Made by a program: the position numbers and the translations under genes
Notes under the pieces: model-generated
Seen by the model: only the letters and a program-made list of their open reading frames with translations
Database searches by the model: none
Told to the model about the DNA's origin: nothing
DNA from: Adhaeribacter pallidiroseus
Lineage (GTDB): Bacteria; Bacteroidota; Bacteroidia; Cytophagales; Hymenobacteraceae
NCBI RefSeq assembly: GCF_003340495.1
Contig: NZ_QASA01000001.1
Span: 5,332,001 to 5,396,000, forward strand
Length of the DNA: 64,000 nt
Reading direction: 5' to 3'
Shown: positions 1 through 64,000 of the stretch, one piece after another
How the letters are laid out: every line of letters starts with the position of its first letter
How positions within the stretch are numbered: position 1 is the stretch's first letter

Positions 1-436
1 AGCGTTTTATAAAGCTTGGTTATAATTTGAAGTCTAATTGCAGTATTTTAGTTGTTTAGTGTGATAGGGGGTTTATTTTTAAACCTACTGTGGCGCAAAG
101 TTCAGCTAAATGTAAAAAAAACATCTAAAAGCAAAGGCTTTCTTTTATAATTTGAATTAATGTAAATTTTTGAGAGTAATGCTTCTTACTTCTATAATCC
201 AACTTCCTTCCTAATACGCTGCTTCGGCCACAGCTTCTATAGTTTACTTAATCATCTACTAATCAAGTATTTAATTTGAACGCATCTGCAAACCGCCATT
301 GCTAATTCTTAAGAACAATCCACTTTTTGTAAAAAATACCATAAGTAAATCCAGATTTTTTTAAAAAATATTTAACAAAGTTGTTGTTTTATTAAAGAAG
401 AATGTCAATATTCACATTGCACCTTTACCCTTTGTT
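1..436. other. Noncoding 5' end of window
   Basis: AT-rich stretch upstream of the SNF2 gene. I see no convincing ORF, RNA gene or hairpin. It presumably holds the promoter of the helicase gene, but no clean TTG/TAnnTTTG pair could be picked out. Confidence 0.5.
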
Positions 437-868
437 ATGAAAGTATACACTACGCAGCCATTTCAAATTGTTTACTCGTTATTTGAGCACGAGTACCTGG
501 GCTATTTATTTGAGTCGTTTGTGGTACAGGTTAATTCTAAAGGGCAGTTAACGTTGCAACACCAAAACGTAGCCACTAAGAACGCCGATGAGTTTGCGGG
601 GCGGCTCGATGCAACTGATTTTAAATTAATTCACCTGACGGATCAGATTCAGCAGGATGCTATTTTAAAAAAGTTCTCTACCAAAAAGCTGTCGGTAGCT
701 GACTTTTTTTTAAAAACCTACGATGCCGAAAAAGGCGACAAAGCTACGCAAGAGGCCATAGACACTTACGTGCAGCACCAGATGGCGAAAATTTTGGAAT
801 TGCTCGGGGGAAACAAGTATTTATCATGGGCAAAGACGGCGAACCTACCTGGAAGCAAATTTCGGTAG
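437..868 (+). pseudogene. N-terminal fragment of SNF2 family helicase (frameshifted)
   Basis: This 143-residue ORF is the amino-terminal part of the SNF2/DEAD-like helicase that continues at 826 in another frame. From memory of Bacteroidota SNF2 proteins of nearly 1000 residues, the opening (MKVYTTQPFQI, then YLFESFVVQ) is their usual start, and in them the MGKDGEPTW segment follows an ELL-G-K stretch without a break. Here the frame is lost at a run of five G at 806-810. A sixth G would join LLGG to KQVFIMGKDGEPTW. The last 20 or so residues (from about 811) are therefore out-of-frame translation. Real mutation and homopolymer sequencing error are both possible. Confidence 0.85.
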
Positions 869-3396
869 CGCCCCAGAAAGCCAGCATTCTGTTTCATTTC
901 CGGCGCAACGAAGACAACACCCATTATTTCCCGACGATAAAATACCAGAACGAAAAACTGGAATTTCAGAACCGCAACGCTACGTTAATTTGCAACGAAC
1001 CCGCCTGGCTGTTGCTCGACGATGTGTTGTATTCTTTCCAGAAGGAGGTAGATGGTAAAAAGCTCCAGCCTTTTTTGAGCAAAAAGTTTATTGTTATTCC
1101 GCGCAAGGTTGAAGAAACTTATTACCAGAAATTTGTAGCGCCTCTGGTAGAGTCGTTTGATGTGTACGCCAAAGGCTTTGATATAAAATCGGAAAAATAT
1201 AATCCCAACCCTTTCCTGACTTTTACCGAATTAACGGACGTGGATGCTGCCCCGCAATTATTCGGGACGCCGGCCGCGCGCTTGGGCAATAAGTTAAATA
1301 GTACCGCTACGGCGGGAGTACCGAGTCGCTCGAATAAGATTTTGTTTAATCTGAGCTTTCAATACGGCTCGCACACGGTAAACAATAACCAGGAAGCCAA
1401 AAGAATCAGCGTAAACGTAGAAAAAACGCAGGATTCGTACATCTTTCACCGCTTAATCCGCGACATCGACCACGAGAAAGAATTTATCCGGGAGTTATCG
1501 AAACGGGCGTTGGAAGTTAAAAACGGCAAAGCGGTGCTGGAAAAAGCCAATGCATTTTCGTGGTTAAACAGCCACGTGCAGGAGTTGGAGCAAATGGGCT
1601 TCACCATTAAACAAACCAATACTTCAACTAAAAATTACTTTATTGGCGAAGTAAGCGTGAGCGTGGGCATCCGCGAAAACGCCGACTGGTTTGATATTTA
1701 CGGCGTAGTAAAATTTGGTGAGTTTGAGGTGCCGTTTATCAAATTAAAGAACCACATTCTTACCAAGAACAACGAATATCAGTTACCCAACGGCCAGATT
1801 GCCATTATTCCGGAGGAATGGTTTACCCAGTACATTGAATTGTTTGCGTTTTCGGAAGGCGAAGGCGAATTAAAGCTGCGGAAGCACCATTTAACGTTAG
1901 TAAACGAACTGCAAAACGGCAATTTGGCAGTCGTAACCATGACCCGCAAACTGGAAAAACTCCGGGAATTCGAAACCATCGAAGACAAACCATTGCCCGC
2001 CGGTTTTAAAGGGGAATTGCGGCCTTACCAGAAAGCCGGTTATAACTGGTTGCATTTTATTAAAGATTATAAGTTTGGCGGCTGCCTCGCCGACGATATG
2101 GGTCTGGGGAAAACCATCCAGACCTTGGCTATGTTGCAGTACCAGAAAGAAGCGGGTGCGCAAAGTGCCTCTTTGCTGGTAATGCCTACCTCGTTGATAT
2201 ACAATTGGTTAAATGAAGCGCAAAAGTTTACTCCGGGTTTACGGGTGTTAAACTACACGGGCACCTACCGCGAAAAAACAGCATCTTTGTTTAAGCATTA
2301 CGATATTATTCTGACCTCGTACGGCATTGTGCGCCTGGATATTGAGCTGCTGAAAAATTATTATTTTGATTTTGTGATTCTGGACGAATCGCAGGCCATT
2401 AAAAACCCGAGTTCGAATACGTCGCTGGCCGTCCGGAATTTAAAAGCGAAGCACCGGCTTATTTTAACGGGTACGCCTGTCGAGAACAGCACCATGGACT
2501 TGTGGTCGCAGATGTCGTTCATTAATCCGGGTTTACTCGGAAACCAAAATTTTTTTAAAAATGAGTTCTTGCGGCCCATTGAAAAAGAGAAAAACGAGGA
2601 AAAAACCAAGAAACTGCACGCTTTAATAAAACCGTTTATTTTACGTCGGCATAAATCGCAGGTAGCCACCGAGTTGCCCGAGAAAATCGAGCATACTACG
2701 TATTGCAAAATGACCGAGGAGCAAGAGCACGCCTACGAAGAAACCAAATCGTTTTACCGCAACAAAATTTTAAAAAATATTGAAGAAAGCAACAGCGTAA
2801 ACACGCAGTTTATGCTTTTGCAAGGTTTAATGAAACTGCGCCAGATTGCCAACCACCCGCGCATGGCCGACGCCAATTACGAAGGCGATTCGGGCAAGAT
2901 GAAAGAAGTAATCCGGATGACGCGCAGCGTAGTAGCCGAAGGACACAAAGTTTTAATATTTAGTCAGTTTGTGAAACATCTGGATATTATACGGGCTTCC
3001 CTGAACGATAAGCAAATTCCGTATACGTACCTGGATGGCAACACCAAAGACCGCCACAAACAGGTAGAGCGCTTCCAGACGGACGAGAACATCCGGGTGT
3101 TTTTAATTTCGTTGAAAGCGGGTGGCGTAGGCTTAAATTTAACCGCGGCCGATTACGTGTTTATTCTGGACCCGTGGTGGAACCCCGCCATCGAAGCCCA
3201 AGCCGTGGACCGGGCGCACCGCATTGGCCAGCAAAACAAGGTGTTTACCTATAAGTTTATCACCAAAAATACCGTAGAAGAAAAAATCCTGGCCTTACAA
3301 AACAAAAAAATTCAATTGGTTACCGATTTAATATCTACCGACGAAACCATTATTAAAAGCCTCACCAAAGATGACATTGAAAGCCTGTTGGCATAG
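826..3396 (+). CDS. SNF2-related DEAD/DEAH-box helicase (main ORF)
   Basis: Swi2/Snf2-type ATPase that probably translocates on double-stranded DNA and remodels protein-DNA complexes; its cellular role in bacteria is poorly known. Visible motifs in the 856-residue ORF are Walker A DDMGLGKT near residue 421, the DEAH-box variant LDESQAIKN near 519, motif III LTGTPVEN near 547, and motif VI VDRAHRIGQ near 794. The first 400 residues match the SWIM-less N-terminal region usual in Bacteroidota. The ATG at 826 is not the natural start: the upstream 437-868 ORF holds the first about 125 residues, cut off by a one-base loss in a G run at 806-810. The Walker and helicase motifs are intact, so a truncated product might still be made from the internal ATG. 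A terminator follows at 3416. Confidence 0.9.
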   Translation: MGKDGEPTWKQISVAPQKASILFHFRRNEDNTHYFPTIKYQNEKLEFQNRNATLICNEPAWLLLDDVLYSFQKEVDGKKLQPFLSKKFIVIPRKVEETYYQKFVAPLVESFDVYAKGFDIKSEKYNPNPFLTFTELTDVDAAPQLFGTPAARLGNKLNSTATAGVPSRSNKILFNLSFQYGSHTVNNNQEAKRISVNVEKTQDSYIFHRLIRDIDHEKEFIRELSKRALEVKNGKAVLEKANAFSWLNSHVQELEQMGFTIKQTNTSTKNYFIGEVSVSVGIRENADWFDIYGVVKFGEFEVPFIKLKNHILTKNNEYQLPNGQIAIIPEEWFTQYIELFAFSEGEGELKLRKHHLTLVNELQNGNLAVVTMTRKLEKLREFETIEDKPLPAGFKGELRPYQKAGYNWLHFIKDYKFGGCLADDMGLGKTIQTLAMLQYQKEAGAQSASLLVMPTSLIYNWLNEAQKFTPGLRVLNYTGTYREKTASLFKHYDIILTSYGIVRLDIELLKNYYFDFVILDESQAIKNPSSNTSLAVRNLKAKHRLILTGTPVENSTMDLWSQMSFINPGLLGNQNFFKNEFLRPIEKEKNEEKTKKLHALIKPFILRRHKSQVATELPEKIEHTTYCKMTEEQEHAYEETKSFYRNKILKNIEESNSVNTQFMLLQGLMKLRQIANHPRMADANYEGDSGKMKEVIRMTRSVVAEGHKVLIFSQFVKHLDIIRASLNDKQIPYTYLDGNTKDRHKQVERFQTDENIRVFLISLKAGGVGLNLTAADYVFILDPWWNPAIEAQAVDRAHRIGQQNKVFTYKFITKNTVEEKILALQNKKIQLVTDLISTDETIIKSLTKDDIESLLA

Positions 3397-3415
3397 GAAA
3401 AATTTAAAAAACTAG

Positions 3416-3452
3416 AAAGCCCGGTGAATTTTAGAATTTACCGGGCTTTTTT
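3416..3452 (+). terminator. Intrinsic terminator after SNF2 gene
   Basis: The arms 3416-3430 and 3435-3449 form a 15-bp stem with one G-U pair and a four-base loop, followed by a T run to 3452. It lies 20 bases past the helicase stop codon. Confidence 0.85.
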
Positions 3453-3545
3453 ATGTGCTTATGTGTATTTTAAGTTTACGTAGAAAGACCACTCCTATGA
3501 ACGCTAGGCTTAATAAGGGTAACACGTTTGATGGTATTTTTAAAA

Positions 3546-4337
3546 CTATCTGTAGTTCTTTTGCCAGTGGATAAAATCAAAACCACAAGGAATGTAAACG
3601 TCCGGTCTGATAGAACTGTAAGTATTTAGCGAGGCATCGATTTTTACTAAGGCAGTTTTGGTTGGTAATACAATAATATTTATAATTCTAGGGTTACTAA
3701 AACTCTGAAAGCCTGCCTCTGCAATGAGTGTATATATTCCAGGCTTTACATGGTCAAAAATGAATTTACCAGAAGAGTCCGCCAAAGTTATTTGTTCATA
3801 AACTTTACTTCCCATTCTGCCAAATAGCGTAACCTTCACGTTTGGATATCTTTCTGACAGATGAGCTTCCCGAAAACTTTCATCAAAAGGCGCTATACTT
3901 CCTGCTATCTTGCCAGTCGTATCTAGTAAAAGGCGAGGTACTTGCTCGCCAAGGAATTGCGTTGCTGAATTGTACTCACAATGTAATTGAATACTTCCAA
4001 AGGTAACTGAATCAGCAGAGACAATAATATTTTTTACTACACTTGTGCGCCATAAAACCGGCTTTTGGCGGCTGCTATTATCGGTGCTAATAAATTGAAT
4101 CTCTAACTCGTACTTGCCAGGCACTACATTTTTAAAATAAATAGAATCATCAGAGAAATAAGTCTTTTCTCCTGTAAGTGTTACTTTTTTTATGCTAAAA
4201 TCCCCAGAACTCATTATAAAAACGCCACCGGTTTTCAGATTATATCCTTTGTCTTTAACTAGGGTGCATGAAACTAGAAGTGCCCATAACATTAAGTGGG
4301 ACATGGATAACAAGAGATAACCAGGTTTTCCCCGCAT
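3546..4337 (-). CDS. Lipoprotein with carboxypeptidase-regulatory-like domain
   Basis: Predicted outer-surface or periplasmic lipoprotein of 263 residues. A short hydrophobic leader ends in LWALLVSC, a lipobox with Cys near residue 24. The C-terminal part (SGKFIFDHVKPGIYTLIAEA) has the pattern of a carboxypeptidase regulatory-like/CnaB beta-sandwich repeat, and an earlier stretch (YFKNVVPGKYELEIQF) looks like a second one. The ORF can be opened at a TTG at 4343, but the ATG at 4337 is the more credible start. It begins 9 bases after the stop of the small conserved gene at 4347, so the two are probably cotranscribed. No enzymatic motif is seen; the function is unknown. Confidence 0.7.
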   Translation of the reverse strand: MRGKPGYLLLSMSHLMLWALLVSCTLVKDKGYNLKTGGVFIMSSGDFSIKKVTLTGEKTYFSDDSIYFKNVVPGKYELEIQFISTDNSSRQKPVLWRTSVVKNIIVSADSVTFGSIQLHCEYNSATQFLGEQVPRLLLDTTGKIAGSIAPFDESFREAHLSERYPNVKVTLFGRMGSKVYEQITLADSSGKFIFDHVKPGIYTLIAEAGFQSFSNPRIINIIVLPTKTALVKIDASLNTYSSIRPDVYIPCGFDFIHWQKNYR

Positions 4338-4346
4338 GGTCAATAT

Positions 4347-4631
4347 TTATAATAACTCCTGCACGATACTCTCCCACTCCTGCTCTAAAGTGGCCTTCGG
4401 CATTTTACGGCCGGCACGTTGGTACCAGTAATTGGCATTCAACTGGTCGCCTTCTTTGCGGTGCAGGTACGCGTGAATCCAACAATAATTAGGCGTGTTC
4501 TTCTCCTGGGCAATTTCGTGCGATTGGCGCCAGTCGCCTTTGCCGTCGTACCACAAAGCTTGCAGTTCCGGGCTTAGTTGGGTGGGTGGCGTATCTTGCG
4601 TGAGCGAAGTTTTAAATTCCGAAAATGTCAT
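4347..4631 (-). CDS. Small conserved hypothetical protein
   Basis: A 94-residue soluble protein without signal peptide or membrane segment. It is rich in Trp and Tyr (ALWYDGKGDWRQSHEIAQ, then HAYLHRKEGDQLNANYWYQRAG). The spacing of these resembles a single TPR-like helical hairpin, where a container protein counts work units, but that is only an impression. I recall similar short proteins in many Bacteroidota, with no assigned function. It is the first gene of a likely two-gene minus-strand unit with the lipoprotein at 3546-4337, and is divergent from the carotenoid gene at 4765. Confidence 0.7.
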   Translation of the reverse strand: MTFSEFKTSLTQDTPPTQLSPELQALWYDGKGDWRQSHEIAQEKNTPNYCWIHAYLHRKEGDQLNANYWYQRAGRKMPKATLEQEWESIVQELL

Positions 4632-4645
4632 AGTAGTAAAGGCTT

Positions 4646-4653
4646 TACTTTTG
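4646..4653 (+). promoter_or_regulatory. TAnnTTTG -7 element (Bacteroidota-type), candidate
   Basis: TACTTTTG matches the Bacteroidota -7 consensus TAnnTTTG. It lies in the divergent intergenic region, 112 bases before the phytoene desaturase start. No TTG sits at the expected -33 position, so this is a weak call. Confidence 0.3.
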
Positions 4654-4764
4654 CGAGAGCTAATTTATTTGGAATATCCGGATGTCGGTGAAAACCCGTG
4701 AAAACATTTCGGGGCAGAACGAGTTAAATGTGCAAAGTAAAAAAGTTAAGCTACCAGAAAATTC

Positions 4765-6240
4765 ATGAATCAGGCAGTAGTCATTGGGGCGGGCATTGGC
4801 GGCATTGCGGCAAGCATTCGGTTGGCGGTGCAAGGTTACGCCGTAACGGTGCTGGAAGCAAACGCTACCTTCGGGGGTAAAATGACCCAATTTACCCTGA
4901 ACGGCTACCGCTTCGACAAAGGACCCTCGCTGTTTACCATGCCGCATTTGGTGGATGAACTATTTACTTTAGCTGGCCGCCACCCGCCCGATTATTTCCG
5001 GTACCAGCGTTTGGATATTATCACACAGTACTTCTTTGCCGATGGTACCCGTTTAACCGCTTACCGTGAACCCGAAAAATTTGCCCGGGAAGTAGAGCAA
5101 AAATTTAAAATTCCGAAGGAAAAAGTTACGGCTTACCTGGCTAAAAGCGCCCGCATGTACGAGGCCACCGCGGATACCTTTTTGCATAAATCACTGCACC
5201 AGCTACAAACTTATCTAAGCCCTGCGGTTTTAAAAACTATTCCGGTTTTGCCCGAATTAGGTTTAACCACTACCATGCACGCAGCCAACGCCCGGCAATT
5301 TAAAGATAAACGGATAGTGCAACTCCTCGACCGCTTTGCTACTTACAACGGCTCCGATCCCTACCAGGCACCGGCCACTTTAAATTTAATTCCGCACTTA
5401 GAACACAATATCGGTGCTTTTTACCCGGAAGGCGGTATTTACGCCATTGCGGAAAGTCTGGTAAAATTAGCCACGGAACTAGGCGTCGTTTTCCGGTATC
5501 AGGAGAAAGTAGCAGAAATTCTAACGCAAAGCAACCAGGTTGCCGGTGTGCGCACTGACCAGCAAGCAGTAGTGCCCGCCGCGGTAGTGGTTAGTAATAT
5601 GGATGTAGTACCTACTTACCGCAAATTACTACCGCAGTTGAAAGCACCTGAGAAAACCTTGCAACAACCGCGTTCCAGCTCGGCGCTTATTTTTTACTGG
5701 GGTATTAACCGCGAGTTTCCGGAATTGCACTTACATAATATCTTCTTCAGTAAAGATTACAAGCAGGAGTTTGAGCATATTTTTCAGCACAAAACTATCA
5801 GCCCCGACCCCACGGTTTATGTGAATATTACGTCTAAATTTTCGCCGGAAGACGCCCCGAAAGCCAGCGAGAATTGGTTTGTGATGGTAAACGTACCGCA
5901 CAATAGCGGTCAGAATTGGACTGACTTAGTAAAAGTTACACGTGAAACAGTTTTGCAGAAACTAAGCAAAGCCTTAAACACCGACTTAAACGCTTACATT
6001 ACCTGCGAGCAAATCTGGGACCCGGTGGGCATTGAAGCCGATACGTCTTCGTTTGCGGGGGCTTTGTACGGCAGCAGTTCCAATAACCGCTTAGCGGCTT
6101 TTCTGCGACACCCTAATTTTTCGAGTAAAGTAAAAGGATTATTTTTTTGCGGCGGTAGTGTGCATCCGGGTGGCGGTATTCCGTTGAGCTTATTATCGGC
6201 CAAAATTGTGAGCAGTTTAGTGCCCCAGCCAGGTAAATAA
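4765..6240 (+). CDS. Phytoene desaturase family oxidoreductase (CrtI/CrtD-like)
   Basis: FAD-dependent carotenoid desaturase of 491 residues. The N-terminal dinucleotide-binding motif VIGAGIGGIAASIRLA (residues 6-21) is followed by E31 and the GGKM signature. The C-terminal segment FCGGSVHPGGGIPLSLLSAK is the usual bacterial-type desaturase signature. The gene directly after it encodes a CruF-like hydratase. That context suggests a CrtD-type 1'-hydroxycarotenoid 3',4'-desaturase acting after hydration, rather than the phytoene-to-lycopene enzyme itself. The sequence alone cannot separate CrtI from CrtD. It is likely membrane associated and contributes to a red or pink carotenoid. Only 22 bases separate it from the next gene, so the two form an operon. 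Confidence 0.85.
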   Translation: MNQAVVIGAGIGGIAASIRLAVQGYAVTVLEANATFGGKMTQFTLNGYRFDKGPSLFTMPHLVDELFTLAGRHPPDYFRYQRLDIITQYFFADGTRLTAYREPEKFAREVEQKFKIPKEKVTAYLAKSARMYEATADTFLHKSLHQLQTYLSPAVLKTIPVLPELGLTTTMHAANARQFKDKRIVQLLDRFATYNGSDPYQAPATLNLIPHLEHNIGAFYPEGGIYAIAESLVKLATELGVVFRYQEKVAEILTQSNQVAGVRTDQQAVVPAAVVVSNMDVVPTYRKLLPQLKAPEKTLQQPRSSSALIFYWGINREFPELHLHNIFFSKDYKQEFEHIFQHKTISPDPTVYVNITSKFSPEDAPKASENWFVMVNVPHNSGQNWTDLVKVTRETVLQKLSKALNTDLNAYITCEQIWDPVGIEADTSSFAGALYGSSSNNRLAAFLRHPNFSSKVKGLFFCGGSVHPGGGIPLSLLSAKIVSSLVPQPGK

Positions 6241-6262
6241 ATAAAAAATTTAAAAAACAGAC

Positions 6263-6907
6263 GTGTTTGCACCCATCCCCAGAAAAATTGTTGTAGCTCT
6301 TGTTATCCTTCTTATTTTCTACGCGGTTGGTTTTTACGGTTTGGTGTACAGTAATTACCAGGCTTACTTTTTAAGGTTAGTGTCGTTTAACCTGCTGCTG
6401 ACCAATTTTATTTTATTCATTTTTCACCGCGATGTTTCCCGCTCCTTTTGGGTATTTGCCTTAATCGTATTTTTAACGGGCTTTTTTGCCGAGGTAATTG
6501 GCATTCACACAGCTTTACTGTTTGGGCATTATGCTTACGGCGCTTCTTTGGGTTGGCAGCTCTTTCGGGTGCCGGTTATTATTGGCTTAAACTGGCTGAT
6601 GCTGGTTTACACGTCGGGCCATTTAATTAATTATTTGCTGCAAACGCCGTGGTGGGTAAAATCCATAATAGCGGCCACTTTAATGGTAGCTTTGGATTAC
6701 TTTATCGAACCCGTAGCTATTGCGCTGGATTTTTGGTCGTGGCGTTCCGGCGAAATTCCGTTATCGAATTTTACCGGATGGTTTGGCGTAGCGTTGTTGC
6801 TGCAAGTGTATTTCCAAAAAGCGAAATTTTTAAAAAATAACACTTTAGCCCCTTTTGTGTTCTTGTTGCAGTGCTTGTTCTTCATCGCGCTGTATGTAGT
6901 TATTTAA
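6263..6907 (+). CDS. cruF: Carotenoid biosynthesis protein, CruF family
   Basis: Integral membrane protein of 214 residues with about six to seven hydrophobic helices. The segments HYAYGASLGWQLFRVPVIIGLNW and DYFIEPVAIALDFWSWR are hallmarks of the DUF422/CruF family. Members characterised in cyanobacteria and Deinococcus are carotenoid 1',2'-hydratases acting on the psi end of the carotenoid. The start codon is a GTG at 6263; no ATG is available nearby. It follows the desaturase by 22 bases. Hydration by CruF followed by 3',4'-desaturation by the neighbour is a coherent pair of steps towards acyclic hydroxy-carotenoids. Confidence 0.85.
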   Translation: MFAPIPRKIVVALVILLIFYAVGFYGLVYSNYQAYFLRLVSFNLLLTNFILFIFHRDVSRSFWVFALIVFLTGFFAEVIGIHTALLFGHYAYGASLGWQLFRVPVIIGLNWLMLVYTSGHLINYLLQTPWWVKSIIAATLMVALDYFIEPVAIALDFWSWRSGEIPLSNFTGWFGVALLLQVYFQKAKFLKNNTLAPFVFLLQCLFFIALYVVI

Positions 6908-7420
6908 GTTTATCAAGAAAATAACATTTGTATTTAATAACAGAGATTATGGCAAGTAAAGCGTCAGCTTAAAGTAGTACCATTTTTAGTATAGCATGAA
7001 TATGGCTGCTTTAAGGCAAAAGCATTAATAAGTTCTATATAACCTTAATAATTAAAAACAATGGTAAACCGTTACTTTAGAGGGATAAAGTCTATTCTTT
7101 GAGTAGGTTGGTTATGGTAGATTAGCACTTTGAATAGATGATTGGCTAAACAGAAAAAGTTATTGGTTAGGTGTATTTTCTGCAATAATTAAATATATTT
7201 TTCGTATTTAATTAGTATTCTAATAAATAGTCCGGTTTGATTTTACTTTTTCCCTTTCTCCTTTATTCTGATTTTTTGTCTTCTGCTGTTTTTGCCAGCT
7301 CAAAATATTGCGTACCGGCATGGTTATTAATCAACTTTAATTCTGTAAATTATACTTTGTAAAGTTACATCTGGGAACAAAAGAAAAATTGCTACTTTTT
7401 GTTTGCCAAAATTGGTTTAT
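6908..7420. other. Intergenic region before the SusC-like gene
   Basis: About 500 AT-rich bases between the carotenoid genes and the SusC operon. There is no convincing coding potential and no strong hairpin. The last 80 bases contain a TACTTTG that is near but not equal to the TAnnTTTG consensus. A long 5' untranslated leader for the SusC transcript is plausible. Confidence 0.5.
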
Positions 7421-10400
7421 ATGCATAAAAATAATTACTCCAAAAAAGCCCGACAGCTACCATTCTTATTAATTTTAGGCGCTTTAAGTTACTCCACCTT
7501 GCCCACCCCCGTAATTGCCCGCGAACAGACCGTAATGGTCTGGGATGTTCCGGTTACGGGTACGGTAAAAGTACAAAGCGCGCAGGGTACCGAAAACGGC
7601 ACTGGTATTACGGTAGTGGAACGCGGCACCAATAACGGTACCACCACCGATGCGAATGGTAGTTTTAAACTTACGGTAAAAGATAACACCTCGGTATTGG
7701 TGTTTTCCATGATTGGGTATAAGAGCCAGGAAATACCGGTAGCGGGTAAAACTACCTTTAACGTTACTTTATCCGAAGATATCAGTACCTTAAACGAGGT
7801 AGTGGTTACAGGTTACCAAACCATCGACCGCAAGCTATTTACTGGATCGGCGGCCCTACTCAAAGCCGAAGACTCCAAGCGCGAAGGGGTAAACGATGTA
7901 AGCCGTATGCTCGAAGGCCGGGTAGCCGGCGTATCGGTGCAGAACGTGTCGGGTACTTTTGGCGCGGCGCCAAAAATTAGGGTGCGGGGCGCTACTTCTA
8001 TTACCGGCGAAAACAAACCATTGTGGGTAGTTGATGGCATTCCCCTGGAAGATATCGTAAACGTATCAAACGAGCAATTGTCAACCGGTGATCCGTCTAC
8101 TTTGGTGGGTTCTTCCGTAGCGGGTCTGAACCCTAACGATATTGAAAGTTTTCAAATTTTAAAGGATGCATCGGCAACGGCCTTGTACGGGGCCCGCGCC
8201 ATGAATGGGGTGATTGTCATAACCACTAAAAAAGGGAAGATCGGGAAACCTATTGTTTCCTACACGGGTAACTTTACCACTTATTTAAAGCCTACCTACA
8301 ATAACTTCAATATCATGAACTCTGCCGACCAGATGGCAATGTACATTGAACTGGAGAAAAAAGGTTGGTTAAATTACTCCGATGTAGCGCGTACTCAGAA
8401 CGGAGGCGTATTTTCTAAGCGGGCTGATCTGATCGACTTAAATGCTATTACAAATCGTCAGCAAGGAGTGGAAAATACGCCGGAAGGCCGGGCTGCTTTT
8501 TTAGAACGGTACGCGCGTGCTAACACCGATTGGTTTGATATTTTGTTTCGGAACTCGTTTATGCAGGAACATTCGTTGAGTGTGTCGTCGGGTACTGAAA
8601 AATCGCAATTCTATATTTCCACCAGTTATTTACAAGACAATGGCTGGACCGTGGCCGACCAGGTAAAACGGTTTACCGGTAACGTACGGGCTAACTTTAA
8701 TGTGTCCGATAAAATATCGTTCGGTTTAATTTCGCAGGGATCCATTCGCGACCAGCAAGCTCCCGGTACTATCGGGCGGGTGAGTAATCCGGTTACAGGC
8801 CAGTTCGATCGCGATTTTGATATTAACCCGTACAGCTACGCTTTAAATACCAGCCGTGCCCTTACGGCTTACGACGAATACGGCAACCGGGAGTATTTCC
8901 GGCGCAACTTTGCTCCTTTTAATATCTTGGATGAATTAGAAAACAATACACTGGATATATCTCTGCTGGATTTAAAATTACAAGGCGAATTCTCCTACAA
9001 AATTTTGCCGAATTTAAAATACAGCTTTTTAGGCGCTATCCGCTACGCCAAAACCGACCAGGAACACAAAGTGTGGGAAAATTCGAATATGGCTAATGCT
9101 TACCGGGCCGCCGGCGATGCCACTATCCGGGAACGTAATAAATTTCTGTACCGCGACCCGGATGATCCGGAAGCTCAACCAGTAGTGGTACTACCGTACG
9201 GAGGTTTTTATAACACCAAAGACGATAACTTAACAAACTATAACTTCCGGAACCAACTGGAGTGGGATAAAACTTTCAACGAAATTCATACAGTACGATT
9301 GTTTACGTCGCAGGAACTGCGGTATACTGACCGGCAAAATAAAACTTTTAACGGGTATGGGTATCAGTACGATAAAGGCGGTGTGCCTTATGTAGATTAC
9401 CGGTTGATTAAGCAAAATGTAGAAGGCAATTTTAATTATTACGGCATGACCATGGGCTACGAACGGTTTGTGGCGTTTATGGCCAATGGCGCTTATTCGT
9501 ACCGTGGTAAATATAATTTAAACGGCACTGTGCGCTACGACGGGTCTAATTTGCTGGGCCAGGCACGTACCGCCCGCTGGCTGCCTACCTGGAATGTGAG
9601 CGGCTCCTGGAACGTAGATACCGAGCCTTTTATGCAGCGGGTAGATAAAATAAATCGTTTAACGCTGCGGGCTACTTATGGTTTAACAGCCAGTATGGGT
9701 AGTGCTACCAACTCCAGTTTAGTTTTAGAAAACGCCAGTACCCGCCGCCCTTATTTATCGGAAGTAGAATCGGGCATCTCGATTAAATACCTCGAAAATT
9801 CGGAGCTTACCTGGGAAAAGCAATACGAAACCAACGTGGGCGTAGATGTTGGCTTATTTAACGAACGTCTTTCTGTAACGATTGATGCCTACCAACGGCA
9901 AGGATTTGATTTAATTGGCCGGATTCGGACATCGGGTATTGGTGGTGGAGGATATGGTGGTGCTTATAACGAGCCCTACGAACTAGGATACAAAGTAGCC
10001 AATTACGCCGATATGGAATCAAAAGGGTTAGAATTAACAGTCGGGAGCAACCTCATTAACGAAACAGATTACGGGTTCCGGACCCAGCTTACCGGCGCCT
10101 ACAACAAAGGTAAAATTACCGAGCTTAGAAATGATCCCGATATTTGGTCTTTGGTAAGACCAGATGGGGGCTCTTTGCAAGGATACCCGTACCGGGGTTT
10201 GTTTTCCATTGATTTTCAGGGGTTAAATCCTAACAACGGGATGCCCCAGTTTATTAATGAAGAAGGCGAAACAAGCCCCAATGTGTATTTGCAGAGTACT
10301 AAAATTGAGCATTTGAAATACGAAGGTTCCATAGATCCCATCGTAACAGGCGGCTGGTTTAACTCATTCCGGTACAAAAACTTATCTATTTCGGCGTTGG

Positions 10401-10846
10401 TAACTTTTAGTGCCGGTAATGTGGTGCGGTTAAACCCAGCCTTTAAATCGAGCTACACCGACTTAGATGCCACGCCCAAAGAATTTTTAAATCGCTGGGT
10501 ACTGAGCGGCGACGAAAACAGAACCAACATCCCTTCTATTCTGGGTAAGGTGGAAGAAGCCCAATTAACTGGTTATCCTTACAACAATTATAACTACTCT
10601 ACCACGCGGGTGGCCGATGGTGATTTTGCCCGATTGAAGCAAGCCACCTTAACTTACAATTTACCCGCCGCTCGTTTAAGTAGTTTAGGCTTTAATACTT
10701 TGTCGGTAAGCTTAGTGGCCAATAACATCTGGCTGATTTATTCGGATGACAAGCTAAATGGCCAGGATCCCGAATTTTTTGGTGCAGGTGGGGTAGCTAC
10801 TCCTATTCCGCGGCAATTTACTTTATCTTTAAAAGCCGGGTTCTAA
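7421..10846 (+). CDS. SusC/RagA family TonB-linked outer membrane protein
   Basis: TonB-dependent outer membrane transporter that, with its SusD partner, imports large nutrients such as glycans or peptides. The signal peptide runs to about residue 33 (LILGALSYSTLPTPVIA). It is followed by a carboxypeptidase-regulatory-like domain (GTTTDANGSFKLTVKD), the TonB-box-like ETLNEVVVTGY region near residue 125, and a plug domain with the SusC signature KDASATALYGARAMNGVIVITTKKG. The barrel ends in the aromatic-terminated FTLSLKAGF. ATG 7421 is preferred over a TTG at 7403 because it gives a normal signal peptide. The product is about 1141 residues, a usual family length. It is first in a four-gene operon with SusD, a zinc metallo-lipoprotein and DUF4302; the substrate cannot be read from sequence. 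Confidence 0.93.
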   Translation: MHKNNYSKKARQLPFLLILGALSYSTLPTPVIAREQTVMVWDVPVTGTVKVQSAQGTENGTGITVVERGTNNGTTTDANGSFKLTVKDNTSVLVFSMIGYKSQEIPVAGKTTFNVTLSEDISTLNEVVVTGYQTIDRKLFTGSAALLKAEDSKREGVNDVSRMLEGRVAGVSVQNVSGTFGAAPKIRVRGATSITGENKPLWVVDGIPLEDIVNVSNEQLSTGDPSTLVGSSVAGLNPNDIESFQILKDASATALYGARAMNGVIVITTKKGKIGKPIVSYTGNFTTYLKPTYNNFNIMNSADQMAMYIELEKKGWLNYSDVARTQNGGVFSKRADLIDLNAITNRQQGVENTPEGRAAFLERYARANTDWFDILFRNSFMQEHSLSVSSGTEKSQFYISTSYLQDNGWTVADQVKRFTGNVRANFNVSDKISFGLISQGSIRDQQAPGTIGRVSNPVTGQFDRDFDINPYSYALNTSRALTAYDEYGNREYFRRNFAPFNILDELENNTLDISLLDLKLQGEFSYKILPNLKYSFLGAIRYAKTDQEHKVWENSNMANAYRAAGDATIRERNKFLYRDPDDPEAQPVVVLPYGGFYNTKDDNLTNYNFRNQLEWDKTFNEIHTVRLFTSQELRYTDRQNKTFNGYGYQYDKGGVPYVDYRLIKQNVEGNFNYYGMTMGYERFVAFMANGAYSYRGKYNLNGTVRYDGSNLLGQARTARWLPTWNVSGSWNVDTEPFMQRVDKINRLTLRATYGLTASMGSATNSSLVLENASTRRPYLSEVESGISIKYLENSELTWEKQYETNVGVDVGLFNERLSVTIDAYQRQGFDLIGRIRTSGIGGGGYGGAYNEPYELGYKVANYADMESKGLELTVGSNLINETDYGFRTQLTGAYNKGKITELRNDPDIWSLVRPDGGSLQGYPYRGLFSIDFQGLNPNNGMPQFINEEGETSPNVYLQSTKIEHLKYEGSIDPIVTGGWFNSFRYKNLSISALVTFSAGNVVRLNPAFKSSYTDLDATPKEFLNRWVLSGDENRTNIPSILGKVEEAQLTGYPYNNYNYSTTRVADGDFARLKQATLTYNLPAARLSSLGFNTLSVSLVANNIWLIYSDDKLNGQDPEFFGAGGVATPIPRQFTLSLKAGF

Positions 10847-10963
10847 GAAGTTAAAAGATTAGAAAGGTAAAAATTTTAAAAAAACTCTTCTTTTCATTTC
10901 AGGAGGGTTAGAGGTGGTTGATTGCTCAGAATGATTAACCAATTTTTAAGGTAAAATAAGTAC

Positions 10964-12430
10964 ATGAAGAATATACTCAAATATACTTTGCTCAGCAGTT
11001 TGCTGGCTTTTACGGGTTGCGAAGATTACCTGGAACAAGCCGTTGACCAGCGTACCCAGTTAAATACCGTGGAGAAAGTAAGTGAATTATTAGTTACCGC
11101 TTATCCAAAAGCTGATTACGCTACTTTCACCGAAGCCATGTCGGACTTAGCCGATGATAAAGGTGTTAATTCGATAACGGCCGAAGATGTGGTGATTAAC
11201 CGCGATTCATATTTTTTCCGGGATGTAGAAAATAGAACCGAAGGCTCGCCGGACTTTTACTGGTATTCGAGTTACGCAGCTATTGCGGCAGCAAACCATG
11301 CACTCGAAACTATCGCGAATGTGCCCAACCCTCAGGACTATAGCGCCCAAAAAGGCGAAGCCCTAGTAGCTCGTGCCTACGCGCACTTTATGCTGGTTTC
11401 GCTGTTTTCAAAAATTTACGACCCCAATACGGCGGCTTCCGATCCGGGAATTCCCTATGTAATTACTCCTGAAAAAGTAGTATTTGGGCAATACGAGCGC
11501 AGAACTGTAGCTTACGTGTATGAGCAAATTGAGAAAGATTTACTCGAAGGCTTACCTCTAATTAATAATACCAGTTACCGCGTGCCTAAATATCATTTTA
11601 CTACTGCCGCGGCCCACGCCTTTGCTACACGTTTTTATTTGTTTAAGCAAGATTACGCCAAAGTAGTGGAACACGCAAATCAGGTATTTCCGGGAGGTAG
11701 CATTGGCCCAAATTTACGACCTTGGGTAAGTGTTTACAGCAATCTCACTTATCGCGAAGGATCGGCTATATACACGCAAGCCTCCGAAAATGCTAATTTA
11801 CTTCTGGTAGAAGCTCCTTCTTTATGGGCCCGGAATTATCCTATTTATCGGTACGGCTTATCTAACAATATTGCAAACTACTTTTTTCGTTCGCCCAATG
11901 TAACTGGTGACGTTTGGTCTTATCCACTGTACATCCAAGGAACAGATAACATTTTTATTCTTAAATTCCGGGAGCATTTTGTGCGTACCGATGTAAACGC
12001 CGACATTGGTCAACCTTATACTATATTTCCGTTATTTACCGCCGAAGAAGTATTGTTTAACCGGGCCGAAGCTAACCTGGCTTTGAACAACATCGAAGCT
12101 ACCCGGGCGGATTTAAATCTGTACGCCAGTACCCGCATCGCCGATTATGATGCCCGTACGCACGGGATTACCAACGCCAAAATAAATGGTTTTTACAACA
12201 CTGGTGGTAATATCCGCCAAGGCTTGCTTTTCACTATCCTGGATTTTAAAGCGGCCGAATTTGTGCACCAGGGGATGCGCTGGTTCGATTTGCTCCGGCA
12301 TAAATTACCCGTAACACACTATACCTTTACAGGACAAGTGGTAGCAGAATTAGGTTCGAACGATCCACGCCGGGTGCTGCAACTTCCGCAAGAGGTAACT
12401 TTGGCTGGTTTAGAGCGCAATCCACGGTAA
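10964..12430 (+). CDS. RagB/SusD family nutrient uptake outer membrane lipoprotein
   Basis: Surface lipoprotein of 488 residues that caps the SusC channel and captures substrate. The signal peptide ends at SLLAFTGC, with lipidated Cys near residue 19, followed by EDYLEQ, a usual SusD start. The family features AEANLALNNIEATRADLNLYASTR (TPR-like helices) and FVHQGMRWFDLLRHKLPV (the C-terminal EGHRWFDLRRW-type motif) are present. It starts 118 bases after SusC and is followed after 20 bases by a metallo-lipoprotein. SusD/SusC pairing is universal in these operons, so the assignment is secure, but the ligand is unknown. Confidence 0.93.
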   Translation: MKNILKYTLLSSLLAFTGCEDYLEQAVDQRTQLNTVEKVSELLVTAYPKADYATFTEAMSDLADDKGVNSITAEDVVINRDSYFFRDVENRTEGSPDFYWYSSYAAIAAANHALETIANVPNPQDYSAQKGEALVARAYAHFMLVSLFSKIYDPNTAASDPGIPYVITPEKVVFGQYERRTVAYVYEQIEKDLLEGLPLINNTSYRVPKYHFTTAAAHAFATRFYLFKQDYAKVVEHANQVFPGGSIGPNLRPWVSVYSNLTYREGSAIYTQASENANLLLVEAPSLWARNYPIYRYGLSNNIANYFFRSPNVTGDVWSYPLYIQGTDNIFILKFREHFVRTDVNADIGQPYTIFPLFTAEEVLFNRAEANLALNNIEATRADLNLYASTRIADYDARTHGITNAKINGFYNTGGNIRQGLLFTILDFKAAEFVHQGMRWFDLLRHKLPVTHYTFTGQVVAELGSNDPRRVLQLPQEVTLAGLERNPR

Positions 12431-12450
12431 AAATTTAAAAAATTGTGTTT

Positions 12451-13335
12451 ATGCAAACAACTTATATAAAACTAATAGTGGCTTTTCTTACAATAAGCTG
12501 CCTGACAGCTTGCTCTAAAGAAGAAGAGCTGGATGTAGATGTAACTAAATTAACGAGTGATACTTGGGTAAAAGGGCCGTTGGATACCTGGCTGTACGAT
12601 AACATGGTAGTTCCGTACAACATCGAGGTAAAGTACCGGTTTGACCGGTATGAATTATCGTTAGGCAGAAACATTACTCCGCCCCGCGAAGACCGGGTTA
12701 TTCCGGTAATAGAATCCATTAAGAAAACCTGGATTGCTCCGTACGATCAAATTGCAGGCCCAGCCTTTATTAAAAGGTTGTCGCCGAAGCAGTTTGTGTT
12801 AGTGGGCAGTCCGGAGTACAACACCAACGGTACCATTACTTTAGGTACCGCCGAGGGCGGTCGTAAAATTGTTTTATTTAAGTTAAATGATTTTGCCACG
12901 GATAATAAGCGGGAAGTAAAGCAAATGCTGCACACCATCCACCACGAGTTTGGGCATATTCTGCACCAGAATATTATGTATCCGCAAGAATTTAAGCGCA
13001 TTACTCCTAGCTATACCGCCAGCTGGAATGATTTTGATTTAGCCGATGCCAACTCCCGCGGTTTTGTTACGGAGTATTCCCGCAGTAACCCCGACGATGA
13101 TTTTGTAGAAATGATATCTATTATGCTGATTGAAGGCCGGACGAACTTTGATGCAATGGTAAATGGGCTGGTTTTACCGGATCCGAATGATCCGACTAAA
13201 ACAGTTCCGAATACCGCGGCGCGAGCCGCTTTACGGCAGAAAGAACAAATGATTGTGCGCTACTTCAAAGAGTCGTGGAATATTGATTTTTATACTTTAC
13301 AATTAAATGCCCAAGCGGCTATAAACGCTTTATAA
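12451..13335 (+). CDS. Substrate import-associated zinc metallohydrolase lipoprotein
   Basis: Predicted lipoprotein (LTISCLTAC lipobox) with a zinc-binding HExxH motif, HHEFGHILHQ near residue 164. Its length (294 residues) and its position after SusC/SusD fit the family known as substrate import-associated zinc metallohydrolase lipoprotein (TIGR04549). It probably cleaves a peptide or conjugate at the surface before import through the partner SusC. The ATG at 12451 is preferred to a GTG at 12445. The downstream segment DFVEMISIML may supply a third metal ligand (Glu) as in gluzincins; this is inferred. It lies 20 bases after SusD and about 50 before the DUF4302 gene, so all four genes appear to be one transcription unit. 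Confidence 0.85.
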   Translation: MQTTYIKLIVAFLTISCLTACSKEEELDVDVTKLTSDTWVKGPLDTWLYDNMVVPYNIEVKYRFDRYELSLGRNITPPREDRVIPVIESIKKTWIAPYDQIAGPAFIKRLSPKQFVLVGSPEYNTNGTITLGTAEGGRKIVLFKLNDFATDNKREVKQMLHTIHHEFGHILHQNIMYPQEFKRITPSYTASWNDFDLADANSRGFVTEYSRSNPDDDFVEMISIMLIEGRTNFDAMVNGLVLPDPNDPTKTVPNTAARAALRQKEQMIVRYFKESWNIDFYTLQLNAQAAINAL

Positions 13336-13385
13336 TTAAAATACAGCTTTGCTCCGCCCGAAATAAGCGGCTTCACGATAATCGC

Positions 13386-14717
13386 ATGAAAAAAATATAT
13401 CTTTTAAGCTTGTTGTTGCTTCTGCTTTTTACCGCCTGCCAGCAAGACAACAATGACCCTGCTCCGGGCCAACGTCCGGAAGAACGCCTAAGCCAAGCCC
13501 TAACCGATTATAAAACCCAACTGGTGAGCGCGCCATATGGCTGGAAAGCTACTTTAAAACCAAATGGTGGCGGGTTGTACAGCTTTTTTTTTAAATTTAA
13601 CGAAAACGATCGGGTAGCTATGTCGGCCGATATTAGCTCCGGCGCAGCTGGGCCACCCGCCGAAACTACGTATCGCTTAAAAGGCATGCAGGTGCCCGCC
13701 TTAATTTTTGATACCTACTCGCCCCTGCACATTCTCGCGGACCCAGATCCGCAAGCCCTCCTAAAAACAGTGGGATTACCGGGCGAACCCGGCCAAGGCT
13801 TGTTTTCTGATTTTGAATTTACAATTGATTCATTGGCCACCAACGTGGTGCAATTAACCGGCAATCTGCAACAAAGTAAAATGATTTTGGTGCCGGCCAC
13901 CCAGGAAGAATTTAACGCGTATACGGCCGGCCAACTAAAAGTGGTAATTGATCAAACTACCGCCTATCAAAAAGCAAATCCATTTATTTACTTATTATCC
14001 GGCGATGGCACCAGAGTACAAGTTAATATAAATGCCGCTACGAAAACCTTTTCGCTGATATCATTAGCAAACGGCAATGTTCAGATTCTGAATAGCTTGT
14101 TTACGTATACCACCCGCGGCATACTTTTGGAACCCGCCTTAGTTGTTAATGGCACCGCTATTCAGGAGTTATTCTGGGACAGTGCCAACCAGGTTTTCTA
14201 TGCCGAGATTAATGGCTCCCGCGTAGAGGTGCAGTCCTCCCCTACTCCCATTATACCCTTGCACAACTTTGTGGGGGTAACTTTTAACACCATTGCCGTG
14301 CCGCCGCAAGCCCTGCCAGGCTGGTCCCCGGATTTTACGAGCAAGCAACAACAAGCCGCCAGTGCTATTCTGGCTGGTCCGTACGCCCTCCGGTTAGATT
14401 ACATGTACTTTTTGTTTGATGTCCAATCGCGCACGATGGCTTTAAACATTATTGTTTACCAAGGGAATAACGGATTCCTGGCCCTTTATCCGTTTAGCTA
14501 CACCAAAACGGCAGATGGGGTTTATAACTTTACGGCGCAAACGCCTAACGGCAACGCGCAGGTAATTGCCGAAGATATGAGTCCGCTCCTGAATCACATC
14601 AACAACGATAATTTTACTATGGATTTTTTCCAGGACCCGGATGCGGGTACCTTAGGCCAGATGAAGAGCGTACAAAATCCGGAGTTTTACTTTACCGGGG
14701 AGTTTCAGACAAACTAA
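13386..14717 (+). CDS. DUF4302 domain-containing lipoprotein
   Basis: Lipoprotein of 443 residues: LLLLLFTACQQD gives a clear lipobox, and the mature part starts with an Asn/Asp-rich spacer. The segment RLSQALTDYKTQLVSAPYGWKATLKPNGGG is a known DUF4302 opening. This family is regularly found after SusC, SusD and a zinc metallohydrolase lipoprotein, which is exactly the arrangement here, so it is probably a surface accessory of the importer. No catalytic motif is visible. Its molecular role is unknown. Confidence 0.85.
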   Translation: MKKIYLLSLLLLLLFTACQQDNNDPAPGQRPEERLSQALTDYKTQLVSAPYGWKATLKPNGGGLYSFFFKFNENDRVAMSADISSGAAGPPAETTYRLKGMQVPALIFDTYSPLHILADPDPQALLKTVGLPGEPGQGLFSDFEFTIDSLATNVVQLTGNLQQSKMILVPATQEEFNAYTAGQLKVVIDQTTAYQKANPFIYLLSGDGTRVQVNINAATKTFSLISLANGNVQILNSLFTYTTRGILLEPALVVNGTAIQELFWDSANQVFYAEINGSRVEVQSSPTPIIPLHNFVGVTFNTIAVPPQALPGWSPDFTSKQQQAASAILAGPYALRLDYMYFLFDVQSRTMALNIIVYQGNNGFLALYPFSYTKTADGVYNFTAQTPNGNAQVIAEDMSPLLNHINNDNFTMDFFQDPDAGTLGQMKSVQNPEFYFTGEFQTN

Positions 14718-14896
14718 AACAACTTATAAGCGATAACGGCTATTTGATTTAGCTGGTGTACAGAAAAGTTTTAACTTTCAACCAAAAACCAATATGTGCG
14801 TAATTTGTTCTTAAAAGAATGGAATACCTAAAAGTTTGTACTTTTACGCTAATCAGGCACGTTTTGCTAAAAGCTAACCTATAAAACACACCAATT

Positions 14897-15598
14897 ATGG
14901 ATAAACGAACATTTTTAAAATCGGCGGCATTGCTCGGCATAGCCGGGTTGGTAAAACCCTTAAACTTACTGGCTAACCCCGTGGCCGATACTTTTACGCT
15001 TCCTAAATTGCCTTACGAGTTTAGTGCGCTGGAGCCGCACATCGATAAGCAAACCATGGAAATTCATTATACCAAGCACCACCAGGCCTATGTTACTAAT
15101 TTAAACAAAGCCGTAACCGGTACTGCCTTGGCGACTATGAAAATAGAAGATATTATTAAAGATATCAGCAAGCACCCGGTAGCCGTGCGCAATAACGGCG
15201 GGGGCCATTGGAACCATACGTTTTTCTGGAACATTTTATCGGCGCAAGGTGGCAAACCTACCGGTAAATTGGCGGCCGCTATCGAGAGCGACTTAGGCGG
15301 CATGGATAAATTTAAAGAAACCTTTAACCAAGCCGCTACTACGCGCTTTGGTTCGGGCTGGGCCTGGTTAATTGTGGAGCCGTCGGGTAAACTGGCCGTT
15401 ACTTCTACCCCTAACCAGGACAACCCCTTAATGGATGTCGCCGAGAAAAAAGGTAAACCCGTAATTGGCCTGGATGTGTGGGAACACGCCTACTATCTGA
15501 AATACCAAAACCGTCGGCCGGAATACATCACCGCCTTCTGGAACGTATTGAACTGGGCCGGTGCCGAAAAAAACTACGTAGCGGCGCTGCAGAAATAA
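14897..15598 (+). CDS. sod: Superoxide dismutase (Fe/Mn family), exported
   Basis: Converts superoxide to oxygen and hydrogen peroxide. The 233-residue protein has all family landmarks: the YTKHHQAYV His ligand, [11 protein letters not shown] with the second His, and the C-terminal [19 protein letters not shown] carrying the Asp and His ligands. [10 protein letters not shown] is also usual. The N-terminus [16 protein letters not shown] looks like a twin-arginine-style or Sec leader, although only a KR pair is present, so the enzyme is probably exported to the periplasm or envelope rather than cytosolic. The choice of Fe or Mn cannot be made with confidence. A strong terminator lies at 15617. 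Confidence 0.92.
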
Positions 15599-15616
15599 AA
15601 TTTTAAATTTTTTAAG

Positions 15617-15664
15617 AATAGCTTTTAGTTAAAGGATCAATTGATCTTTACTAAAAGCTATTTT
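15617..15664 (+). terminator. Intrinsic terminator after sod
   Basis: Long near-perfect inverted repeat: arms 15617-15640 and 15641-15662 with essentially no loop, ending in TTTT. It is 18 bases past the sod stop and could work in both directions. Confidence 0.8.
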
Positions 15665-15785
15665 GTTTTACAGCCTATCCTGAACAAAATTTTATCCGGA
15701 AAATAAGTTGGTTAATCCCGGCTAAAAAGCTTTAAAACAAGTAAAGTAGATTTATCGGGAGCGTTTAAATAAAAGGTTTATTCCG

Positions 15786-15793
15786 TACTTTTG
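15786..15793 (+). promoter_or_regulatory. TAnnTTTG -7 element for the oxygenase gene, candidate
   Basis: TACTTTTG matches the Bacteroidota -7 consensus. A TTT at 15764-15766 sits where the -33 TTG would be (19-base spacing). It lies 87 bases before the ATG at 15880. Confidence 0.45.
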
Positions 15794-15879
15794 TTACAGG
15801 TTACCATCTGTTATTAAGTAAGATGATAAGAGCAGATGCGACCAGATTTTTAAATTTTTATCTTTTACGAGCATAAAAT

Positions 15880-16863
15880 ATGGATACTATAACCGAGAAA
15901 TTAGTTGATAAAATTCCGTCGTTAGATTTAGCTGATTTTACTTCCGGTAACGCCGCGCGTAAGCAGCAATTCGTGCAGAATTTGGGCGAGGCATTTCAAA
16001 GTATTGGCTTTGTGGCTATCCGCAACCATGGTTTAAGCGACGAACTTTCGAAGCAATTATACGCCGCGGTGCAAAAGTTTTTCAGTTTGCCCGACGATGT
16101 AAAACAAAAATACGAAAACCCCACTTTAGCGGGCCAGCGCGGTTACGTGGGCAAAGGAAAAGAACACGCCAAAGGCCGCAACACCGGTGATTTAAAAGAA
16201 TTTTACCACGTTGGTCAGGATTTACCCGCTGCCGAATTACAAGCCGAAAATTACCCGGCTAACATTTGGCCCAACGAAGTACCCGAATTTAAAGAAATGA
16301 CCTTAGCGGCTTACCGCGCTCTGGAACAAGCCGGTACGCACATGCTGCGCGCCATTGCGTTGTACTTAGGCTTAGACGAAGATTACTTTGATGCCCGCGT
16401 ACACCACGGCAACAGCATTTTACGCGCCATTCATTATTTCCCGATTGAAAACCCGGACAGTGTACCGGCCGATGCCGTACGAGCCGCCGAACACGGGGAT
16501 ATAAACTTAATTACTTTATTAATGGGCGCCAGTGCCGATGGATTACAAGTATTGCGCCGTGATGGCAAATGGATTCCGATTACGGCTTTGCCCGATCAGA
16601 TTGTGGTAAACGTAGGCGATATGCTGTCGCGGCACACCAACAACAAATTAAAATCTACCATTCACCGGGTCGTAAACCCGCCACGTGAACTCATGCATAC
16701 TTCGCGTTATTCCATACCATTTTTTATGCACCCGCGTACCGAAATGGATCTTACCTGTTTGGATGGTTGCATTGATGCCGAAAACCCGAAAGCTTACCCC
16801 GACACTACCGCCGGTGAATTTTTAACCGAGCGCTTAATTGAATTGGGTTTATTGAAGAAGTAA
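15880..16863 (+). CDS. Isopenicillin N synthase family 2-oxoglutarate/Fe(II) oxygenase
   Basis: Non-haem iron oxygenase of 327 residues with the double-stranded beta-helix fold of the IPNS-like family. The iron-binding facial triad is visible: H and D in AEHGDINLITLL near residue 204, and the distal His in IHRVVNPP near 261. RYSIPFF near 275 supplies the Arg-x-Ser that binds 2-oxoglutarate. The N-terminal segment GFVAIRNHGLSD is the usual DIOX_N motif. The substrate is unknown: such genes are widespread outside antibiotic clusters, and nothing around it indicates a beta-lactam pathway. It is probably monocistronic, with a candidate -7 element at 15786. Confidence 0.88.
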   Translation: MDTITEKLVDKIPSLDLADFTSGNAARKQQFVQNLGEAFQSIGFVAIRNHGLSDELSKQLYAAVQKFFSLPDDVKQKYENPTLAGQRGYVGKGKEHAKGRNTGDLKEFYHVGQDLPAAELQAENYPANIWPNEVPEFKEMTLAAYRALEQAGTHMLRAIALYLGLDEDYFDARVHHGNSILRAIHYFPIENPDSVPADAVRAAEHGDINLITLLMGASADGLQVLRRDGKWIPITALPDQIVVNVGDMLSRHTNNKLKSTIHRVVNPPRELMHTSRYSIPFFMHPRTEMDLTCLDGCIDAENPKAYPDTTAGEFLTERLIELGLLKK

Positions 16864-16865
16864 AT

Positions 16866-17062
16866 TAGTCGATAGTCCACAGACCATAGTTGATAGTTGT
16901 TAGTCCATAGTCTACAGTTCACCGGATATACATGTGATAAGTTAAGCAGATTGGAAAAAACGAAGGAAGTGACCTGCATAAGCAACGTTTTTTTAAATAT
17001 TCAACTAATTTTACCAATTCCGGGCTATGGTCTGTCGACTATGGACCATCGACTATCGACTA
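16866..17062. repeat. Inverted intergenic repeat (CTATGGTCTG / GACTATCGACTA type)
   Basis: The left part carries tagtcgatagt (16866-16876) and cagaccatag (16880-16889). The right part carries the reverse complements ctatggtctg (17025-17034) and actatcgacta (17052-17062), with additional GTCGACTATGGACC-like copies between and after. The same kind of sequence continues into the start region of the chromate transporter ORF (17086-17102). The pattern is that of a short dispersed intergenic repeat. Confidence 0.7.
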
Positions 17063-17082
17063 TTTGATTAATTATAATTCTG

Positions 17083-18327
17083 TTGCCTGTGGACCATGGA
17101 CTGATAAAAGAACCTAAACCAGTGGAATCGCGGCCATGGTCCAGAGGTCAGAAAATCTTAAGCCCCAGGAATTACATTTTTCTGAAAGATGTGCTTTGGT
17201 TGGCGCTCACCGCTTTTGGCGGACCACAGGCGCATATTTCGATGATGTTTAAGATTCTGGTGGAAAAACGCCGCTATTTGACCGAGGCGGAGTTAATCGA
17301 GTTAAATGCGCTTTGCCAGATTTTACCGGGCCCTACCTCTACCCAAACCATTACGGCTATTGGCTTCCGCATGGGCGGGCCTAACTTAGCCTATCTTACT
17401 CTCCTTGTCTGGATTGCGCCGGCTACTATCATCATGACCTTGATGGGATTAACCATGTCGTATTTGCAGGCTAATAACATATCGCTGCGGTTTACCCGTT
17501 TTATTTTGCCCATGGCCGTGGGCTTTGTGTCCTTTGCGGCTTACCGCATTAGTTCTAAGGTAGTTAATACCAAAACCGGTATTGGCATGATGGTGATCTC
17601 GGCTAATATTTCTTATTTTTTCAATATGCCCTGGGTGTACCCAATTCTTCTGATTGCAGGTGGAGCGGTTACGGCTTTGCGATACAAGGCACAACCCATT
17701 GAGCCGGATAAAAACATTAAGATTAACTGGAGCAATTTTATTTTGTATACCGCCGTGTTTATAGCGGCGGCGGTATTAGGCGGCACTACCCAAATGCGCG
17801 GCTTTAAGCTATTCGAAAACTTTTACCGGAATGGCAGTTTAATTTTTGGCGGCGGGCAGGTACTCATTCCGTTGATGTACTCGCAATTTGTAGAGTTTAA
17901 GCAATACTTAACTTCCGAAGAATTTTTGTCGGGGTTTGCGATTGTGCAGGCCTTACCCGGGCCCGTGTTTGCGTTCTGTTCGTACCTGGGTGCCTTGGCT
18001 ATGCGCGATTATGGCATTGGCGGACAGCTATTAGGTTCTTTAATCGGTACGGTGGGTATTTTTCTGCCGGGTACGTTTTTAATCTTTTTTGTTATCCGGT
18101 TTTGGGGCGAACTCCGCAAGTACCGGGTTATTAAAGCTTCACTGGAAGGAATTAACGCCGTTAGTTCGGGTATGGTAGCGGCGGCCGCCATTTTGTTGTA
18201 TCATCCTATCGACACGAATCTGGCGAATATTGCCATTGTAGTCGGCACTTTCTGCCTCTTGCTCTGGACCGAAGTACCACCCCCTTACATCATCTTAACG
18301 GGCTTGCTAACCGGGCTTTTATTTTAA
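17083..18327 (+). CDS. chrA: Chromate transporter (ChrA family)
   Basis: CHR-family membrane transporter of about 400 residues, made of two homologous halves. The first half has LTAFGGPQAHISMM and LPGPTSTQ; the second has FGGGQVLIPLM and VQALPGPVFAFCSYLGA. These paired motifs define the family, whose characterised members export chromate by proton exchange. About ten membrane segments are evident. The start is uncertain. The ORF opens with TTG at 17083 inside an intergenic repeat and has no ATG before the first membrane helix; GTG at 17089 or 17122 are alternatives, the last giving the most usual N-terminus. The gene is convergent with yjbQ. Confidence 0.88.
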   Translation: MPVDHGLIKEPKPVESRPWSRGQKILSPRNYIFLKDVLWLALTAFGGPQAHISMMFKILVEKRRYLTEAELIELNALCQILPGPTSTQTITAIGFRMGGPNLAYLTLLVWIAPATIIMTLMGLTMSYLQANNISLRFTRFILPMAVGFVSFAAYRISSKVVNTKTGIGMMVISANISYFFNMPWVYPILLIAGGAVTALRYKAQPIEPDKNIKINWSNFILYTAVFIAAAVLGGTTQMRGFKLFENFYRNGSLIFGGGQVLIPLMYSQFVEFKQYLTSEEFLSGFAIVQALPGPVFAFCSYLGALAMRDYGIGGQLLGSLIGTVGIFLPGTFLIFFVIRFWGELRKYRVIKASLEGINAVSSGMVAAAAILLYHPIDTNLANIAIVVGTFCLLLWTEVPPPYIILTGLLTGLLF

Positions 18328-18340
18328 AAAATTTAAAATT

Positions 18341-18763
18341 TTACTCGCCTTGTAGCGTAATTACCAGCCAACGGCGGGTAGCGTGGTCGCGATGTTCGCC
18401 GAGGTAAATGCCTTGCCAGGTTCCCAGATTGAAAGCACCATCCGTAATAGGTATAGAAACCGAATTGCCCAGTAACGAAGCTTTTATATGCGCCGGCATA
18501 TCATCCGGACCTTCCAACGTGTGGCGGTAATGCGGGGCATTTTCCGGTACCATCTTGTTGAAATGGCTTTCAAAATCCTGCCTTACCGTAAAATCCGCGT
18601 TTTCGTTAATGGTTAAACTGGCCGAGGTATGTTTAATAAAAATGTGCGCCAACCCCACTTTTATGCCTTCCAGTTCGGGCAATTCGGCGGTAAGCAAATC
18701 GGTAATTAAATGATAACCGCGTTTAAGGGCGGGCAAGCGAATACTTTTTTGGTACCATTTCAT
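18341..18763 (-). CDS. yjbQ: YjbQ family protein (UPF0047, secondary thiamine-phosphate synthase type)
   Basis: Compact 140-residue protein with the full UPF0047 signature: GLAHIFIKHTSASLTINENAD, then HYRHTLEGPDDMPAHIK and GTWQGIYLGEHR. The conserved His residues probably bind a metal. E. coli YjbQ has weak thiamine-phosphate synthase activity, but the physiological role is unsettled. Its ATG overlaps the stop of the upstream lipoprotein gene (ATGA-type overlap at 18760-18763), so the two are translationally coupled. Confidence 0.9.
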   Translation of the reverse strand: MKWYQKSIRLPALKRGYHLITDLLTAELPELEGIKVGLAHIFIKHTSASLTINENADFTVRQDFESHFNKMVPENAPHYRHTLEGPDDMPAHIKASLLGNSVSIPITDGAFNLGTWQGIYLGEHRDHATRRWLVITLQGE

Positions 18764-20310
18764 TCCTTCGTACGTTCGTAAGCGCCCGGATCGGGTGTGT
18801 TTGGGTGGCGGTTTTTATTATCTAGGTCTTTGGTGATTGCGGGCAACGCCCAGGCTTTGTTGCTGGCCGGCGATAAGGTATCTAACCGGAAATCCGGCAC
18901 ATTCGCTTCCAGCATGCTAATAGGCGCTTTAAATTTGGGATCGAGGTTCAGCAAATTATTACAGCAGACAAACGCCGGATGTTCGGCAAAGCTAACGGTT
19001 TGCAACACCGAATTTTTAAATTCTAACTGCGGCGTGGTACCGGCTTCATTTTTCATTTGAATCTGATCGGCGTAATTGCTGTTGCTTCGATTACCCGACC
19101 AAATAATAGAATTTTGCACGAATAATTTAACGCGGTAACTGGAAATAGGTTGATCAACTTCTTTTAATTGATCTGCGAATTGCAAAGTAACGGTTTCGGG
19201 CCGAAAGCCAACGGTGTAATTGGCCAGGGTACAATAAATAAACTGGTAGTTACCGCCGCCCAAACCCTGCACCGCACTCTGCCCACAGTTGGTTATCAAC
19301 GAATTTACTGCCCGCACATCGGCTCCGTAGCTCCGAATGCCAGTTTCAAACATATTCTGGATAACGGTTTGGTTAATTTCCAGATCGTAATCCGCTTCAT
19401 CATTATCTGGATTAGCCGCCCAAAGTCCGTAAGTAGCATTTTTAATATCCGCAAAATAAAGGTGATTATCCTGGCTGGTTGCTTCAAACTTAATGCCCTG
19501 CCATTGACCGGGCACATCGTCGTACAATAGCTCCCGCCTAATTCCTTTAAAAGAAACTCGTTTGTTGCTGGTGCCATTTACCTGCAAGCTGCCGTTAACA
19601 AGTAAAGCGGCATCTTTCCCGAAGTAGATCTTTGCACCTGCCTCGATGGTTAATTTTACGCCGGCGTTTACTTTAACAAAGTGATTTATGACGTGTGGTT
19701 TATCAGCTTTCCAGGTAGTGTTGGCGGTAATTTCGGTTTTGTTATGAAAGTAGGCGTTTTGGCCGTAACTCACCACGGGTATTTGCTGGCGATTAGAATT
19801 GGTTAAAAAGGTAATCGCATTGGTTAGGATGAAAGCAGAAGTATCGGAAGTAGCCGGTATTTTCACTTTTACCAACACCAACAAGCTATCCTGGCCGCGG
19901 AGCAGTAGGTTATTTACTTCGTTAGCTTCCTGTCCATCGATAATTAACTGGTAAGCTGCATCAGCCTGAGCTAGCTTTACTTCGCTTATTTTTACAGCTT
20001 TCTCCTGACGGTTGTACACCCACACGGCCCGGCTCACGCTGCCGGTATTTACAAAAACGGTATCGAACTTAATTGAATCGGTGGAGAACTCCAGTTTAGC
20101 AGTTGGATTGGTGGTAATGATGTCTTCTTTTGGTTCGCAAGCGGTTAAACTGTATAGGAGCCAGCAGAAAGTGAGGCAAAAAGCAGCTAATCTTGCGGAT
20201 ACTTTAATAGTAAAAACTTGTGTCGCTTTGGGTAATAACACTGCTTTGATTAGTAATTGTACTGGTAATGCTGCTGTTATTCTTTGGAGCCTTTTCAAGC
20301 CTTCATTCAT
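18760..20310 (-). CDS. Lipoprotein with parallel beta-helix repeat region
   Basis: 516 residues. The N-terminus has a long positively charged stretch before the hydrophobic segment AAFCLTFCWLLYSLTAC, with lipobox Cys near residue 58, so the true start may be later; no better ATG was found. The first mature part (LEFSTDSIKFDTVFVNTGSVSRAVWVYN) resembles an Ig-like, abnormal-spindle-type domain. From about residue 200 the pattern of short beta strands (ITIEAGAKIYFGKDAALLVNGSLQV; TVIQNMFETGIRSYG) indicates a right-handed parallel beta helix. It ends with DPGAYERTKE, a tail common in choice-of-anchor proteins. It is probably surface exposed; the substrate is unknown. It overlaps yjbQ by 4 bases. 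Confidence 0.75.
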   Translation of the reverse strand: MNEGLKRLQRITAALPVQLLIKAVLLPKATQVFTIKVSARLAAFCLTFCWLLYSLTACEPKEDIITTNPTAKLEFSTDSIKFDTVFVNTGSVSRAVWVYNRQEKAVKISEVKLAQADAAYQLIIDGQEANEVNNLLLRGQDSLLVLVKVKIPATSDTSAFILTNAITFLTNSNRQQIPVVSYGQNAYFHNKTEITANTTWKADKPHVINHFVKVNAGVKLTIEAGAKIYFGKDAALLVNGSLQVNGTSNKRVSFKGIRRELLYDDVPGQWQGIKFEATSQDNHLYFADIKNATYGLWAANPDNDEADYDLEINQTVIQNMFETGIRSYGADVRAVNSLITNCGQSAVQGLGGGNYQFIYCTLANYTVGFRPETVTLQFADQLKEVDQPISSYRVKLFVQNSIIWSGNRSNSNYADQIQMKNEAGTTPQLEFKNSVLQTVSFAEHPAFVCCNNLLNLDPKFKAPISMLEANVPDFRLDTLSPASNKAWALPAITKDLDNKNRHPNTPDPGAYERTKE

Positions 20311-20533
20311 TGGTGCTATCTAATTGGCTACCTACAAGTTTGCCTCCTGGCCGGCAGGCCCCGTTTGGCTCTTCCGGGCTGGTCTAAGCTTGTTTTGTTC
20401 GTGCCTCACAATGCCTCGTGCCTCGGCACCACAACCTTAGAAGGCCCTCCACAGCCAAACTGATGTCGTTTACTTTTAGCTGCGGCTTATCTTTCACTCT
20501 AAATAGCTATATGGTCTAATATGACCTAATAAA
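20311..20533. other. GC-rich intergenic segment next to the IS element
   Basis: The first 150 bases are much more GC-rich than other intergenic DNA here. They hold a near-palindromic cctggccggcagg, three copies of gtgcctc, and the small hairpin gtgcc-tc-ggcac. No ORF is supported. It may be a repeat or the remnant of another element that the IS used as target. Confidence 0.45.
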
Positions 20534-20583
20534 GACTTTGTTGCAACGTTGAGAATGGGATAGGTAAAAAAGGGATTGCAGTC

Positions 20584-20591
20584 TATCTTTG
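20584..20591 (+). promoter_or_regulatory. TAnnTTTG -7 element inside the IS, candidate
   Basis: TATCTTTG lies 25 bases before the transposase ATG and matches the Bacteroidota -7 consensus. No good -33 TTG is present at the expected spacing. Confidence 0.35.
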
Positions 20592-20615
20592 TAGTGACGA
20601 AACCATAAAGAAGAG

Positions 20616-21584
20616 ATGTTACCATCGCCTACAATCCCGGCTAAAGATAGGTATAAAGTTAAAAATTGGAAAGCCTATACTAGCAGTTTAGTTCAAAGAG
20701 GTAGTTTGACTTTATGGCTGGAAGATTCCGTGTTAAGAGCGTGGCGCGAGATTGATCCGAGCCAGAAAGTAGTAGGGGAATGCTTATATGCTGATTGTGT
20801 AATCCAATGCTGTTTGTTGTTAGGCCAGGTGTATCATCAGCCGCTGCGGCAGACGACCGGCTTTGTTTCTAGTTTGCTGGCGATGTTAGGCTATAAAGAT
20901 TATGCCGTACCAGATTATACTACTCTTTGCCGCCGACAAAGCTGCCTGCCAGTAGAAGTAAGTAAAGCATTAGCCCGCAACCGAAAGCTAGCTATTGCGC
21001 TCGATTCTACCGGTTTAAAAGTATACGGGGAAGGCGAGTGGAAAGTAAGAAAACACGGGGCTTCCAAGCATAGAACTTGGCGCAAATTGCACATCGGTAT
21101 TGCTGTTGATACCCAAGAGATCGTTTTTGTGGCGTTGACTACGAATGGGGAAGATGATGCGGTGGTCGCGGGCAAGTTGCTGCAAGGCAAGACTGCTCAG
21201 CTGAGTAGTTTTATAGGGGATGGCGCTTATGATGACTTTAAGTTGCGAGAGCTCCTAGCAGGGGGCATTAAGCAAATTATACCCCCGTCCAAAGATGCAG
21301 TGGTACATAAAGGTACCCAGAAGAAGCCGGTACCAGAATACCTACGGCAGCGCAATGAGGCAGTCGAATATAGGCAAGAGCACGATCGAAAAGCCTGGAA
21401 AATCCAAGCTGGCTATCATCGCCGAAGTTTAAATGAGGTAGCTATGTTTCGCTACAAAACTACTTTCTCCGCCCAGATGAGGACCCGGAAAATAGAAAAT
21501 CAGAAAACAGAAGTAGAACTAAAATGTAAAATCTTAAACATCTATCGCCACCAGGGAATGCCTCTGGCCTACCTAGTAGCTTAG
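20616..21584 (+). CDS. IS5 family transposase
   Basis: DDE transposase of 322 residues. The catalytic triad can be read as D in ALDSTGLKVYG near residue 128, D in FIGDGAYDD near 201, and E in RRSLNEVAMFRYK near 273. The segment GEWKVRKHGASKHRTWRKLHIG is the usual IS5-group core. An N-terminal domain (YADCVIQCCLLLGQVYHQPLRQTTGF) is of the DUF4372/helix-turn-helix type found in these transposases. There is no frameshift or internal stop, so it could be active. It is the only gene of the element. Confidence 0.93.
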   Translation: MLPSPTIPAKDRYKVKNWKAYTSSLVQRGSLTLWLEDSVLRAWREIDPSQKVVGECLYADCVIQCCLLLGQVYHQPLRQTTGFVSSLLAMLGYKDYAVPDYTTLCRRQSCLPVEVSKALARNRKLAIALDSTGLKVYGEGEWKVRKHGASKHRTWRKLHIGIAVDTQEIVFVALTTNGEDDAVVAGKLLQGKTAQLSSFIGDGAYDDFKLRELLAGGIKQIIPPSKDAVVHKGTQKKPVPEYLRQRNEAVEYRQEHDRKAWKIQAGYHRRSLNEVAMFRYKTTFSAQMRTRKIENQKTEVELKCKILNIYRHQGMPLAYLVA

Positions 21585-21722
21585 CTACTGCTCGCTATAA
21601 GCGAGCTAGTAGAAAAGAGTCCCGTTGCAACAAAGTCACTATTAATTGTAACTCAGTATAGAACTTACAGCTAGTAAAAAGCAATCTCCAAAGTACAAAT
21701 TTTTAAATTTTAGCCACTTTAT

Positions 21723-21764
21723 AAAACAAACGTAGCGAGCATTACTACCCGCTACGTTTGTTTT
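21723..21764. terminator. Bidirectional terminator after prfA
   Basis: Perfect 15-bp arms 21723-21737 and 21750-21764 around a 12-base loop, with A/T runs on both sides. It lies about 110 bases past the prfA stop, beyond the tandem repeat. Confidence 0.75.
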
Positions 21765-21804
21765 AACTTTTCAACCTTACAACTTTACAACCTTCTAACT
21801 ATTT

Positions 21805-21870
21805 AACCTGCAACTTGTAACCTGCAACTTGTAACCTGCAACTTGTAACCTGCAACTTGTAACCTGCAAC
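21805..21870. repeat. 14-bp tandem repeat (aacctgcaacttgt)
   Basis: Four full copies of aacctgcaacttgt (21805-21860) and a ten-base partial copy. It sits directly after the prfA stop codon. Related words occur at 27950-28045 in the opposite orientation and at 38760-38780, so this is a dispersed family. Confidence 0.85.
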
Positions 21871-21874
21871 CTAA

Positions 21875-22945
21875 TTAAGCTACCCCTTCTTTCAGGCGTT
21901 CGGCGTTTTCGGCAATGCGGAGTTCTTCGATGAAGTCGTCAATCTGGCCATCCATTACGTTGGGCAGGTTGTACACGGTATAACCAATGCGGTGATCGGT
22001 TACACGGCCTTGTGGGTAGTTGTAGGTCCGGATTTTATCGGAACGGTCGCCGCCGCCTACCATGCTTTTGCGCTGGGCACCCATTTCTTCGTTTTTCTTG
22101 GCTAATTCTACTTCGTAAATCCGGGAACGCAGTACTTTTAAGGCTTTATCATAGTTTTTCAGCTGCGATTTCTGATCCTGACACTGCGCCATAATACCGG
22201 TTGGTAAGTGCGTTAAACGAACCGCCGAATACGTGGTGTTTACCGACTGTCCGCCTGGTCCGGAAGCACAGAACAAATCTTTCCGGATTTCATTCATATC
22301 CAATTCAATATCAAATTCTTCTACTTCCGGTAGTACTACTATGCTGGCTACGGAGGTATGGATCCGGCCTTGGGTTTCGGTAGCGGGTACACGTTGTACG
22401 CGGTGCACCCCCGATTCGAATTTCATTTTGCCGTACACATCTTCGCCGGAAATACTGCTGATAATCTCTTTATAACCACCAGACGTTCCTTCCTGCGCAT
22501 CGATTAATTCCATGCGCCAGCCTTGCTTTTCTGCCAGACGGGAGTACATGCGGTGCAAATCGCCGGCAAAAATAGAGGCCTCGTCGCCACCGGCACCGGC
22601 CCGGATTTCGATAATAATGTTCTTACTGTCGTTCGGGTCTTTCGGAATAAGCAAATTTTTAATTCCTTCTTCCAGTTCTTCCAGTTGCGGGTAGAGCTCA
22701 TCGAGTTCTTCCTTAGCCATTTCCCGGAACTCTTCGTCTTTTTCCGTAGCAATTACTTGCTTGGCATTATCAATGTTGCCGAGCAGGTTCTGGTATTTTC
22801 TGTACTCAATTACAATTTTTTCGAGGTCTTTGTATTCTTTATTAAGCGACTTGTATTTTTTCATGTCGCTCATACTTTCGGGTTGTTGTAAGAGCTCACT
22901 TACTTCTTCAAAACGCTCTTTTATAGCCTCTAACTTATCTAACAT
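21875..22945 (-). CDS. prfA: Peptide chain release factor 1
   Basis: Terminates translation at UAA and UAG. The 356-residue length is usual. The catalytic GGQ is in [19 protein letters not shown] near residue 230. The RF1-specific C-terminal stretch [25 protein letters not shown] is complete. The N-terminal coiled coil ([23 protein letters not shown]) and the [19 protein letters not shown] segment are also present. A 14-bp tandem repeat follows the stop codon directly, then a bidirectional terminator. Confidence 0.97.
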
Positions 22946-23135
22946 AACGGCAATGTATCTGTTTTAAAACGCAAAGTTAATAAAATTTACCGGTTGTTGG
23001 TGAACCGTTTAAGTAAATTGCCAGGAGTAGTTCTGATGCTGTTCCTGTTGTTTCGCATTTACCTATCCCGGATATTTGTTTGTATTTAAACGCCTTTATC
23101 AGCCGGTAAGTATTACAACTATAAAACCCCATTTT

Positions 23136-23888
23136 ATGCTGATTTGTTCTCTTTATCGGAAGCTGTCTCTGTTCCGGTCTTTATTTTTACTTCTTACCAG
23201 TACATTGGCACTTAGCAGTTGCGAACCGAAAAAGCTGCCGAACGGGAAAGAAATAGCCGAGGAAATGGAACGCCATTTGGTTAAACGAATTACCAGCGAA
23301 ATGATTTCGAAGGAAACCGGCCGGGTGGGTGACAGCATTATCCAGACAGCGGATCAGCAGATGCTAATTTTTTTAAAAAATGAGCTGGATTCAAACGATT
23401 TTAAAGCTGCCCTGCATTACCGCCAAGTAATGAAAGATTCGGTATTAACGCAGATGGCGCAAAAATACCAGGCGCAGTTAGGGCGAAGTGGCAAAAGCTG
23501 GTCGAATGCCGCCACCGATCCAGCGAGTTTACTGCTGCAAGAGCAACTGAAACAATACCAGGCCTTTCAGACGCAAAAGCAAACTTTGAAACCGCAGGTA
23601 ATCCGGGTAGGCAGCGAAGAGTTGCTCTATACCAAACCAATTTTTATGACGGATGCTTTATGCCTCCAATGCCATGGTCAGCCAGAAAAAACGCTCACTT
23701 CGGAAAATCAGCAGTTATTACCGAAAAACTTTAAGACTACGCATGCTGGTTATCAATCGGGCGATTGGGCCGGAATGTGGTACGTACGGTTTAAATCGAA
23801 AGGCATCCTGGATAGCATCACCCAGAAAAGGAAAAAGTCCCGGCGCGGCCAACCGATTTTCGGTAAACCCGATTCGGTGAAGAAGTAA
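23136..23888 (+). CDS. DUF3365 domain lipoprotein, probable c-type haem binding
   Basis: Predicted lipoprotein of 250 residues. Starting at ATG 23136 gives a normal leader (LFRSLFLLLTSTLALSSC) with lipobox; a TTG at 23076 would add 20 residues and is less likely. The segment MTDALCLQCHGQPE holds a CxxCH haem-attachment motif near residue 174, and KTTHAGYQSGDWAGMWYVRF follows. Both belong to the DUF3365 (Tll0287-like) haem sensor fold. It probably binds one covalent haem c in the periplasm and may sense redox state or gas. The last 14 codons are repeated in diverged form at 24727-24767, after the neighbouring toxin-antitoxin pair. Confidence 0.85.
   Translation: MLICSLYRKLSLFRSLFLLLTSTLALSSCEPKKLPNGKEIAEEMERHLVKRITSEMISKETGRVGDSIIQTADQQMLIFLKNELDSNDFKAALHYRQVMKDSVLTQMAQKYQAQLGRSGKSWSNAATDPASLLLQEQLKQYQAFQTQKQTLKPQVIRVGSEELLYTKPIFMTDALCLQCHGQPEKTLTSENQQLLPKNFKTTHAGYQSGDWAGMWYVRFKSKGILDSITQKRKKSRRGQPIFGKPDSVKK
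23847..23887 (+). repeat. Imperfect direct repeat, copy 1 (3' end of DUF3365 gene)
   Basis: This 41-base segment matches 24727-24767 at about 34 of 41 positions. Here it encodes GQPIFGKPDSVKK before the stop; in copy 2 it encodes GQPIFGKLNSVKKY. Confidence 0.75.
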
Positions 23889-24044
23889 TTAGCTTGTTAT
23901 ATGTGCTTGGTTACAGGCAGCAAAATTTTAAATTTTTAAAAATTAGATAGCTCTTCTTAAAATGCGTTTGCTCAGTTGGCGTACTTGCAACTTTACTTAA
24001 CTTCGAACTTGTTCATACGTATCAAATATTTTAATTTTACACGT

Positions 24045-24296
24045 ATGGATACGAAACTTACTTTAGTACTAGACAAGAATATTATTGAACGAGCTAAGTC
24101 TTACGCTTCTACTAAAAAGACTAGTTTATCCAAGTTGATAGAGACTTATTTAGATCGGGTTACGGCTGAAGAGTAATCTAATGAGGAAATTTCACCTTTG
24201 GTAAAAAGCCTTTCAGGGGTTATTTCTATTCCGGAAAATTTAAATCATAAAGAGGAATATGCTAATCATTTAGCCAACAAATATATGAATAACTAA
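24045..24296 (+). pseudogene. DUF6364-like antitoxin with in-frame stop
   Basis: Reads as an 83-codon antitoxin interrupted by an in-frame TAA at 24174-24176 (codon 44). The first half, KLTLVLDKNIIERAKSYAS then SLSKLIETYLDRVT, has the ribbon-helix-helix-like pattern of small VapB-type antitoxins of the DUF6364 kind. The second half resumes in the same frame as NEEISPLVKSLSGVISIPEN and ends KYMNN at 24296. No frameshift is needed, only the one stop codon. The intact C-terminal half suggests a recent nonsense mutation. The truncated 43-residue product could still bind DNA. It is followed at once by a PIN-domain toxin. Confidence 0.8.
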
Positions 24297-24297
24297 A

Positions 24298-24705
24298 ATA
24301 TTCATTGACACAGATGTCTGTCTGGATTTATTAGCCAAAAGAGAACCCCATTATCTACACGCTGCTATTTTGTTCACCTTGGCCGACAAAGGGGAGCTTC
24401 AATTATTTGTTTCTTCTCTTTGTTTTTCCAACTTAAATTATCTGCTATCCAGACAATACTCCCTAACGGAAGCGAGAAGAATTTTAAGTAGGTTTAAAGT
24501 ACTCGTACAAGTTCTACCAGTAGATGATAAAGTTATTGAGTTAGCCCTGCATTCAAAATTTAAAAATTTTGAAGATGCTATTCCGTATTTCACCGCTATA
24601 GAATCCGGAATTACTTTTTTGCTGACTAGAAATATAAAAGACTACAAGAAAGCGGAAATACCAGTACAGACGCCAGAGCTTTATATACAGGCAAGAGAAA
24701 AATAA
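24298..24705 (+). CDS. PIN domain toxin (VapC-like), start codon lost or non-standard
   Basis: PIN-domain ribonuclease partner of the antitoxin just upstream. The open frame runs from a TGA at 24286 to the stop at 24705 and includes IFIDTDVCLDLLAKREP, whose Asp residues form the first part of the active site. FEDAIPYFTAIESGITFLLTRNIKDY, with the other acidic residues, lies near the C-terminus. No ATG, GTG or TTG lies before the first catalytic Asp. A TTG at 24370 would remove it, so either ATA/ATT initiation or loss of the start is implied. An ATG at 24285, overlapping the antitoxin end, is one base out of frame. With the antitoxin also broken, the module is probably decaying. Confidence 0.7.
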   Translation: MFIDTDVCLDLLAKREPHYLHAAILFTLADKGELQLFVSSLCFSNLNYLLSRQYSLTEARRILSRFKVLVQVLPVDDKVIELALHSKFKNFEDAIPYFTAIESGITFLLTRNIKDYKKAEIPVQTPELYIQAREK

Positions 24706-24726
24706 AAAATGGTTGCTGTCAACCAA

Positions 24727-24767
24727 GGACAACCTATTTTTGGTAAGCTAAATTCGGTGAAGAAGTA
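24727..24767 (+). repeat. Imperfect direct repeat, copy 2 (tail of a lost DUF3365 paralogue?)
   Basis: Diverged copy of the 3' end of the DUF3365 gene at 23847-23887, about 82 percent identical. It is open in the same reading frame and followed by TAA. Many differences are at third codon positions, which suggests a remnant of a second, older gene copy rather than a fresh duplication. Confidence 0.7.
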
Positions 24768-24967
24768 TTAATGGACTTGTCTAAAAAGTGCTTTAATACT
24801 TTTTAGCTGTTGTTAGGCGGAGTATTTTTTTTCCTTGTTTTTCTCTTTTTACAGTAAAATATTACTTTCAATACAACTTTTTTCAATTAACACTTAGCAA
24901 GAAATTACAAGAATATAAAGGTGTAACAAACTTAATAACAAGAGTATGTTTAAAATAAATTAAGGTG

Positions 24968-25813
24968 TTATTCCTTGTTAATGATAAGTTTGCCGGAATA
25001 ATAGTCATCGTAATTGAAAGAAGAAAATGCAACTCTTCTAACAAAATCTTTGCTCGTATAAATGGTTATTGTCGCTTTAGAATATTCCTCAGGTAACTCT
25101 TCAATTGAATCTATTTGATTTTCAGTATAATTGGGATGCTCTTCTTTAAAATCTTCAATGTCTACATTCAGGGCTGCCCCAGGACTATTAAGCCCAGTTT
25201 CATCAATAATTTTTGAAAGATACCATTGGTTATCGTGTTTACTAAATGTAAAAAAAAAATCCTCACGGGTATAAGAACTACGTACTCCTTCCCCACTTCC
25301 AAAATAACTTATTAAAAAGCCTGTACCTATAGAATCTGGATATATACCATCTGGCTCATGTAATGTAGATATAGGATAATCTAAAATGTTGTTGTTAGAT
25401 GCTTTTAAAGACAGCATCTTGTTTCTGTCCCTAATTATAAGCAAGACATTCAACTTTTCTTCACTTGCTTCAATCACTTCATAATCCAAATTGCCATCTT
25501 CATCTTTTGGAAGTGGTTTACCGATAGATAATAGATAGTCACTTGAACCATCCGCATTTATATCACCTCGTTCAAGAGCATAAGTAACCTGACCTTTACC
25601 AACAAATGATTTAAGTTCATTAGGAATCTCTATTCCACCCTTTTGTGGTTTTGTATTATTAATTATAGCATCAGATTCAGCTGAATCTGCCTTTATAGTT
25701 GTAGCAAAAGCATCAAATGCAGGTTTTTCCTCTTCTACTTTTTTGGTTGAGTTATCATTATAACTAATGATAAATAGAGAAAATCCAATAAATAGATGTA
25801 AGATGTTTTTCAT
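24968..25813 (-). CDS. AT-rich secreted hypothetical protein
   Basis: Protein of 281 residues with a hydrophobic leader (LHLFIGFSLFIISYNDNS). The context looks exactly like a lipobox, but the expected Cys is Tyr (TAT, one base from TGT), so lipidation is probably lost. The mature part contains DINADGSSDYLLS, an Asp-rich FG-GAP-like calcium-binding pattern, and several acidic stretches. The gene is clearly more AT-rich than its neighbours, which hints at horizontal origin. I do not recognise a family and cannot assign a function. Confidence 0.65.
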   Translation of the reverse strand: MKNILHLFIGFSLFIISYNDNSTKKVEEEKPAFDAFATTIKADSAESDAIINNTKPQKGGIEIPNELKSFVGKGQVTYALERGDINADGSSDYLLSIGKPLPKDEDGNLDYEVIEASEEKLNVLLIIRDRNKMLSLKASNNNILDYPISTLHEPDGIYPDSIGTGFLISYFGSGEGVRSSYTREDFFFTFSKHDNQWYLSKIIDETGLNSPGAALNVDIEDFKEEHPNYTENQIDSIEELPEEYSKATITIYTSKDFVRRVAFSSFNYDDYYSGKLIINKE

Positions 25814-25860
25814 ATATTCTTATTACTGCCAACTACCTACCCCACCAAAATTTTAAAAAA

Positions 25861-26766
25861 TTACAGATAAAAGTAACCTTCGCCTACCAACACGCTCTTC
25901 CCTCCTACTTTTACTTGAGTAATGGTATTACTTTCTTGGCCAATAGTTAAATACAATAAACTAGAGCGGCCCATTTCGTAGCCTTGCTCGCAAATGATAC
26001 TGGCAACTGGTTGATCAGGTACCAGTTTGTTTTGCACCAAATAACAACCCAAAGGACCGCAAGCACTGCCGGTGGCCGGATCTTCGGGGATGCCAAAAGC
26101 GGGCGCAAACATGCGACCATGTACCGTATTCGCCGGATCTTCTGTTTCCAGGGAAAACAAAAACACACTTTGGCTCCCGATGTGGCTCAATTGGTTTTCA
26201 AAAACTTCGTTACGTAAACGCGCTTTTTTTACCGCTGCCAGGTTCTTGAGGGGTACGCATAAATAAGGCACCCCGCACGACACCACTTGAGCGGGAGGCT
26301 CCGGTAAAATATCATCCAGGCTCAACGAAAGCAGATCGGCCAAAATTTGTACATCCGTCACAATCTCCCCGAATTTGGGTAAAGGTTGCGTCATGGTAAT
26401 CAAACCGAACTCTTTCCCATTTTGCTCGAAGGCTACGGGTATGTCGCCCACGCCTTCTTCAAAAACTAAAGGATTTCGGCCAGCGGTAGCCAGTAGTTCT
26501 TGTTGCAGCAACACGAAAGCGGTGCCAATGGTCGGGTGTCCGGCCATGGGTAACTCTTGGCCAGGCGTAAAAATGCGCAGTTTAATATCGTTCTGCGAAT
26601 TTACCGGTGGTAGTACAAATGTAGTTTCCGAAAGATTCAATTCTTTGGCAATCTGCTGCATTAAGTGCTCCGGCACTTCTTCGCCTTTTGGGAATACGGC
26701 TAATTGGTTACCACCAAAAACGCTATCTGTGAAAACATCTACCAAGTAGTAAAAAGCTTTTTTCAT
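25861..26766 (-). CDS. PhzF family phenazine biosynthesis isomerase-like protein
   Basis: 301-residue member of the PhzF/diaminopimelate-epimerase fold. Visible family motifs are FGGNQLAVFP, LNLSETTFVLPP with the catalytic Glu near residue 46, PMAGHPTIGTAFVL and EDPATGSACGPLGCYL. PhzF proper isomerises a phenazine precursor, but most members outside phenazine clusters have unknown substrates, and no phenazine genes are seen here. Its ATG overlaps the stop of the upstream trans-sulfuration gene by 4 bases, so it is translationally coupled and may act on a related metabolite. Confidence 0.9.
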   Translation of the reverse strand: MKKAFYYLVDVFTDSVFGGNQLAVFPKGEEVPEHLMQQIAKELNLSETTFVLPPVNSQNDIKLRIFTPGQELPMAGHPTIGTAFVLLQQELLATAGRNPLVFEEGVGDIPVAFEQNGKEFGLITMTQPLPKFGEIVTDVQILADLLSLSLDDILPEPPAQVVSCGVPYLCVPLKNLAAVKKARLRNEVFENQLSHIGSQSVFLFSLETEDPANTVHGRMFAPAFGIPEDPATGSACGPLGCYLVQNKLVPDQPVASIICEQGYEMGRSSLLYLTIGQESNTITQVKVGGKSVLVGEGYFYL

Positions 26767-27935
26767 GACTGGGTAGCGGCCAAAGCCTGATCAATGTCGG
26801 CAATTAAATCGTTCACGTTTTCTAAACCCACCGAAATTCGGATCAGACCCGCGGATATTCCTACCGCTTCCCGTTCGGCATCGGTTAGTTTTGAATGGGT
26901 GGTAGAAGCCGGGTGCGTGATAGTGGTGCGGGAGTCGCCGAGGTTAGCGGTTTTAGAAGCTATTTTTAAAGCATCCATAAACTTGTGCGCGCGGGCATAT
27001 CCGCCTTTTACTACAAACGTTACAATGCCACCGCCTTGCTTCATTTGCTTTTTCGCCAGTTCGTACTGCGGGTGCGAAGGTAAAAACGGGTACAATACGC
27101 TTTCCAGTTCCGTGTGCTGATCCAGGTGTTGCGCTATGGCCAAGGCGTTTTTGCAGTGCCGGTCCATGCGCACCGGTAAGGTTTCGAGGCTTTTGCTTAA
27201 GACCCAGGCGTTAAACGGCGACAATGCCGGACCGGTATGGCGCGCAAAAAAACGGATTTCGTCGATTAAATCCTGTCGACCTACAATAACGCCGCCTAAA
27301 ACCCGTCCTTGCCCGTCGATAAATTTAGTGGCCGAATGAATGACTAAGTCGGCCCCGTACGGAATGGGCGTTTGCAAATACGGTGTAGCAAAGCAATTAT
27401 CGACACTTAAGATTAGATTATGCTTCTTTTTTAAATTTCCGAGCCATTCCAGGTCAATTAGCTCTAACTGCGGGTTAGAAGGTGTTTCGATGTAGATGAG
27501 TTTAGTATTTGGCTGGATTAAGGCTTCCCATTCTTCGGGGCGAGCGGCATCGGCGTAGGTAAAGGTAATGCCCCACTTAGCTAATACTTTAGTTAGTAAT
27601 TGATGCGTAGAACCAAATACCGACCGTGAGGCCAAAATATGGTCGCCGGATTGCAGAATAGCGCCAAACCCCGAAAATACGGCTGACATACCCGTAGCAA
27701 ATGCAAATCCATCATCAGCACCTTCCAGCACGCACATTTTATCAATTAACTCCGACGTATTCGGGTTAGAAAAACGGGAATAGATGTTGCCTTCTATTTC
27801 GTCGGCAAATAAGGCGCGGCCTTGCTCGGCTGTTTCGAAGGTAAAGCTGGAGGTTAAATAAAGCGGCGTAGAGTGCTCGCGGAACTCGCTGCGTTTCGGG
27901 TAGGTGCGGATTACTTGGGTTTCTTTATCTTTCAC
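26763..27935 (-). CDS. metZ: Trans-sulfuration PLP enzyme, probable O-succinylhomoserine sulfhydrylase
   Basis: Cys/Met metabolism PLP-dependent enzyme of 390 residues. The PLP lysine is in VIHSATKFIDGQGRVLGG near residue 205. YSRFSNPNTSELIDKMCVLEGADDGFAFATGMSA and the IYIETPSNP motif are diagnostic. Within the family it most resembles MetZ, which makes homocysteine from O-succinylhomoserine and sulfide, but cystathionine gamma-synthase or lyase activity cannot be excluded. It lies downstream of sulfite reductase and siroheme genes on the same strand, a context that provides sulfide. It overlaps phzF by 4 bases. Confidence 0.85.
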   Translation of the reverse strand: MKDKETQVIRTYPKRSEFREHSTPLYLTSSFTFETAEQGRALFADEIEGNIYSRFSNPNTSELIDKMCVLEGADDGFAFATGMSAVFSGFGAILQSGDHILASRSVFGSTHQLLTKVLAKWGITFTYADAARPEEWEALIQPNTKLIYIETPSNPQLELIDLEWLGNLKKKHNLILSVDNCFATPYLQTPIPYGADLVIHSATKFIDGQGRVLGGVIVGRQDLIDEIRFFARHTGPALSPFNAWVLSKSLETLPVRMDRHCKNALAIAQHLDQHTELESVLYPFLPSHPQYELAKKQMKQGGGIVTFVVKGGYARAHKFMDALKIASKTANLGDSRTTITHPASTTHSKLTDAEREAVGISAGLIRISVGLENVNDLIADIDQALAATQS

Positions 27936-28233
27936 GGGTTTGATTCGGGTTACAGGTTACAAGTTGCAGGTTGCAAGTTATGGGTTGAAAAGTTAGATAG
28001 TTGTAAGGTTGAAAAGTTGCAGGTTACAGGTTGCAAGTTTCAAGTTAAAAAAGTTATGAATTTGAAAGCTGAGTTAATTAAATTTTGCTTTTAAGTGCTT
28101 ACCATTATTTTCTTTGTCATTCAGGAGGAAACTTGTTGGCTACGCAGCTTGTAAGTTCTAGTGGTTAGTAATTAATTCTGACTTAAGTTGCTAATAGGTT
28201 GATTAGGTGATTGATTCTAGAAAAATTAATCTT
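27936..28233. repeat. Intergenic region with dispersed ggttgcaagtt-type repeats
   Basis: 27950-28045 is packed with variants of ggttacaggtt/gcaagtt, the reverse complement of the 14-bp repeat family at 21805. It includes a gttgaaaagtt word that matches, inverted, the sequence at 21768-21785. The rest (28050-28233) shows no ORF or hairpin. It separates metZ from the siroheme/TSUP fusion gene. Confidence 0.6.
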
Positions 28234-29781
28234 TTAAAAAATCATGGTGATGATGTTGCGCAGACTTACTACGATAACAATTACTCCTACTAAAATCATC
28301 ATGGTTTTTATGGGCAGTTTACGTGCCAGCACCGCCGCAATTGGAGCCGCCACTACCCCACCCAGTACCAGTCCGGCTACTACCTGCCAGTGATTAAAGC
28401 CCAGCAGTGTAATAAACGTAATAGAGCTGGCCAGCGACACAAAAAACTCCGCCAGGTTTACTGATCCAATGGTGTACAAAGGACTGCGGCCACTGGCAAT
28501 CAGCGACGAAGACACAATAGGTCCCCAACCGCCACCACCCACTGAATCCAGGAAGCCGCCAAATGTGGCGAGTACACCTAATTTCTTAATGGGTTTGCGC
28601 TTGGTAGTTTTCTTTATAGCTTTTTTGATAATAACGCCGCCCAGGAACAAAGTATAGCAAGCCACCAGCGGTTTAATGATATATAAATAGTTTTCGGCGG
28701 ATGAAAGAATGTAAGCTCCCAGAATAGCTCCTAATACACCGGGCAAGAGTAAATTTTTAAATAATTTGCTGTTTACATTCCTAAAACGCAGGTGCATGAG
28801 GCCCGATACGCCGCTGGTAAATATCTCGGAGGCGTGAACGCTGGCACTGGCTATAGCGGGTGGAATGCCCACCGTGAGTAAAAATGTGCTGGCGCTCACG
28901 CCGTAAGCCATGCCCAAAGCGCCATCAATCATTTGGGCCACAAAACCCGCCAGCATAAACCACAAAATGCTCGAATCAATTTCGCCGGCCAGGCGCAGCG
29001 CGTAACCGCCAATAATATCGAATGGCAAAAAACTAAACAGCAGATGCCCGGAAATCATCAAACCTAAGCAGGCAAAACCAATGAGTACCCGGTAGCGCCA
29101 GGAATGCTTGATGTGCTGCACCAAAGGTACCGGTGCGGGTTTAGAAACTTCGGTGATAGCGGGAGGAGCTGGTTTATCCACCAGCATAGCCGTGATGGTA
29201 TTTAGCTGCTTTACTTTTTCGGCAAAATCACCTTTTAGGCTGTTCCGGATTTGTTGCAGGTTATCCAGTACCGATTCCAATTCGTTCGGGAAAGTTTCGT
29301 TTAATACTTCTTTTACTCGTTTGGCTACCGTGGGCGATTTGCCGTTGGTAGAAATCGCAATTTTTAAATTTCCTTTCTGGACGATAGAACTCAGGTAAAA
29401 ATCGCATTCGTTAGGGGTATCAGCTACGTTGGCGAGCAACTTGCGAGCTTTGGCCTGTTGTTTAATTTCCCGGTTTAAAGCTTTATTATCGGTGGCCACA
29501 ATAACTAAATCCTTGCCTTCCAGATCCGTTATTTCGTAAGGTCTTTCGATTAAAGTAACCTGCGGGTAGGTTGCAACAAATTCCCGGATTTGCGGCAAAA
29601 TTTGCGTAGCTACCAAAGTAACTCTTGCTTCGGGACTGTTGCGGAGCACCGCCGTAACCTTTTCTTCGCCCACAAAGCCACCGCCTACAATTAAAGTATG
29701 CAGTTCGTGCAGCTTCAGAAAAACCGGGAATAAGTAATTCTCCTGTGCCGTAGCGGTGAGTGGGTTAGAGTCAGTTAACAC
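28234..29781 (-). CDS. Fusion: precorrin-2 dehydrogenase (siroheme synthase N-terminal domain) + TauE/SafE sulfite exporter
   Basis: 515 residues in two parts. Residues 1-200 match the CysG/Met8 N-terminal domain: LHTLIVGGGFVGEEKV is the NAD-binding loop, LVIVATDNKALN and ANVADTPNECDFYLSSIVQKGNLKIAISTNGKSP are family signatures. This domain makes sirohydrochlorin, and in Met8 also chelates iron, giving siroheme for sulfite reductase. After a Pro-rich linker, residues 225-515 form eight or so membrane helices of the TSUP family (AQMIDGALGMAYGVSAS; GGFLDSVGGGGWGPIVSSSL). TSUP proteins move sulfur-containing anions. The gene follows the sulfite reductase, so the fusion joins cofactor synthesis to transport of the substrate or product. 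Confidence 0.88.
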   Translation of the reverse strand: MLTDSNPLTATAQENYLFPVFLKLHELHTLIVGGGFVGEEKVTAVLRNSPEARVTLVATQILPQIREFVATYPQVTLIERPYEITDLEGKDLVIVATDNKALNREIKQQAKARKLLANVADTPNECDFYLSSIVQKGNLKIAISTNGKSPTVAKRVKEVLNETFPNELESVLDNLQQIRNSLKGDFAEKVKQLNTITAMLVDKPAPPAITEVSKPAPVPLVQHIKHSWRYRVLIGFACLGLMISGHLLFSFLPFDIIGGYALRLAGEIDSSILWFMLAGFVAQMIDGALGMAYGVSASTFLLTVGIPPAIASASVHASEIFTSGVSGLMHLRFRNVNSKLFKNLLLPGVLGAILGAYILSSAENYLYIIKPLVACYTLFLGGVIIKKAIKKTTKRKPIKKLGVLATFGGFLDSVGGGGWGPIVSSSLIASGRSPLYTIGSVNLAEFFVSLASSITFITLLGFNHWQVVAGLVLGGVVAAPIAAVLARKLPIKTMMILVGVIVIVVSLRNIITMIF

Positions 29782-29829
29782 AATATTTTAAATCACAGAT
29801 TAAACGGATTATACAGATTACGCAGATTA

Positions 29830-29994
29830 TTGTCTGAATCGCGGATTTACTGAATTACGCGGATTTCTAAGTTTACTAATAAGTAGAAATCCGCGCCACT
29901 CATGGAAAAACATTGCTCCTGAAACAGGAAACTTCTACCCATTTCAGGAGCATCATTGAATCCGCGTAATCCGGTTAATCCGCGATTCAGACAA
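29830..29994. repeat. Nested inverted-repeat element between sulfite reductase and siroheme genes
   Basis: The outer arms are perfect 18-mers: ttgtctgaatcgcggatt at 29830-29847 and its complement at 29977-29994. Inside are two further stem-loops: gcggatttct/agaaatccgc around 29859-29895 and tgctcctgaaa/tttcaggagca at about 29914-29953. The words (aatccgcgtaatccg, gattcagacaa) are typical of intergenic repeats in Bacteroidota. The right edge is directly beside the sulfite reductase stop codon. Confidence 0.8.
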
Positions 29995-29995
29995 A

Positions 29996-32128
29996 TTAAG
30001 CGTTCAGCAAATCAACTAATACTTCCGGCCGTTTTACTTCGTCGCCGCGGAAGGTTTTAGCCGCCGTTAAGAAGCTATCGGCTTCGGTTAAGAATTGTAA
30101 CGCAAACTCCTGGCTAGGCTCGTTCTGATTGATTTGCAGCACATGCGTTTTAAAATCTGGCTCGAATGTAAAAGTACCATTGGCTACAAAGTTGGTATCA
30201 AAATCGTTGATAATGCCGATTTGCGTGTTACAGGCAATTCCTTTGCCCAACAACAAGGCTTTAGCGGTACCTACAAAAATGCTGTAGCTGTGGTAAATAG
30301 AATCGGCGTACATGCCATTTTTTAAAGCTTCTACGGCCCACTCCAGCTTTTCTTCTACCTCGTACAATAAAGTAGCCACCAGGTCAATCATGACGCCGGC
30401 GCACTCTCCTACGCCAATGGCCGTCGCGTATTCTTCTACGTGGCCCCAGTCTTTGTAATCATCGGGAGCCATGGTGCTTAAATCGGCCAGCGGTTTTAAT
30501 AACTGGTAGAAGTAGTTTTTGCCTTGGCGGTCGTAATACGAGTTAAAGTATTCGCCGTCTTGTGCGTTGGCTTCAAAGTCGTTGAACAAGAAGCGCAAAA
30601 TGTGCGGACCACGTTTGGTAGGCACTTTAATTACCCGGTCAGCTACGCGGCCTTCGCCGTTACCCAAGGTGCCACCACCCAACATTACCTGTAAAGCCGG
30701 CACTACCGCGGTGCCGTGTTTAATAGAACTGCCGTGAAAACCAATGTTGGCCAAACCATGTTGCCCGCAAGAGTTCATGCAACCACTAATTTTAATTTTT
30801 ATGTCGTGGTTATAGATTAAATCCGGAAATTCTTCTTTAATCATGTCTTCCAGCACTTCCGTAATGCCCATGCTGTTGGTAATACCTAAGTTACAAGTAT
30901 CGGTGCCGGGGCAAGTAGTAATATCGGCAGTGCTGTCGAAACCCGGTTTGGCTAAACCTAACTTGTTTAATTCCTGGAAGAAATAAGGTAAAGCTTCCGG
31001 GCGAATGTATTTAAAAAGTAGGCCTTGGTTAGCCGTAATCCGGATATCGTCGGCGGCAAAATCTTGCACCAAAGCGGCTAGTTTACGCGCCTCAGCGGTT
31101 TTAATATCGCCCATTAACACGCGGGCTTTTACCGAGTAAAATCCTTTTTGCTTTTGCTCGGTTACATTGGTTTTTAACCAGGCTTCGTAATGGTTCTGAT
31201 TTAAAATTTCAACGGCCGGAATCTCGCGAGCGGGCGCTGGTTCCGGTTGCTGTACGCTGTTGCGGTCGATGGTATAGGTCTTGCTTTTGATGGCGGTACG
31301 TTCCTGGGCCACTAAGTCCATGAAAGCTTCAAAGCCAATTTTAGCAATTAAGTATTTCAAACGCGCTTTGTTGCGGCTGGTGCGTTCGCCGTGGCGGTCG
31401 AATACCCGGATAATGGCTTCGACTAACGGAATAACCTGGTCTTCGGGTAAAAACTCGTAACCTAGTTTGGCCAGCATGGGTTGCGCGCCAAGCCCTCCAC
31501 CCAATACTACCCGGAAACCGCGTACTTCTTCGCCGTTTTCAATTTTTACTTTCGGTACAAATCCTACATCGTGCATGTAGGCCATAGCGGTATCGGCTTC
31601 GGAGGCCGAGAACGCAATTTTAAATTTCCGGCCCATGTCCTGGCATATTGGGTTGCGCACAAAATACCGGAAGGTTTCGTAAGCGTACGGCGATACATCA
31701 AACGGTTCTTCGGGGTTAATGCCCGCATCATAAGAAGCTGTTACGTTCCGTACGGTGTTCCCGCAAGCTTCGCGCAAAGTAATATCATCTTCGGCCAGTT
31801 TCGCCCATAGTTCGGGGGTGCGATCCAGGCTTACAAAGTGAATCTGAATATCCTGACGCGTAGTTAAGTGCAGGTTTTTGCTCGCGTACTCATCCGATAC
31901 ATCGGCAATTTTAAGTAATTGCTTTACGGTTAAACGGCCGAAAGGCAATTTTATACGCACCATTTGCACGCCGGGCTGGCGCTGCCCGTAAATACCGCGC
32001 GTTAAACGCAGGCTCCGGAATTTTTCGTCGGCGATCTGGCCGCCCCGGAATAGACGTATTTTTTTATCGAGATCAATAATCTCTTTGGAAACCAACGGAT
32101 TTTCAAATTCGGTCCGAAAACTTAACAT
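29996..32128 (-). CDS. Sulfite/nitrite reductase with C-terminal HEPN domain
   Basis: 710-residue siroheme and [4Fe-4S] reductase. The N-terminal ferredoxin-like half-domain (VRIKLPFGRLTVKQLLKIADVS) and the first siroheme-binding stretch (REACGNTVRNVTAS) are present. The cluster ligands are in TTCPGTDTCNLGI near residue 406 and ISGCMNSCGQHG near 449. Six-electron reduction of sulfite to sulfide is more likely than nitrite reduction, given the siroheme/TSUP and metZ neighbours. From about residue 575 it carries a helical HEPN-like extension (EEKLEWAVEALKNGMYADSIYHSYSIFVGTAKALL), which the usual 550-residue enzymes lack. Expression is probably governed by two cysteine-rich leader peptides and attenuators at 32164-32480. 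Confidence 0.9.
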   Translation of the reverse strand: MLSFRTEFENPLVSKEIIDLDKKIRLFRGGQIADEKFRSLRLTRGIYGQRQPGVQMVRIKLPFGRLTVKQLLKIADVSDEYASKNLHLTTRQDIQIHFVSLDRTPELWAKLAEDDITLREACGNTVRNVTASYDAGINPEEPFDVSPYAYETFRYFVRNPICQDMGRKFKIAFSASEADTAMAYMHDVGFVPKVKIENGEEVRGFRVVLGGGLGAQPMLAKLGYEFLPEDQVIPLVEAIIRVFDRHGERTSRNKARLKYLIAKIGFEAFMDLVAQERTAIKSKTYTIDRNSVQQPEPAPAREIPAVEILNQNHYEAWLKTNVTEQKQKGFYSVKARVLMGDIKTAEARKLAALVQDFAADDIRITANQGLLFKYIRPEALPYFFQELNKLGLAKPGFDSTADITTCPGTDTCNLGITNSMGITEVLEDMIKEEFPDLIYNHDIKIKISGCMNSCGQHGLANIGFHGSSIKHGTAVVPALQVMLGGGTLGNGEGRVADRVIKVPTKRGPHILRFLFNDFEANAQDGEYFNSYYDRQGKNYFYQLLKPLADLSTMAPDDYKDWGHVEEYATAIGVGECAGVMIDLVATLLYEVEEKLEWAVEALKNGMYADSIYHSYSIFVGTAKALLLGKGIACNTQIGIINDFDTNFVANGTFTFEPDFKTHVLQINQNEPSQEFALQFLTEADSFLTAAKTFRGDEVKRPEVLVDLLNA

Positions 32129-32163
32129 GGTATACTATTTAAATCTTTTATCTTTTTTAAATT

Positions 32164-32194
32164 AAAAAGGCCTTCTCTTACTGGAGAAAGGCCC
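32164..32194 (-). terminator. Proximal attenuator hairpin before sulfite reductase
   Basis: On the minus strand, gggcctttctc (5' arm, near 32194-32184) pairs with gagaaggcc (3' arm) with one bulged base, followed by TTTTTAATT. It lies 35 bases before the sulfite reductase ATG and after leader peptide 2. Its 5' arm is also complementary to the end of the leader 2 ORF (AGAAA at 32248-32244 and GGCC at 32239-32236), which would form an alternative, antiterminating pairing. Confidence 0.75.
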
Positions 32195-32228
32195 GCGCAA
32201 AACTATGGATTCCGCAGAACGCAATAGC

Positions 32229-32285
32229 TTATACCGGCCGATCTTTCTGAACGGCGAAACAACACATACAACAACAGGAAGCCAT
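32229..32285 (-). CDS. Cysteine-rich leader peptide 2 (proximal)
   Basis: Short ORF encoding MASCCCMCCFAVQKDRPV: 18 residues, five of them Cys within a six-residue window. An in-frame ATG at 32297 would add four residues. It lies upstream of the sulfite reductase gene and is followed by a terminator-like hairpin at 32164-32194. Such clustering of one amino acid's codons before an attenuator is the signature of ribosome-mediated attenuation; cysteine is the end product of sulfite reduction. The sequence over codons 13-17 (Gln-Lys-Asp-Arg-Pro) can pair with the 5' arm of the hairpin. Translation is inferred, not shown. Confidence 0.75.
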   Translation of the reverse strand: MASCCCMCCFAVQKDRPV

Positions 32286-32335
32286 TACATTTAACATATT
32301 ATTTATATCGTTTTAATAGAATTAGTCCGGAATTA

Positions 32336-32369
32336 AAAAGGCCTTTTCTGGTTGCAGAAAAGGCCTTTT
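32336..32369 (-). terminator. Distal attenuator hairpin (15-bp perfect stem)
   Basis: Perfect arms 32336-32350 and 32355-32369 around a four-base loop, followed on the minus strand by TTTTTAATT. It lies 21 bases after the stop codon of leader peptide 1 and would end transcription before leader 2 and the reductase. The segment GAAAGGC at 32401-32395, over the last codons of leader 1, can pair with its 5' arm instead. Confidence 0.85.
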
Positions 32370-32390
32370 CGTAATTATATCAATTCACAA

Positions 32391-32480
32391 TTAAGCCTTT
32401 CCTGCCGGAGCCATACAACAGAAACCACAGCAAGCTGCGGGTACCCGATTGTTGGCCGAAGAAAAAGCGTTTGTGTTCAT
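32391..32480 (-). CDS. Cysteine-rich leader peptide 1 (distal)
   Basis: 29-codon ORF starting with ATG at 32480. Residues 17-23 are CCGFCCM, with four Cys codons (TGC, TGT, TGT, TGT) in a six-residue window and no other Cys. The stop is followed after 21 bases by a strong intrinsic terminator. The pattern repeats that of leader peptide 2 about 100 bases downstream, including the CC-x-CC arrangement with adjacent Met and Phe. The candidate -7 element TATATTTA (minus strand, 32506-32499) lies just upstream. As with leader 2, its function as a cysteine sensor is inferred from codon content and position. Confidence 0.75.
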   Translation of the reverse strand: MNTNAFSSANNRVPAACCGFCCMAPAGKA

Positions 32481-32689
32481 AATCTTAATTTGGTGCCGTA
32501 AATATATAAGTATGTTACGAACTTTCAGCGGCTTAGATGTATTTTTTTAAAAATCCGGTGAAATATTGCAAGTTATGCAAGCAAATAACATTTCTGTTGT
32601 TGAATTGTTCCGCGAAGCCCTGAAATTATCCCGCTGGTATTAAAAATTTTTAAAAAAGTTGAAGCGGTAGGCTCCTGGAACCTGATAAA
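32481..32689. other. Intergenic region upstream of the leader peptides
   Basis: Holds the presumed promoter of the cysteine-leader/sulfite reductase transcript on the minus strand; TATATTTA at 32506-32499 is close to the TAnnTTTG consensus. No ORF is supported. The other end follows the stop of the M43 protease gene, also minus strand. Confidence 0.45.
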
Positions 32690-34189
32690 CTACCGCGTTA
32701 TTACTAATTTTTTAACGGAAGTACTGCCATCTTTATACCATAAACGGCAGGTATACAAGCCATTTGCTACCGCAGGTAAGTTAATTGTAACGAAATTGGC
32801 GGCTGTAGTTTGGGTAAGTATTATTTGGCCGACGCTGTTTATAATCTGGATTTGCTGGAGTTCTTTATTGGCCGGTGCTTCAATGTTTAACTGATCCTCC
32901 GCTGGATTGGGATAGAGAATAGCTTCAGTGCCCGTTACCCGGATGTATTGCGTTTTGGTAACCGCATCGGACACTGAATTAAAGCTAGCAGTTAGTGTAA
33001 CGGTATAAGTTCCAGGCTGATCGTAACGAACCAACGGGTTTTGCTGATTAGAGCTTGCCACATTCGCCCCTTCAAAAGTCCAGTTCCATTGATTGGCTTG
33101 CACGCCCACGCTGGCATCTTCGAATTGCACCGTAGTGCCGGCCACAATAATCGTATCAGATACTACAAAGTCGGCGGTTAAAGGTACGCTGCAAACTACG
33201 GCAGTAGTTAATATATTCTGGCGAACCGTACTCAAAATACTTTGCATGTATTCGGCCTGGCCCTGGGTAAATAAATTCATGCAAGCATCGTCGGTATAAT
33301 CCAGGTAATTTTGGTACATGTCGCCGCCTTGTAAACTGTTGTTACAAGAGGTTACGGCACTCGTTGGGCAGCCATTACTGGCATCTTCCTGGTTAGGCGT
33401 ATCGGCAATATCGTCGGAGTCGGTACAGCTGGCATCATCCGGGCCCCAGATATGTTGCAAGCCCAACCAATGGCCTACTTCGTGGGTGCCCGTGCGGCCC
33501 AAATTGTAACTAGAAGCAAACGGATTTACCGGGGGTTGCCCCACGGTGGTGTAATCCAGCACTACGCCATCGGTTTCGGTTGGTCCGCCGGGGTATTGCG
33601 AGTAACCCAGCGTTTCGCCCGATAGATTGCACACCCAAATATTTAGGTAACGGTCCGAATCCCAGGCATCTTGCCCGGAGAATCTCGAAAACTTCACGTC
33701 ATCGCCCAAGTCGAAACCTGTTGCGGTGGTACTTTTTCGGGTAATGCCGGTAGTCATTCTGCCAAGCGGATCGCGAGTTGCCAAGCAAAACTGAATGCGG
33801 GTGTCGGCGGCGATGCTTTTAAACTGCGGTAAAGTTTGCGTGGAATCAGCGTTCTGACGGCGATAATCCGTGTTCAAGACGTCTAGTTGCGAGAGTATTT
33901 GCTCCGTAGAAATGTTCTCGCGGGTGGTACGGTATACGATATGAAATACCACGGGTACCACAATAACCGGTTGCTGTAAACGGGCCCGTTTTTTTTGCTG
34001 CTGGTAGGCTTGCGCCTGGCGTTTTACTTTTTGCTGCTGGGCCGCCATGCCCGGTATACGCTTTTGCAGTTGTTGGGTAACCTCGTTGGTAGCGCATTGT
34101 CTCGACGGAGCTACTTGCTGCGCTTTTACAGAATGGGTAAATACTAACCAGATAAAAATTAAAAAAAAGGAATGTGCTCGCAACTGCAT
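32690..34189 (-). CDS. Secreted M43-type zinc metalloprotease with PKD and T9SS sorting domain
   Basis: 499-residue exported protease. The Sec signal ends at SVKAQQ. The catalytic zinc motif THEVGHWLGLQHIWG near residue 233 is the extended HExxHxxGxxH of metzincins of the pappalysin (M43) family, and NYLDYTDDACMNLFT holds the Met-turn. A PKD-like domain follows (SDTIIVAGTTVQFEDASVG, then NPLVRYDQPGTYTVTLTAS). The last 75 residues (ILYPNPAEDQLNIEAP to GSTSVKKLVITR) are a type IX secretion sorting domain, so the enzyme is delivered to the cell surface or medium. A Gln-rich, basic stretch after the signal is probably a propeptide. Confidence 0.9.
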   Translation of the reverse strand: MQLRAHSFFLIFIWLVFTHSVKAQQVAPSRQCATNEVTQQLQKRIPGMAAQQQKVKRQAQAYQQQKKRARLQQPVIVVPVVFHIVYRTTRENISTEQILSQLDVLNTDYRRQNADSTQTLPQFKSIAADTRIQFCLATRDPLGRMTTGITRKSTTATGFDLGDDVKFSRFSGQDAWDSDRYLNIWVCNLSGETLGYSQYPGGPTETDGVVLDYTTVGQPPVNPFASSYNLGRTGTHEVGHWLGLQHIWGPDDASCTDSDDIADTPNQEDASNGCPTSAVTSCNNSLQGGDMYQNYLDYTDDACMNLFTQGQAEYMQSILSTVRQNILTTAVVCSVPLTADFVVSDTIIVAGTTVQFEDASVGVQANQWNWTFEGANVASSNQQNPLVRYDQPGTYTVTLTASFNSVSDAVTKTQYIRVTGTEAILYPNPAEDQLNIEAPANKELQQIQIINSVGQIILTQTTAANFVTINLPAVANGLYTCRLWYKDGSTSVKKLVITR

Positions 34190-34334
34190 GAGCTGTAAGT
34201 TAAAAAATAATTTATGAGATGTTTTAGTCCTACTTAGAGATACCAGAAATTCTGGTTCTATAATCGGTAACTGTTACGTTTTGTTTTTAGTATTTGATTG
34301 CTAAAAATACTTTTATTTACAAATTAGATAATCA

Positions 34335-34367
34335 CGAAAAAGCCCAGCATAGAGCCAGGCTTTTGAA
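34335..34367 (-). terminator. Terminator after the sugar transporter gene
   Basis: On the minus strand, a short AAGCCTGG/CTGGGCTT-type stem is followed by a T run. It lies about 20 bases past the transporter stop codon at 34387. Confidence 0.6.
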
Positions 34368-34386
34368 AGTTTTAAAAATTATAGTT

Positions 34387-35682
34387 TTATGCTCTGGCTT
34401 TATGGCCAACTGCGGCGTAGTACCAGATAAATAAATAACAAGGCACCATAATCCAATAAGCTTGTTGCAGGTTAAGCACATCGGCCAAGCGACCATAAGC
34501 CAAGGGTATTAAAGCGCCACCCGCTAAGGCCATAATCAAAAACGACGAACCAATTTTGGTAAACCGACCTAAATCCGCAATAGCCAGGGGCCAGATAGCC
34601 GGGAAAACTAAGGCATTCGCCAAACCCAGCAAAGACACACTCAAAACAGATATGTAGCCATCGGTTAAAATAGCTACCACTGATAAGATAACACCGAGCA
34701 CCGCCGAAATCTGGAGCGCTTTTTCTTGTTTAATGTACTTCGGAATCGTTAAAATACCAATGATGTAGCCCATAATCATGGCTATCAGGGTACACGACGT
34801 AAAGAATTTAGCGGTATCTAAAGAAATGCCTTGCGCATTGTGCGCGTAACTGATCACCGTATCACCGGCCATTACTTCCACGCCCACGTACAAGAACATC
34901 GCCAAGGTACCCATTATTAAATGCGGGAATTGCAGAATGCTGGTTTTGTTGGTATTGGCTACGGCTACGGTTTCATCTTCCTTATCGGTATCGATTTCGG
35001 GTAAGCCGGAAAAGTAAATAAGTACGGCCAGTACCAAGAGAATAGCCGTCATGATAATATAAGGCGTGATTACCCGGGAAGCCAACTCACCTAGTTCAGT
35101 AGCTTTTTGCACGGCGTTCATGCCGTTTAAGCGTTCTACCAAAGTATCGGCTTCGGATAATACAATGCTACCCAGAATAATAGGAGCAATGGCGCCGGCT
35201 ACTTTGTTGCAAATACCCATAATACTAATGCGTTTCGCGCCACTTTCCCGTGGCCCCAGAATAGTGATATACGGGTTAGAAGCCGTTTGCAGAATAGCTA
35301 AACCAGTGCCCTGCACAAACAAACCCAGTAAAAACAAAACGTACGTACGGGAGGTAGCCGCCGGAATAAAAATTAAACAACCTACCGCCATGATCAACAA
35401 ACCCACCGACATGCCTTTTTTAAATCCGGTAGCCTTGAGTACCCACGCCGACGGAATAGCCATTACCAGGTAAGAAATGTAAAAGGCAAAAGCTACCAGG
35501 TACGATTCAAAGTTATTGAGCTCGCAGGCGATTTTTAAATAAGGTATAAGTACCGAATTAAGCCAGGTAACAAAACCGAAAATAAAAAATAAAGCCCCGA
35601 TAATAATAATAGAGCGCATGTAATTGGCATTGGTGGTAGCCGAACTTGTAACGGGCTCCCGAGATACCGAACTGTTGGTCAT
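34387..35682 (-). CDS. Sugar MFS transporter (FucP/GluP type)
   Basis: 431-residue major facilitator protein with twelve predicted membrane helices. The N-terminal FFIFGFVTWLNSVLIPYLK and the loop TGFKKGMSVGLLIMAVGCLIFIPAA are typical of the fucose/glucose/galactose proton symporter branch. ASNPYITILGPRESGAKRISIMGICNKVAGAIAPIILG is the family signature. It probably takes up a hexose by proton symport across the inner membrane. The exact sugar cannot be fixed from sequence, and no catabolic genes adjoin it. Confidence 0.88.
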   Translation of the reverse strand: MTNSSVSREPVTSSATTNANYMRSIIIIGALFFIFGFVTWLNSVLIPYLKIACELNNFESYLVAFAFYISYLVMAIPSAWVLKATGFKKGMSVGLLIMAVGCLIFIPAATSRTYVLFLLGLFVQGTGLAILQTASNPYITILGPRESGAKRISIMGICNKVAGAIAPIILGSIVLSEADTLVERLNGMNAVQKATELGELASRVITPYIIMTAILLVLAVLIYFSGLPEIDTDKEDETVAVANTNKTSILQFPHLIMGTLAMFLYVGVEVMAGDTVISYAHNAQGISLDTAKFFTSCTLIAMIMGYIIGILTIPKYIKQEKALQISAVLGVILSVVAILTDGYISVLSVSLLGLANALVFPAIWPLAIADLGRFTKIGSSFLIMALAGGALIPLAYGRLADVLNLQQAYWIMVPCYLFIWYYAAVGHKARA

Positions 35683-35886
35683 GAGTTTTTGGAAAGAAGT
35701 TATGAATAATACCGTGCACGTACGTGTCAGCCGAAAGTAGTAAATTATTTTGGAATTACAGCAAGCTAACTTACCAAATCAAATTAAGCAGCGTAATGTA
35801 AATTTGCAGGATAAAACCAGAAAACTGCTATAAAATTAGCAAAGTGGGCTTGTAAAGGATGGCAAATTTTTAAAAAATAAACTGAT

Positions 35887-36483
35887 TTACTGAATTATAC
35901 CCTTAATGCGGTATTCGAGCGGGCGCAAGAAAACGGTTTTTTGGGTACCGCTTATCTGGTAACTGATAATCTGATTCTGGCCATTAACCGGCTCGCATTG
36001 CAGCGAAAAATCTTTGGTTGATTTTACTAAATAATTGTCATCCCGGTGCCGGCCTTTGATCGCTACTACTTGTTTATCCGCGGAAGTAGTTACTTCTAAA
36101 TACTCCACGGGCGCATCGCGGTAGCCTGGGCGTTTGCGGTAAATGGTTTTGATCCGGCCATTTGCTTCGGGGGTAGTAGTTATGGCGTAGGCGGCGCGCA
36201 AGGCAGGCTTATTGATGTCGGCTTGGGTAAAAGTTTCCAGTTCGTGCTCCCAGTTGATGGTGCGCAGCACCTTGATTTCTGGTGCGTCGGGCGGGGTAAC
36301 AAAGGTTTTCTCTACGGCTATTGGTGCCGATTGCAGTTGTTTAACTTGTCCCGAGATAAATTGGCTTAAGTTGAAGTACGCCGGCGAAGCAATTGCCTTG
36401 GGATTCGGTTTTACCGATTCGTTTTGGCAACTGCTGAACCAGGTAAGGCTTAGTATCAGGAAAAATTTAAAAAAATACCTCAA
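35887..36483 (-). CDS. Hypothetical lipoprotein
   Basis: 198-residue predicted lipoprotein with leader RYFFKFFLILSLTWFSSC and then an Asn/Pro-rich spacer. The rest is a mixed alpha/beta pattern (VLRTINWEHELETFTQADINKPALRAAYAI) with the central segment YLEVTTSADKQVVAIKGRHRDDNYLV. I recognise the type as a conserved but uncharacterised lipoprotein of Cytophagales. It begins 9 bases after the gpmI stop, so the two are likely cotranscribed. No catalytic residues can be named. Confidence 0.7.
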   Translation of the reverse strand: MRYFFKFFLILSLTWFSSCQNESVKPNPKAIASPAYFNLSQFISGQVKQLQSAPIAVEKTFVTPPDAPEIKVLRTINWEHELETFTQADINKPALRAAYAITTTPEANGRIKTIYRKRPGYRDAPVEYLEVTTSADKQVVAIKGRHRDDNYLVKSTKDFSLQCEPVNGQNQIISYQISGTQKTVFLRPLEYRIKGIIQ

Positions 36484-36492
36484 AATTAATTT

Positions 36493-38022
36493 TTAAGCAA
36501 GCTGTAATAACGATTGTCCGGTCATATCGGGTGGTTGAGGTATACCCATTAATTGCAAAATGGTTGGAGCTAAATCGCCTAATTTACCGTTTTGCAAAGT
36601 TCCCGGGTAATCGTTTGAAGCCAGAATAAAAGGTACTAAGTTAGTAGTATGTGCGGTATTAGGCGTACCATCGGGGTTAACCATCATTTCGGCATTACCG
36701 TGGTCGGCAATAATAATGCAAGCATAATCACTGGCCAGGGCCGTCGTTACTACCGCATCGGCGCATTGGTCTACGGTTTCCACGGCTTTTACCGCCGCTT
36801 CGAACACGCCGGTGTGGCCCACCATATCGGGGTTAGCAAAGTTTAAGCAAATAAAATCAGCGTTTTTGTCGCGGAGTTCCGGTACTATTAGATCGCGCAG
36901 CTCAAAAGCGCTCATCTCGGGTTTTAAATCGTAGGTGGCCACTTTGGGCGAAGCGGCCATTAAGCGTTTCTCTCCGTTAAAAACGGCTTCGCGGCCCCCC
37001 GAAAAGAAAAAGGTAACGTGCGGGTATTTCTCAGTTTCGGCAATTCTAATCTGCGTTTTACCAGCATTGGCTACTACTTCGCCCAGCGTATTATGTAAAT
37101 TATCTTTATCAAAAATCGGCTTTACGCCTACAAAGCTATCGTCGTAATTGGTGAGGGTTAAATAATACAGGTTCAGCTTGTGCATGTTCTGCTCGTGGAA
37201 GTCGCGCTGGGTTAAAGCTTGCGTAATTTCGCGGCCCCGGTCGGTCCGGAAGTTAAAGCACAATACTACGTCGCCTTCTTCCATTACCGTTACCGGCTTG
37301 CCGCCGGCATCTACTTTTACAATCGGTTTTACAAATTCATCAGTAACCCCAGCTAAATAAGAATCCTGCAGCGATTGAATAGGGTTGGTAGTAGCCTGTC
37401 CCATGCCGTGTACCATTAAGTCGTAGGCTTCTTTAACCCTTTCCCAGCGGTTATCCCGGTCCATGGCGTAGTACCGGCCCACAATAGAGGCTAGTTCGCC
37501 GGTGGTTTGGTGCAGGTGCGCCTCTAAATCCTGCAAATAACCTACGCCGCCCTTGGGGTCGGTATCGCGGCCATCGGTAAAGGCATGCACAAATACTTTT
37601 TTCAAACCTTTTTCGGCGGCAATGCTGCACAAGGCTTTTAAGTGATTTAAATGCGAGTGTACGCCACCATCAGACACTAAACCCATGAAGTGTACTTTTT
37701 TATCCTGATGTAGCGCGTATTCCAAAGCTTCCGCCAGCGCCGGCATTTTCTCCAGCTCGTGTTCCCGGATGGAAACATTTATCTTCACAAGATCCTGGTA
37801 CACTACCCGGCCGGCGCCAATATTCATGTGGCCAACCTCAGAATTTCCCATCTGGCCTTCCGGTAAGCCTACTGCTTCGCCGGAGGCTTCTAATTTTGCG
37901 TGCGGAAAACGCTGGTAAAGCGAATCTACAAACGGAGTATTTGCCTGATCTACAGCCGATACGGTCGGATTAGTAGAAATTCCCCATCCATCCAGAATTA
38001 TCAGAATAACTTTTTTGTTCAT
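36493..38022 (-). CDS. gpmI: 2,3-bisphosphoglycerate-independent phosphoglycerate mutase
   Basis: Glycolytic enzyme converting 3-phosphoglycerate to 2-phosphoglycerate through a phosphoserine intermediate with two Mn ions. The start at ATG 38022 gives MNKKVILIILDGWG with the first metal Asp and a 509-residue protein of usual length; a longer open frame to 38121 lacks a credible start context. The catalytic Ser lies in MGNSEVGHMNIGAG near residue 62. FVHAFTDGRDTDP, ADHGNAEMM and NTAHTTNLVPF (His ligands) complete the alkaline-phosphatase-like site. All motifs are intact. Confidence 0.96.
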   Translation of the reverse strand: MNKKVILIILDGWGISTNPTVSAVDQANTPFVDSLYQRFPHAKLEASGEAVGLPEGQMGNSEVGHMNIGAGRVVYQDLVKINVSIREHELEKMPALAEALEYALHQDKKVHFMGLVSDGGVHSHLNHLKALCSIAAEKGLKKVFVHAFTDGRDTDPKGGVGYLQDLEAHLHQTTGELASIVGRYYAMDRDNRWERVKEAYDLMVHGMGQATTNPIQSLQDSYLAGVTDEFVKPIVKVDAGGKPVTVMEEGDVVLCFNFRTDRGREITQALTQRDFHEQNMHKLNLYYLTLTNYDDSFVGVKPIFDKDNLHNTLGEVVANAGKTQIRIAETEKYPHVTFFFSGGREAVFNGEKRLMAASPKVATYDLKPEMSAFELRDLIVPELRDKNADFICLNFANPDMVGHTGVFEAAVKAVETVDQCADAVVTTALASDYACIIIADHGNAEMMVNPDGTPNTAHTTNLVPFILASNDYPGTLQNGKLGDLAPTILQLMGIPQPPDMTGQSLLQLA

Positions 38023-38162
38023 GCTGCAAATATAATATTCTGGCTTAAAATGTATAATTTTTATTAATTTGAACCTCCAAAATCCAAATTCTATAACAAT
38101 ATTCAGAAAATACGTTGGCACAGTTTTGGTGGGTACGCCAGCTAATTACTTTATTATAACTT

Positions 38163-38570
38163 ATGAAAAAAATTAAACTAGTTCTAACGATGCTGGCTCT
38201 AGTAGCTACCTCTTTGGTATTTACGGGTCAGGCATACGCGCAGGACGATGTGCTGGGTGGAATCCGGACGGCACTAAGTGAAGGAAATTCCAGGGATTTA
38301 GCCCAGTTTTTTAATACTTCTGTAGAAGTTGGCATTGATGGTAATAAATCTACTTACAGCCAAACCCAAGCCGAATTTGTGCTTCGGGATTTCTTTAGTA
38401 AGCAAGCACCTACGGGTATTGAGAGTGTCCACAAAGGATCCTCCGATCAAGGCTTGACTTACGAGATTATGAAGTATAAGTATAACGGAGGCTCTTACCG
38501 GGTAATGGTGTACATCAAGCAATTTAAAGGTGAAAACCTGATTGATACAATTGAATTCACGAAAGAATAA
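38163..38570 (+). CDS. DUF4783 domain-containing secreted protein
   Basis: 135 residues with a clear Sec signal (LVLTMLALVATSLVFTGQAYAQ). The mature part (VLGGIRTALSEGNSRDLAQFF, SQTQAEFVLRDFFSKQ, YRVMVYIKQFKGENLIDTIEF) has the alpha+beta pattern of the SnoaL/NTF2-like superfamily and matches DUF4783, a Bacteroidota periplasmic protein family usually found next to nadC. No catalytic role is known. It is followed by a terminator and then nadC. Confidence 0.85.
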   Translation: MKKIKLVLTMLALVATSLVFTGQAYAQDDVLGGIRTALSEGNSRDLAQFFNTSVEVGIDGNKSTYSQTQAEFVLRDFFSKQAPTGIESVHKGSSDQGLTYEIMKYKYNGGSYRVMVYIKQFKGENLIDTIEFTKE

Positions 38571-38623
38571 AGAATGAGAATATAACTACTTTCTGTTGAT
38601 AATACTTATGGTACAAAAAAATT

Positions 38624-38660
38624 AAAAGGCGCGGCCCTCGTTGGTGCCGTGCCTTTTGCT
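38624..38660 (+). terminator. Intrinsic terminator after the DUF4783 gene
   Basis: Arms 38624-38635 and 38646-38657 form a 12-bp stem with one G-U pair and a ten-base loop, followed by TTTT within the arm and beyond. Confidence 0.75.
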
Positions 38661-38808
38661 TTTTACCAGGTACATCGATAAACGTTTTTTTAAATTTTTA
38701 AGAATTTTCTTTTTAAATGCCCGAATGATTCTGGTTATTATTAGTTCAGTTTGTTATAAACCCGCAACTTGCAACCTATAACTGCTAAATACCCGTATTA
38801 GTAAGCTT

Positions 38809-39669
38809 GTGAGACCATCCTACATAACCGACGAAAGTTTAAAGCAATTTATAAAACAAGCATTAGCCGAAGATATCGGCGACGGCGATCATTCGTCATT
38901 GGCGTCTATACCGGATAGCGCCCAAAACGAAGCTAAGTTGCTGGTAAAAGGAACCGGCATTCTGGCCGGAGTAGAACTGGCTCAGGAAATCATCCGAGAG
39001 GTAGATGCTACTTTAACCCTGGAAGTATTTATAACGGATGGTACTCCGGTAAAACCGGGTGATATTGCCTTTTATGTAGCCGGTAAAGCGCAATCTATAT
39101 TAACCGCCGAACGCCTGGTTTTAAATTGCATGCAGCGCATGAGCGGCATTGCTACTTTTACGCACCAGTTAAATCAACTAATTGCCGGCACCAACGCCCG
39201 GTTACTGGATACCCGCAAAACTACGCCCAACTTTAGAATGCTGGAAAAATGGGCGGTATTAATAGGAGGTGGGGTAAACCACCGGTACGGGTTATTCGAT
39301 ATGATTATCTTAAAAGATAACCATGTGGATTATGCCGGGGGTATTAAACAAGCGATTACCGCTACCCACGAATACCTGCAACGCACCAACCGCCAGTTAA
39401 AAATTGTAGTAGAAACCCGGAACTTGCAGGAAGTGCGGCAAGTACTGGATACTGGAGGAGTAGACCGGATTATGCTCGATAACATGACGCCGGACCAATT
39501 ACGGGAAGCTGTTCAATTTATTAATGGCCAGTACCCAACGGAAGCTTCCGGAGGTATTACCGAGGAAACTATTGCCACCATAGCTGCCACCGGCGTAGAT
39601 TTTATCTCGGTAGGAGCACTTACCCATTCTATCCGCAGCCTGGACCTGAGCTTAAAGGCCAAGAAATAA
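38809..39669 (+). CDS. nadC: Nicotinate-nucleotide pyrophosphorylase (carboxylating)
   Basis: Quinolinate phosphoribosyltransferase of NAD synthesis, 286 residues. Family motifs are EDIGDGDHSSLA near residue 20, MQRMSGIATFTHQ, the DTRKTTPNFRMLEKWAVLIGGGVNHRYGLFDMIILKDNH block, and the C-terminal ASGGITEETIATIAATGVDFISVGALTHS. The start is a GTG at 38809; no ATG is in frame nearby. It comes after the DUF4783 gene but a terminator separates them, so it may have its own promoter. Confidence 0.95.
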   Translation: MRPSYITDESLKQFIKQALAEDIGDGDHSSLASIPDSAQNEAKLLVKGTGILAGVELAQEIIREVDATLTLEVFITDGTPVKPGDIAFYVAGKAQSILTAERLVLNCMQRMSGIATFTHQLNQLIAGTNARLLDTRKTTPNFRMLEKWAVLIGGGVNHRYGLFDMIILKDNHVDYAGGIKQAITATHEYLQRTNRQLKIVVETRNLQEVRQVLDTGGVDRIMLDNMTPDQLREAVQFINGQYPTEASGGITEETIATIAATGVDFISVGALTHSIRSLDLSLKAKK

Positions 39670-39759
39670 AACTTATTTTTATTAGAAGTTAAGTCGTTAA
39701 TTCTGGTTTAGAACCAGTAAAAATATACCGCTGCTTTTTTAACAAGGTAAATTTTTGCC

Positions 39760-39767
39760 TACTTTTG
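39760..39767 (+). promoter_or_regulatory. TAnnTTTG -7 element, candidate
   Basis: TACTTTTG, with a TTT tract about 19-20 bases upstream in place of the -33 TTG. It lies 68 bases before the GTG of the YcxB-like gene. Confidence 0.4.
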
Positions 39768-39834
39768 TGCTCGATTGTAGCGCATCTGTTTTACAATCCC
39801 TAATTAATAATTCTTAAATTTCTAATTTATTTCC

Positions 39835-40308
39835 GTGATTATTAAAACCAAAAAGTACAAGCTAGAAACAAGTACGTACATTAAAATGGCCATGCTGGAG
39901 ATCCTGCGCAAGCAATGGTGGTTTATTATTGGGCCAATTGCAATTGCGTGTCTGGCCTTTATCTGGCCTTCGTGGTGGTTTATTTCGGGCGCTATTTTAA
40001 TTGTAGTGCTTTATTTGTTGTTTTGGGCCGTGCAGTTTACCGGCGTTACCCAACTGGAACAAAACAAAATTATTTTTGAAAAAATGGCCTACGAGATTGA
40101 TGGTCGCCAGATTTTAATGAAAATAAACGAGAAGCAGGGCATGCCCGTAAATTGGGATATGATTAAAACGGCTAAGAAAACCAAAGATGCTTATTTCTTA
40201 TCTTTATCTAAAGCGCAATTTATTCATTTGCCCTTCCGGATTTTCAATAATCCAAATGATTTAAAAATGATGGATGCCTACCTGAAACGAAAAAATTTAA
40301 TCGCCTGA
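39835..40308 (+). CDS. YcxB-like membrane protein
   Basis: 157 residues. Two strongly hydrophobic helices near residues 29-66 (WWFIIGPIAIACLAFIWP and ISGAILIVVLYLLFWAV) are followed by a soluble C-terminal beta-rich domain (IIFEKMAYEIDGRQILMKIN; WDMIKTAKKTKDAYFLSLSKAQFIHLPFRIF). The second part has the YcxB-like/PH-like pattern. The start is a GTG at 39835. Function is unknown; it has an apparent -7 element upstream and stands alone on its strand. Confidence 0.75.
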   Translation: MIIKTKKYKLETSTYIKMAMLEILRKQWWFIIGPIAIACLAFIWPSWWFISGAILIVVLYLLFWAVQFTGVTQLEQNKIIFEKMAYEIDGRQILMKINEKQGMPVNWDMIKTAKKTKDAYFLSLSKAQFIHLPFRIFNNPNDLKMMDAYLKRKNLIA

Positions 40309-40441
40309 TCTGGTAATTACAACTTTATTAGTGAAAAACAATCGCTATAAAAATTAAATAATTAATACGTTTCAGTATCTATTCTCATAAAGTATCGTTT
40401 TTATAAATAATTAATTTTTAGATTCAACCAGTAATAAATAT

Positions 40442-40741
40442 ATGACTACTAAAGCTTTTACCTTAGTCTTAGCCTTGAGTACCGCATTTATGGGAGCTTG
40501 CAGCAGCGAACCTTCGGATTTACGCCCGGAAAATAAGGTTTCCGTAGATTACGTACCAGCGGGCACCCGGGACTCTCCAAACCTGGACAATACCGATGAT
40601 AATAGTGGGCATGACAATGCGCGGCAAGACGTAAACCTGAACCACGATGAGCATGCGAACAAAGCCCTGGATAACTCTAAAGAGCAGGTTGAAGAGTCGA
40701 CCAAAACGAACCAGAAGGAAGCGGTAGAAAACCACGAATAA
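40442..40741 (+). CDS. Small hydrophilic lipoprotein
   Basis: 99 residues: the leader TLVLALSTAFMGAC gives a lipobox, followed by a highly charged, Asn/Asp/His-rich tail (NLDNTDDNSGHDNARQDVNLNHDEHANKALDN). The His/Asp content suggests possible metal binding but no motif is defined. Its neighbour 73 bases downstream has a heavy-metal-binding motif, so a shared metal-related role is possible. Family not recognised. Confidence 0.6.
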   Translation: MTTKAFTLVLALSTAFMGACSSEPSDLRPENKVSVDYVPAGTRDSPNLDNTDDNSGHDNARQDVNLNHDEHANKALDNSKEQVEESTKTNQKEAVENHE

Positions 40742-40814
40742 TTATTTACTCTGCAATAAGGCAGTTTTATTAAACCAGATTGCTTAAATTTATTGCGTTA
40801 CCTTTTTTAATAAA

Positions 40815-41099
40815 ATGAAATTTAAAAATACAGCTTTAGGATTAGCGCTAGCCAGTAGTGTGTATGTAAGTGCCTGCAATAAGCCGGCTTCCGAAGAAAA
40901 CGCAGCAACCACCGAAGCTGCAAAAACTACTACAGCTCCGGATTCGGCCAGTACGGCTCAGTTTGCTTATATCTGCTCGATGAAATGTGAAGGCAGTGCG
41001 AGCCACGAACCAGGCAAGTGCCCGGTTTGCAGTATGGATTTAGTGAAGAACCCGGATTATACAGGAGCTACGGCTACACCAGATTCTTTAGCTTTATAA
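40815..41099 (+). CDS. Lipoprotein with heavy-metal-binding domain
   Basis: 94-residue lipoprotein. The leader ends at SSVYVSAC, then a low-complexity Ala/Thr/Ser linker runs to about residue 50. The C-terminal YICSMKCEGSASHEPGKCPVCSMDLVK matches the HMBD domain (pattern YxCPMxxxxxxxxPGxCPxCGM), normally found in copper efflux proteins such as CusB or CopA; the Cys and Met residues are expected to bind Cu or another soft metal. It stands alone here, so it may be a periplasmic metal buffer. A remarkable palindromic terminator follows. Confidence 0.85.
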   Translation: MKFKNTALGLALASSVYVSACNKPASEENAATTEAAKTTTAPDSASTAQFAYICSMKCEGSASHEPGKCPVCSMDLVKNPDYTGATATPDSLAL

Positions 41100-41110
41100 A
41101 CACTTACTAC

Positions 41111-41161
41111 CATAACGTAAAAAGGCCGGTAATTTTAAATTACCGGCCTTTTTACGTTATG
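41111..41161. terminator. 51-nt perfect palindrome, bidirectional terminator
   Basis: The arms 41111-41135 and 41137-41161 are exact 25-base complements around a single central T, with A and T runs inside. Terminator-like for transcription from either side. Confidence 0.8.
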
Positions 41162-41186
41162 GTTGCTCATAATTTACACTCCAGTA

Positions 41187-41624
41187 AATGAAGTTGTAAG
41201 TTACCTAATACTAATGCGCTTGCCTTCTTTGTCAGGTAGTAAAAAACAAGTATCTCGGCAGTCTTAAATTTAAAATTATACCGGGTTTATAGTTACGAAA
41301 TCTCGTAGTTTAATGTTATTAGCCACCTCTGCAGGCCGCAAGAGATTGTACTAACCGGAGTGGAAGTCACCCACCCGTAATTGATAGGCACCCCAAAATA
41401 CTGCTTTGCCGGATATACCCATCGATTACGGTAGAATGGCCATTAGTTGTAAAATTTTCATAGTAAAAACATACTGGGCGCTTCGCATCTACTTCTTTTT
41501 GGATGAGTAGCTTTACGCTGTCCTCTTTTATAATATGCCGGATGTTTTCTTTTTGGGCAATGGCATTCGTTAGTTCTTGGGGTAAAGGTCGGTTACCGGT
41601 AAAGCAGCCGTAAAATTCTGCCAC
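41187..41624 (-). pseudogene. Frameshifted papain-like peptidase fragment (C10-like), tentative
   Basis: The minus-strand ORF 41367-41624 (85 codons) contains KRPVCFYYENFTTNGHSTVIDGY. In it, GHSTVIDGY resembles the active-site His region of C10-type (streptopain-like) cysteine peptidases. After it the frame breaks: shifting by one base near the TTTT in AGTATTTTGG yields YFGVPINYGWVTSTP, a plausible continuation of the same fold (normally NYGWGG), ending soon after. The conserved Cys-containing N-terminal half is absent. It is therefore probably the remnant of a degraded gene. The match is short, so the family call is uncertain. Confidence 0.4.
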
Positions 41625-41786
41625 TTTAGTTTATAGCTAGATTAAGTAGCTTAGATAACGTACCGGCAACCTCCGGATTTATTTAATAGAGAATTAGCTA
41701 AAAACTATTTTATAGCGAAAGTTGCTATTTGTTTTGGATTGAAGGCTGATTTAATTATCCAATAGTCTTATTTCATAAATAACTCT

Positions 41787-41794
41787 TACCTTTG
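41787..41794 (+). promoter_or_regulatory. TAnnTTTG -7 element, candidate
   Basis: TACCTTTG lies 23 bases before the methyltransferase ATG. No TTG is seen at the -33 position. Confidence 0.4.
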
Positions 41795-41816
41795 CGGCCA
41801 CTTAATAAAAACACCC

Positions 41817-42554
41817 ATGTACCAGCAAGAGGAAGAGTGGTTTAGTACCTGGTTTAATTCGCCGTATTACCAAATTTTGTACAAAAATCGCGACACTCAG
41901 GAAGCGCACGCGTTTCTAGATAAGCTAATTGCCCATCTAAATACGAAGTTTACTTACCGGATTTTAGAGATGAATTGCGGCACCGGGCAGCAAGCGGCTT
42001 ACTTGAATCAAAAAGGGTTTCATGTTACAGGCCTCGATGTTTCGGAAAAGAATATTGCTCGTGCTAAACAATTTAAAAACGAGCATTTGCAATTTTACCA
42101 GCACGATATGCGGGACATTTTCCGAACCGCTTACTACGACTTAATTTTAAATTTATTTACCAATTTTGGCTATTTTGATTCTGAAACCGAGAACGTAGTG
42201 GCTTTGCGTTCTACAGTTTCGGCTATTAAACCGGGTGGTAAACTTGTTATTGATTTTATAAATACCAATCAGGCCATTCAGCAGGTAACGGATGGCGAAG
42301 AGAAAACCATAGATGGCCTTTTATTTCAAATATCCCGGAAAGTAGAAAAAGGCTTTCTGGTGAAAACCATTGCGGTAACTGACCAAGATCAGCAACATAC
42401 CTTCTACGAAAAAGTGCGGGCCCTAACCTACGATCAGTTCATGGAATACTTCCGGATGACGAGCTTGCGCTTGATAAATGTTTTTGGTTCTTACGAATTG
42501 GAGCCTTTCAATCCGGAAACCAGCGAGCGCATGATTTTTATTCTTAAAAAATAA
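41817..42554 (+). CDS. Class I SAM-dependent methyltransferase
   Basis: 245 residues with a Rossmann-type methyltransferase core. Motif I is ILEMNCGTGQQAAYL near residue 50, a slightly unusual variant with Asn-Cys in the loop; VTGLDVSEKNIARAK is motif II. ILNLFTNFGYFD and LRSTVSAIKPGGKLVIDFINTN are later core strands. The C-terminal extension (HTFYEKVRALTYDQFMEYFRMTSLRLINVFGSY) is that of small-molecule methyltransferases of this type. The substrate is unknown. It is followed after 13 bases by a ZIP transporter and probably cotranscribed. Confidence 0.88.
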   Translation: MYQQEEEWFSTWFNSPYYQILYKNRDTQEAHAFLDKLIAHLNTKFTYRILEMNCGTGQQAAYLNQKGFHVTGLDVSEKNIARAKQFKNEHLQFYQHDMRDIFRTAYYDLILNLFTNFGYFDSETENVVALRSTVSAIKPGGKLVIDFINTNQAIQQVTDGEEKTIDGLLFQISRKVEKGFLVKTIAVTDQDQQHTFYEKVRALTYDQFMEYFRMTSLRLINVFGSYELEPFNPETSERMIFILKK

Positions 42555-42567
42555 CGCCCACCTTGGT

Positions 42568-43317
42568 ATGCTCTTCGCAAGTATTATTTTATTTTTAACG
42601 GTTATGTTTTCCGGTGCCTTGGTGCGATTCTTTCCGCAGCATAACCAGCAATGGCTAAAGTTGATACTGGCTTTTAGCGGAGCTTATTTATTTACCTTAA
42701 CCGTTATTCACGTATTGCCGGATGTGTTGGTAGATGCTCCTGATCCGCACGCGGTAGGTTATTACATTCTGGCTGGCTTTTTTCTGCAGCTAATTCTGGA
42801 GATATTTTCGCAGGGCATTGAGCACGGCCACATGCACCACCACGAAAAGCAAACCGATACCATTCCGTATCTGCTTTTGTTTTCCCTAATGATCCATTCT
42901 TTTTTGGAAGGCAGTATTTTAATTAAAGGCGAACATCAGCTATCAGGGCACCACCACGCGGGTTCCGATAACTTTTACCGGATCTTAGCGGGTATCGCCA
43001 TCCACCATATACCGGCCGCTTTTGCTTTAATGTCTATTTTGGTATCGCGGTTGCAAAATTTTAAAAAAGCTTTCCTTTATTTGATATTTTTTGCCATTGC
43101 TTCGCCGCTGGGTTTGTGGTTCAGTAATTACGTGTTGCACGAGCAAGTACAAACGGGTAATTTGTACATTATTCTAACCGGTTTGGTAGCCGGTAACTTT
43201 TTGCATATATCTACCACCATCCTCTTCGAAACCAGCCCCGAACACCATTTCAACCGGCGTAAACTAATGGCTACTCTGGCGGGCGTAATGCTATCTCTTT
43301 TAACGGATTGGCTGTAG
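42568..43317 (+). CDS. ZIP family divalent metal transporter
   Basis: 249-residue membrane protein with about eight helices. The His-rich loop between helices III and IV (EHGHMHHHEKQTD), MIHSFLEGSILI with the metal-binding His and Glu in helix IV, and IAIHHIPAAFALMSILV in helix V define the ZIP fold. It probably moves Zn2+ or Fe2+ into the cytoplasm. It lies 13 bases after a methyltransferase gene with no obvious functional link. The length is usual for bacterial ZIPs. Confidence 0.9.
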   Translation: MLFASIILFLTVMFSGALVRFFPQHNQQWLKLILAFSGAYLFTLTVIHVLPDVLVDAPDPHAVGYYILAGFFLQLILEIFSQGIEHGHMHHHEKQTDTIPYLLLFSLMIHSFLEGSILIKGEHQLSGHHHAGSDNFYRILAGIAIHHIPAAFALMSILVSRLQNFKKAFLYLIFFAIASPLGLWFSNYVLHEQVQTGNLYIILTGLVAGNFLHISTTILFETSPEHHFNRRKLMATLAGVMLSLLTDWL

Positions 43318-43376
43318 TTACCAGTTCTTCGCTCAAATAGGAGGCTAAATTTAAGAATGTAAAGTAATCTTAACTT

Positions 43377-43384
43377 TACATTTG
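43377..43384 (+). promoter_or_regulatory. TAnnTTTG -7 element before the decayed operon
   Basis: TACATTTG is 20 bases before the first ATG of the remnant operon at 43404. No -33 TTG is visible, consistent with a decayed or weak promoter. Confidence 0.35.
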
Positions 43385-43403
43385 CGGGGGTAATTAGGGC
43401 ACC

Positions 43404-43487
43404 ATGGAAGCTCGTTATTTACTTCCGAACCAGTTTAAGAACCTTAATTACATACTTTTATTACTAGCCTGGCTGTTGTGGGGATAG
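43404..43487 (+). pseudogene. Truncated membrane protein remnant, gene 1 of decayed operon
   Basis: A 27-codon ORF, MEARYLLPNQFKNLNYILLL and so on, ending at TAG 43485-43487. It resembles the start of a small membrane protein that precedes an XRE regulator in many Cytophagales (LLPxxFKxxGxxL pattern), but here it stops within the first helix. The next ORF starts 7 bases later. Confidence 0.5.
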
Positions 43488-43493
43488 CGCAAC

Positions 43494-43755
43494 ATGGTCT
43501 CTTCTAAAGTAAAGCAAGAAGACGAGTTTATTTTAAAAATTACGTTAGAATCTTTGGTTTGGGCCACCTACTTAAACTTGTTTGTGCTCATAAGCGCCTT
43601 GTTGTTTATTTCTTCAGGCTTATTTATAGAAAATGTATTTGCTAACTTTTTAACGTTTCTACTCTTTTTTATTGCTCGTTTTCATGGGGTATGCTAGCAG
43701 TCGCAGCGAGGAATACCGGCATGAAGAACCGCGTAAAAGTAGAATGGGCAGATAA
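43494..43755 (+). pseudogene. Small membrane protein, frameshifted, gene 2 of decayed operon
   Basis: The first 67 codons (stop at 43697) include a helical pair, TLESLVWATYLNLFVLISALLF and FANFLTFLLFFIARFH. The frame then breaks at the GGGG at 43686-43689, and frame +1 continues as YASSRSEEYRHEEPRKS to a stop at 43755. That tail is what I expect after the second helix of such proteins (compare YxxxxSEEYxHEE). The tail overlaps the start of the XRE gene at 43721, as in a normal coupled pair. So one base gain (or two lost) is inferred. Confidence 0.6.
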
Positions 43756-43920
43756 AATATTATCCAGGAAGAACTCGCCGGCCACAAGGGAGGTAACCGG
43801 CAAACCATTCACGCCATTGAATTGGGTAAATACATTCCGTCTACGGAGCTGGCCTTCCAAATAGCGCAACTTTTCGGCAAACAAGTAGAGCCGCTATTTA
43901 CTCTCGAGATCACAGATTAA
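43721..43920 (+). pseudogene. XRE family helix-turn-helix regulator, frameshifted, gene 3 of decayed operon
   Basis: Begins MKNRVKVEWADKIL from ATG 43721. The frame is lost near 43763-43765 and resumes in another frame as QEELAGHKGGNRQTIHAIELGKYIPSTELAFQIAQLFGKQVE to TAA 43918-43920. This is an unmistakable short Cro/C1-type regulator (RQTIxAIExGKYxPS). Adding one C to the CC at 43764-43765 would restore LSQEEL. The neighbour upstream is also frameshifted, so decay of the whole operon is more likely than a single reading error. Confidence 0.75.
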
Positions 43921-44027
43921 GTTTAGTTTCACCGAAAAATTTAAAAATTTAAATTTTAATCGATACTCCAAGAGATTATCCGGTACGTAATCAGCTAAGT
44001 TTAACTTAATAAGAAGTTGTACAATCT

Positions 44028-47000
44028 TTACCGGACAATCTCTACCCACCCTTTCCAGTTACTGCCTTTCGTGTTCGTTAATTGGTAGTAATAAATACCT
44101 TCGGGTAAGTCTTTCCCATCCCAGGTATTTTGGTAATTCTTCTGATCGTATACTACCTGGCCCCAACGGTTAAATACTTTTAAATCGGTAGGCAGGCAGG
44201 TAATGCCGGGCACAAACGTATCGTTTTTGCCATCGCCGTTTGGGGTAAAAACATTCGGGATCAATTGCTTTTTGTCGGTGATTACGGAAATTATTTCCTG
44301 GGTAATCTGGCAGTTATCGCCAAAGTATACCGTAAGGCTTATTTTAAAAGTTCCTTCCTGGGTATAAATATGGTTGGGTACGGGTTCATTAGAGGTAGCG
44401 CCATCGCCAAAGTCCCACAGGTAACCAGTGCCCCCGGTGGTAGTATTCATAAATTTAGCCGTGAAAGGAGCGTAGCCTCTCAACTCGGTTGCCGAACCAC
44501 ACTCGGTAGGCTCGGCACTGGCTATTATAGTTGGTACCGGAGCTACCGTAATAGTTTTGGTAGTAGTACCGATGCATGCTCCTAAAGTTAAGGAATAAGT
44601 GAGTACATTGGTCCCAATTACCTGAGAACCCGGCGTAAACAAACCATTTGGGCTAACGCCGTTTCCTGACCACGTGCCGCCCGGAGGTACTTCATCCGTA
44701 ATCTGGAAAGGAGCCGTATCAGCGCAAACTACCTGATCAGGGCCTTGCACAAACCGGGCTGTAGGATCGATCGTGATTATTTTAACGGCTGTGGCAGAGC
44801 AATTATTAATAACCACGGTGTAGTTAAGCGTATAGGTGCCGCTCATATCGGCGGTAGGGGTAAATAAACCACTAGTACTTACTCCGGTTCCCGACCAGGT
44901 GCCGCCAGCCGGGGAAAAGTCGGTTAATTGAATAGGGGAGGAGCCCGCGCAAATCCGTTCATCAGGCCCTGCAACAACGGCTGGGGTTTGATGAACGACT
45001 ACTTGTTGTTGACTAATGGAAGGGCAATCGGGGCCATTAGCTGAAATATATGTAATGATGTGGGTTCCTACACCCGCTACGGCCGGATCAAATACATCGC
45101 CCGTTACGCCAGGGCCGGAAAAGACGCCACCTGCTACCGAACCAACTAAGGGAATAGCGCCGTTGGGCAAACAAATAACAGGAGGCAAACTTGTAAAAGT
45201 AATTGCCGGCCCGGCTTCTACCGTAATGGTTTTAGTGGCGATACTCTTGCAACTACCATTGGCTACCGTATAACTAAGGGTTTGTACGCCTATTAAATTA
45301 GGACTTGGCGTAAATTTACCATCCGCAGTTACGCCTGGGCCCGACCAGGTGCCGCCTTCCGGCGAAAAACCAGTCAGCTGAATAGGTGCTGCGGTGACAC
45401 ATACCGATTCATTATCGCCGGCGCGGGCCGTTACAATGTTAAAATCAAACTTAAAGGCGGCGTTGTTACAGTTATTAGAGGGGTTAACCGCTGACCAGGC
45501 ATTAGGCGTGGTAGGAAATAAGGAACTACGACCGCATCCTCCGCACACGGCCTGGTAAACAAATCCCCGTTTATCAAAGCGGCTGGTACCGCCGTCCACG
45601 TGCTCGCCACGCTCTCCGGTACCACCAATAAAGGTGGCGTACTCTAAAGCCGAGGCATCGCTGGATAACAGCATCAGGTAAAAATCTTGTCCATCGGTAG
45701 TGGCTTGCTGCGCGTTAGCAGTAACCGGCAAACCCTGGGTAGTGCCGTTATTATAAGGTCTATTGGCATTAACGTCGCCGCCCCAGCCGCACACGTAAAG
45801 GCGGTTACAATCATCCACTAAAAAAGCCGTCGGCGATATATTGGTTACTACTGGGTTATCATTACTTCCAAATACCGTCGATAAAATACTGGCAGATAAA
45901 TTATTGTTTAATTTTTGAATAAACTGGCGGCCATTGGCAACCGTATACACTCCCCGCGTAATTGGATAATTACCTCGGGTTTGTCCCAACAGGTATACAT
46001 TACCCGTACCATCCAATTGCACGAAATACGCTTGGTCGAAACTGCTGGTGCCCAGGTACGAAACCCGTTGTAGCTGTTGCCCGTCGTTACTGATTTTAGC
46101 TACGAAACCATCCGCTGCACCGCCTAGGTATTCAGGCCGGTACGCGCCGGTAACACCGGGTAAGGTAGTACTACTGGTACCGCCGCAAATAAAAATAGAA
46201 TTGGTAGCTGCTTCTAATTGAATAGAATAAGCGGCATCGGTGCCGGAACCTCCTAAATACGAACTCCACGCTATAGTACTGAGGTTAGCATCTAATTTAA
46301 AAATAACGGCATCGGTTGCACCTCCACCGCTTTGATTTTGAAAACCATTTTTAACCGGAAAATCCGCAGAAGCGGTTGAAGAAACCACGTAAACATTATC
46401 GGCATCGTCGGTGATAATATCACTCCGGAACTGGTCGCCGTAGTTGTGCGTGAGGGGTGATTCCAGGTCCAGCAAACCCTCGTTCCGAGAACCTCCCATG
46501 AAAGTAGAAGCTAACAACGCGGAACCATCGGCGCTAAGGCGACTGATAATTAAATCGGAGCCTAGCCCATAACCAACGCCCGGCAAGGGGTGCGTGGATG
46601 ATCTATTGCCATCCGCATTAATACTAAGGTCGCCGATAAAAGTGGAATTTACCGCGCCAGCCGTTACGGGATAATCTTCGGAACTGGTGGTACCCAAAAT
46701 CATGAGCTCATTCTTGCTATTGACCACTAAGCTACTGGGCAGATCGGTGCGGCTACCGCCTAAATACGTGGCGTATATTAGCGAAGCCGGGCCACTCGCT
46801 GTAGGGTTATATTTTAAAATAGCAATGTCCCAGCCACCGTTAACTTGCGGGCTAGTTTCGGCATTGCCATTCCACTCGATATCGTAGGCGCCTGCCGTAG
46901 CCGGGAACCCAACCGCCGTGGTAGCGCCTCCGGAATAGATATTGCCATCGTTATCGTAAGTAGCCGTAAACCCCCAGTTATCGGCAATAGAACCACTAAA

Positions 47001-47819
47001 CGACGAAAAAACCAGTTCCGGATCAATAAGCAAAGGCACATTAGCGGCATAACCCGCCGGGAAATCAAACGAAAGTACTTTTCCATCTAATTTAAACCGG
47101 CAAGGCACTTCGCGCAATTGGCCATTAATGGTTTGGTAAGCCACCGGCTTGCGTTCGATCACGGTATTAACCGACGTGGTAATTTTTAAATCGCCGTTGC
47201 TTTGCAAGGCTATCGCCGCCCCATCGTACTGTAGTTTAATTTGTTTAGGGTCGGTGTTTGGCTTTAGCAGAAATTCGTATTTTAAATGAGCTTCCTTTTG
47301 ATAAAGCCGCATGGCTACGTTGGCGTATAAATTTTGGTAGTTTACTTCTCCGTAACTTTTTACGCCGGATGCCCATTTTTTAGGATCGTTGCCCAGATAA
47401 TAATTCCGTAGGCCCGGCCGCAAATCGCTGCCATTTACTTTAACCGTATTTTTAGCCGCATTCAGAAACGTTACTTGATACGAATGGCCCTTGATTTTAA
47501 AAGGAAGCGAGGCATTGCGTACAGGTACCGTCTGGTCGCTATGATGATTAGGTATTTTAGAGCCATCGAGAAAATTATAAACAAAACTAGCATCCTGCAG
47601 AAAAAGCCGGCCATCGGGTAGGTCGGCGGCGAAACGGACGGAAGCCGGCCATTGGTTTTTATTTTGAATAAATTGGAGACTCTTATCTGCTGCTGGCTGG
47701 CTACTTATCCGGGCCGGCATAGAAGACGGTTTGGCTGTTTGGGCCTGAGCAACCGAAATAATAGAAAGACAACCAATAAGCAGTTTGCTGAAAAGAGGTA
47801 AAAATTGCTTCATACTCAT
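44028..47819 (-). CDS. Large T9SS-exported surface protein (DUF7948, SBBP repeats, gliding motility-type C-terminus)
   Basis: 1263 residues. The Sec signal ends at SVAQAQ. Residues about 45-270 match the N-terminal DUF7948-type domain (FIQNKNQWPASVRFAADLPDG). Next come SBBP-type beta-propeller repeats (ATYLGGSRTD; FMGGSRNEGLLDL; SSYLGGSGTDAAYSI). About five repeats with the words GGTWSGxGV and Gxx-T-LTYSL follow, then a PKD domain (FMNTTTGGTGYLWDFGDGATSN). The end is a T9SS type B domain with VFTPNGDGKNDTFVPG and FNRWGQVVYD. It is an adhesin or surface-layer-type protein of unknown ligand. Confidence 0.9.
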   Translation of the reverse strand: MSMKQFLPLFSKLLIGCLSIISVAQAQTAKPSSMPARISSQPAADKSLQFIQNKNQWPASVRFAADLPDGRLFLQDASFVYNFLDGSKIPNHHSDQTVPVRNASLPFKIKGHSYQVTFLNAAKNTVKVNGSDLRPGLRNYYLGNDPKKWASGVKSYGEVNYQNLYANVAMRLYQKEAHLKYEFLLKPNTDPKQIKLQYDGAAIALQSNGDLKITTSVNTVIERKPVAYQTINGQLREVPCRFKLDGKVLSFDFPAGYAANVPLLIDPELVFSSFSGSIADNWGFTATYDNDGNIYSGGATTAVGFPATAGAYDIEWNGNAETSPQVNGGWDIAILKYNPTASGPASLIYATYLGGSRTDLPSSLVVNSKNELMILGTTSSEDYPVTAGAVNSTFIGDLSINADGNRSSTHPLPGVGYGLGSDLIISRLSADGSALLASTFMGGSRNEGLLDLESPLTHNYGDQFRSDIITDDADNVYVVSSTASADFPVKNGFQNQSGGGATDAVIFKLDANLSTIAWSSYLGGSGTDAAYSIQLEAATNSIFICGGTSSTTLPGVTGAYRPEYLGGAADGFVAKISNDGQQLQRVSYLGTSSFDQAYFVQLDGTGNVYLLGQTRGNYPITRGVYTVANGRQFIQKLNNNLSASILSTVFGSNDNPVVTNISPTAFLVDDCNRLYVCGWGGDVNANRPYNNGTTQGLPVTANAQQATTDGQDFYLMLLSSDASALEYATFIGGTGERGEHVDGGTSRFDKRGFVYQAVCGGCGRSSLFPTTPNAWSAVNPSNNCNNAAFKFDFNIVTARAGDNESVCVTAAPIQLTGFSPEGGTWSGPGVTADGKFTPSPNLIGVQTLSYTVANGSCKSIATKTITVEAGPAITFTSLPPVICLPNGAIPLVGSVAGGVFSGPGVTGDVFDPAVAGVGTHIITYISANGPDCPSISQQQVVVHQTPAVVAGPDERICAGSSPIQLTDFSPAGGTWSGTGVSTSGLFTPTADMSGTYTLNYTVVINNCSATAVKIITIDPTARFVQGPDQVVCADTAPFQITDEVPPGGTWSGNGVSPNGLFTPGSQVIGTNVLTYSLTLGACIGTTTKTITVAPVPTIIASAEPTECGSATELRGYAPFTAKFMNTTTGGTGYLWDFGDGATSNEPVPNHIYTQEGTFKISLTVYFGDNCQITQEIISVITDKKQLIPNVFTPNGDGKNDTFVPGITCLPTDLKVFNRWGQVVYDQKNYQNTWDGKDLPEGIYYYQLTNTKGSNWKGWVEIVR

Positions 47820-48282
47820 AAACTTCTGGACTATAAATATATTAAGAAGTTTTGAATCCCTACTCCTTAGTTGAATTTTCTAAAGTCATTACAAATTATA
47901 GTTGCTAGAGTACTATTATAAGGGCTGTAAGCCAATCAGTTTTGTATGCCACAGGCTATGTAAATAGTATTTTTTCTATGCTTGGCTCAAGAGCGAAAAT
48001 AAGGAACCAGAAAATTTAATGTTTCAATTAAACCTTCAGGCAACGTTTCGCTCATGTACCGCATTCCTACTTTTGAACGCAAACTTAACAAAGAAAACTA
48101 CTTGGATATCGGGCAGCTAATAGAACAATGCCGGCAAGGGAATGCTAAAGCCCAGGAATGGGTGTATTAGACCTAGGCTGCTATTAAGGTGGTGCCGGAG
48201 CTGCATATCACCGATAATTTTGGCAGTGTATTTTCGGGTATCAGCGTTATTTTTAAAAAATAGAGCACCAGCCGGTTTATTG
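47820..48282. other. Intergenic region with gene remnants
   Basis: Holds the sigma-factor fragment at 48054-48170, and after it a stretch readable as short out-of-frame peptide pieces (to about 48262) without known family. The first 200 bases are AT-rich with no feature apart from the promoter region of the large T9SS gene on the minus strand. Confidence 0.5.
48054..48170 (+). pseudogene. N-terminal remnant of an ECF sigma factor, tentative
   Basis: A 38-codon ORF ending ...YLDIGQLIEQCRQGNAKAQEWVY. The LIEQCRQGNxxAQEWxY stretch is very like the first helix of Bacteroidota ECF sigma-70 factors, but a TAG stop follows at 48168 and no sigma region 2.3-2.4 or region 4 is found downstream. It looks like the left end of a gene removed by deletion. 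The match is short. Confidence 0.5.
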
Positions 48283-48678
48283 TTAACTTTTCTTGGGTTT
48301 AAGTACTTTAATTTTTACCGGCGCTACCCCTGCTTGTACTATTCCTAACCGGCTGGCCGCAGCCCGCGATAAATCCAACATCCGGCCGCGGGTGTGCGGA
48401 CCTCGGTCCGTAATCCGTACTTTTACCGACCGGTGATTTTTGGGGTTCGTAACCCGTACCCGAGTACCCAGCGGAATTTTTTTGTGCGCGGCCGTTAACT
48501 TGCCTTTGCGGTAAGGCTGGCCGTTCGCCATTTTTTTACCCTGAAATTTATCGGCGTAATAAGAGGCATTGCCTTGCTCGGTGTAGCCTTTCCAGGAAGT
48601 AGTGTTGCGGGCACAACTGCTCAGCAGACAGGTAACCAGTAGCGCAAACAACCGGCCTTGTAATTTTGAAAAAAGCAT
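48283..48678 (-). CDS. rlpA: Septal ring lytic transglycosylase RlpA family protein
   Basis: 131-residue lipoprotein when started at ATG 48678 (leader RLFALLVTCLLSSC). The double-psi beta-barrel core GNASYYADKFQGKKMANGQPYRKGKLTAAHKKIPLGTRVRVTN is followed by VKVRITDRGPHTRGRMLDLSRAAASRLG, with the catalytic Asp in ITDRGP. RlpA cleaves peptidoglycan glycan strands lacking stem peptides. No SPOR domain is present; the protein is barrel only. An open frame to 48759 overlaps the deaminase gene and is less likely coding. Confidence 0.9.
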   Translation of the reverse strand: MLFSKLQGRLFALLVTCLLSSCARNTTSWKGYTEQGNASYYADKFQGKKMANGQPYRKGKLTAAHKKIPLGTRVRVTNPKNHRSVKVRITDRGPHTRGRMLDLSRAAASRLGIVQAGVAPVKIKVLKPKKS

Positions 48679-48686
48679 ACGGGTAT

Positions 48687-49121
48687 TTAGAGTTCCATAA
48701 TATCTTCGAACCAGATGTCGGGCTTTGCCTGAATAAATTGCTGCATCATCTCCACGCATTCGGGTAAATTTAAATCAATTACTTCCACGCCGTGCGCTTC
48801 CATAAAAGTGCGGGCCCCACTAAACGTTTGCGATTCGCCTACGATTACTTTAGGTATTTTAAATTGCACAATGGTGCCGGCGCACATGTAACAAGGCATT
48901 AAAGTAGAGTAAATAACGGTGTTGCGGTAGCTGCCTATGCGACCAGCATTATTCAGGCAATCCATTTCGCCGTGCAGAATAGGGTTATTTTCCTGTACCC
49001 GTTTGTTATGGCCGCGGGCAATTAACTGGCTATCTTTAACTAGTACCGAGCCAATCGGAATACCGCCTTCTGCTAAGCCTTGCTGGGCCTCGGCTATCGC
49101 CATTCGCATAAATTCATCCAT
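48687..49121 (-). CDS. Nucleoside deaminase, close to yeast-type cytosine deaminase
   Basis: 144-residue zinc deaminase. The zinc site is H50 and E52 in ILHGEMD and C77/C80 in PCYMCAGTI. The ending QFIQAKPDIWFEDIMEL matches the C-terminus of yeast cytosine deaminase (QFIDERPQDWFEDI, from memory), as does GGIPIGSVLV near the start. This makes deamination of cytosine to uracil, for pyrimidine salvage, a better guess than tRNA (TadA) or guanine deamination. It is cytosolic, just upstream of rlpA with 8 bases between them. Confidence 0.85.
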   Translation of the reverse strand: MDEFMRMAIAEAQQGLAEGGIPIGSVLVKDSQLIARGHNKRVQENNPILHGEMDCLNNAGRIGSYRNTVIYSTLMPCYMCAGTIVQFKIPKVIVGESQTFSGARTFMEAHGVEVIDLNLPECVEMMQQFIQAKPDIWFEDIMEL

Positions 49122-49311
49122 GTTGTTTACTTAAAAAAATTAACTTAAAAACACGAGCCGCTCTTAAACAAGTTAAACAATGGTCTCATCCTGCATAAAA
49201 TTTAAAAAAATAGATGCCGGTAAAATAATGCGATGCCTTGCAGCAAAAGCATTTTCTTCGGATTAACCCCCTCAAGTAATACTTTCAACTATTACGCTGA
49301 TTTACTTACTG

Positions 49312-50073
49312 CTACCGATCAGGAGATGGTTGCTGGGCTAAATCATAATTGTACAACTCAATGGCTTCGTTTAAATGATCTTTCTGAAATAAGTTCATGA
49401 TCCACGGAATGGCGGCTAAGCCCAAACCTACGTACAAAGTAGGATCGGCTCGCCGGGCGGCGTTCGGTGCCGGAGTTTTTAAGGAGTTCACTAACCCGTA
49501 TACAAAAACGCCGGAGCCCAGTATGGTTAAACCTGTTTCCAGGCGTTTACCTCGCCGGTATTTCTCGAGCACTTCCAAACTGCCGGCATTTTCCGAGAGG
49601 GCACTTCTTAAATTCTGATAGTTTAAATCGGCGAGTGGGCCGCCGTCTTTCGAAAAATAATACACCCGCCGGGTAGAAGGCATGCCGTAGCCATACCCCC
49701 CGTACCCATACGGGCCGTACATGCCCGGATAATAATTATCGTACGACGTTCTAGAAGAATAAAATTTAGAAATTTTGCCTACCGAAACGCGTTTCGCGAA
49801 GTCGGAACGTTTGCTGTTGGTAATGCGGGTATAAAAACCTTCCTGATCCTGAAAATACTGTACAGCTGCCATGTCGTACTGCGCCGAATCGTTTACCAGA
49901 ATAAAGCTTTTCTTGAAAATAGGCGACTTCATTTGCAGCTTGCGGGCATATACCCGTTGGCCGTTGTTTAAGCCAATAAACATACCTGGTTCCTGTAAGT
50001 TGGTTGGCGCTACTTGTCCGCAGACATTCCGGACAAGTAAACTTAAAAAGAGAAAAATTAAATTCTTTTTCAT
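49312..50073 (-). CDS. Hypothetical exported protein
   Basis: 253 residues from ATG 50073, which opens a clean signal peptide (KKNLIFLFLSLLVRNVCGQ). An ATG-less extension to 50115 is less likely. The centre has a Tyr/Gly-rich low-complexity stretch (YYPGMYGPYGYGGYGYGMPS). A hydrophobic helix follows (TGLTILGSGVFVYGLVNSL), and a second one, LYVGLGLAAIPWIMNLF. So it is probably a membrane-associated envelope protein. Family not recognised; similar proteins are found in Cytophagales. Confidence 0.6.
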   Translation of the reverse strand: MKKNLIFLFLSLLVRNVCGQVAPTNLQEPGMFIGLNNGQRVYARKLQMKSPIFKKSFILVNDSAQYDMAAVQYFQDQEGFYTRITNSKRSDFAKRVSVGKISKFYSSRTSYDNYYPGMYGPYGYGGYGYGMPSTRRVYYFSKDGGPLADLNYQNLRSALSENAGSLEVLEKYRRGKRLETGLTILGSGVFVYGLVNSLKTPAPNAARRADPTLYVGLGLAAIPWIMNLFQKDHLNEAIELYNYDLAQQPSPDR

Positions 50074-50258
50074 GCTAATTAAACGAACCCACTGCAGGCA
50101 AGCGTATTTGAGCAAGATAAGCCTTTTAAATTTTTTTCTGGTTACCAGGTTAATCTTTTTGATTAAAGCGGTGCTTTTGGTTATAAAAAGTTGCCAAATT
50201 TTATTTAAATTAAATATTGGTAAAATTTATAATTTCTGATAACGGTAAAGGATACAAA

Positions 50259-50293
50259 ACAAAAAAGGATACCGTTTAAGTATCCTTTTTTGT
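50259..50293 (-). terminator. Terminator after the small heat-shock-like gene
   Basis: Perfect 14-bp arms 50259-50272 and 50280-50293 with a seven-base loop and T runs in both directions. It lies 20 bases past the stop of the minus-strand gene at 50314. Confidence 0.8.
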
Positions 50294-50313
50294 ATGGCTG
50301 CGGTTATAACCCA

Positions 50314-50703
50314 TTAGTCTTTAATAGTAATATCTATATTACGGGTTTTGTAAACCGATGTGTGATAAGGCAAGCGTACCTGTAGTTCCTGAACTTCGTA
50401 AACCGCATCGATGCGCGATAAATCTACCTGCGGGGGCAGCGTAAACTGCTGGCTAAACAGCGGAATTAACGAATTAGAATCTTCTTCAAACCGGTGAGCC
50501 GCAATTATCGTTAATTGATTTTGGTCTAACGCAATGTGGTAAGCTTCCGGACTCACCGCAGGAATAGAAACCCGAATAATAGCTCCTTTTTCCTGTTTAT
50601 CTATTTTTACTTGCGGCAAGCTAATACCACCACCTAAAGTATTTAAAACATCAATCTGGTGGGCAATTTGTTGCAAGAACTCTTTATTTTTAATTAGCTT
50701 CAT
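50314..50703 (-). CDS. Hsp20/alpha-crystallin-like protein
   Basis: 129 residues from ATG 50703, which has a purine-rich AGGAGATAGAG just ahead. A start at 50742 is also open. The ACD-like pattern is present: VSIPAVSPEAYHIALDQNQLTIIAA (compare vxxPGxxKedixIxvxxxxLtI) and FSQQFTLPPQVDLSRIDAVYEVQELQVRLPY. The final hydrophobic LxVxxPx motif is close to the crystallin I-x-I/V region. It is more diverged than the Hsp20 at 57082, so it may be specialised rather than a general chaperone. Confidence 0.75.
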   Translation of the reverse strand: MKLIKNKEFLQQIAHQIDVLNTLGGGISLPQVKIDKQEKGAIIRVSIPAVSPEAYHIALDQNQLTIIAAHRFEEDSNSLIPLFSQQFTLPPQVDLSRIDAVYEVQELQVRLPYHTSVYKTRNIDITIKD

Positions 50704-50742
50704 CTCTATCTCCTGGGTAATGTTATGCTTAGTATTATGCAA

Positions 50743-51126
50743 ATGTTATACCATGTAGGTCAGGAGGTTTAATTGCTGCTGTGAAGGCGTATTTTAAGTC
50801 AGTATGGCCCTTTTTCTTAAAAAGAACGACATATTGACGGAAATCAAGATTACCTTTAGGTAAAACCGGTAATAATTTCCGGAATGCGATAAATAAGAAA
50901 TGTTTTATTATCAGGCGCGCGTTCAGAAGCTGCTTCACAAGGATAATTTTTAAAATCTCGGCCTAAAGCCAAAGTAGCTGTATATTCGTAGATAGAGTAA
51001 TATAGCTTGTAGAAAGATAAATCAGCAGAATAATGAACAGCTTTAAACCAAGAGCTACCTGTTATTTGTTATACCAGCGAGGATTTACTTTAACTGAATT
51101 AAATCTTTTTAAACTTATTTGATAAC
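50743..51126. other. Intergenic region
   Basis: About 380 bases between divergent genes. No hairpin, ORF with family features, or strong promoter was identified. It must hold the start sites for the Hsp20-like gene (minus) and msrA (plus). Confidence 0.4.
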
Positions 51127-51813
51127 ATGAACCGAATCTTTGTTAATTTATTAGCCGTTTTGTTTTTAGGGCTGCATTCCTGTACCGAAGCCAAAACAAA
51201 ACCGATAACTACAGCGCCTTTGCCGCCGCTCCCGGCCGCCGAAATAAAAGCAAAAGGCTTGGAGCTGGCTACTTTTGCCGGGGGCTGTTTTTGGTGTACC
51301 GAAGCCGTATTTGAGCGTTTAAGAGGAGTTGATCGGGTAATTTCCGGTTATACGGGTGGGGCAGAAAAGAACCCAACCTACGAACAAGTGGGAGCCGGTG
51401 AAACGGGCCACGCCGAAGCGGTACAAATTTATTTCGATCCGAAGCAGGTTACCTATCCGGAGTTGCTCGAAGTGTTTTTTGCTACCCATGATCCTACTAC
51501 GCTTAACCGCCAGGGTCCGGATGTGGGCAAGCAGTACCGTTCTGCCATTTTTTATCATAGCGAGGAGCAAAAGCAACAAGCATTGGCTTACGTAAAAGAG
51601 CTGGAAACAAAAAAAGCTTTCCGGCGGCCTATTGTAACCCAACTGCAACCTTATAAAATGTTTTACACCGCTGAAGGGTATCACCAGGATTACTACGAAC
51701 ATAACCCCAATAACCCTTATGTTCAGTCAGTGACGGCACCTAAAGTCCACAAATTTGAAAAACAGTTTCGGGCTAAACTAAAAACGACTGCTTTGAAGGC
51801 GAGCGTTAATTAA
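51127..51813 (+). CDS. msrA: Peptide methionine sulfoxide reductase MsrA, lipoprotein form
   Basis: Reduces the S-epimer of methionine sulfoxide in proteins. The catalytic Cys is in GGCFWCTEAVF (residues 52-61), and VISGYTGG, HDPTTLNRQGPDVGKQYRSAIFY and AEGYHQDYYEHNPNNPY are complete family motifs. Unlike the cytosolic enzyme this one has a leader with lipobox-like LFLGLHSC, so it probably repairs periplasmic or outer-membrane proteins. The 228-residue length is accordingly greater than the usual 180. A terminator follows at 51832. Confidence 0.95.
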   Translation: MNRIFVNLLAVLFLGLHSCTEAKTKPITTAPLPPLPAAEIKAKGLELATFAGGCFWCTEAVFERLRGVDRVISGYTGGAEKNPTYEQVGAGETGHAEAVQIYFDPKQVTYPELLEVFFATHDPTTLNRQGPDVGKQYRSAIFYHSEEQKQQALAYVKELETKKAFRRPIVTQLQPYKMFYTAEGYHQDYYEHNPNNPYVQSVTAPKVHKFEKQFRAKLKTTALKASVN

Positions 51814-51831
51814 TTTTTTTTGCATTTCTTT

Positions 51832-51861
51832 AAACGGCTACCCAATAAGGTAGCCGTTTTT
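51832..51861 (+). terminator. Intrinsic terminator after msrA
   Basis: Arms 51832-51842 and 51849-51859 form a perfect 11-bp stem with a six-base loop, ending in a T run. It is 18 bases past the msrA stop. Confidence 0.85.
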
Positions 51862-51902
51862 ATTTACTATAAAACAGAATAAAAATAAATTTACATAGTA
51901 CC

Positions 51903-51932
51903 TTGCAATGCATAATACTATATGTATATTTG
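51903..51932 (+). promoter_or_regulatory. Bacteroidota-type promoter TTG-N19-TAnnTTTG
   Basis: TTG at 51903-51905 and TATATTTG at 51925-51932 are separated by exactly 19 bases, the standard -33/-7 arrangement for the Bacteroidota primary sigma factor. It lies about 50 bases upstream of the small secreted protein gene at 51981. Confidence 0.7.
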
Positions 51933-51980
51933 TGCCGGTAGTTGTAATTCTTACTGCTTCCCAGATAGATGTATTAATAA

Positions 51981-52340
51981 ATGAACGGTACAATGAAACA
52001 AGCCACAACACCCTTTTTCTCTACTGGTAGTAAGAGATGGGGCATCTTCTTTTTACTTTTAGTTTTACATATTTCGGGTCCGGCAGCAAGCCAGGCCCAA
52101 AGTATTTCGGTGCAGGTGAATAGTTATCTAAAAACGCAGGTAAAAGAAACCACTGCTCGAGGTGTATTACTGGTAGCCGAAAACATGACGGATTGGCTTA
52201 GTCAAACCAACGCGGCACCGGTTAGCATAAGAAAAACCAATACGCGCAACAGTGGAAATACGTCGAGTCAGCAGGGAGGAAATACGACAATTGCTAAATT
52301 AAAATGCCCAGCCGTATCTAAAACGGTGAAACGGCCTTAA
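51981..52340 (+). CDS. Small secreted hypothetical protein
   Basis: 119 residues. After a short polar N-terminus comes a hydrophobic signal (IFFLLLVLHISGPAASQAQ). The mature part (about 80 residues) is Asn/Thr/Gln-rich and basic (TNTRNSGNTSSQQGGNTT), with SVQVNSYLKTQVKETTARG before it. No conserved domain is recognised. A well-formed Bacteroidota promoter lies just upstream at 51903, which supports it as a real gene. Confidence 0.6.
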   Translation: MNGTMKQATTPFFSTGSKRWGIFFLLLVLHISGPAASQAQSISVQVNSYLKTQVKETTARGVLLVAENMTDWLSQTNAAPVSIRKTNTRNSGNTSSQQGGNTTIAKLKCPAVSKTVKRP

Positions 52341-52403
52341 GTAAATTTTTTAAATTTTACTTTGGCTTGTTGCGGTAAATAGTCTTTTAAGAAATAAAGG
52401 GTA

Positions 52404-53444
52404 TCAAATACTTAAATGCACATCGCCCCTTACCGGATAACCAACGCAGGTGAGGATTAAACCATTCGCTAAGTCTTTGTCCGTTAATACTTCGTTATAC
52501 GATAACCATACCTTACCTTGCGTGCAGCGCGCCACGCAATTGCCACACCGGCCAGCCTCGCAACTATAAGGCAGTAATAGTCCGGCTTCTTTAGCGGTCT
52601 GCAAAATAGTTTTTGGATACTGTACTTGCAAGCGGTATTCTTGCTGCCCATAATTTATGTACACAGCGTGCGCTTCCGTATCGGGGGGCTCATGGCGAAT
52701 AATAGGTTTATCGGTGCTGAAATTTTCTTTCCGGATATTAACTGCTGGTATATGGGCTTCGCGCAAGGCATACGTGCACATGCGCATGTAATTGATAGGC
52801 CCACAAATATAGCAAAGCACTTGCACGGGCGGTGCCGCCACGTGCTGTTGCATAAAAGTATGTAGTAAAGTTTTATGCAAGCGGGCACGGCTTAAATAAG
52901 TGTTATTGCTAAATAAAAACTCAATTTGCAGCCGTTCCGAGAATTGCTGAGCCAATAGATCTAGATTTTTTTTAAAAATAGTATCTGCTGATGAATGATT
53001 ACTGTACAACAGCGTAACTGATAAATGAGGATGCGCGTGCAGGATTGTTTTAAGTAACGAATAAACAGGGGTAATGCCACTGCCAGCCGCACAAAATAAA
53101 ACGTGCTGATAACTAGTAGTAACCAGTGGTAACGTAAACAAGCCAGCTGCGCCTGTAGTGTAAACCTGATCGCCAACCTGAGCATAATCTACCAATTGCC
53201 GGGAAAAAATACCGTTGGGAATTCGTTTTACCCCAATCGTTAATGGTTCTTGCAATTCCGGCGACGACGTGATAGAATACGAACGCCTGACTTCGCCAAC
53301 GGCTGTTTGGCGCACCAACGTTAAATACTGACCTGCTTGGTACGAAATTTTGTTTTCAGCATTTTCGCTAAAACTAAACGTTTTTACAGTGGGTGCTACT
53401 TCTCGTATTTCCGAAATAGTCAATATTTTATATAAAGAATCCAT
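52404..53444 (-). CDS. FAD/NAD(P)H oxidoreductase with C-terminal 2Fe-2S ferredoxin domain
   Basis: 346-residue single-chain electron-transfer protein of the PaaE/ferredoxin-NADP reductase type. RRSYSITSSP near residue 53 binds FAD; LFCAAGSGITPVYSLL near 110 starts the NAD(P)H domain. The plant-type ferredoxin ligands are CEAGRCGNC near 295 and C331 in LTCVG. It probably passes electrons from NAD(P)H to an oxygenase or desaturase, but none is adjacent. It is divergent from the gene at 51981 and monocistronic as far as can be seen. Confidence 0.88.
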   Translation of the reverse strand: MDSLYKILTISEIREVAPTVKTFSFSENAENKISYQAGQYLTLVRQTAVGEVRRSYSITSSPELQEPLTIGVKRIPNGIFSRQLVDYAQVGDQVYTTGAAGLFTLPLVTTSYQHVLFCAAGSGITPVYSLLKTILHAHPHLSVTLLYSNHSSADTIFKKNLDLLAQQFSERLQIEFLFSNNTYLSRARLHKTLLHTFMQQHVAAPPVQVLCYICGPINYMRMCTYALREAHIPAVNIRKENFSTDKPIIRHEPPDTEAHAVYINYGQQEYRLQVQYPKTILQTAKEAGLLLPYSCEAGRCGNCVARCTQGKVWLSYNEVLTDKDLANGLILTCVGYPVRGDVHLSI

Positions 53445-53679
53445 AATCCCGGGGTAACAGATATACCATCATTTCCCCTCGTACGCTTTAACAGGTGTAA
53501 AGCTTCTTACTCTACCGTATAAGCATCTGCTATTATTAATAAAAGCGTAACCTTTGTTTTGGCGGTAAAAATATACGTAAGGTTCCCGATTATCTATAAA
53601 ACACAAGTAAAGTGCTTATAAAACGAGTTGTTAGCATCCCGCGGTAGGTACCCAACAAAAAAGAAGAAAAAGAAATCAG

Positions 53680-55170
53680 CTAATTAGAAAATTTGTTGGA
53701 AGTTAAAATAGGAGCTGGCTCCTTAGATAGAGGTCTTAACAGAGTAATCTGGCCTTCGCCACCATATTCCGATACGTATATATTGCCCGTGCTTATATCT
53801 TCGGTTAAATCTAGTGGTAATAAAAAGTCGGCGAATCCCGAAATAGCTCTGCCGGGAGTTTCCCGATTAATGGTGTGATCTTTACCACTAGGGTCTAGCA
53901 CAATAATATCGCGGTTTTCCATTAACCGTACTACTAAGATTTTTCCTTTTAATTGCTCTTTAAAAGCATGGCTTTTGTATTCAATAATACCATTAGGCGA
54001 GTTGTGCATCGGAAACTCATACACAAACCCACGGTAATTAGGATCGGGCTGTATACCCACCGGATATTGATTAAACTGGGCCAGATCAATGTTAGCCGTA
54101 GGATTACCGCCATTTAATACGTACTCGCCCCGGCTAGGATTAGGATGACCGTAGTAGCCTCCTTTTTCTACGCGTAATAAATAATCGTTTTGTGCTTCTC
54201 CTACATTGGTAACGGCTGGTATTTTAGGCCCAGCGTAAATACTGCCATCTGGCCGCCGGGTACCAGCCACCGAAGCGGGCGTGTTGCCACCAGCGCCAGA
54301 ACCATTGGTAGTTACATACAGTTCTCCGTTGCTGTGCCATACCAAATCGTATGCATTTCGGATGCCCGATGCATAAATGGTTAAAGGAGCATTAGCCGCC
54401 AAAGGATCGTAATTTCCACCGTTAGTGGTTTGTACATCTAAAGGCAGCTTTACCGATTTTAATTTTTTTAAATCCAAGCGTAAAATAGCCGCCGAAAGCA
54501 CGTGCTCCTGGCGGTTATCCCAGGTACTATCGGGGGCACCCATGGCAGTATTGCTGCCTTGGCAAAAATACAAAGCCTGGTCGGGGCCAAAAGCAATGCT
54601 GTTGGTTAAATGATCTTTAGCAGAGCGGGGCAAGTGAATAAGTACGTCCTCAACTTTTTCTAATTGCGGGCCAGATAAACGCGTTAATTTTCCATCCCAA
54701 TCCGGGCCATCGGAGAACACGAAAGAACTGTGACTAACCCATGCAATTAAATTGGTAGCCGTTGCCTTGGGGTCGAAAGCTAAACCAACCGCCAAACGAG
54801 GAACTCGTTTGCCGCTTGCATCCTGCAAAGAATAAATAACTTCCGGGTCCAGCAGCGTTCCATCCGCTTTTATTGCAAACCGCTTAATTTTTCCATCTAC
54901 GGTGCAGGCGTACAATTTACCATCCGGGCCCATGGTTACAGTGGTGTGATGGTCGAGCGTATTTTTTAATTTTATTCTTGCGAAAGCTACCTCTTCGTTC
55001 ACAGCGCTTGCCAGACGAACGTGCGATAGGTCTTTTACGTCTTCCAGCAGGTGTTTTATGGCTAACCGGAGTTCTCTTAATTTTTGCTTTTGCGGCGAAC
55101 AGGAAGGAAATAATCCTGTAGCGAGTAAAATAGCAGTTATTAAAAAAACTTGAGGTAATTTAACTTTCAT
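53680..55170 (-). CDS. Sorbosone/glucose dehydrogenase-like beta-propeller lipoprotein
   Basis: 496-residue lipoprotein (LLATGLFPSC). The repeated beta-propeller blades (TMGPDGKLYACTVDGKIKRFAI; FGPDQALYFCQGSN; SIYAGPKIPAVTN) and the pattern around YASGIRNAYDLVWHSNGELYVTTNGSGAGGNTP are those of the PQQ-dependent sugar dehydrogenase/sorbosone dehydrogenase family. PQQ binding is not certain, as the diagnostic residues cannot be fixed by eye. It is placed in the periplasm or outer membrane and stands alone. Confidence 0.8.
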   Translation of the reverse strand: MKVKLPQVFLITAILLATGLFPSCSPQKQKLRELRLAIKHLLEDVKDLSHVRLASAVNEEVAFARIKLKNTLDHHTTVTMGPDGKLYACTVDGKIKRFAIKADGTLLDPEVIYSLQDASGKRVPRLAVGLAFDPKATATNLIAWVSHSSFVFSDGPDWDGKLTRLSGPQLEKVEDVLIHLPRSAKDHLTNSIAFGPDQALYFCQGSNTAMGAPDSTWDNRQEHVLSAAILRLDLKKLKSVKLPLDVQTTNGGNYDPLAANAPLTIYASGIRNAYDLVWHSNGELYVTTNGSGAGGNTPASVAGTRRPDGSIYAGPKIPAVTNVGEAQNDYLLRVEKGGYYGHPNPSRGEYVLNGGNPTANIDLAQFNQYPVGIQPDPNYRGFVYEFPMHNSPNGIIEYKSHAFKEQLKGKILVVRLMENRDIIVLDPSGKDHTINRETPGRAISGFADFLLPLDLTEDISTGNIYVSEYGGEGQITLLRPLSKEPAPILTSNKFSN

Positions 55171-55906
55171 TAGAATATAAAAACTTCGAAGATAAAGTAC
55201 CTGTCAAGTTTAATAACCAATAGGACTTCATGATATATGTAAAACTAAATATTTTATTTATACTTAAAAATATTACTTCTTATTTACACCTTTTTATTAT
55301 TAAGAAATAATAGAAATAAACGAATAGTGACTAGTTTTGGATTGTAATTGACAAAGTAAAGTTAAATAGCTAAGTACGTAATATTAGGCTAAAAGTTGAT
55401 AAAATTGGATATTTTGAGGGCCTGATAAATAAAAATGAGTGTTTTTTACTTGCAACTGCGTATAAATCATAACTACTTATGGTTGCTTTTATTATTAAAT
55501 GGGCTTATAGTCTATAACTTTTAATAAAAAATTTAGAAGGTTATACCAAAAATCTAGCCGAATTTTTAGCATGTTGTTAAATTAGTTATATATATTAATA
55601 TAATTATTATATACGAAGTCTTACTTAATCCGGATTGGATTACTGGAAGCCGCTAGACTATTGTTGCATTATTAAGTAAATTGAGGTAGAGTAAAGAGAT
55701 GATAAGCTTTATTAGCCAGGAACTTGTACTCAAAACTTATCTAACCTAAAATATGAGGGTGCCAGGGTTCTGGCATCTGGTTTTGTGTTCTTTTTACCCG
55801 CATCTGATTCCAGTAAAAACAATTTTTTAAATTTAGAAAAATATTTACGCTTTAATTTTGAGTAGAGTAGTATAATAAGCACGCTGGCAATTATAAGAAT
55901 TAAATA
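55171..55906. other. Long AT-rich intergenic region
   Basis: About 735 bases without a supported gene. It has a small hairpin gtgccag-ggtt-ctggcat near 55758-55776, which may be a weak terminator, and many poly-A/T tracts. A 29-codon hydrophobic ORF at about 55435 was noted but has no supporting signal. No RNA gene was recognised. Confidence 0.5.
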
Positions 55907-56101
55907 ATGAAAGGAACAAACCGGGCTGATATTTATCCGGGCTTAGAGGTAGCCATAATTTTAAAAAAAGACCAACGCAGTGGCAAACAAACCGAAGGCA
56001 TTGTAAAAGATTTACTCACCAGCTCGGCTTACCATTCGCGGGGCATAAAAGTGCGCTTGGAAGATGGCCAAATTGGCCGGGTAGTAGATATACTGGAATA
56101 A
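55907..56101 (+). CDS. YwbE family protein (DUF2196)
   Basis: 64-residue protein that matches the whole YwbE family: RADIYPGLEVAIILKKDQRSGKQTEGIVKDLLTSSAYHSRGIKVRLEDGQIGRV. The fold is a small SH3-like barrel with a conserved GxxVxxILkkdQRSGxxT core. No function has been established; RNA or ribosome binding has been suggested by its shape and charge. It stands alone, with an AT-rich upstream region. Confidence 0.9.
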   Translation: MKGTNRADIYPGLEVAIILKKDQRSGKQTEGIVKDLLTSSAYHSRGIKVRLEDGQIGRVVDILE

Positions 56102-56339
56102 CCCACCGGCTTACATGCATCAATAAACTTAAAAGAAATTTAAAATTTAGCAGTAAGTTTCCTCCCGTTATGGTTTCGGTGGTGCCGTATAATTAAGCCA
56201 AAAAAGTACTAAGAAGTTTTAATTCACTGGCTTTTTAAAGAAAATAAAGGTTTTGGCGAGCCCTATAATTGAAAAATGCGGTTACTAGAGCTACTTTTAA
56301 CGCGCAAAAGAGTATATATAGCTTCAGATAATCGAGCGT

Positions 56340-56735
56340 ATGAGTAGTTCAAAACCATCGTACTTGTATACGGTAATTAATGCTAAATGCCCCCGGTGCC
56401 GCGAAGGTAATATGTTTCCGCCGGGTACTTTGTATACCCGCCGTTTTGCCGATATGTACAAACAATGCCCTTGTTGCGGGCAAAGCTTTGAGCCGGAACC
56501 CGGGTATTATTACGGAGCCATGTACGTGAGCTTTGGTTTTAGTACGGGCATTTTTCTGGCCGTTTTATTTGTGTTAAGCCAGTTCGTAAAAGAACTAACC
56601 TTAGGCATGGTAATGGGCACCATTGGCATAATTGTAATTGGTTTGCTGCCGGTTATGTTTCGGCTGTCCAGGGCTGTCTGGATCAACATCTTTTTTCGCT
56701 ACGAGGGGCCGTGCAGTCAGATTCCGAAAAAGTAG
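56340..56735 (+). CDS. DUF983 domain-containing membrane protein
   Basis: 131 residues. The N-terminal zinc-ribbon-like pairs CPRCREGNMF and CPCCGQSFEPEPGYYYGAMYVSFGFS define DUF983. Two membrane helices follow (IFLAVLFVLSQFV and TIGIIVIGLLPVMFRLSRAVW). DUF983 genes often neighbour cytochrome oxidase assembly genes in alphaproteobacteria, but in Bacteroidota the role is unknown. Nothing nearby suggests a link. Confidence 0.9.
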   Translation: MSSSKPSYLYTVINAKCPRCREGNMFPPGTLYTRRFADMYKQCPCCGQSFEPEPGYYYGAMYVSFGFSTGIFLAVLFVLSQFVKELTLGMVMGTIGIIVIGLLPVMFRLSRAVWINIFFRYEGPCSQIPKK

Positions 56736-56995
56736 CTTTATAGTTAGGTTAGTGCTTTAACTAAAATTCTGTATCAGCAATTACTTTAAGTAAAAGGACC
56801 AATTGAAAGCTACATTCCAATATTGAAAATACAAGGTTAAATCACTGATATTTAATTTATTATATTTTATTTTGCCTTGATACTGGTGTCTTACTACTTG
56901 TGTCCATTTACTTAACTGACTTAACAGGCTGAAAATTTTTCAGAATTTGTCAGAAATTTTAGTTGAAAAAACTGTCAGTTTTTCAGAAAATAGGT

Positions 56996-57012
56996 TTGGC
57001 AAGTACCTTGTT
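56996..57012 (+). promoter_or_regulatory. Sigma-54-like promoter before hsp20, candidate
   Basis: The 17-mer TTGGCAAGTACCTTGTT has the spacing of the sigma-54 consensus TTGGCACGNNNNTTGCT, with GG at -24 and differing at the -12 GC (GT here). The repeated TGTCAG words upstream could be activator sites. A sigma-70-type alternative cannot be excluded. Confidence 0.4.
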
Positions 57013-57067
57013 ATAAGCTAGTTAAATTTTTTAATTAATCGTTTAATCATAACAAGTTAAAGTTAAA

Positions 57068-57076
57068 AGGAGGATT
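57068..57076 (+). promoter_or_regulatory. Strong Shine-Dalgarno site of hsp20
   Basis: AAGGAGGA lies 7 bases before ATG 57082. This is unusual, as most genes in this window have no clear ribosome binding site. It supports the ATG choice and high translation. Confidence 0.7.
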
Positions 57077-57081
57077 TAATC

Positions 57082-57537
57082 ATGAAAGCTTTAATGAAAA
57101 ATGACCGCAGTTTTTTTCCAGCCATCCCTTCTTTTTTTGATGACATGTTAACCCGGGATTGGTTTAACTGGCCCCTTTCGCAAACAACCAGCAGTAACTC
57201 GTTACCAGCCGTAAACGTGAAAGAAACCAACGAAGCGTTTGAGCTGGAAGTAGCCGCACCAGGTATGAGCAAGCAAGATTTTAAAGTAGAACTGGATAAT
57301 AACCTGCTCATTATCTCGGCTCAAAAAGAAAACCGCCACGAAGAAAAAGACGAAAAAGGCAATTTTGCCCTTCGCGAGTTTAATTACCAATCTTTCACCC
57401 GCACGTTTAGCTTGCCCGAAAGATTAGTAAAAGGCGAAGAAATTTCGGCGCGGTACGAAGATGGCATTTTATACATTGCTATTCCGAAAACCGAAGAAGC
57501 CAAAGTAAAACCGGCAAAACAAATTGAGATACGTTAA
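57082..57537 (+). CDS. Hsp20/alpha-crystallin family small heat shock protein
   Basis: 151-residue ATP-independent holdase chaperone. The alpha-crystallin domain runs from about residue 40 to 140 (PAVNVKETNEAFELEVAAPGMSKQDFKVELDNNLLIISAQKE), with the conserved ISARYEDGILYIAIPKTEE at the end. The short N-terminal part (FFPAIPSFFDDML) and IEIR tail are usual. It oligomerises in the cytosol and binds unfolding proteins under stress. A strong ribosome site and a sigma-54-like promoter candidate lie upstream; a terminator follows. Confidence 0.95.
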   Translation: MKALMKNDRSFFPAIPSFFDDMLTRDWFNWPLSQTTSSNSLPAVNVKETNEAFELEVAAPGMSKQDFKVELDNNLLIISAQKENRHEEKDEKGNFALREFNYQSFTRTFSLPERLVKGEEISARYEDGILYIAIPKTEEAKVKPAKQIEIR

Positions 57538-57540
57538 GTA

Positions 57541-57566
57541 AAAGGCGGGGCAACCCGCCTTTTTTA
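57541..57566 (+). terminator. Intrinsic terminator after hsp20
   Basis: Arms 57541-57549 and 57554-57562 form a perfect 9-bp GC-rich stem with a GCAA tetraloop and a T run. It starts 4 bases after the stop codon. Confidence 0.88.
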
Positions 57567-57880
57567 TTACTTATAACCCAGCGTAAAAGTCGGACTATTC
57601 CCACCTTCGATTATATCTTCAATTCAGAATTTTGCAAGTTGGTGCTTGCTTTAAAATTAAAGGCAAAAAGCTGTGAGTAAAAGCAATATTGCTTTTTATG
57701 CATCTGCTGGGCTCCTATTTACCAGCTCAATACCAGAATAAAGCTAAAAATTTAAAAAACGCCTTAAGTTTTAAAGGTAAATATCTAATATTCTTTAAAA
57801 TTTAACCTATTACTTTATGTTCTAAAGCCGTATGTCAGTACTTTTACTTTTGTCTCTTTCTTCCTTAATATACTCGCTCT
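57567..57880. other. Intergenic region
   Basis: About 310 bases, AT-rich, with a short TTTAAA-centred tract at 57748 and the element TACTTTTG at 57845-57852, which may be the -7 box of the next gene. No ORF is supported. Confidence 0.45.
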
Positions 57881-58174
57881 ATGAGTTCAACTGATTTAAC
57901 TACTCCTGTTCTGGAAAAGATGCAGCGCTTAACTTTTTCGGACGATAATATTTATGATTTTTTTAGTTTAGCCAATCGGGCGTATTTGCTGGTTTACCTG
58001 CACGGGAGCGATGGAAAAAAAGAGCATCTGGATAAAATAAAAAAAGTGATTGACACGCAAATCCGGCCCCTGCTGGAAGAAGAGTTAACGATGAACGAAA
58101 AAAAGAACTTGTTTGATACAGCCAAAACAAACATAGAGGCTTACATAAAAGCCTATGCCCAACAGGCAAAGTAA
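57881..58174 (+). CDS. Small alpha-helical hypothetical protein
   Basis: 97 residues, no signal or membrane segment. Helical amphipathic stretches dominate (NIYDFFSLANRAYLLVYLHGSD; KKEHLDKIKKVIDTQIRPLLEEELTMNEKKNLFDTAKTNIEAYIKAYA). A TAnnTTTG -7 element (TACTTTTG at 57845-57852) lies 28 bases before the ATG, which supports transcription. Family not recognised, function unknown. Confidence 0.6.
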   Translation: MSSTDLTTPVLEKMQRLTFSDDNIYDFFSLANRAYLLVYLHGSDGKKEHLDKIKKVIDTQIRPLLEEELTMNEKKNLFDTAKTNIEAYIKAYAQQAK

Positions 58175-58253
58175 TGCACAACTGCGTACGGCGACAGGGA
58201 GTATTAGCGTACCAACTCATGTGTCTGGCGGAGTAACCTGGTTGCTTGCTGCT

Positions 58254-58784
58254 TTATAGAGCAAGCATCTTAAGCGGACTGAGGGGATTCACGCTGCTGT
58301 AAACAAAAGCTTGTTCTTCGGTTATTATACCCGCTTGTACCGGATTTTGGTGAATGTAATTTACCTTTTGCCTGACCATCTCCTTCGAAACTAAATCTAT
58401 CGGGTGGTTGTGGTGCTGCCAGAATTGGAACTCAATGTTGTAATTATTCCTGCGGGCAAAATGCCGGAGTAAGTAAAGCAGCCAGTCTTTCCGGCTTTCC
58501 TGCGGGTTGCCTTGGATAAGTTGCAATATTTGCTTGGCGGTATAACTTTTAAAATCCCGCAGAATATCGCTAAGGGTACCCGTTTCGGCAGCAGCAATGA
58601 AGTGTACATGGCTGCTCATGATGCAATAAGCGTAGAGTTGCAAACCCTTCTTTTCCTGACAATACTGTAGATTTTGTACGAGGCAATCGCAGTACTCGCG
58701 CCGGATAAAAACATCTATCCAACCCACCACGGTAAGCGTTACAAACAACAACCCGCCTTCGTACGTTTTATAAGCCCGCGACAT
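58254..58784 (-). CDS. REP-associated tyrosine transposase (TnpA-REP/RAYT)
   Basis: 176-residue Y1 HUH-type nuclease. The HUH motif is H59-V-H61 in CIMSSHVHFIAA; the catalytic Tyr is probably Y81 in DFKSYTAKQIL. The C-terminal FWQHHNHPIDLVSKEMVRQKVNYIHQNPVQAGII is diagnostic for this branch. It is thought to mobilise or spread REP palindromes and is normally a domesticated single-copy gene. A REP-like double hairpin lies 94-130 bases upstream of its start, at 58878-58914, a good candidate for its cognate element. Confidence 0.92.
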   Translation of the reverse strand: MSRAYKTYEGGLLFVTLTVVGWIDVFIRREYCDCLVQNLQYCQEKKGLQLYAYCIMSSHVHFIAAAETGTLSDILRDFKSYTAKQILQLIQGNPQESRKDWLLYLLRHFARRNNYNIEFQFWQHHNHPIDLVSKEMVRQKVNYIHQNPVQAGIITEEQAFVYSSVNPLSPLKMLAL

Positions 58785-58877
58785 ATCCCGGATTATACGG
58801 GTTTAGATTAGCTGTTGGAATGTTTTAGTAGAAAGATTTAAGCAAAGCAGAATTAAAATTTTAAAAAATTAATATCG

Positions 58878-58914
58878 CGAGCGTCCACGCTCGTGAGGCC
58901 CATCGTCCGGCCTC
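58878..58914. repeat. REP-like double hairpin next to the RAYT gene
   Basis: Two GC-rich stem-loops in a row: cgagcg-tcca-cgctcg at 58878-58893 and gaggcc-(8 nt)-ggcctc at 58895-58914. This is the form expected for REP/BIME elements that accompany REP-associated tyrosine transposases. Only one copy is seen in the window. Confidence 0.65.
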
Positions 58915-59138
58915 TGACTAATAGGGATTTGTTGCTGATTCGCTTTTTAGAAAAGCTATATCGGTTTCCGTGGCATGTGGCTCCCTATTACTATATATTG
59001 ACAAGTATTAAGTTTGGTACTTATTCGCAAGTAATGGCAGTAATAAATTATAGACTTATTTTTTTGTGCGATATTAATATTATATTTTGGTGAATTATAA
59101 AGATATATCTTTGTAATCGTTAATTTCGTTATACCCCC
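58915..59138. other. Upstream region of the AT-rich island
   Basis: About 220 AT-rich bases between the REP-like hairpin and the TIGR04255 gene. A TATCTTTG -7 element (59106-59113) is present. No ORF beyond short shadows is supported. Confidence 0.5.
59106..59113 (+). promoter_or_regulatory. TAnnTTTG -7 element of the island operon
   Basis: TATCTTTG is 25 bases before the TIGR04255 ATG. A TTG at 59087-59089 lies 16 bases upstream, shorter than the usual 19. Confidence 0.45.
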
Positions 59139-59867
59139 ATGAGCAAATTAAACAATGCACCTCTTTTAGAAGTTGTTTATGAACTTAGATGGAAAGTTAC
59201 TAACCAAGAAGATTTATCTAAATATCAATATTTACATGGAGATTTATATTCTTTATTAAAGGATGATTATCCTATAAGAAAACAGTTATCTTCTCCAGAA
59301 ATACCGTTAGGTCTATTAATAAATTCGCCTGTTCATCAATTTAGGCGAGCATCCAACGATTATCCTTTATTCCAAATAGGTCCTGGCATTATAACTTTAA
59401 ATACAATAGATGAGAAATATTATTGGGATGAATATTTTCAGTGGTCTAGAACATTAATTGAATCTTTTTTTAAAGTTTATCAATATAGTAAAGCAGAAAA
59501 ATTCAGTCCTACTCTGATTTATATTGATTTCTTTAAACTAGATATAAGAGAAAATGATGTATTAGAATTTATTAATAAAAATTTAAGTATTAGCCTTAAT
59601 CAAAGTTTTCATCAAACACAGGAGAAAGCTAATGCTGTAAGTTTAGGTCTAACCTATTACACCGAACTTGGGCAATTAACTATATCACTTAATATTGGGA
59701 AAAATGCAATGCAGGAAGAAGGATTGATTCTGCAAACCCAATTAAGTGGGTCAGAATATGAAGCTGATTCTAATCGAATCTTACAGTGGTTAACCGATGC
59801 TCATGAGTTTTGTAGCAATATTTTTAAAGAAATGACGAAAGGTAATCTTTATGAATCTTTTAAATAA
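59139..59867 (+). CDS. TIGR04255 family protein
   Basis: 242 residues. The start (MSKLNNAPLLEVVYELRWKV) and the later QTQLSGSEYEADSNRILQWLTDAHEFCSNIFKEMT are the pattern of TIGR04255, a widespread family of unknown function, typically about 250 residues, found in accessory regions. The gene is strikingly AT-rich. It is the first of three consecutive plus-strand genes in an island between a RAYT/REP element and nrdA. The second gene starts 6 bases after its stop, so an operon is likely. I do not know a molecular activity for it. Confidence 0.8.
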   Translation: MSKLNNAPLLEVVYELRWKVTNQEDLSKYQYLHGDLYSLLKDDYPIRKQLSSPEIPLGLLINSPVHQFRRASNDYPLFQIGPGIITLNTIDEKYYWDEYFQWSRTLIESFFKVYQYSKAEKFSPTLIYIDFFKLDIRENDVLEFINKNLSISLNQSFHQTQEKANAVSLGLTYYTELGQLTISLNIGKNAMQEEGLILQTQLSGSEYEADSNRILQWLTDAHEFCSNIFKEMTKGNLYESFK

Positions 59868-59873
59868 ATAAGT

Positions 59874-60239
59874 ATGATGCCTGTTATCCTTGAGTTACCA
59901 TCAGTGAATACAAACTCCATACCCTCTTACAAGAGTGGAATTGAGTGTATTACTTCACAAAGCTTTACAACATTTTCTTATCCTAATAATATTGTAAGTT
60001 TTGATACAGAATTAATTCATGAATATTATAGAAGAGTTAACCGGTCTTCTTTTACTAATCATTTTATAAATGAGTTTCCCAAAATAAGTTTTTCAGAAAC
60101 TGCTGTAGATGAAACTACTATAGATTTTAATACCCGTGATTTTGATACTGAGATTACTTTACCTGTTAAAAAAAGGTTAATAATCAAAGCAAAGGTCAAA
60201 TCTGTATCTAAGTTTGTTCCTAAGCCTTATCTAGATTAA
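59874..60239 (+). CDS. AT-rich hypothetical protein (island gene 2)
   Basis: 121 residues, no signal peptide or clear membrane helix. The sequence is low in charged clusters and Ser/Thr/Asn rich (NTNSIPSYKSGIECITSQSFTTFSYPNN), with a basic C-terminus (LPVKKRLIIKAKVKSVSKFVPKPYLD). It overlaps the next ORF by one base (TAATG arrangement at 60237-60241), so translation is coupled. No family recognised. Confidence 0.6.
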   Translation: MMPVILELPSVNTNSIPSYKSGIECITSQSFTTFSYPNNIVSFDTELIHEYYRRVNRSSFTNHFINEFPKISFSETAVDETTIDFNTRDFDTEITLPVKKRLIIKAKVKSVSKFVPKPYLD

Positions 60240-60778
60240 TGGATTATCCTTGGTATACTGTTCTTGAAAAAGATATTGAGTTACAACAAGGAGATTTTAT
60301 TCCTGAATGCCCGATAATTATTCCACCTACCTCCTTTGAAGAAGGTGAAGAATACGATATTGAAGTCCAACAGATTGATTCAATTATTATGTCTCAATCT
60401 TGTGATCTAGTAAATGGTAAAATTGCTATAGTACTTGTATGTCCCTATTATTCACTTAAAACTTTTGTTGAAGGATTACGAGAAGATGAAAAAAGCAAAA
60501 GAGGGTTAGCAAAAGTTTTGGATAATTTAAGAAAGGGACATTTACCAGGGTATCATCTTCTTGATAAGGATGCTCAAATAGATAGTTTGCATGATTACCA
60601 AGTAGTTGATTTTAAAAATGTATATGGAATAAATTTTGGAGCCTTACAGAAACTTGCAGAATCATTACCAAACAGGATAAGGCTACTTCCTCCTTATAGG
60701 GAACATCTTTCTCAGGCATTTGCAAGATACTTTATGCGAGTAGGTCTTCCGCAAGATATCAAAATAGAGGGCTATTAA
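60239..60778 (+). CDS. AT-rich hypothetical protein (island gene 3)
   Basis: 179 residues, soluble. Notable is SIIMSQSCDLVNGKIAIVLVCP: the phrase SQSCDL with its Cys is characteristic of a group of poorly studied proteins in accessory islands. The segment RLLPPYREHLSQAFARYFMRVGLP near the end may form an amphipathic helix. It is last in the three-gene operon; an imperfect long inverted repeat follows. I do not recognise a catalytic fold. It could act with TIGR04255 as a two- or three-part system. Confidence 0.65.
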   Translation: MDYPWYTVLEKDIELQQGDFIPECPIIIPPTSFEEGEEYDIEVQQIDSIIMSQSCDLVNGKIAIVLVCPYYSLKTFVEGLREDEKSKRGLAKVLDNLRKGHLPGYHLLDKDAQIDSLHDYQVVDFKNVYGINFGALQKLAESLPNRIRLLPPYREHLSQAFARYFMRVGLPQDIKIEGY

Positions 60779-60793
60779 ATATAAATTTAAAAA

Positions 60794-60870
60794 ATATAGA
60801 ATTGCTTACTTATAAAAAGAAAGGTCACTATAATAAGTGGCCGTTCTTTTATAAGTAAGCAATTCTATAT
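60794..60870. terminator. Long inverted repeat, bidirectional terminator between island and nrdA
   Basis: Perfect 24-base arms (60794-60817 and 60847-60870) that continue imperfectly inwards (about 36 bp in total) around a short AT loop. It separates the plus-strand island from convergent nrdA and ends 2 bases before the nrdA stop codon. Confidence 0.8.
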
Positions 60871-60871
60871 T

Positions 60872-63250
60872 CTAGCTACCACATGCCTCGCATGCGTCTG
60901 GATTATCCAGGGAGCAAGCCATGTCGCTGAGGTTCTGGTCCGCGACGTTCATTGGTTCCAGGGTTTCGGCGGCTTGTTTTTCTACCGTGAACTTGATCGC
61001 ATCGGCGGCGGCTTTGGTACGCAGGTAATACATACCGGTTTTCAGGCCGCGTTTCCAGGCGTGGAAGTGCATCGAAGTCAGTTTACCGAAGTTCGGGTTC
61101 TGAACGTGCAGGTTCAGGCTTTGGCTTTGGCAAATGTAGGCTCCGCGGTCGGCGCTCAAGTCGATAATAGTTTTCTGCTTAATTTCCCAAACCGTTTTGT
61201 ACAGATCTTTGATGTTCTGCGGAATGTTCGGGATATTCTGAATAGAACCATTCGCCGAAATAATCTGGTTTTTCATGCTGTCGTTCCAGATACCCAGGCC
61301 AATTAAGTCTTTCAGCAGGTGCTTGTTCACCACCATAAACTCGCCACTCAACACCCGGCGTACGTAAATATTAGAAGTATACGGCTCAAAGCTTTCGTTA
61401 TTACCTAATATCTGCGCGGTAGAAGCGGTTGGCATTGGTGCTACTAATAAAGAGTTACGCACGCCGTGTTCTACTACTTCGTTGCGTAAAGCTTCCCAAT
61501 CCCAACGCTTCGATTCTGGGGTAACGCCCCACATATCAAACTGGAAAATACCACGGGAAATAGGCGAACCCTCAAAAGTAGAGTACGGACCATCTTTCTT
61601 CGCCAAGTCTTTCGAAGCCGTCATGGCAGCAAAGTAAATGGTTTCGAAAATGTCTTTGTTCAACTGGGCCGCTTCTTCGCTTTCGAACGGCATGCGCAAG
61701 GCAATAAATGTATCGGCTAAGCCTTGAATACCCAAACCGATCGGCCGGTGGCGCATGTTCGAGTTTTTCGCTTCCGGAACCGGGTAGTAGTTAATATCAA
61801 TTACCTTGTTCAGGTTTTTGGTAACGTGGTAGGTTACCTCATATAACTTATCGTGGTCGAAAGTTTTCCGGCCGTTCTCTTCTTTTACGTAGCGCGGCAA
61901 AGCCAAAGAAGCCAGGTTACATACGGCAATTTCGTCCGGCGAAGTATATTCAATAATTTCGGTACATAAGTTACTCGACTTAATAGTACCTAAATTTTGC
62001 TGGTTCGACTTGCTATTGGCGTGATCTTTAAACAACATGTACGGCGTACCGGTTTCGGTCTGGCTTTCCAAGATAGCGAACCAAAGTTCCTGGGCCTTAA
62101 TGGTTTTGCGGGCACGGCCTTCTTTTTCGTATTTCTCGTACAAACGCTCAAATTCTTTACCGTAGCAATCGGGTAGGCCAGGGGCTTCGTTCGGGCAGAA
62201 CAAACTCCAGTCGCCGTTGCTTTCTACGCGCTTCATAAACAAATCCGGAATCCAGAGGGCATAGAACAAGTCACGGGCGCGCATTTCTTCTTTCCCGTGG
62301 TTCTTGCGCATATCCAGGAACTCGAACACATCGGCGTGCCACGGCTCTAAGTAAATCGCGAAAGCACCTTTGCGTTTTCCACCGCCCTGGTCAACGTAAC
62401 GGGCGGTATCGTTAAATACTTTCAGCATCGGTACCAAACCATTAGAAGTACCATTAGTACCTTTAATATAAGAACCCGTTGCCCGGATGTTGTGCGCGCT
62501 TAAGCCAATACCACCGGCGCTCTGCGAAATCATGGCGCAGTTTTTCAGGGTATCGTAAATGCCCGGAATACTGTCTTCTTTCATGGTCAGCAGGAAGCAG
62601 CTCGATAACTGCGGTTTCGGCGAACCCGCGTTAAACAAGGTAGGTGTAGCGTGGGTAAACCATTTCTCCGACATCAGGGTATAGGTTTCCAGCGCCGAAT
62701 CAATGTCGTTTTTGTGAATACCAATGGCTACCCGCATGAGCATGTGTTGCGGACGCTCTACAATTTTGCCATCAATGCGCAGCAAGTACGAACGCTCCAG
62801 GGTTTTATAGCCGAAGTAATCATAGTTGTAATCGCGGTCGTAGATAATGCTAGAGTCGAGCAAGGCCGCATTCTTCCGGATAATTTCGTACACGTCTTTG
62901 GCAATCAAAGAAGCGTTTTCACCGGTTTTCGGGTCCTCGTAGGTATACAGCCGTTTCATGGTGCTGCTGAACGACTTAGCCGTAACCTTGTGCAAATTCG
63001 AGATCGCAATCCGGGCCGCCAGAATAGCGTAGTCCGGGTGCTTGGTGGTGAGCGACGCCGAAATTTCGGCGGCCAGGTTATCGAGTTCTACGGTGGTTAC
63101 GCCATCGTAAATCCCATCAATTACCTTTTTAGCCACCTCAATCGGCGATACATAAATCATGTTCAGGCCGTAGCAGAGCTTCTCTATGCGGGCCGTAATT
63201 TTATCGAACTTGACGGACTCGCGCCGGCCGTCTCTTTTTATAACTAACAT
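60872..63250 (-). CDS. nrdA: Ribonucleoside-diphosphate reductase, alpha subunit (class Ia)
   Basis: Catalytic large subunit of aerobic ribonucleotide reductase, 792 residues. An ATP-cone at residues 1-90 ([22 protein letters not shown]) gives allosteric activity control. The active site has Cys in [11 protein letters not shown], the [28 protein letters not shown] block (Asn, Cys, Glu, then the second redox Cys), and [27 protein letters not shown]. The C-terminal DACEACGS contains the mobile redox CxxC. It lies downstream of nrdB on the same strand, 190 bases away. Confidence 0.97.
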
Positions 63251-63439
63251 AGTCTGTAAAAATATAGGTTAAAGGGTTCCGGCCAGGCGCAAAACGCCCG
63301 GTAATAGCCCGATTGCGGAGTGCTCCTTCGGACGAGGTTTGATAAATATTTATCTGAATTTTAAGGGAGACGAAGAGGCCGGAAAGTTTTGGAAGATAAT
63401 TCGCTATTTTTTCCGGTTTCCTCATTCGTTCGTTTTTGA
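63251..63439. other. nrdB-nrdA intergenic region
   Basis: 190 bases between the two reductase subunit genes on the minus strand. Mixed sequence without a strong hairpin. It includes no ORF with family features. Confidence 0.4.
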
Positions 63440-64000
63440 TTAAAAATCTTCGTCGAGCGAGAAAGCGTTATCTACCCGCTCACTCATTACGCCCGATTTT
63501 TGATATTCGGCAACGCGTTTTTCGAAGAAGTTTGTTTTTCCCTGTAACGAAATCATTTCCATGAAATCGAAAGGATTAGTGGCATTATAGATTTTAGAAC
63601 AGCCCAACGCTACGAGTAGCCGGTCGGCTACAAATTCGATGTACTGGCTCATCAGTTTGGCGTTCATTCCTATCAGGGCTACGGGCAATGCGTCGGTCAC
63701 AAATTCTTGTTCAATCGACACCGCATCGCGGATGATGGTTTGTACGCGTTCTTCGGGAAGCGGGTTTTGCAGCATGGAGTACAGCAAGCAGGCAAAATCA
63801 CAGTGCAATCCTTCATCGCGGGAAATTAATTCGTTCGAAAACGTTAAACCGGGCATCAGGCCCCGTTTTTTGAGCCAGAAAATAGAGCAGAAGGAACCTG
63901 AGAAAAAGATGCCTTCCACGGCGGCAAAAGCAATTAAACGATCGGTAAAGTTTTCGGAATTAATCCATTTTAAAGCCCACTCGCCTTTTTTCTTCACGCA
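63440..64000 (-). CDS. nrdB: Ribonucleoside-diphosphate reductase, beta subunit (partial)
   Basis: The C-terminal about 185 residues of the diiron-tyrosyl radical subunit; the gene continues beyond 64000. In view are [10 protein letters not shown] (a diiron Glu), [11 protein letters not shown] (Glu and His ligands) and [15 protein letters not shown]. The tail [11 protein letters not shown] is the usual R2 C-terminus that docks on NrdA. The earlier ligands and the radical Tyr lie outside the window. The apparent Met start at 63997 is internal. Confidence 0.95.

Follow-up and report, generated by a model that had tools for sequence, protein, structure and literature searches.

Organization of the locus

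The window analysed here, a stretch of 64,000 nucleotides, is located in the genome of Adhaeribacter pallidiroseus (6.43 Mb), which was compared with seven further Adhaeribacter genomes, giving eight in the genus. It harbors a row of minus-strand genes with a metalloprotease-like gene at its flank:

32690-34189, metalloprotease-like gene with a T9SS sorting domain, flanking the leader region
29996..32128, minus strand, nitrite/sulfite reductase-family hemoprotein of 710 aa (Pfam NIR_SIR and NIR_SIR_ferr)
28234..29781, minus strand, fusion of a siroheme synthase N-terminal domain and a TauE/SafE transporter domain (Pfam/NCBIfam-type domain matches)
26763..27935, minus strand, O-succinylhomoserine sulfhydrylase of the methionine/homocysteine branch (PRK08133 match at its cut-off)
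25861..26766, minus strand, PhzC/PhzF-like protein, its gene overlapping the sulfhydrylase gene by 4 nt

Every NCBIfam match of the 710-aa product lies under the cut-off of the model concerned. Gene order, strand and the siroheme- and sulfur-related neighbours suggest that it is an assimilatory sulfite reductase, and on the same grounds the reductase, siroheme/TauE and sulfhydrylase genes probably form one operon, to which the PhzC/PhzF-like gene presumably also belongs. With the siroheme/TauE fusion and the sulfhydrylase encoded downstream of the reductase, the row would run from sulfite via sulfide to homocysteine.

The minus-strand interval between the metalloprotease-like and reductase genes contains two short open reading frames (ORFs) with clustered Cys codons and two hairpins with U runs. 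The first-pass annotation of this DNA had described two such ORFs ahead of sulfite reductase, each with an intrinsic terminator after it, and this arrangement is confirmed in the sequence. The features, all on the minus strand, are as follows:

32499..32506, minus strand, candidate promoter -7 box, TATATTTA, 5′ of leader 1
32391..32480, minus strand, leader peptide 1 ORF, MNTNAFSSANNRVPAACCGFCCMAPAGKA, ATG start, 29 aa
32454..32468, minus strand, possible protector strand, approximately spanning the codons for AFSSA
32415..32432, minus strand, Cys codon cluster 1, CCGFCC followed by Met
32393..32405, minus strand, predicted 5′ antiterminator strand of unit 1, GCAGGAAAGGCUU, formed by the final codons of leader 1 together with its stop (partner 32354-32366)
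32336..32369, minus strand, intrinsic terminator 1, perfect 15-bp stem with a 4-nt loop, kept in the three closest relatives
32229..32297, minus strand, leader peptide 2 ORF, MLNVMASCCCMCCFAVQKDRPV, 22 aa, ATG at 32297
32259..32276, minus strand, Cys codon cluster 2, CCCMCC
32185..32244, minus strand, proposed bipartite antiterminator of unit 2 (RNAalifold, window plus three relatives)
32164..32194, minus strand, intrinsic terminator 2, bulged stem and U-tract (about 32164)

A CC cluster, defined as CCC or as two CC pairs at most two residues apart, is present in 3/733 ATG-initiated ORFs of 6-70 aa on both strands of the window, two of the three being leaders 1 and 2, and Cys accounts for 45/4498 residues (1.0%) in ten proteins of the window. 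An Rfam scan of positions 31800-32900 with E-values up to 5 returned eleven matches, all below the gathering score and none to a T-box or SAM family, and a T-box or SAM riboswitch at the leader region was rejected on this basis.

Two leader units in series

Terminator 1 is found where the first-pass annotation had placed it, with the perfect stem claimed. Its U run sits mostly within the stem (AAAA:UUUU), with the U-tract at about 32335. That annotation had also noted complementarity between the end of leader 1 (GAAAGGC, 32401-32395) and the 5′ arm of the terminator, which is real and was understated in its extent: the duplex comprises 13 bp, between 32393-32405 and 32354-32366, with a predicted energy of -21.5 kcal/mol (z -4.3; equalled in 0/200 shuffles). 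The fold of the whole segment gives a z of -7.6. Together these predictions argue strongly for a mutually exclusive antiterminator in unit 1. The possible protector strand would pair with the antiterminator strand if the leader were untranslated, and its pairing in the window is moderately supported (z -2.0; 10/200 shuffles equal).

The second unit is less clear-cut. The first-pass annotation had placed leader 2 at 32229-32285; the end stands, while the start is better taken as the ATG at 32297, because the internal in-frame ATG at 32285 is absent from the three closest relatives and the upstream ATG is kept. Terminator 2 was likewise located at 32164-32194 in that annotation and is present there. 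A simple duplex between the end of leader 2 and the terminator arm, as had been proposed, is no better than shuffles (108/200 equal; 115/200 in another run), and 11/60 shuffles equal the whole-segment fold. The GGCC match named in that proposal does form part of the bipartite helix predicted from the window and three relatives, in which 32242-32244 pairs with 32185-32187 (AGA), 32236-32239 with 32190-32193 (GGCC) and, as an inner helix, 32223-32230 with 32200-32207, the outermost pair of the latter being broken in the window sequence. The conserved helix has 19 pairs, one of them changed on both sides among these four sequences. The antiterminator of unit 2 is thus the weakest element of the system, moderately supported by folding and alignment.

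A sigma-A -7 box with the consensus TAnnTTTG at positions -12 to -5 is given for Bacteroidota in the accessible text of PMC9723704. The box at 32499..32506 deviates from it by one mismatch and would place the transcription start near 32494, which leaves 14 nt up to leader 1. The four closest genomes all have TATATTTA, L006 and L008 have TATCTTTA, and L031 has TATATTTG. A sigma-70 promoter scan was set aside as unsuited to Bacteroidota. By eye, no such -7 box is recognizable in the 22-40 nt spacer between terminator 1 and leader 2 of eleven tandems, and the two units are therefore read as lying in series, presumably served by a single promoter and likely to act one after the other on the same signal. 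When the possible protector hairpin was evaluated in L001-L008, L031 and L204-L207 (unit 2 of L005 left unscored), at most 20/200 shuffles were equal in 8/12 first units versus 2/10 second units. As the hairpin occurs mainly in first units and seldom in second ones, the two units may differ in their untranslated state.

Distribution of Cys leaders upstream of the reductase genes

A leader was scored where an ATG-initiated ORF of 8-60 aa, at most 600 nt upstream, contained within seven residues CC with at least three Cys, or CC with at least four Cys plus Met. Some second leaders that pass are modest ones, such as those of L010 and L022. Among 150 genomes of the family searched, 93 gave any match to the reductase. 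The 30 with an orthologue were used (63-100% identity, window included; one cut by a contig end), and the remaining 63 gave weak matches only (E 2.6e-14 or worse among the matches listed). A Cys-cluster ORF, kept in frame, is located upstream of the reductase gene in all 30 loci and two such ORFs in 21/30, as against 2/30 and 0/30, respectively, on the antisense strand and means of 1.15 and 0.02 in dinucleotide shuffles. Within the genus, both units and their hairpins are kept in seven of the eight genomes. A. aquaticus (L007) has a single unit, whose antiterminator strand is similar to the one found in unit 1 of its relatives.

In a class-wide sample the reductase was found in 68/295 genomes (E <= 1e-100), and the 67 loci besides the window were read, of which four had upstream stretches shorter than 800 bases due to contig ends and some had gene starts extrapolated from partial alignments. 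Thirty of the 67 have a Cys leader and ten have two (antisense strand: 1/67 and 0/67; shuffle means: 1.02 and 0.00). By the same criterion 37/67 have none, 20 of which have more than 150 nt free upstream. An operon-internal position was considered as the reason for the absence and fails to account for most cases, since only 8/37 leaderless loci have a frame on the same strand that ends no more than 60 nt away. No leader was detected in the four loci from other families of the same order (L074, L075, L077 and L078), so that the leader is universal in the family sample and patchy beyond it. Conservation of CC-rich ORFs in relatives across the Cytophagales, suggested as a check in the first-pass annotation, accordingly holds in the family (30/30) and breaks down in these four loci.

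A further set of 80 named loci, two of which were too short, shares members with the earlier sets and does not provide an independent sample. Leaders are present in 29 of the 78 remaining loci, with two in seven, and 49/78 have none, 41 of these with more than 150 nt of room. Two leader-plus-terminator units in one reductase locus were counted in 13 loci from six families (f1, f12, f25, f26, f39 and f46). In Chitinophaga (L138, L142, L146, L148, L150, L157, L162 and L164) the leaders have a short MG(N/Y) start and end, for example, in CCW..STD or SMTQEACAL, possibly representing a lineage-specific form of the same switch.

The 22 loci of Pontibacter and allies (L009-L030; group g3) all have poly-Cys leaders, with a second leader in 14/22. 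Runs of up to ten consecutive Cys are found here (L021), and seven of the 14 second leaders have MRAC-stop as their end, some 115 nt ahead of the reductase gene.

Additional Cys leaders in the genome

A second Cys tandem is encoded elsewhere in the same genome (L102 3420-7574, minus strand; G000:C1 3280419-3284573) upstream of a PALP-family gene, which we take to be a cysteine synthase. It consists of MMKANNTFSVVNNALAGCCCAAFTLSERFAVL and a terminator, MNGQFIINYAACCCCCACPRGSLDAAAC and a terminator, followed by the PALP-family gene and genes for a ThiF-rhodanese protein and a PAPS-reductase-family protein. Orthologs of this locus (E <= 1e-80) were identified in 4/100 family genomes searched, the window's genome included, all within the genus, and both leaders and both terminators are present in all four; the other four members of the genus have no ortholog at this threshold. 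A -7 box, TACCTTTG, lies ahead of leader 1 in 4/4 of these tandems, and the antiterminators of all eight units are equalled by at most 3/200 shuffles. Exchanges between TGC and TGT at the Cys codons are few, with one per close pair in unit 1 of the cysteine-synthase tandem and none in unit 2, and in unit 1 of the reductase locus these codons (TGC/TGT) are invariant in the four closest genomes.

A third Cys leader (L123 635-700, plus strand; G000:C1 5034-5099), with CCYMCCC followed by S-stop and counterparts in L209, L210 and L211, precedes genes for a protein without an assigned family, a 1-Cys peroxiredoxin and a TauE transporter. It was found in four of the eight genus genomes, gene starts having been extrapolated in the other four. 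A scan of the genome for the Cys-codon pattern gave 229 places versus 88 in the reversed control. With about the first 100 of these places listed, 20 stretches were read, yielding at least nine short ORFs with CC clusters, of which one (L103) was taken further; the leaders described here are thus a minimum estimate of the regulon.

Mutually exclusive pairing across leader units

Pairing between leader ends and terminators was evaluated in 48 leader-plus-terminator units, 46 upstream of the reductase gene and two upstream of the cysteine-synthase gene. The segment following the last Cys codon has a median pairing energy of -16.2 kcal/mol with the 5′ arm of the terminator versus -6.9 kcal/mol with the 3′ arm. 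Against shuffled sequences the mean z is -3.07, and in 36/48 units at most 10/200 shuffles are equal. For folding, unit 2 of L005, the terminator of which had escaped the caller, was added to give 49 units. The predicted sequestration of the 5′ arm has a median of 0.75 if the ribosome stalls on the final Cys codon, of 0.06 if it sits on the stop codon and of 0.48 if the spacer is shuffled, which supports the mutually exclusive hairpins that the first-pass annotation had proposed to verify by folding the two states. Compared with 60 shuffles, at most three are as stable in 37/49 units and at most three reach equal sequestration in 27/49, while 3/49 units retain a sequestration of at least 0.5 with the ribosome at the stop codon. 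Pairing begins at a median of 11 nt past the last Cys codon, and within 6-17 nt in 43/49 units versus 33% of shuffles. This onset fits the ribosome footprint, quoted as 12-15 nt from the P site (PMC3641672, accessible text).

Leader ends also pair better with their own terminator arms, at an average of -15.0 kcal/mol versus -10.8 kcal/mol with arms taken from units outside the family. When each of 16 families was represented by a single unit, drawn 300 times with 200 permutations per draw, no permutation matched the pairing of leaders with their own arms. Twenty-five of the 49 units fall within the top 10% when set against their own pairings with foreign arms, and five do not exceed the foreign average (L038, L050, a single unit of L083 and both of L098, a locus that includes masked bases), suggesting that about half of the units carry the own-arm signal strongly. 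The final codons of several leaders (GKA-stop, ERF and ERL) are themselves the antiterminator strands, which can explain their conservation without a function of the peptide.

A proposed attenuation mechanism and its alternatives

The conservation in the family and the mutually exclusive pairing over many units favour the reading put forward in the first-pass annotation, namely ribosome-mediated attenuation. We consider it very likely, on the evidence of sequence comparison and predicted folding, that two transcription attenuators in series, both reading Cys codons, control the sulfite-reduction row of Adhaeribacter. Weighing against it are the shuffle-level antiterminator of the window's unit 2; unit 2 of L004, in which the predicted sequestration of the arm is higher with the ribosome at the stop codon (0.60) than with it stalled (0.54); the five units that pair with their own arms no better than with foreign ones; the single unit of A. 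aquaticus; the loci with no leader; the loci of Pontibacter and allies, where no hairpin was called after a leader; the partial support for the protector hairpin; and the scarcity of TGC/TGT exchanges at Cys codons. Transcription would begin at one promoter ahead of leader 1. With Cys-tRNA plentiful, the ribosome would reach the stop codon of leader 1 and cover the antiterminator strand, allowing terminator 1 to form. With Cys-tRNA scarce, the ribosome would stall just short of this strand, the 5′ arm of the terminator would be trapped and RNA polymerase would continue, next meeting the Cys codons of leader 2 and terminator 2, where the same test would be repeated. Overall read-through would then be the product of two read-through probabilities. 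In the cell, the leaders would thereby respond to cysteine through stalling on uncharged tRNA-Cys and termination, and the effects of the two units would multiply.

It is conceivable, if unlikely, that only unit 1 functions as a Cys attenuator, unit 2 being just a terminator, or else a copy that has decayed or is tuned differently, in which case there would be no multiplication. The antiterminators of unit 2 in L003-L005 are close to shuffle level, as in the window; A. aquaticus, moreover, manages with its single unit. Two Cys leaders and two terminators are nevertheless retained in the other seven Adhaeribacter genomes, the second units of L006, L008 and L031 have strong antiterminators, as do those of the four cysteine-synthase tandems (0-3/200 shuffles equal), and folding predicts the bipartite antiterminator of unit 2 in three relatives as well as in the window, all of which argues for two working units.

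The amino acid that is sensed also requires consideration, since Met codons accompany the Cys clusters. In 34 leaders from the class sample chosen on Cys alone, Met constitutes 75/229 of the non-Cys residues within three positions of the cluster versus 26/562 elsewhere; in 51 family leaders chosen in the same manner, the counts are 42/278 and 21/1223 (start Met left out throughout). Clusters interleaved with or flanked by Met, such as MMCMMMCCCM, were observed in L043, L052-L055, L061, L083, L086, L088, L091, L092 and L095. The leaders may thus report both sulfur amino acids, with a possible Met response in addition to that to Cys; such a mixture suggests that one leader may read both, matching a gene row that feeds both.

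The Met enrichment could also mean that stalling is set by methionine supply, or by an influence of metals or redox state on the nascent peptide, rich as it is in Cys and Met, rather than by the charging of tRNA-Cys. In a nascent-protein copper sensor of other bacteria, Cys residues do the sensing. Translational copper sensing by a nascent exported protein is known elsewhere (PMC9973294). Such an explanation appears rather improbable here, given that the gene row makes sulfide and homocysteine, that the spacing within clusters varies (CCGFCC, CCCMCC, CCCC and CCCCCC), which the counting of codons fits better than a single metal site does, and that the codons at the leader C-termini (GKA, ERF, ERL) double as antiterminator strands.

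Alternatively, the leaders could act mainly at the level of translation or via Rho, as proposed for mycobacterial poly-Cys leaders, with the hairpins being secondary. No hairpin-after-leader unit was called in any of the 22 loci of Pontibacter and allies, where folding of six and alignment of ten revealed no clear terminator, and no U-tract terminator was called downstream of the third Cys leader (L208-L211). The leaders of Pontibacter and allies may indeed use Rho or translation, by analogy with what has been suggested for actinobacterial Cys leaders. For the Adhaeribacter reductase locus we hold this to be a poor prospect, in view of its U-tract hairpins with matched antiterminators and of the match between leader ends and terminator arms across 16 families. 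Finally, although a small gene would look much the same, with a terminator after a short Cys-rich frame, it is scarcely credible that the ORFs encode small trans-acting Cys-rich proteins and that the hairpins are the ordinary terminators of their genes, as the peptides vary between genera outside the Cys cluster while clusters and RNA complementarity persist, neither leader peptide has an NCBIfam match, and leader ends match their own terminators better than foreign ones.

Relation to known leader-peptide systems

The serial Cys attenuators proposed here resemble those of the trp and his operons, which are the classical leader-peptide attenuators, in having a short ORF with codons for the end product, a terminator, an overlapping antiterminator and a stall point just before the antiterminator strand. 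They differ in reading cysteine, and possibly methionine, in comprising two consecutive units and in their Bacteroidota host. Clustered end-product codons, a terminator and an overlapping antiterminator are given as hallmarks of leader-peptide attenuators in the accessible text of PMC3641672. The uORFC-8-2 motif upstream of cysS in the Rhodobacterales also combines adjacent Cys codons in an upstream ORF with a subsequent intrinsic terminator, its attenuation being predicted from sequence (PMC8632094, accessible text), as is that described here; it differs in having one unit and two Cys codons, and in preceding a tRNA-synthetase gene in Alphaproteobacteria. The leaders of mycobacterial and other actinobacterial cys operons likewise contain runs of Cys codons ahead of sulfur genes; for them the accessible text reports no conserved terminator hairpins (PMC1262725), and among them the poly-Cys leader of M. 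smegmatis is reported to exert translation attenuation (Canestrari et al. 2020, as cited in PMC13236596). Unlike this mycobacterial type, both Adhaeribacter leaders are followed by U-tract hairpins.

In Salmonella mgtCBR, too, a single leader RNA contains two leader ORFs and two serial attenuators; there the tandem responds to two signals, ATP and proline, and, according to the accessible text, lacks intrinsic terminators (PMC3641672). In Adhaeribacter, by contrast, the same codons occur twice (Cys with Met, the signal being judged from codons only) and each leader has an intrinsic terminator. The rimP-leader of some Gammaproteobacteria, with tandem terminators, one of which has a potential antiterminator (PMC2965389), is similar in having two premature terminators in one leader; Cys leader peptides are not mentioned for it in the accessible text. 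Tandem leader-ORF attenuators as such are already known from mgtCBR.

The Bacteroid-trp motif is a Trp leader. It is listed in a table of PMC2864571; furthermore, leader-peptide attenuation is suspected before amino-acid operons in F. psychrophilum (PMC9723704) and leader-peptide control is predicted for short ORFs of B. thetaiotaomicron (PMC7366714). These predictions concern the same phylum and likewise place suspected attenuation before amino-acid or other genes, while neither a cysteine leader nor sulfite reductase nor tandem units are mentioned in the accessible parts of the three reports. Among the papers listed by searches of the open-access literature, none was found that, judged by title, opening of the abstract or accessible text, reports a Bacteroidota Cys leader or such a same-signal tandem.

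More broadly, and tentatively, we suggest as a possibility short of probable that many Bacteroidota families have a sulfur regulon that needs no dedicated regulator protein, in which Cys/Met attenuators, repeatedly doubled on one signal, set the operons for sulfite reduction and cysteine synthesis, giving a steep, multiplied response with units that differ in their untranslated default. If the proposed mechanism holds true, it would provide a cysteine-responsive transcription attenuator with intrinsic terminators for the Bacteroidota, where leader-peptide control has so far only been hinted at in the accessible literature. It would also represent a natural pair of attenuators on the same signal, allowing one to ask whether doubling multiplies the dynamic range.
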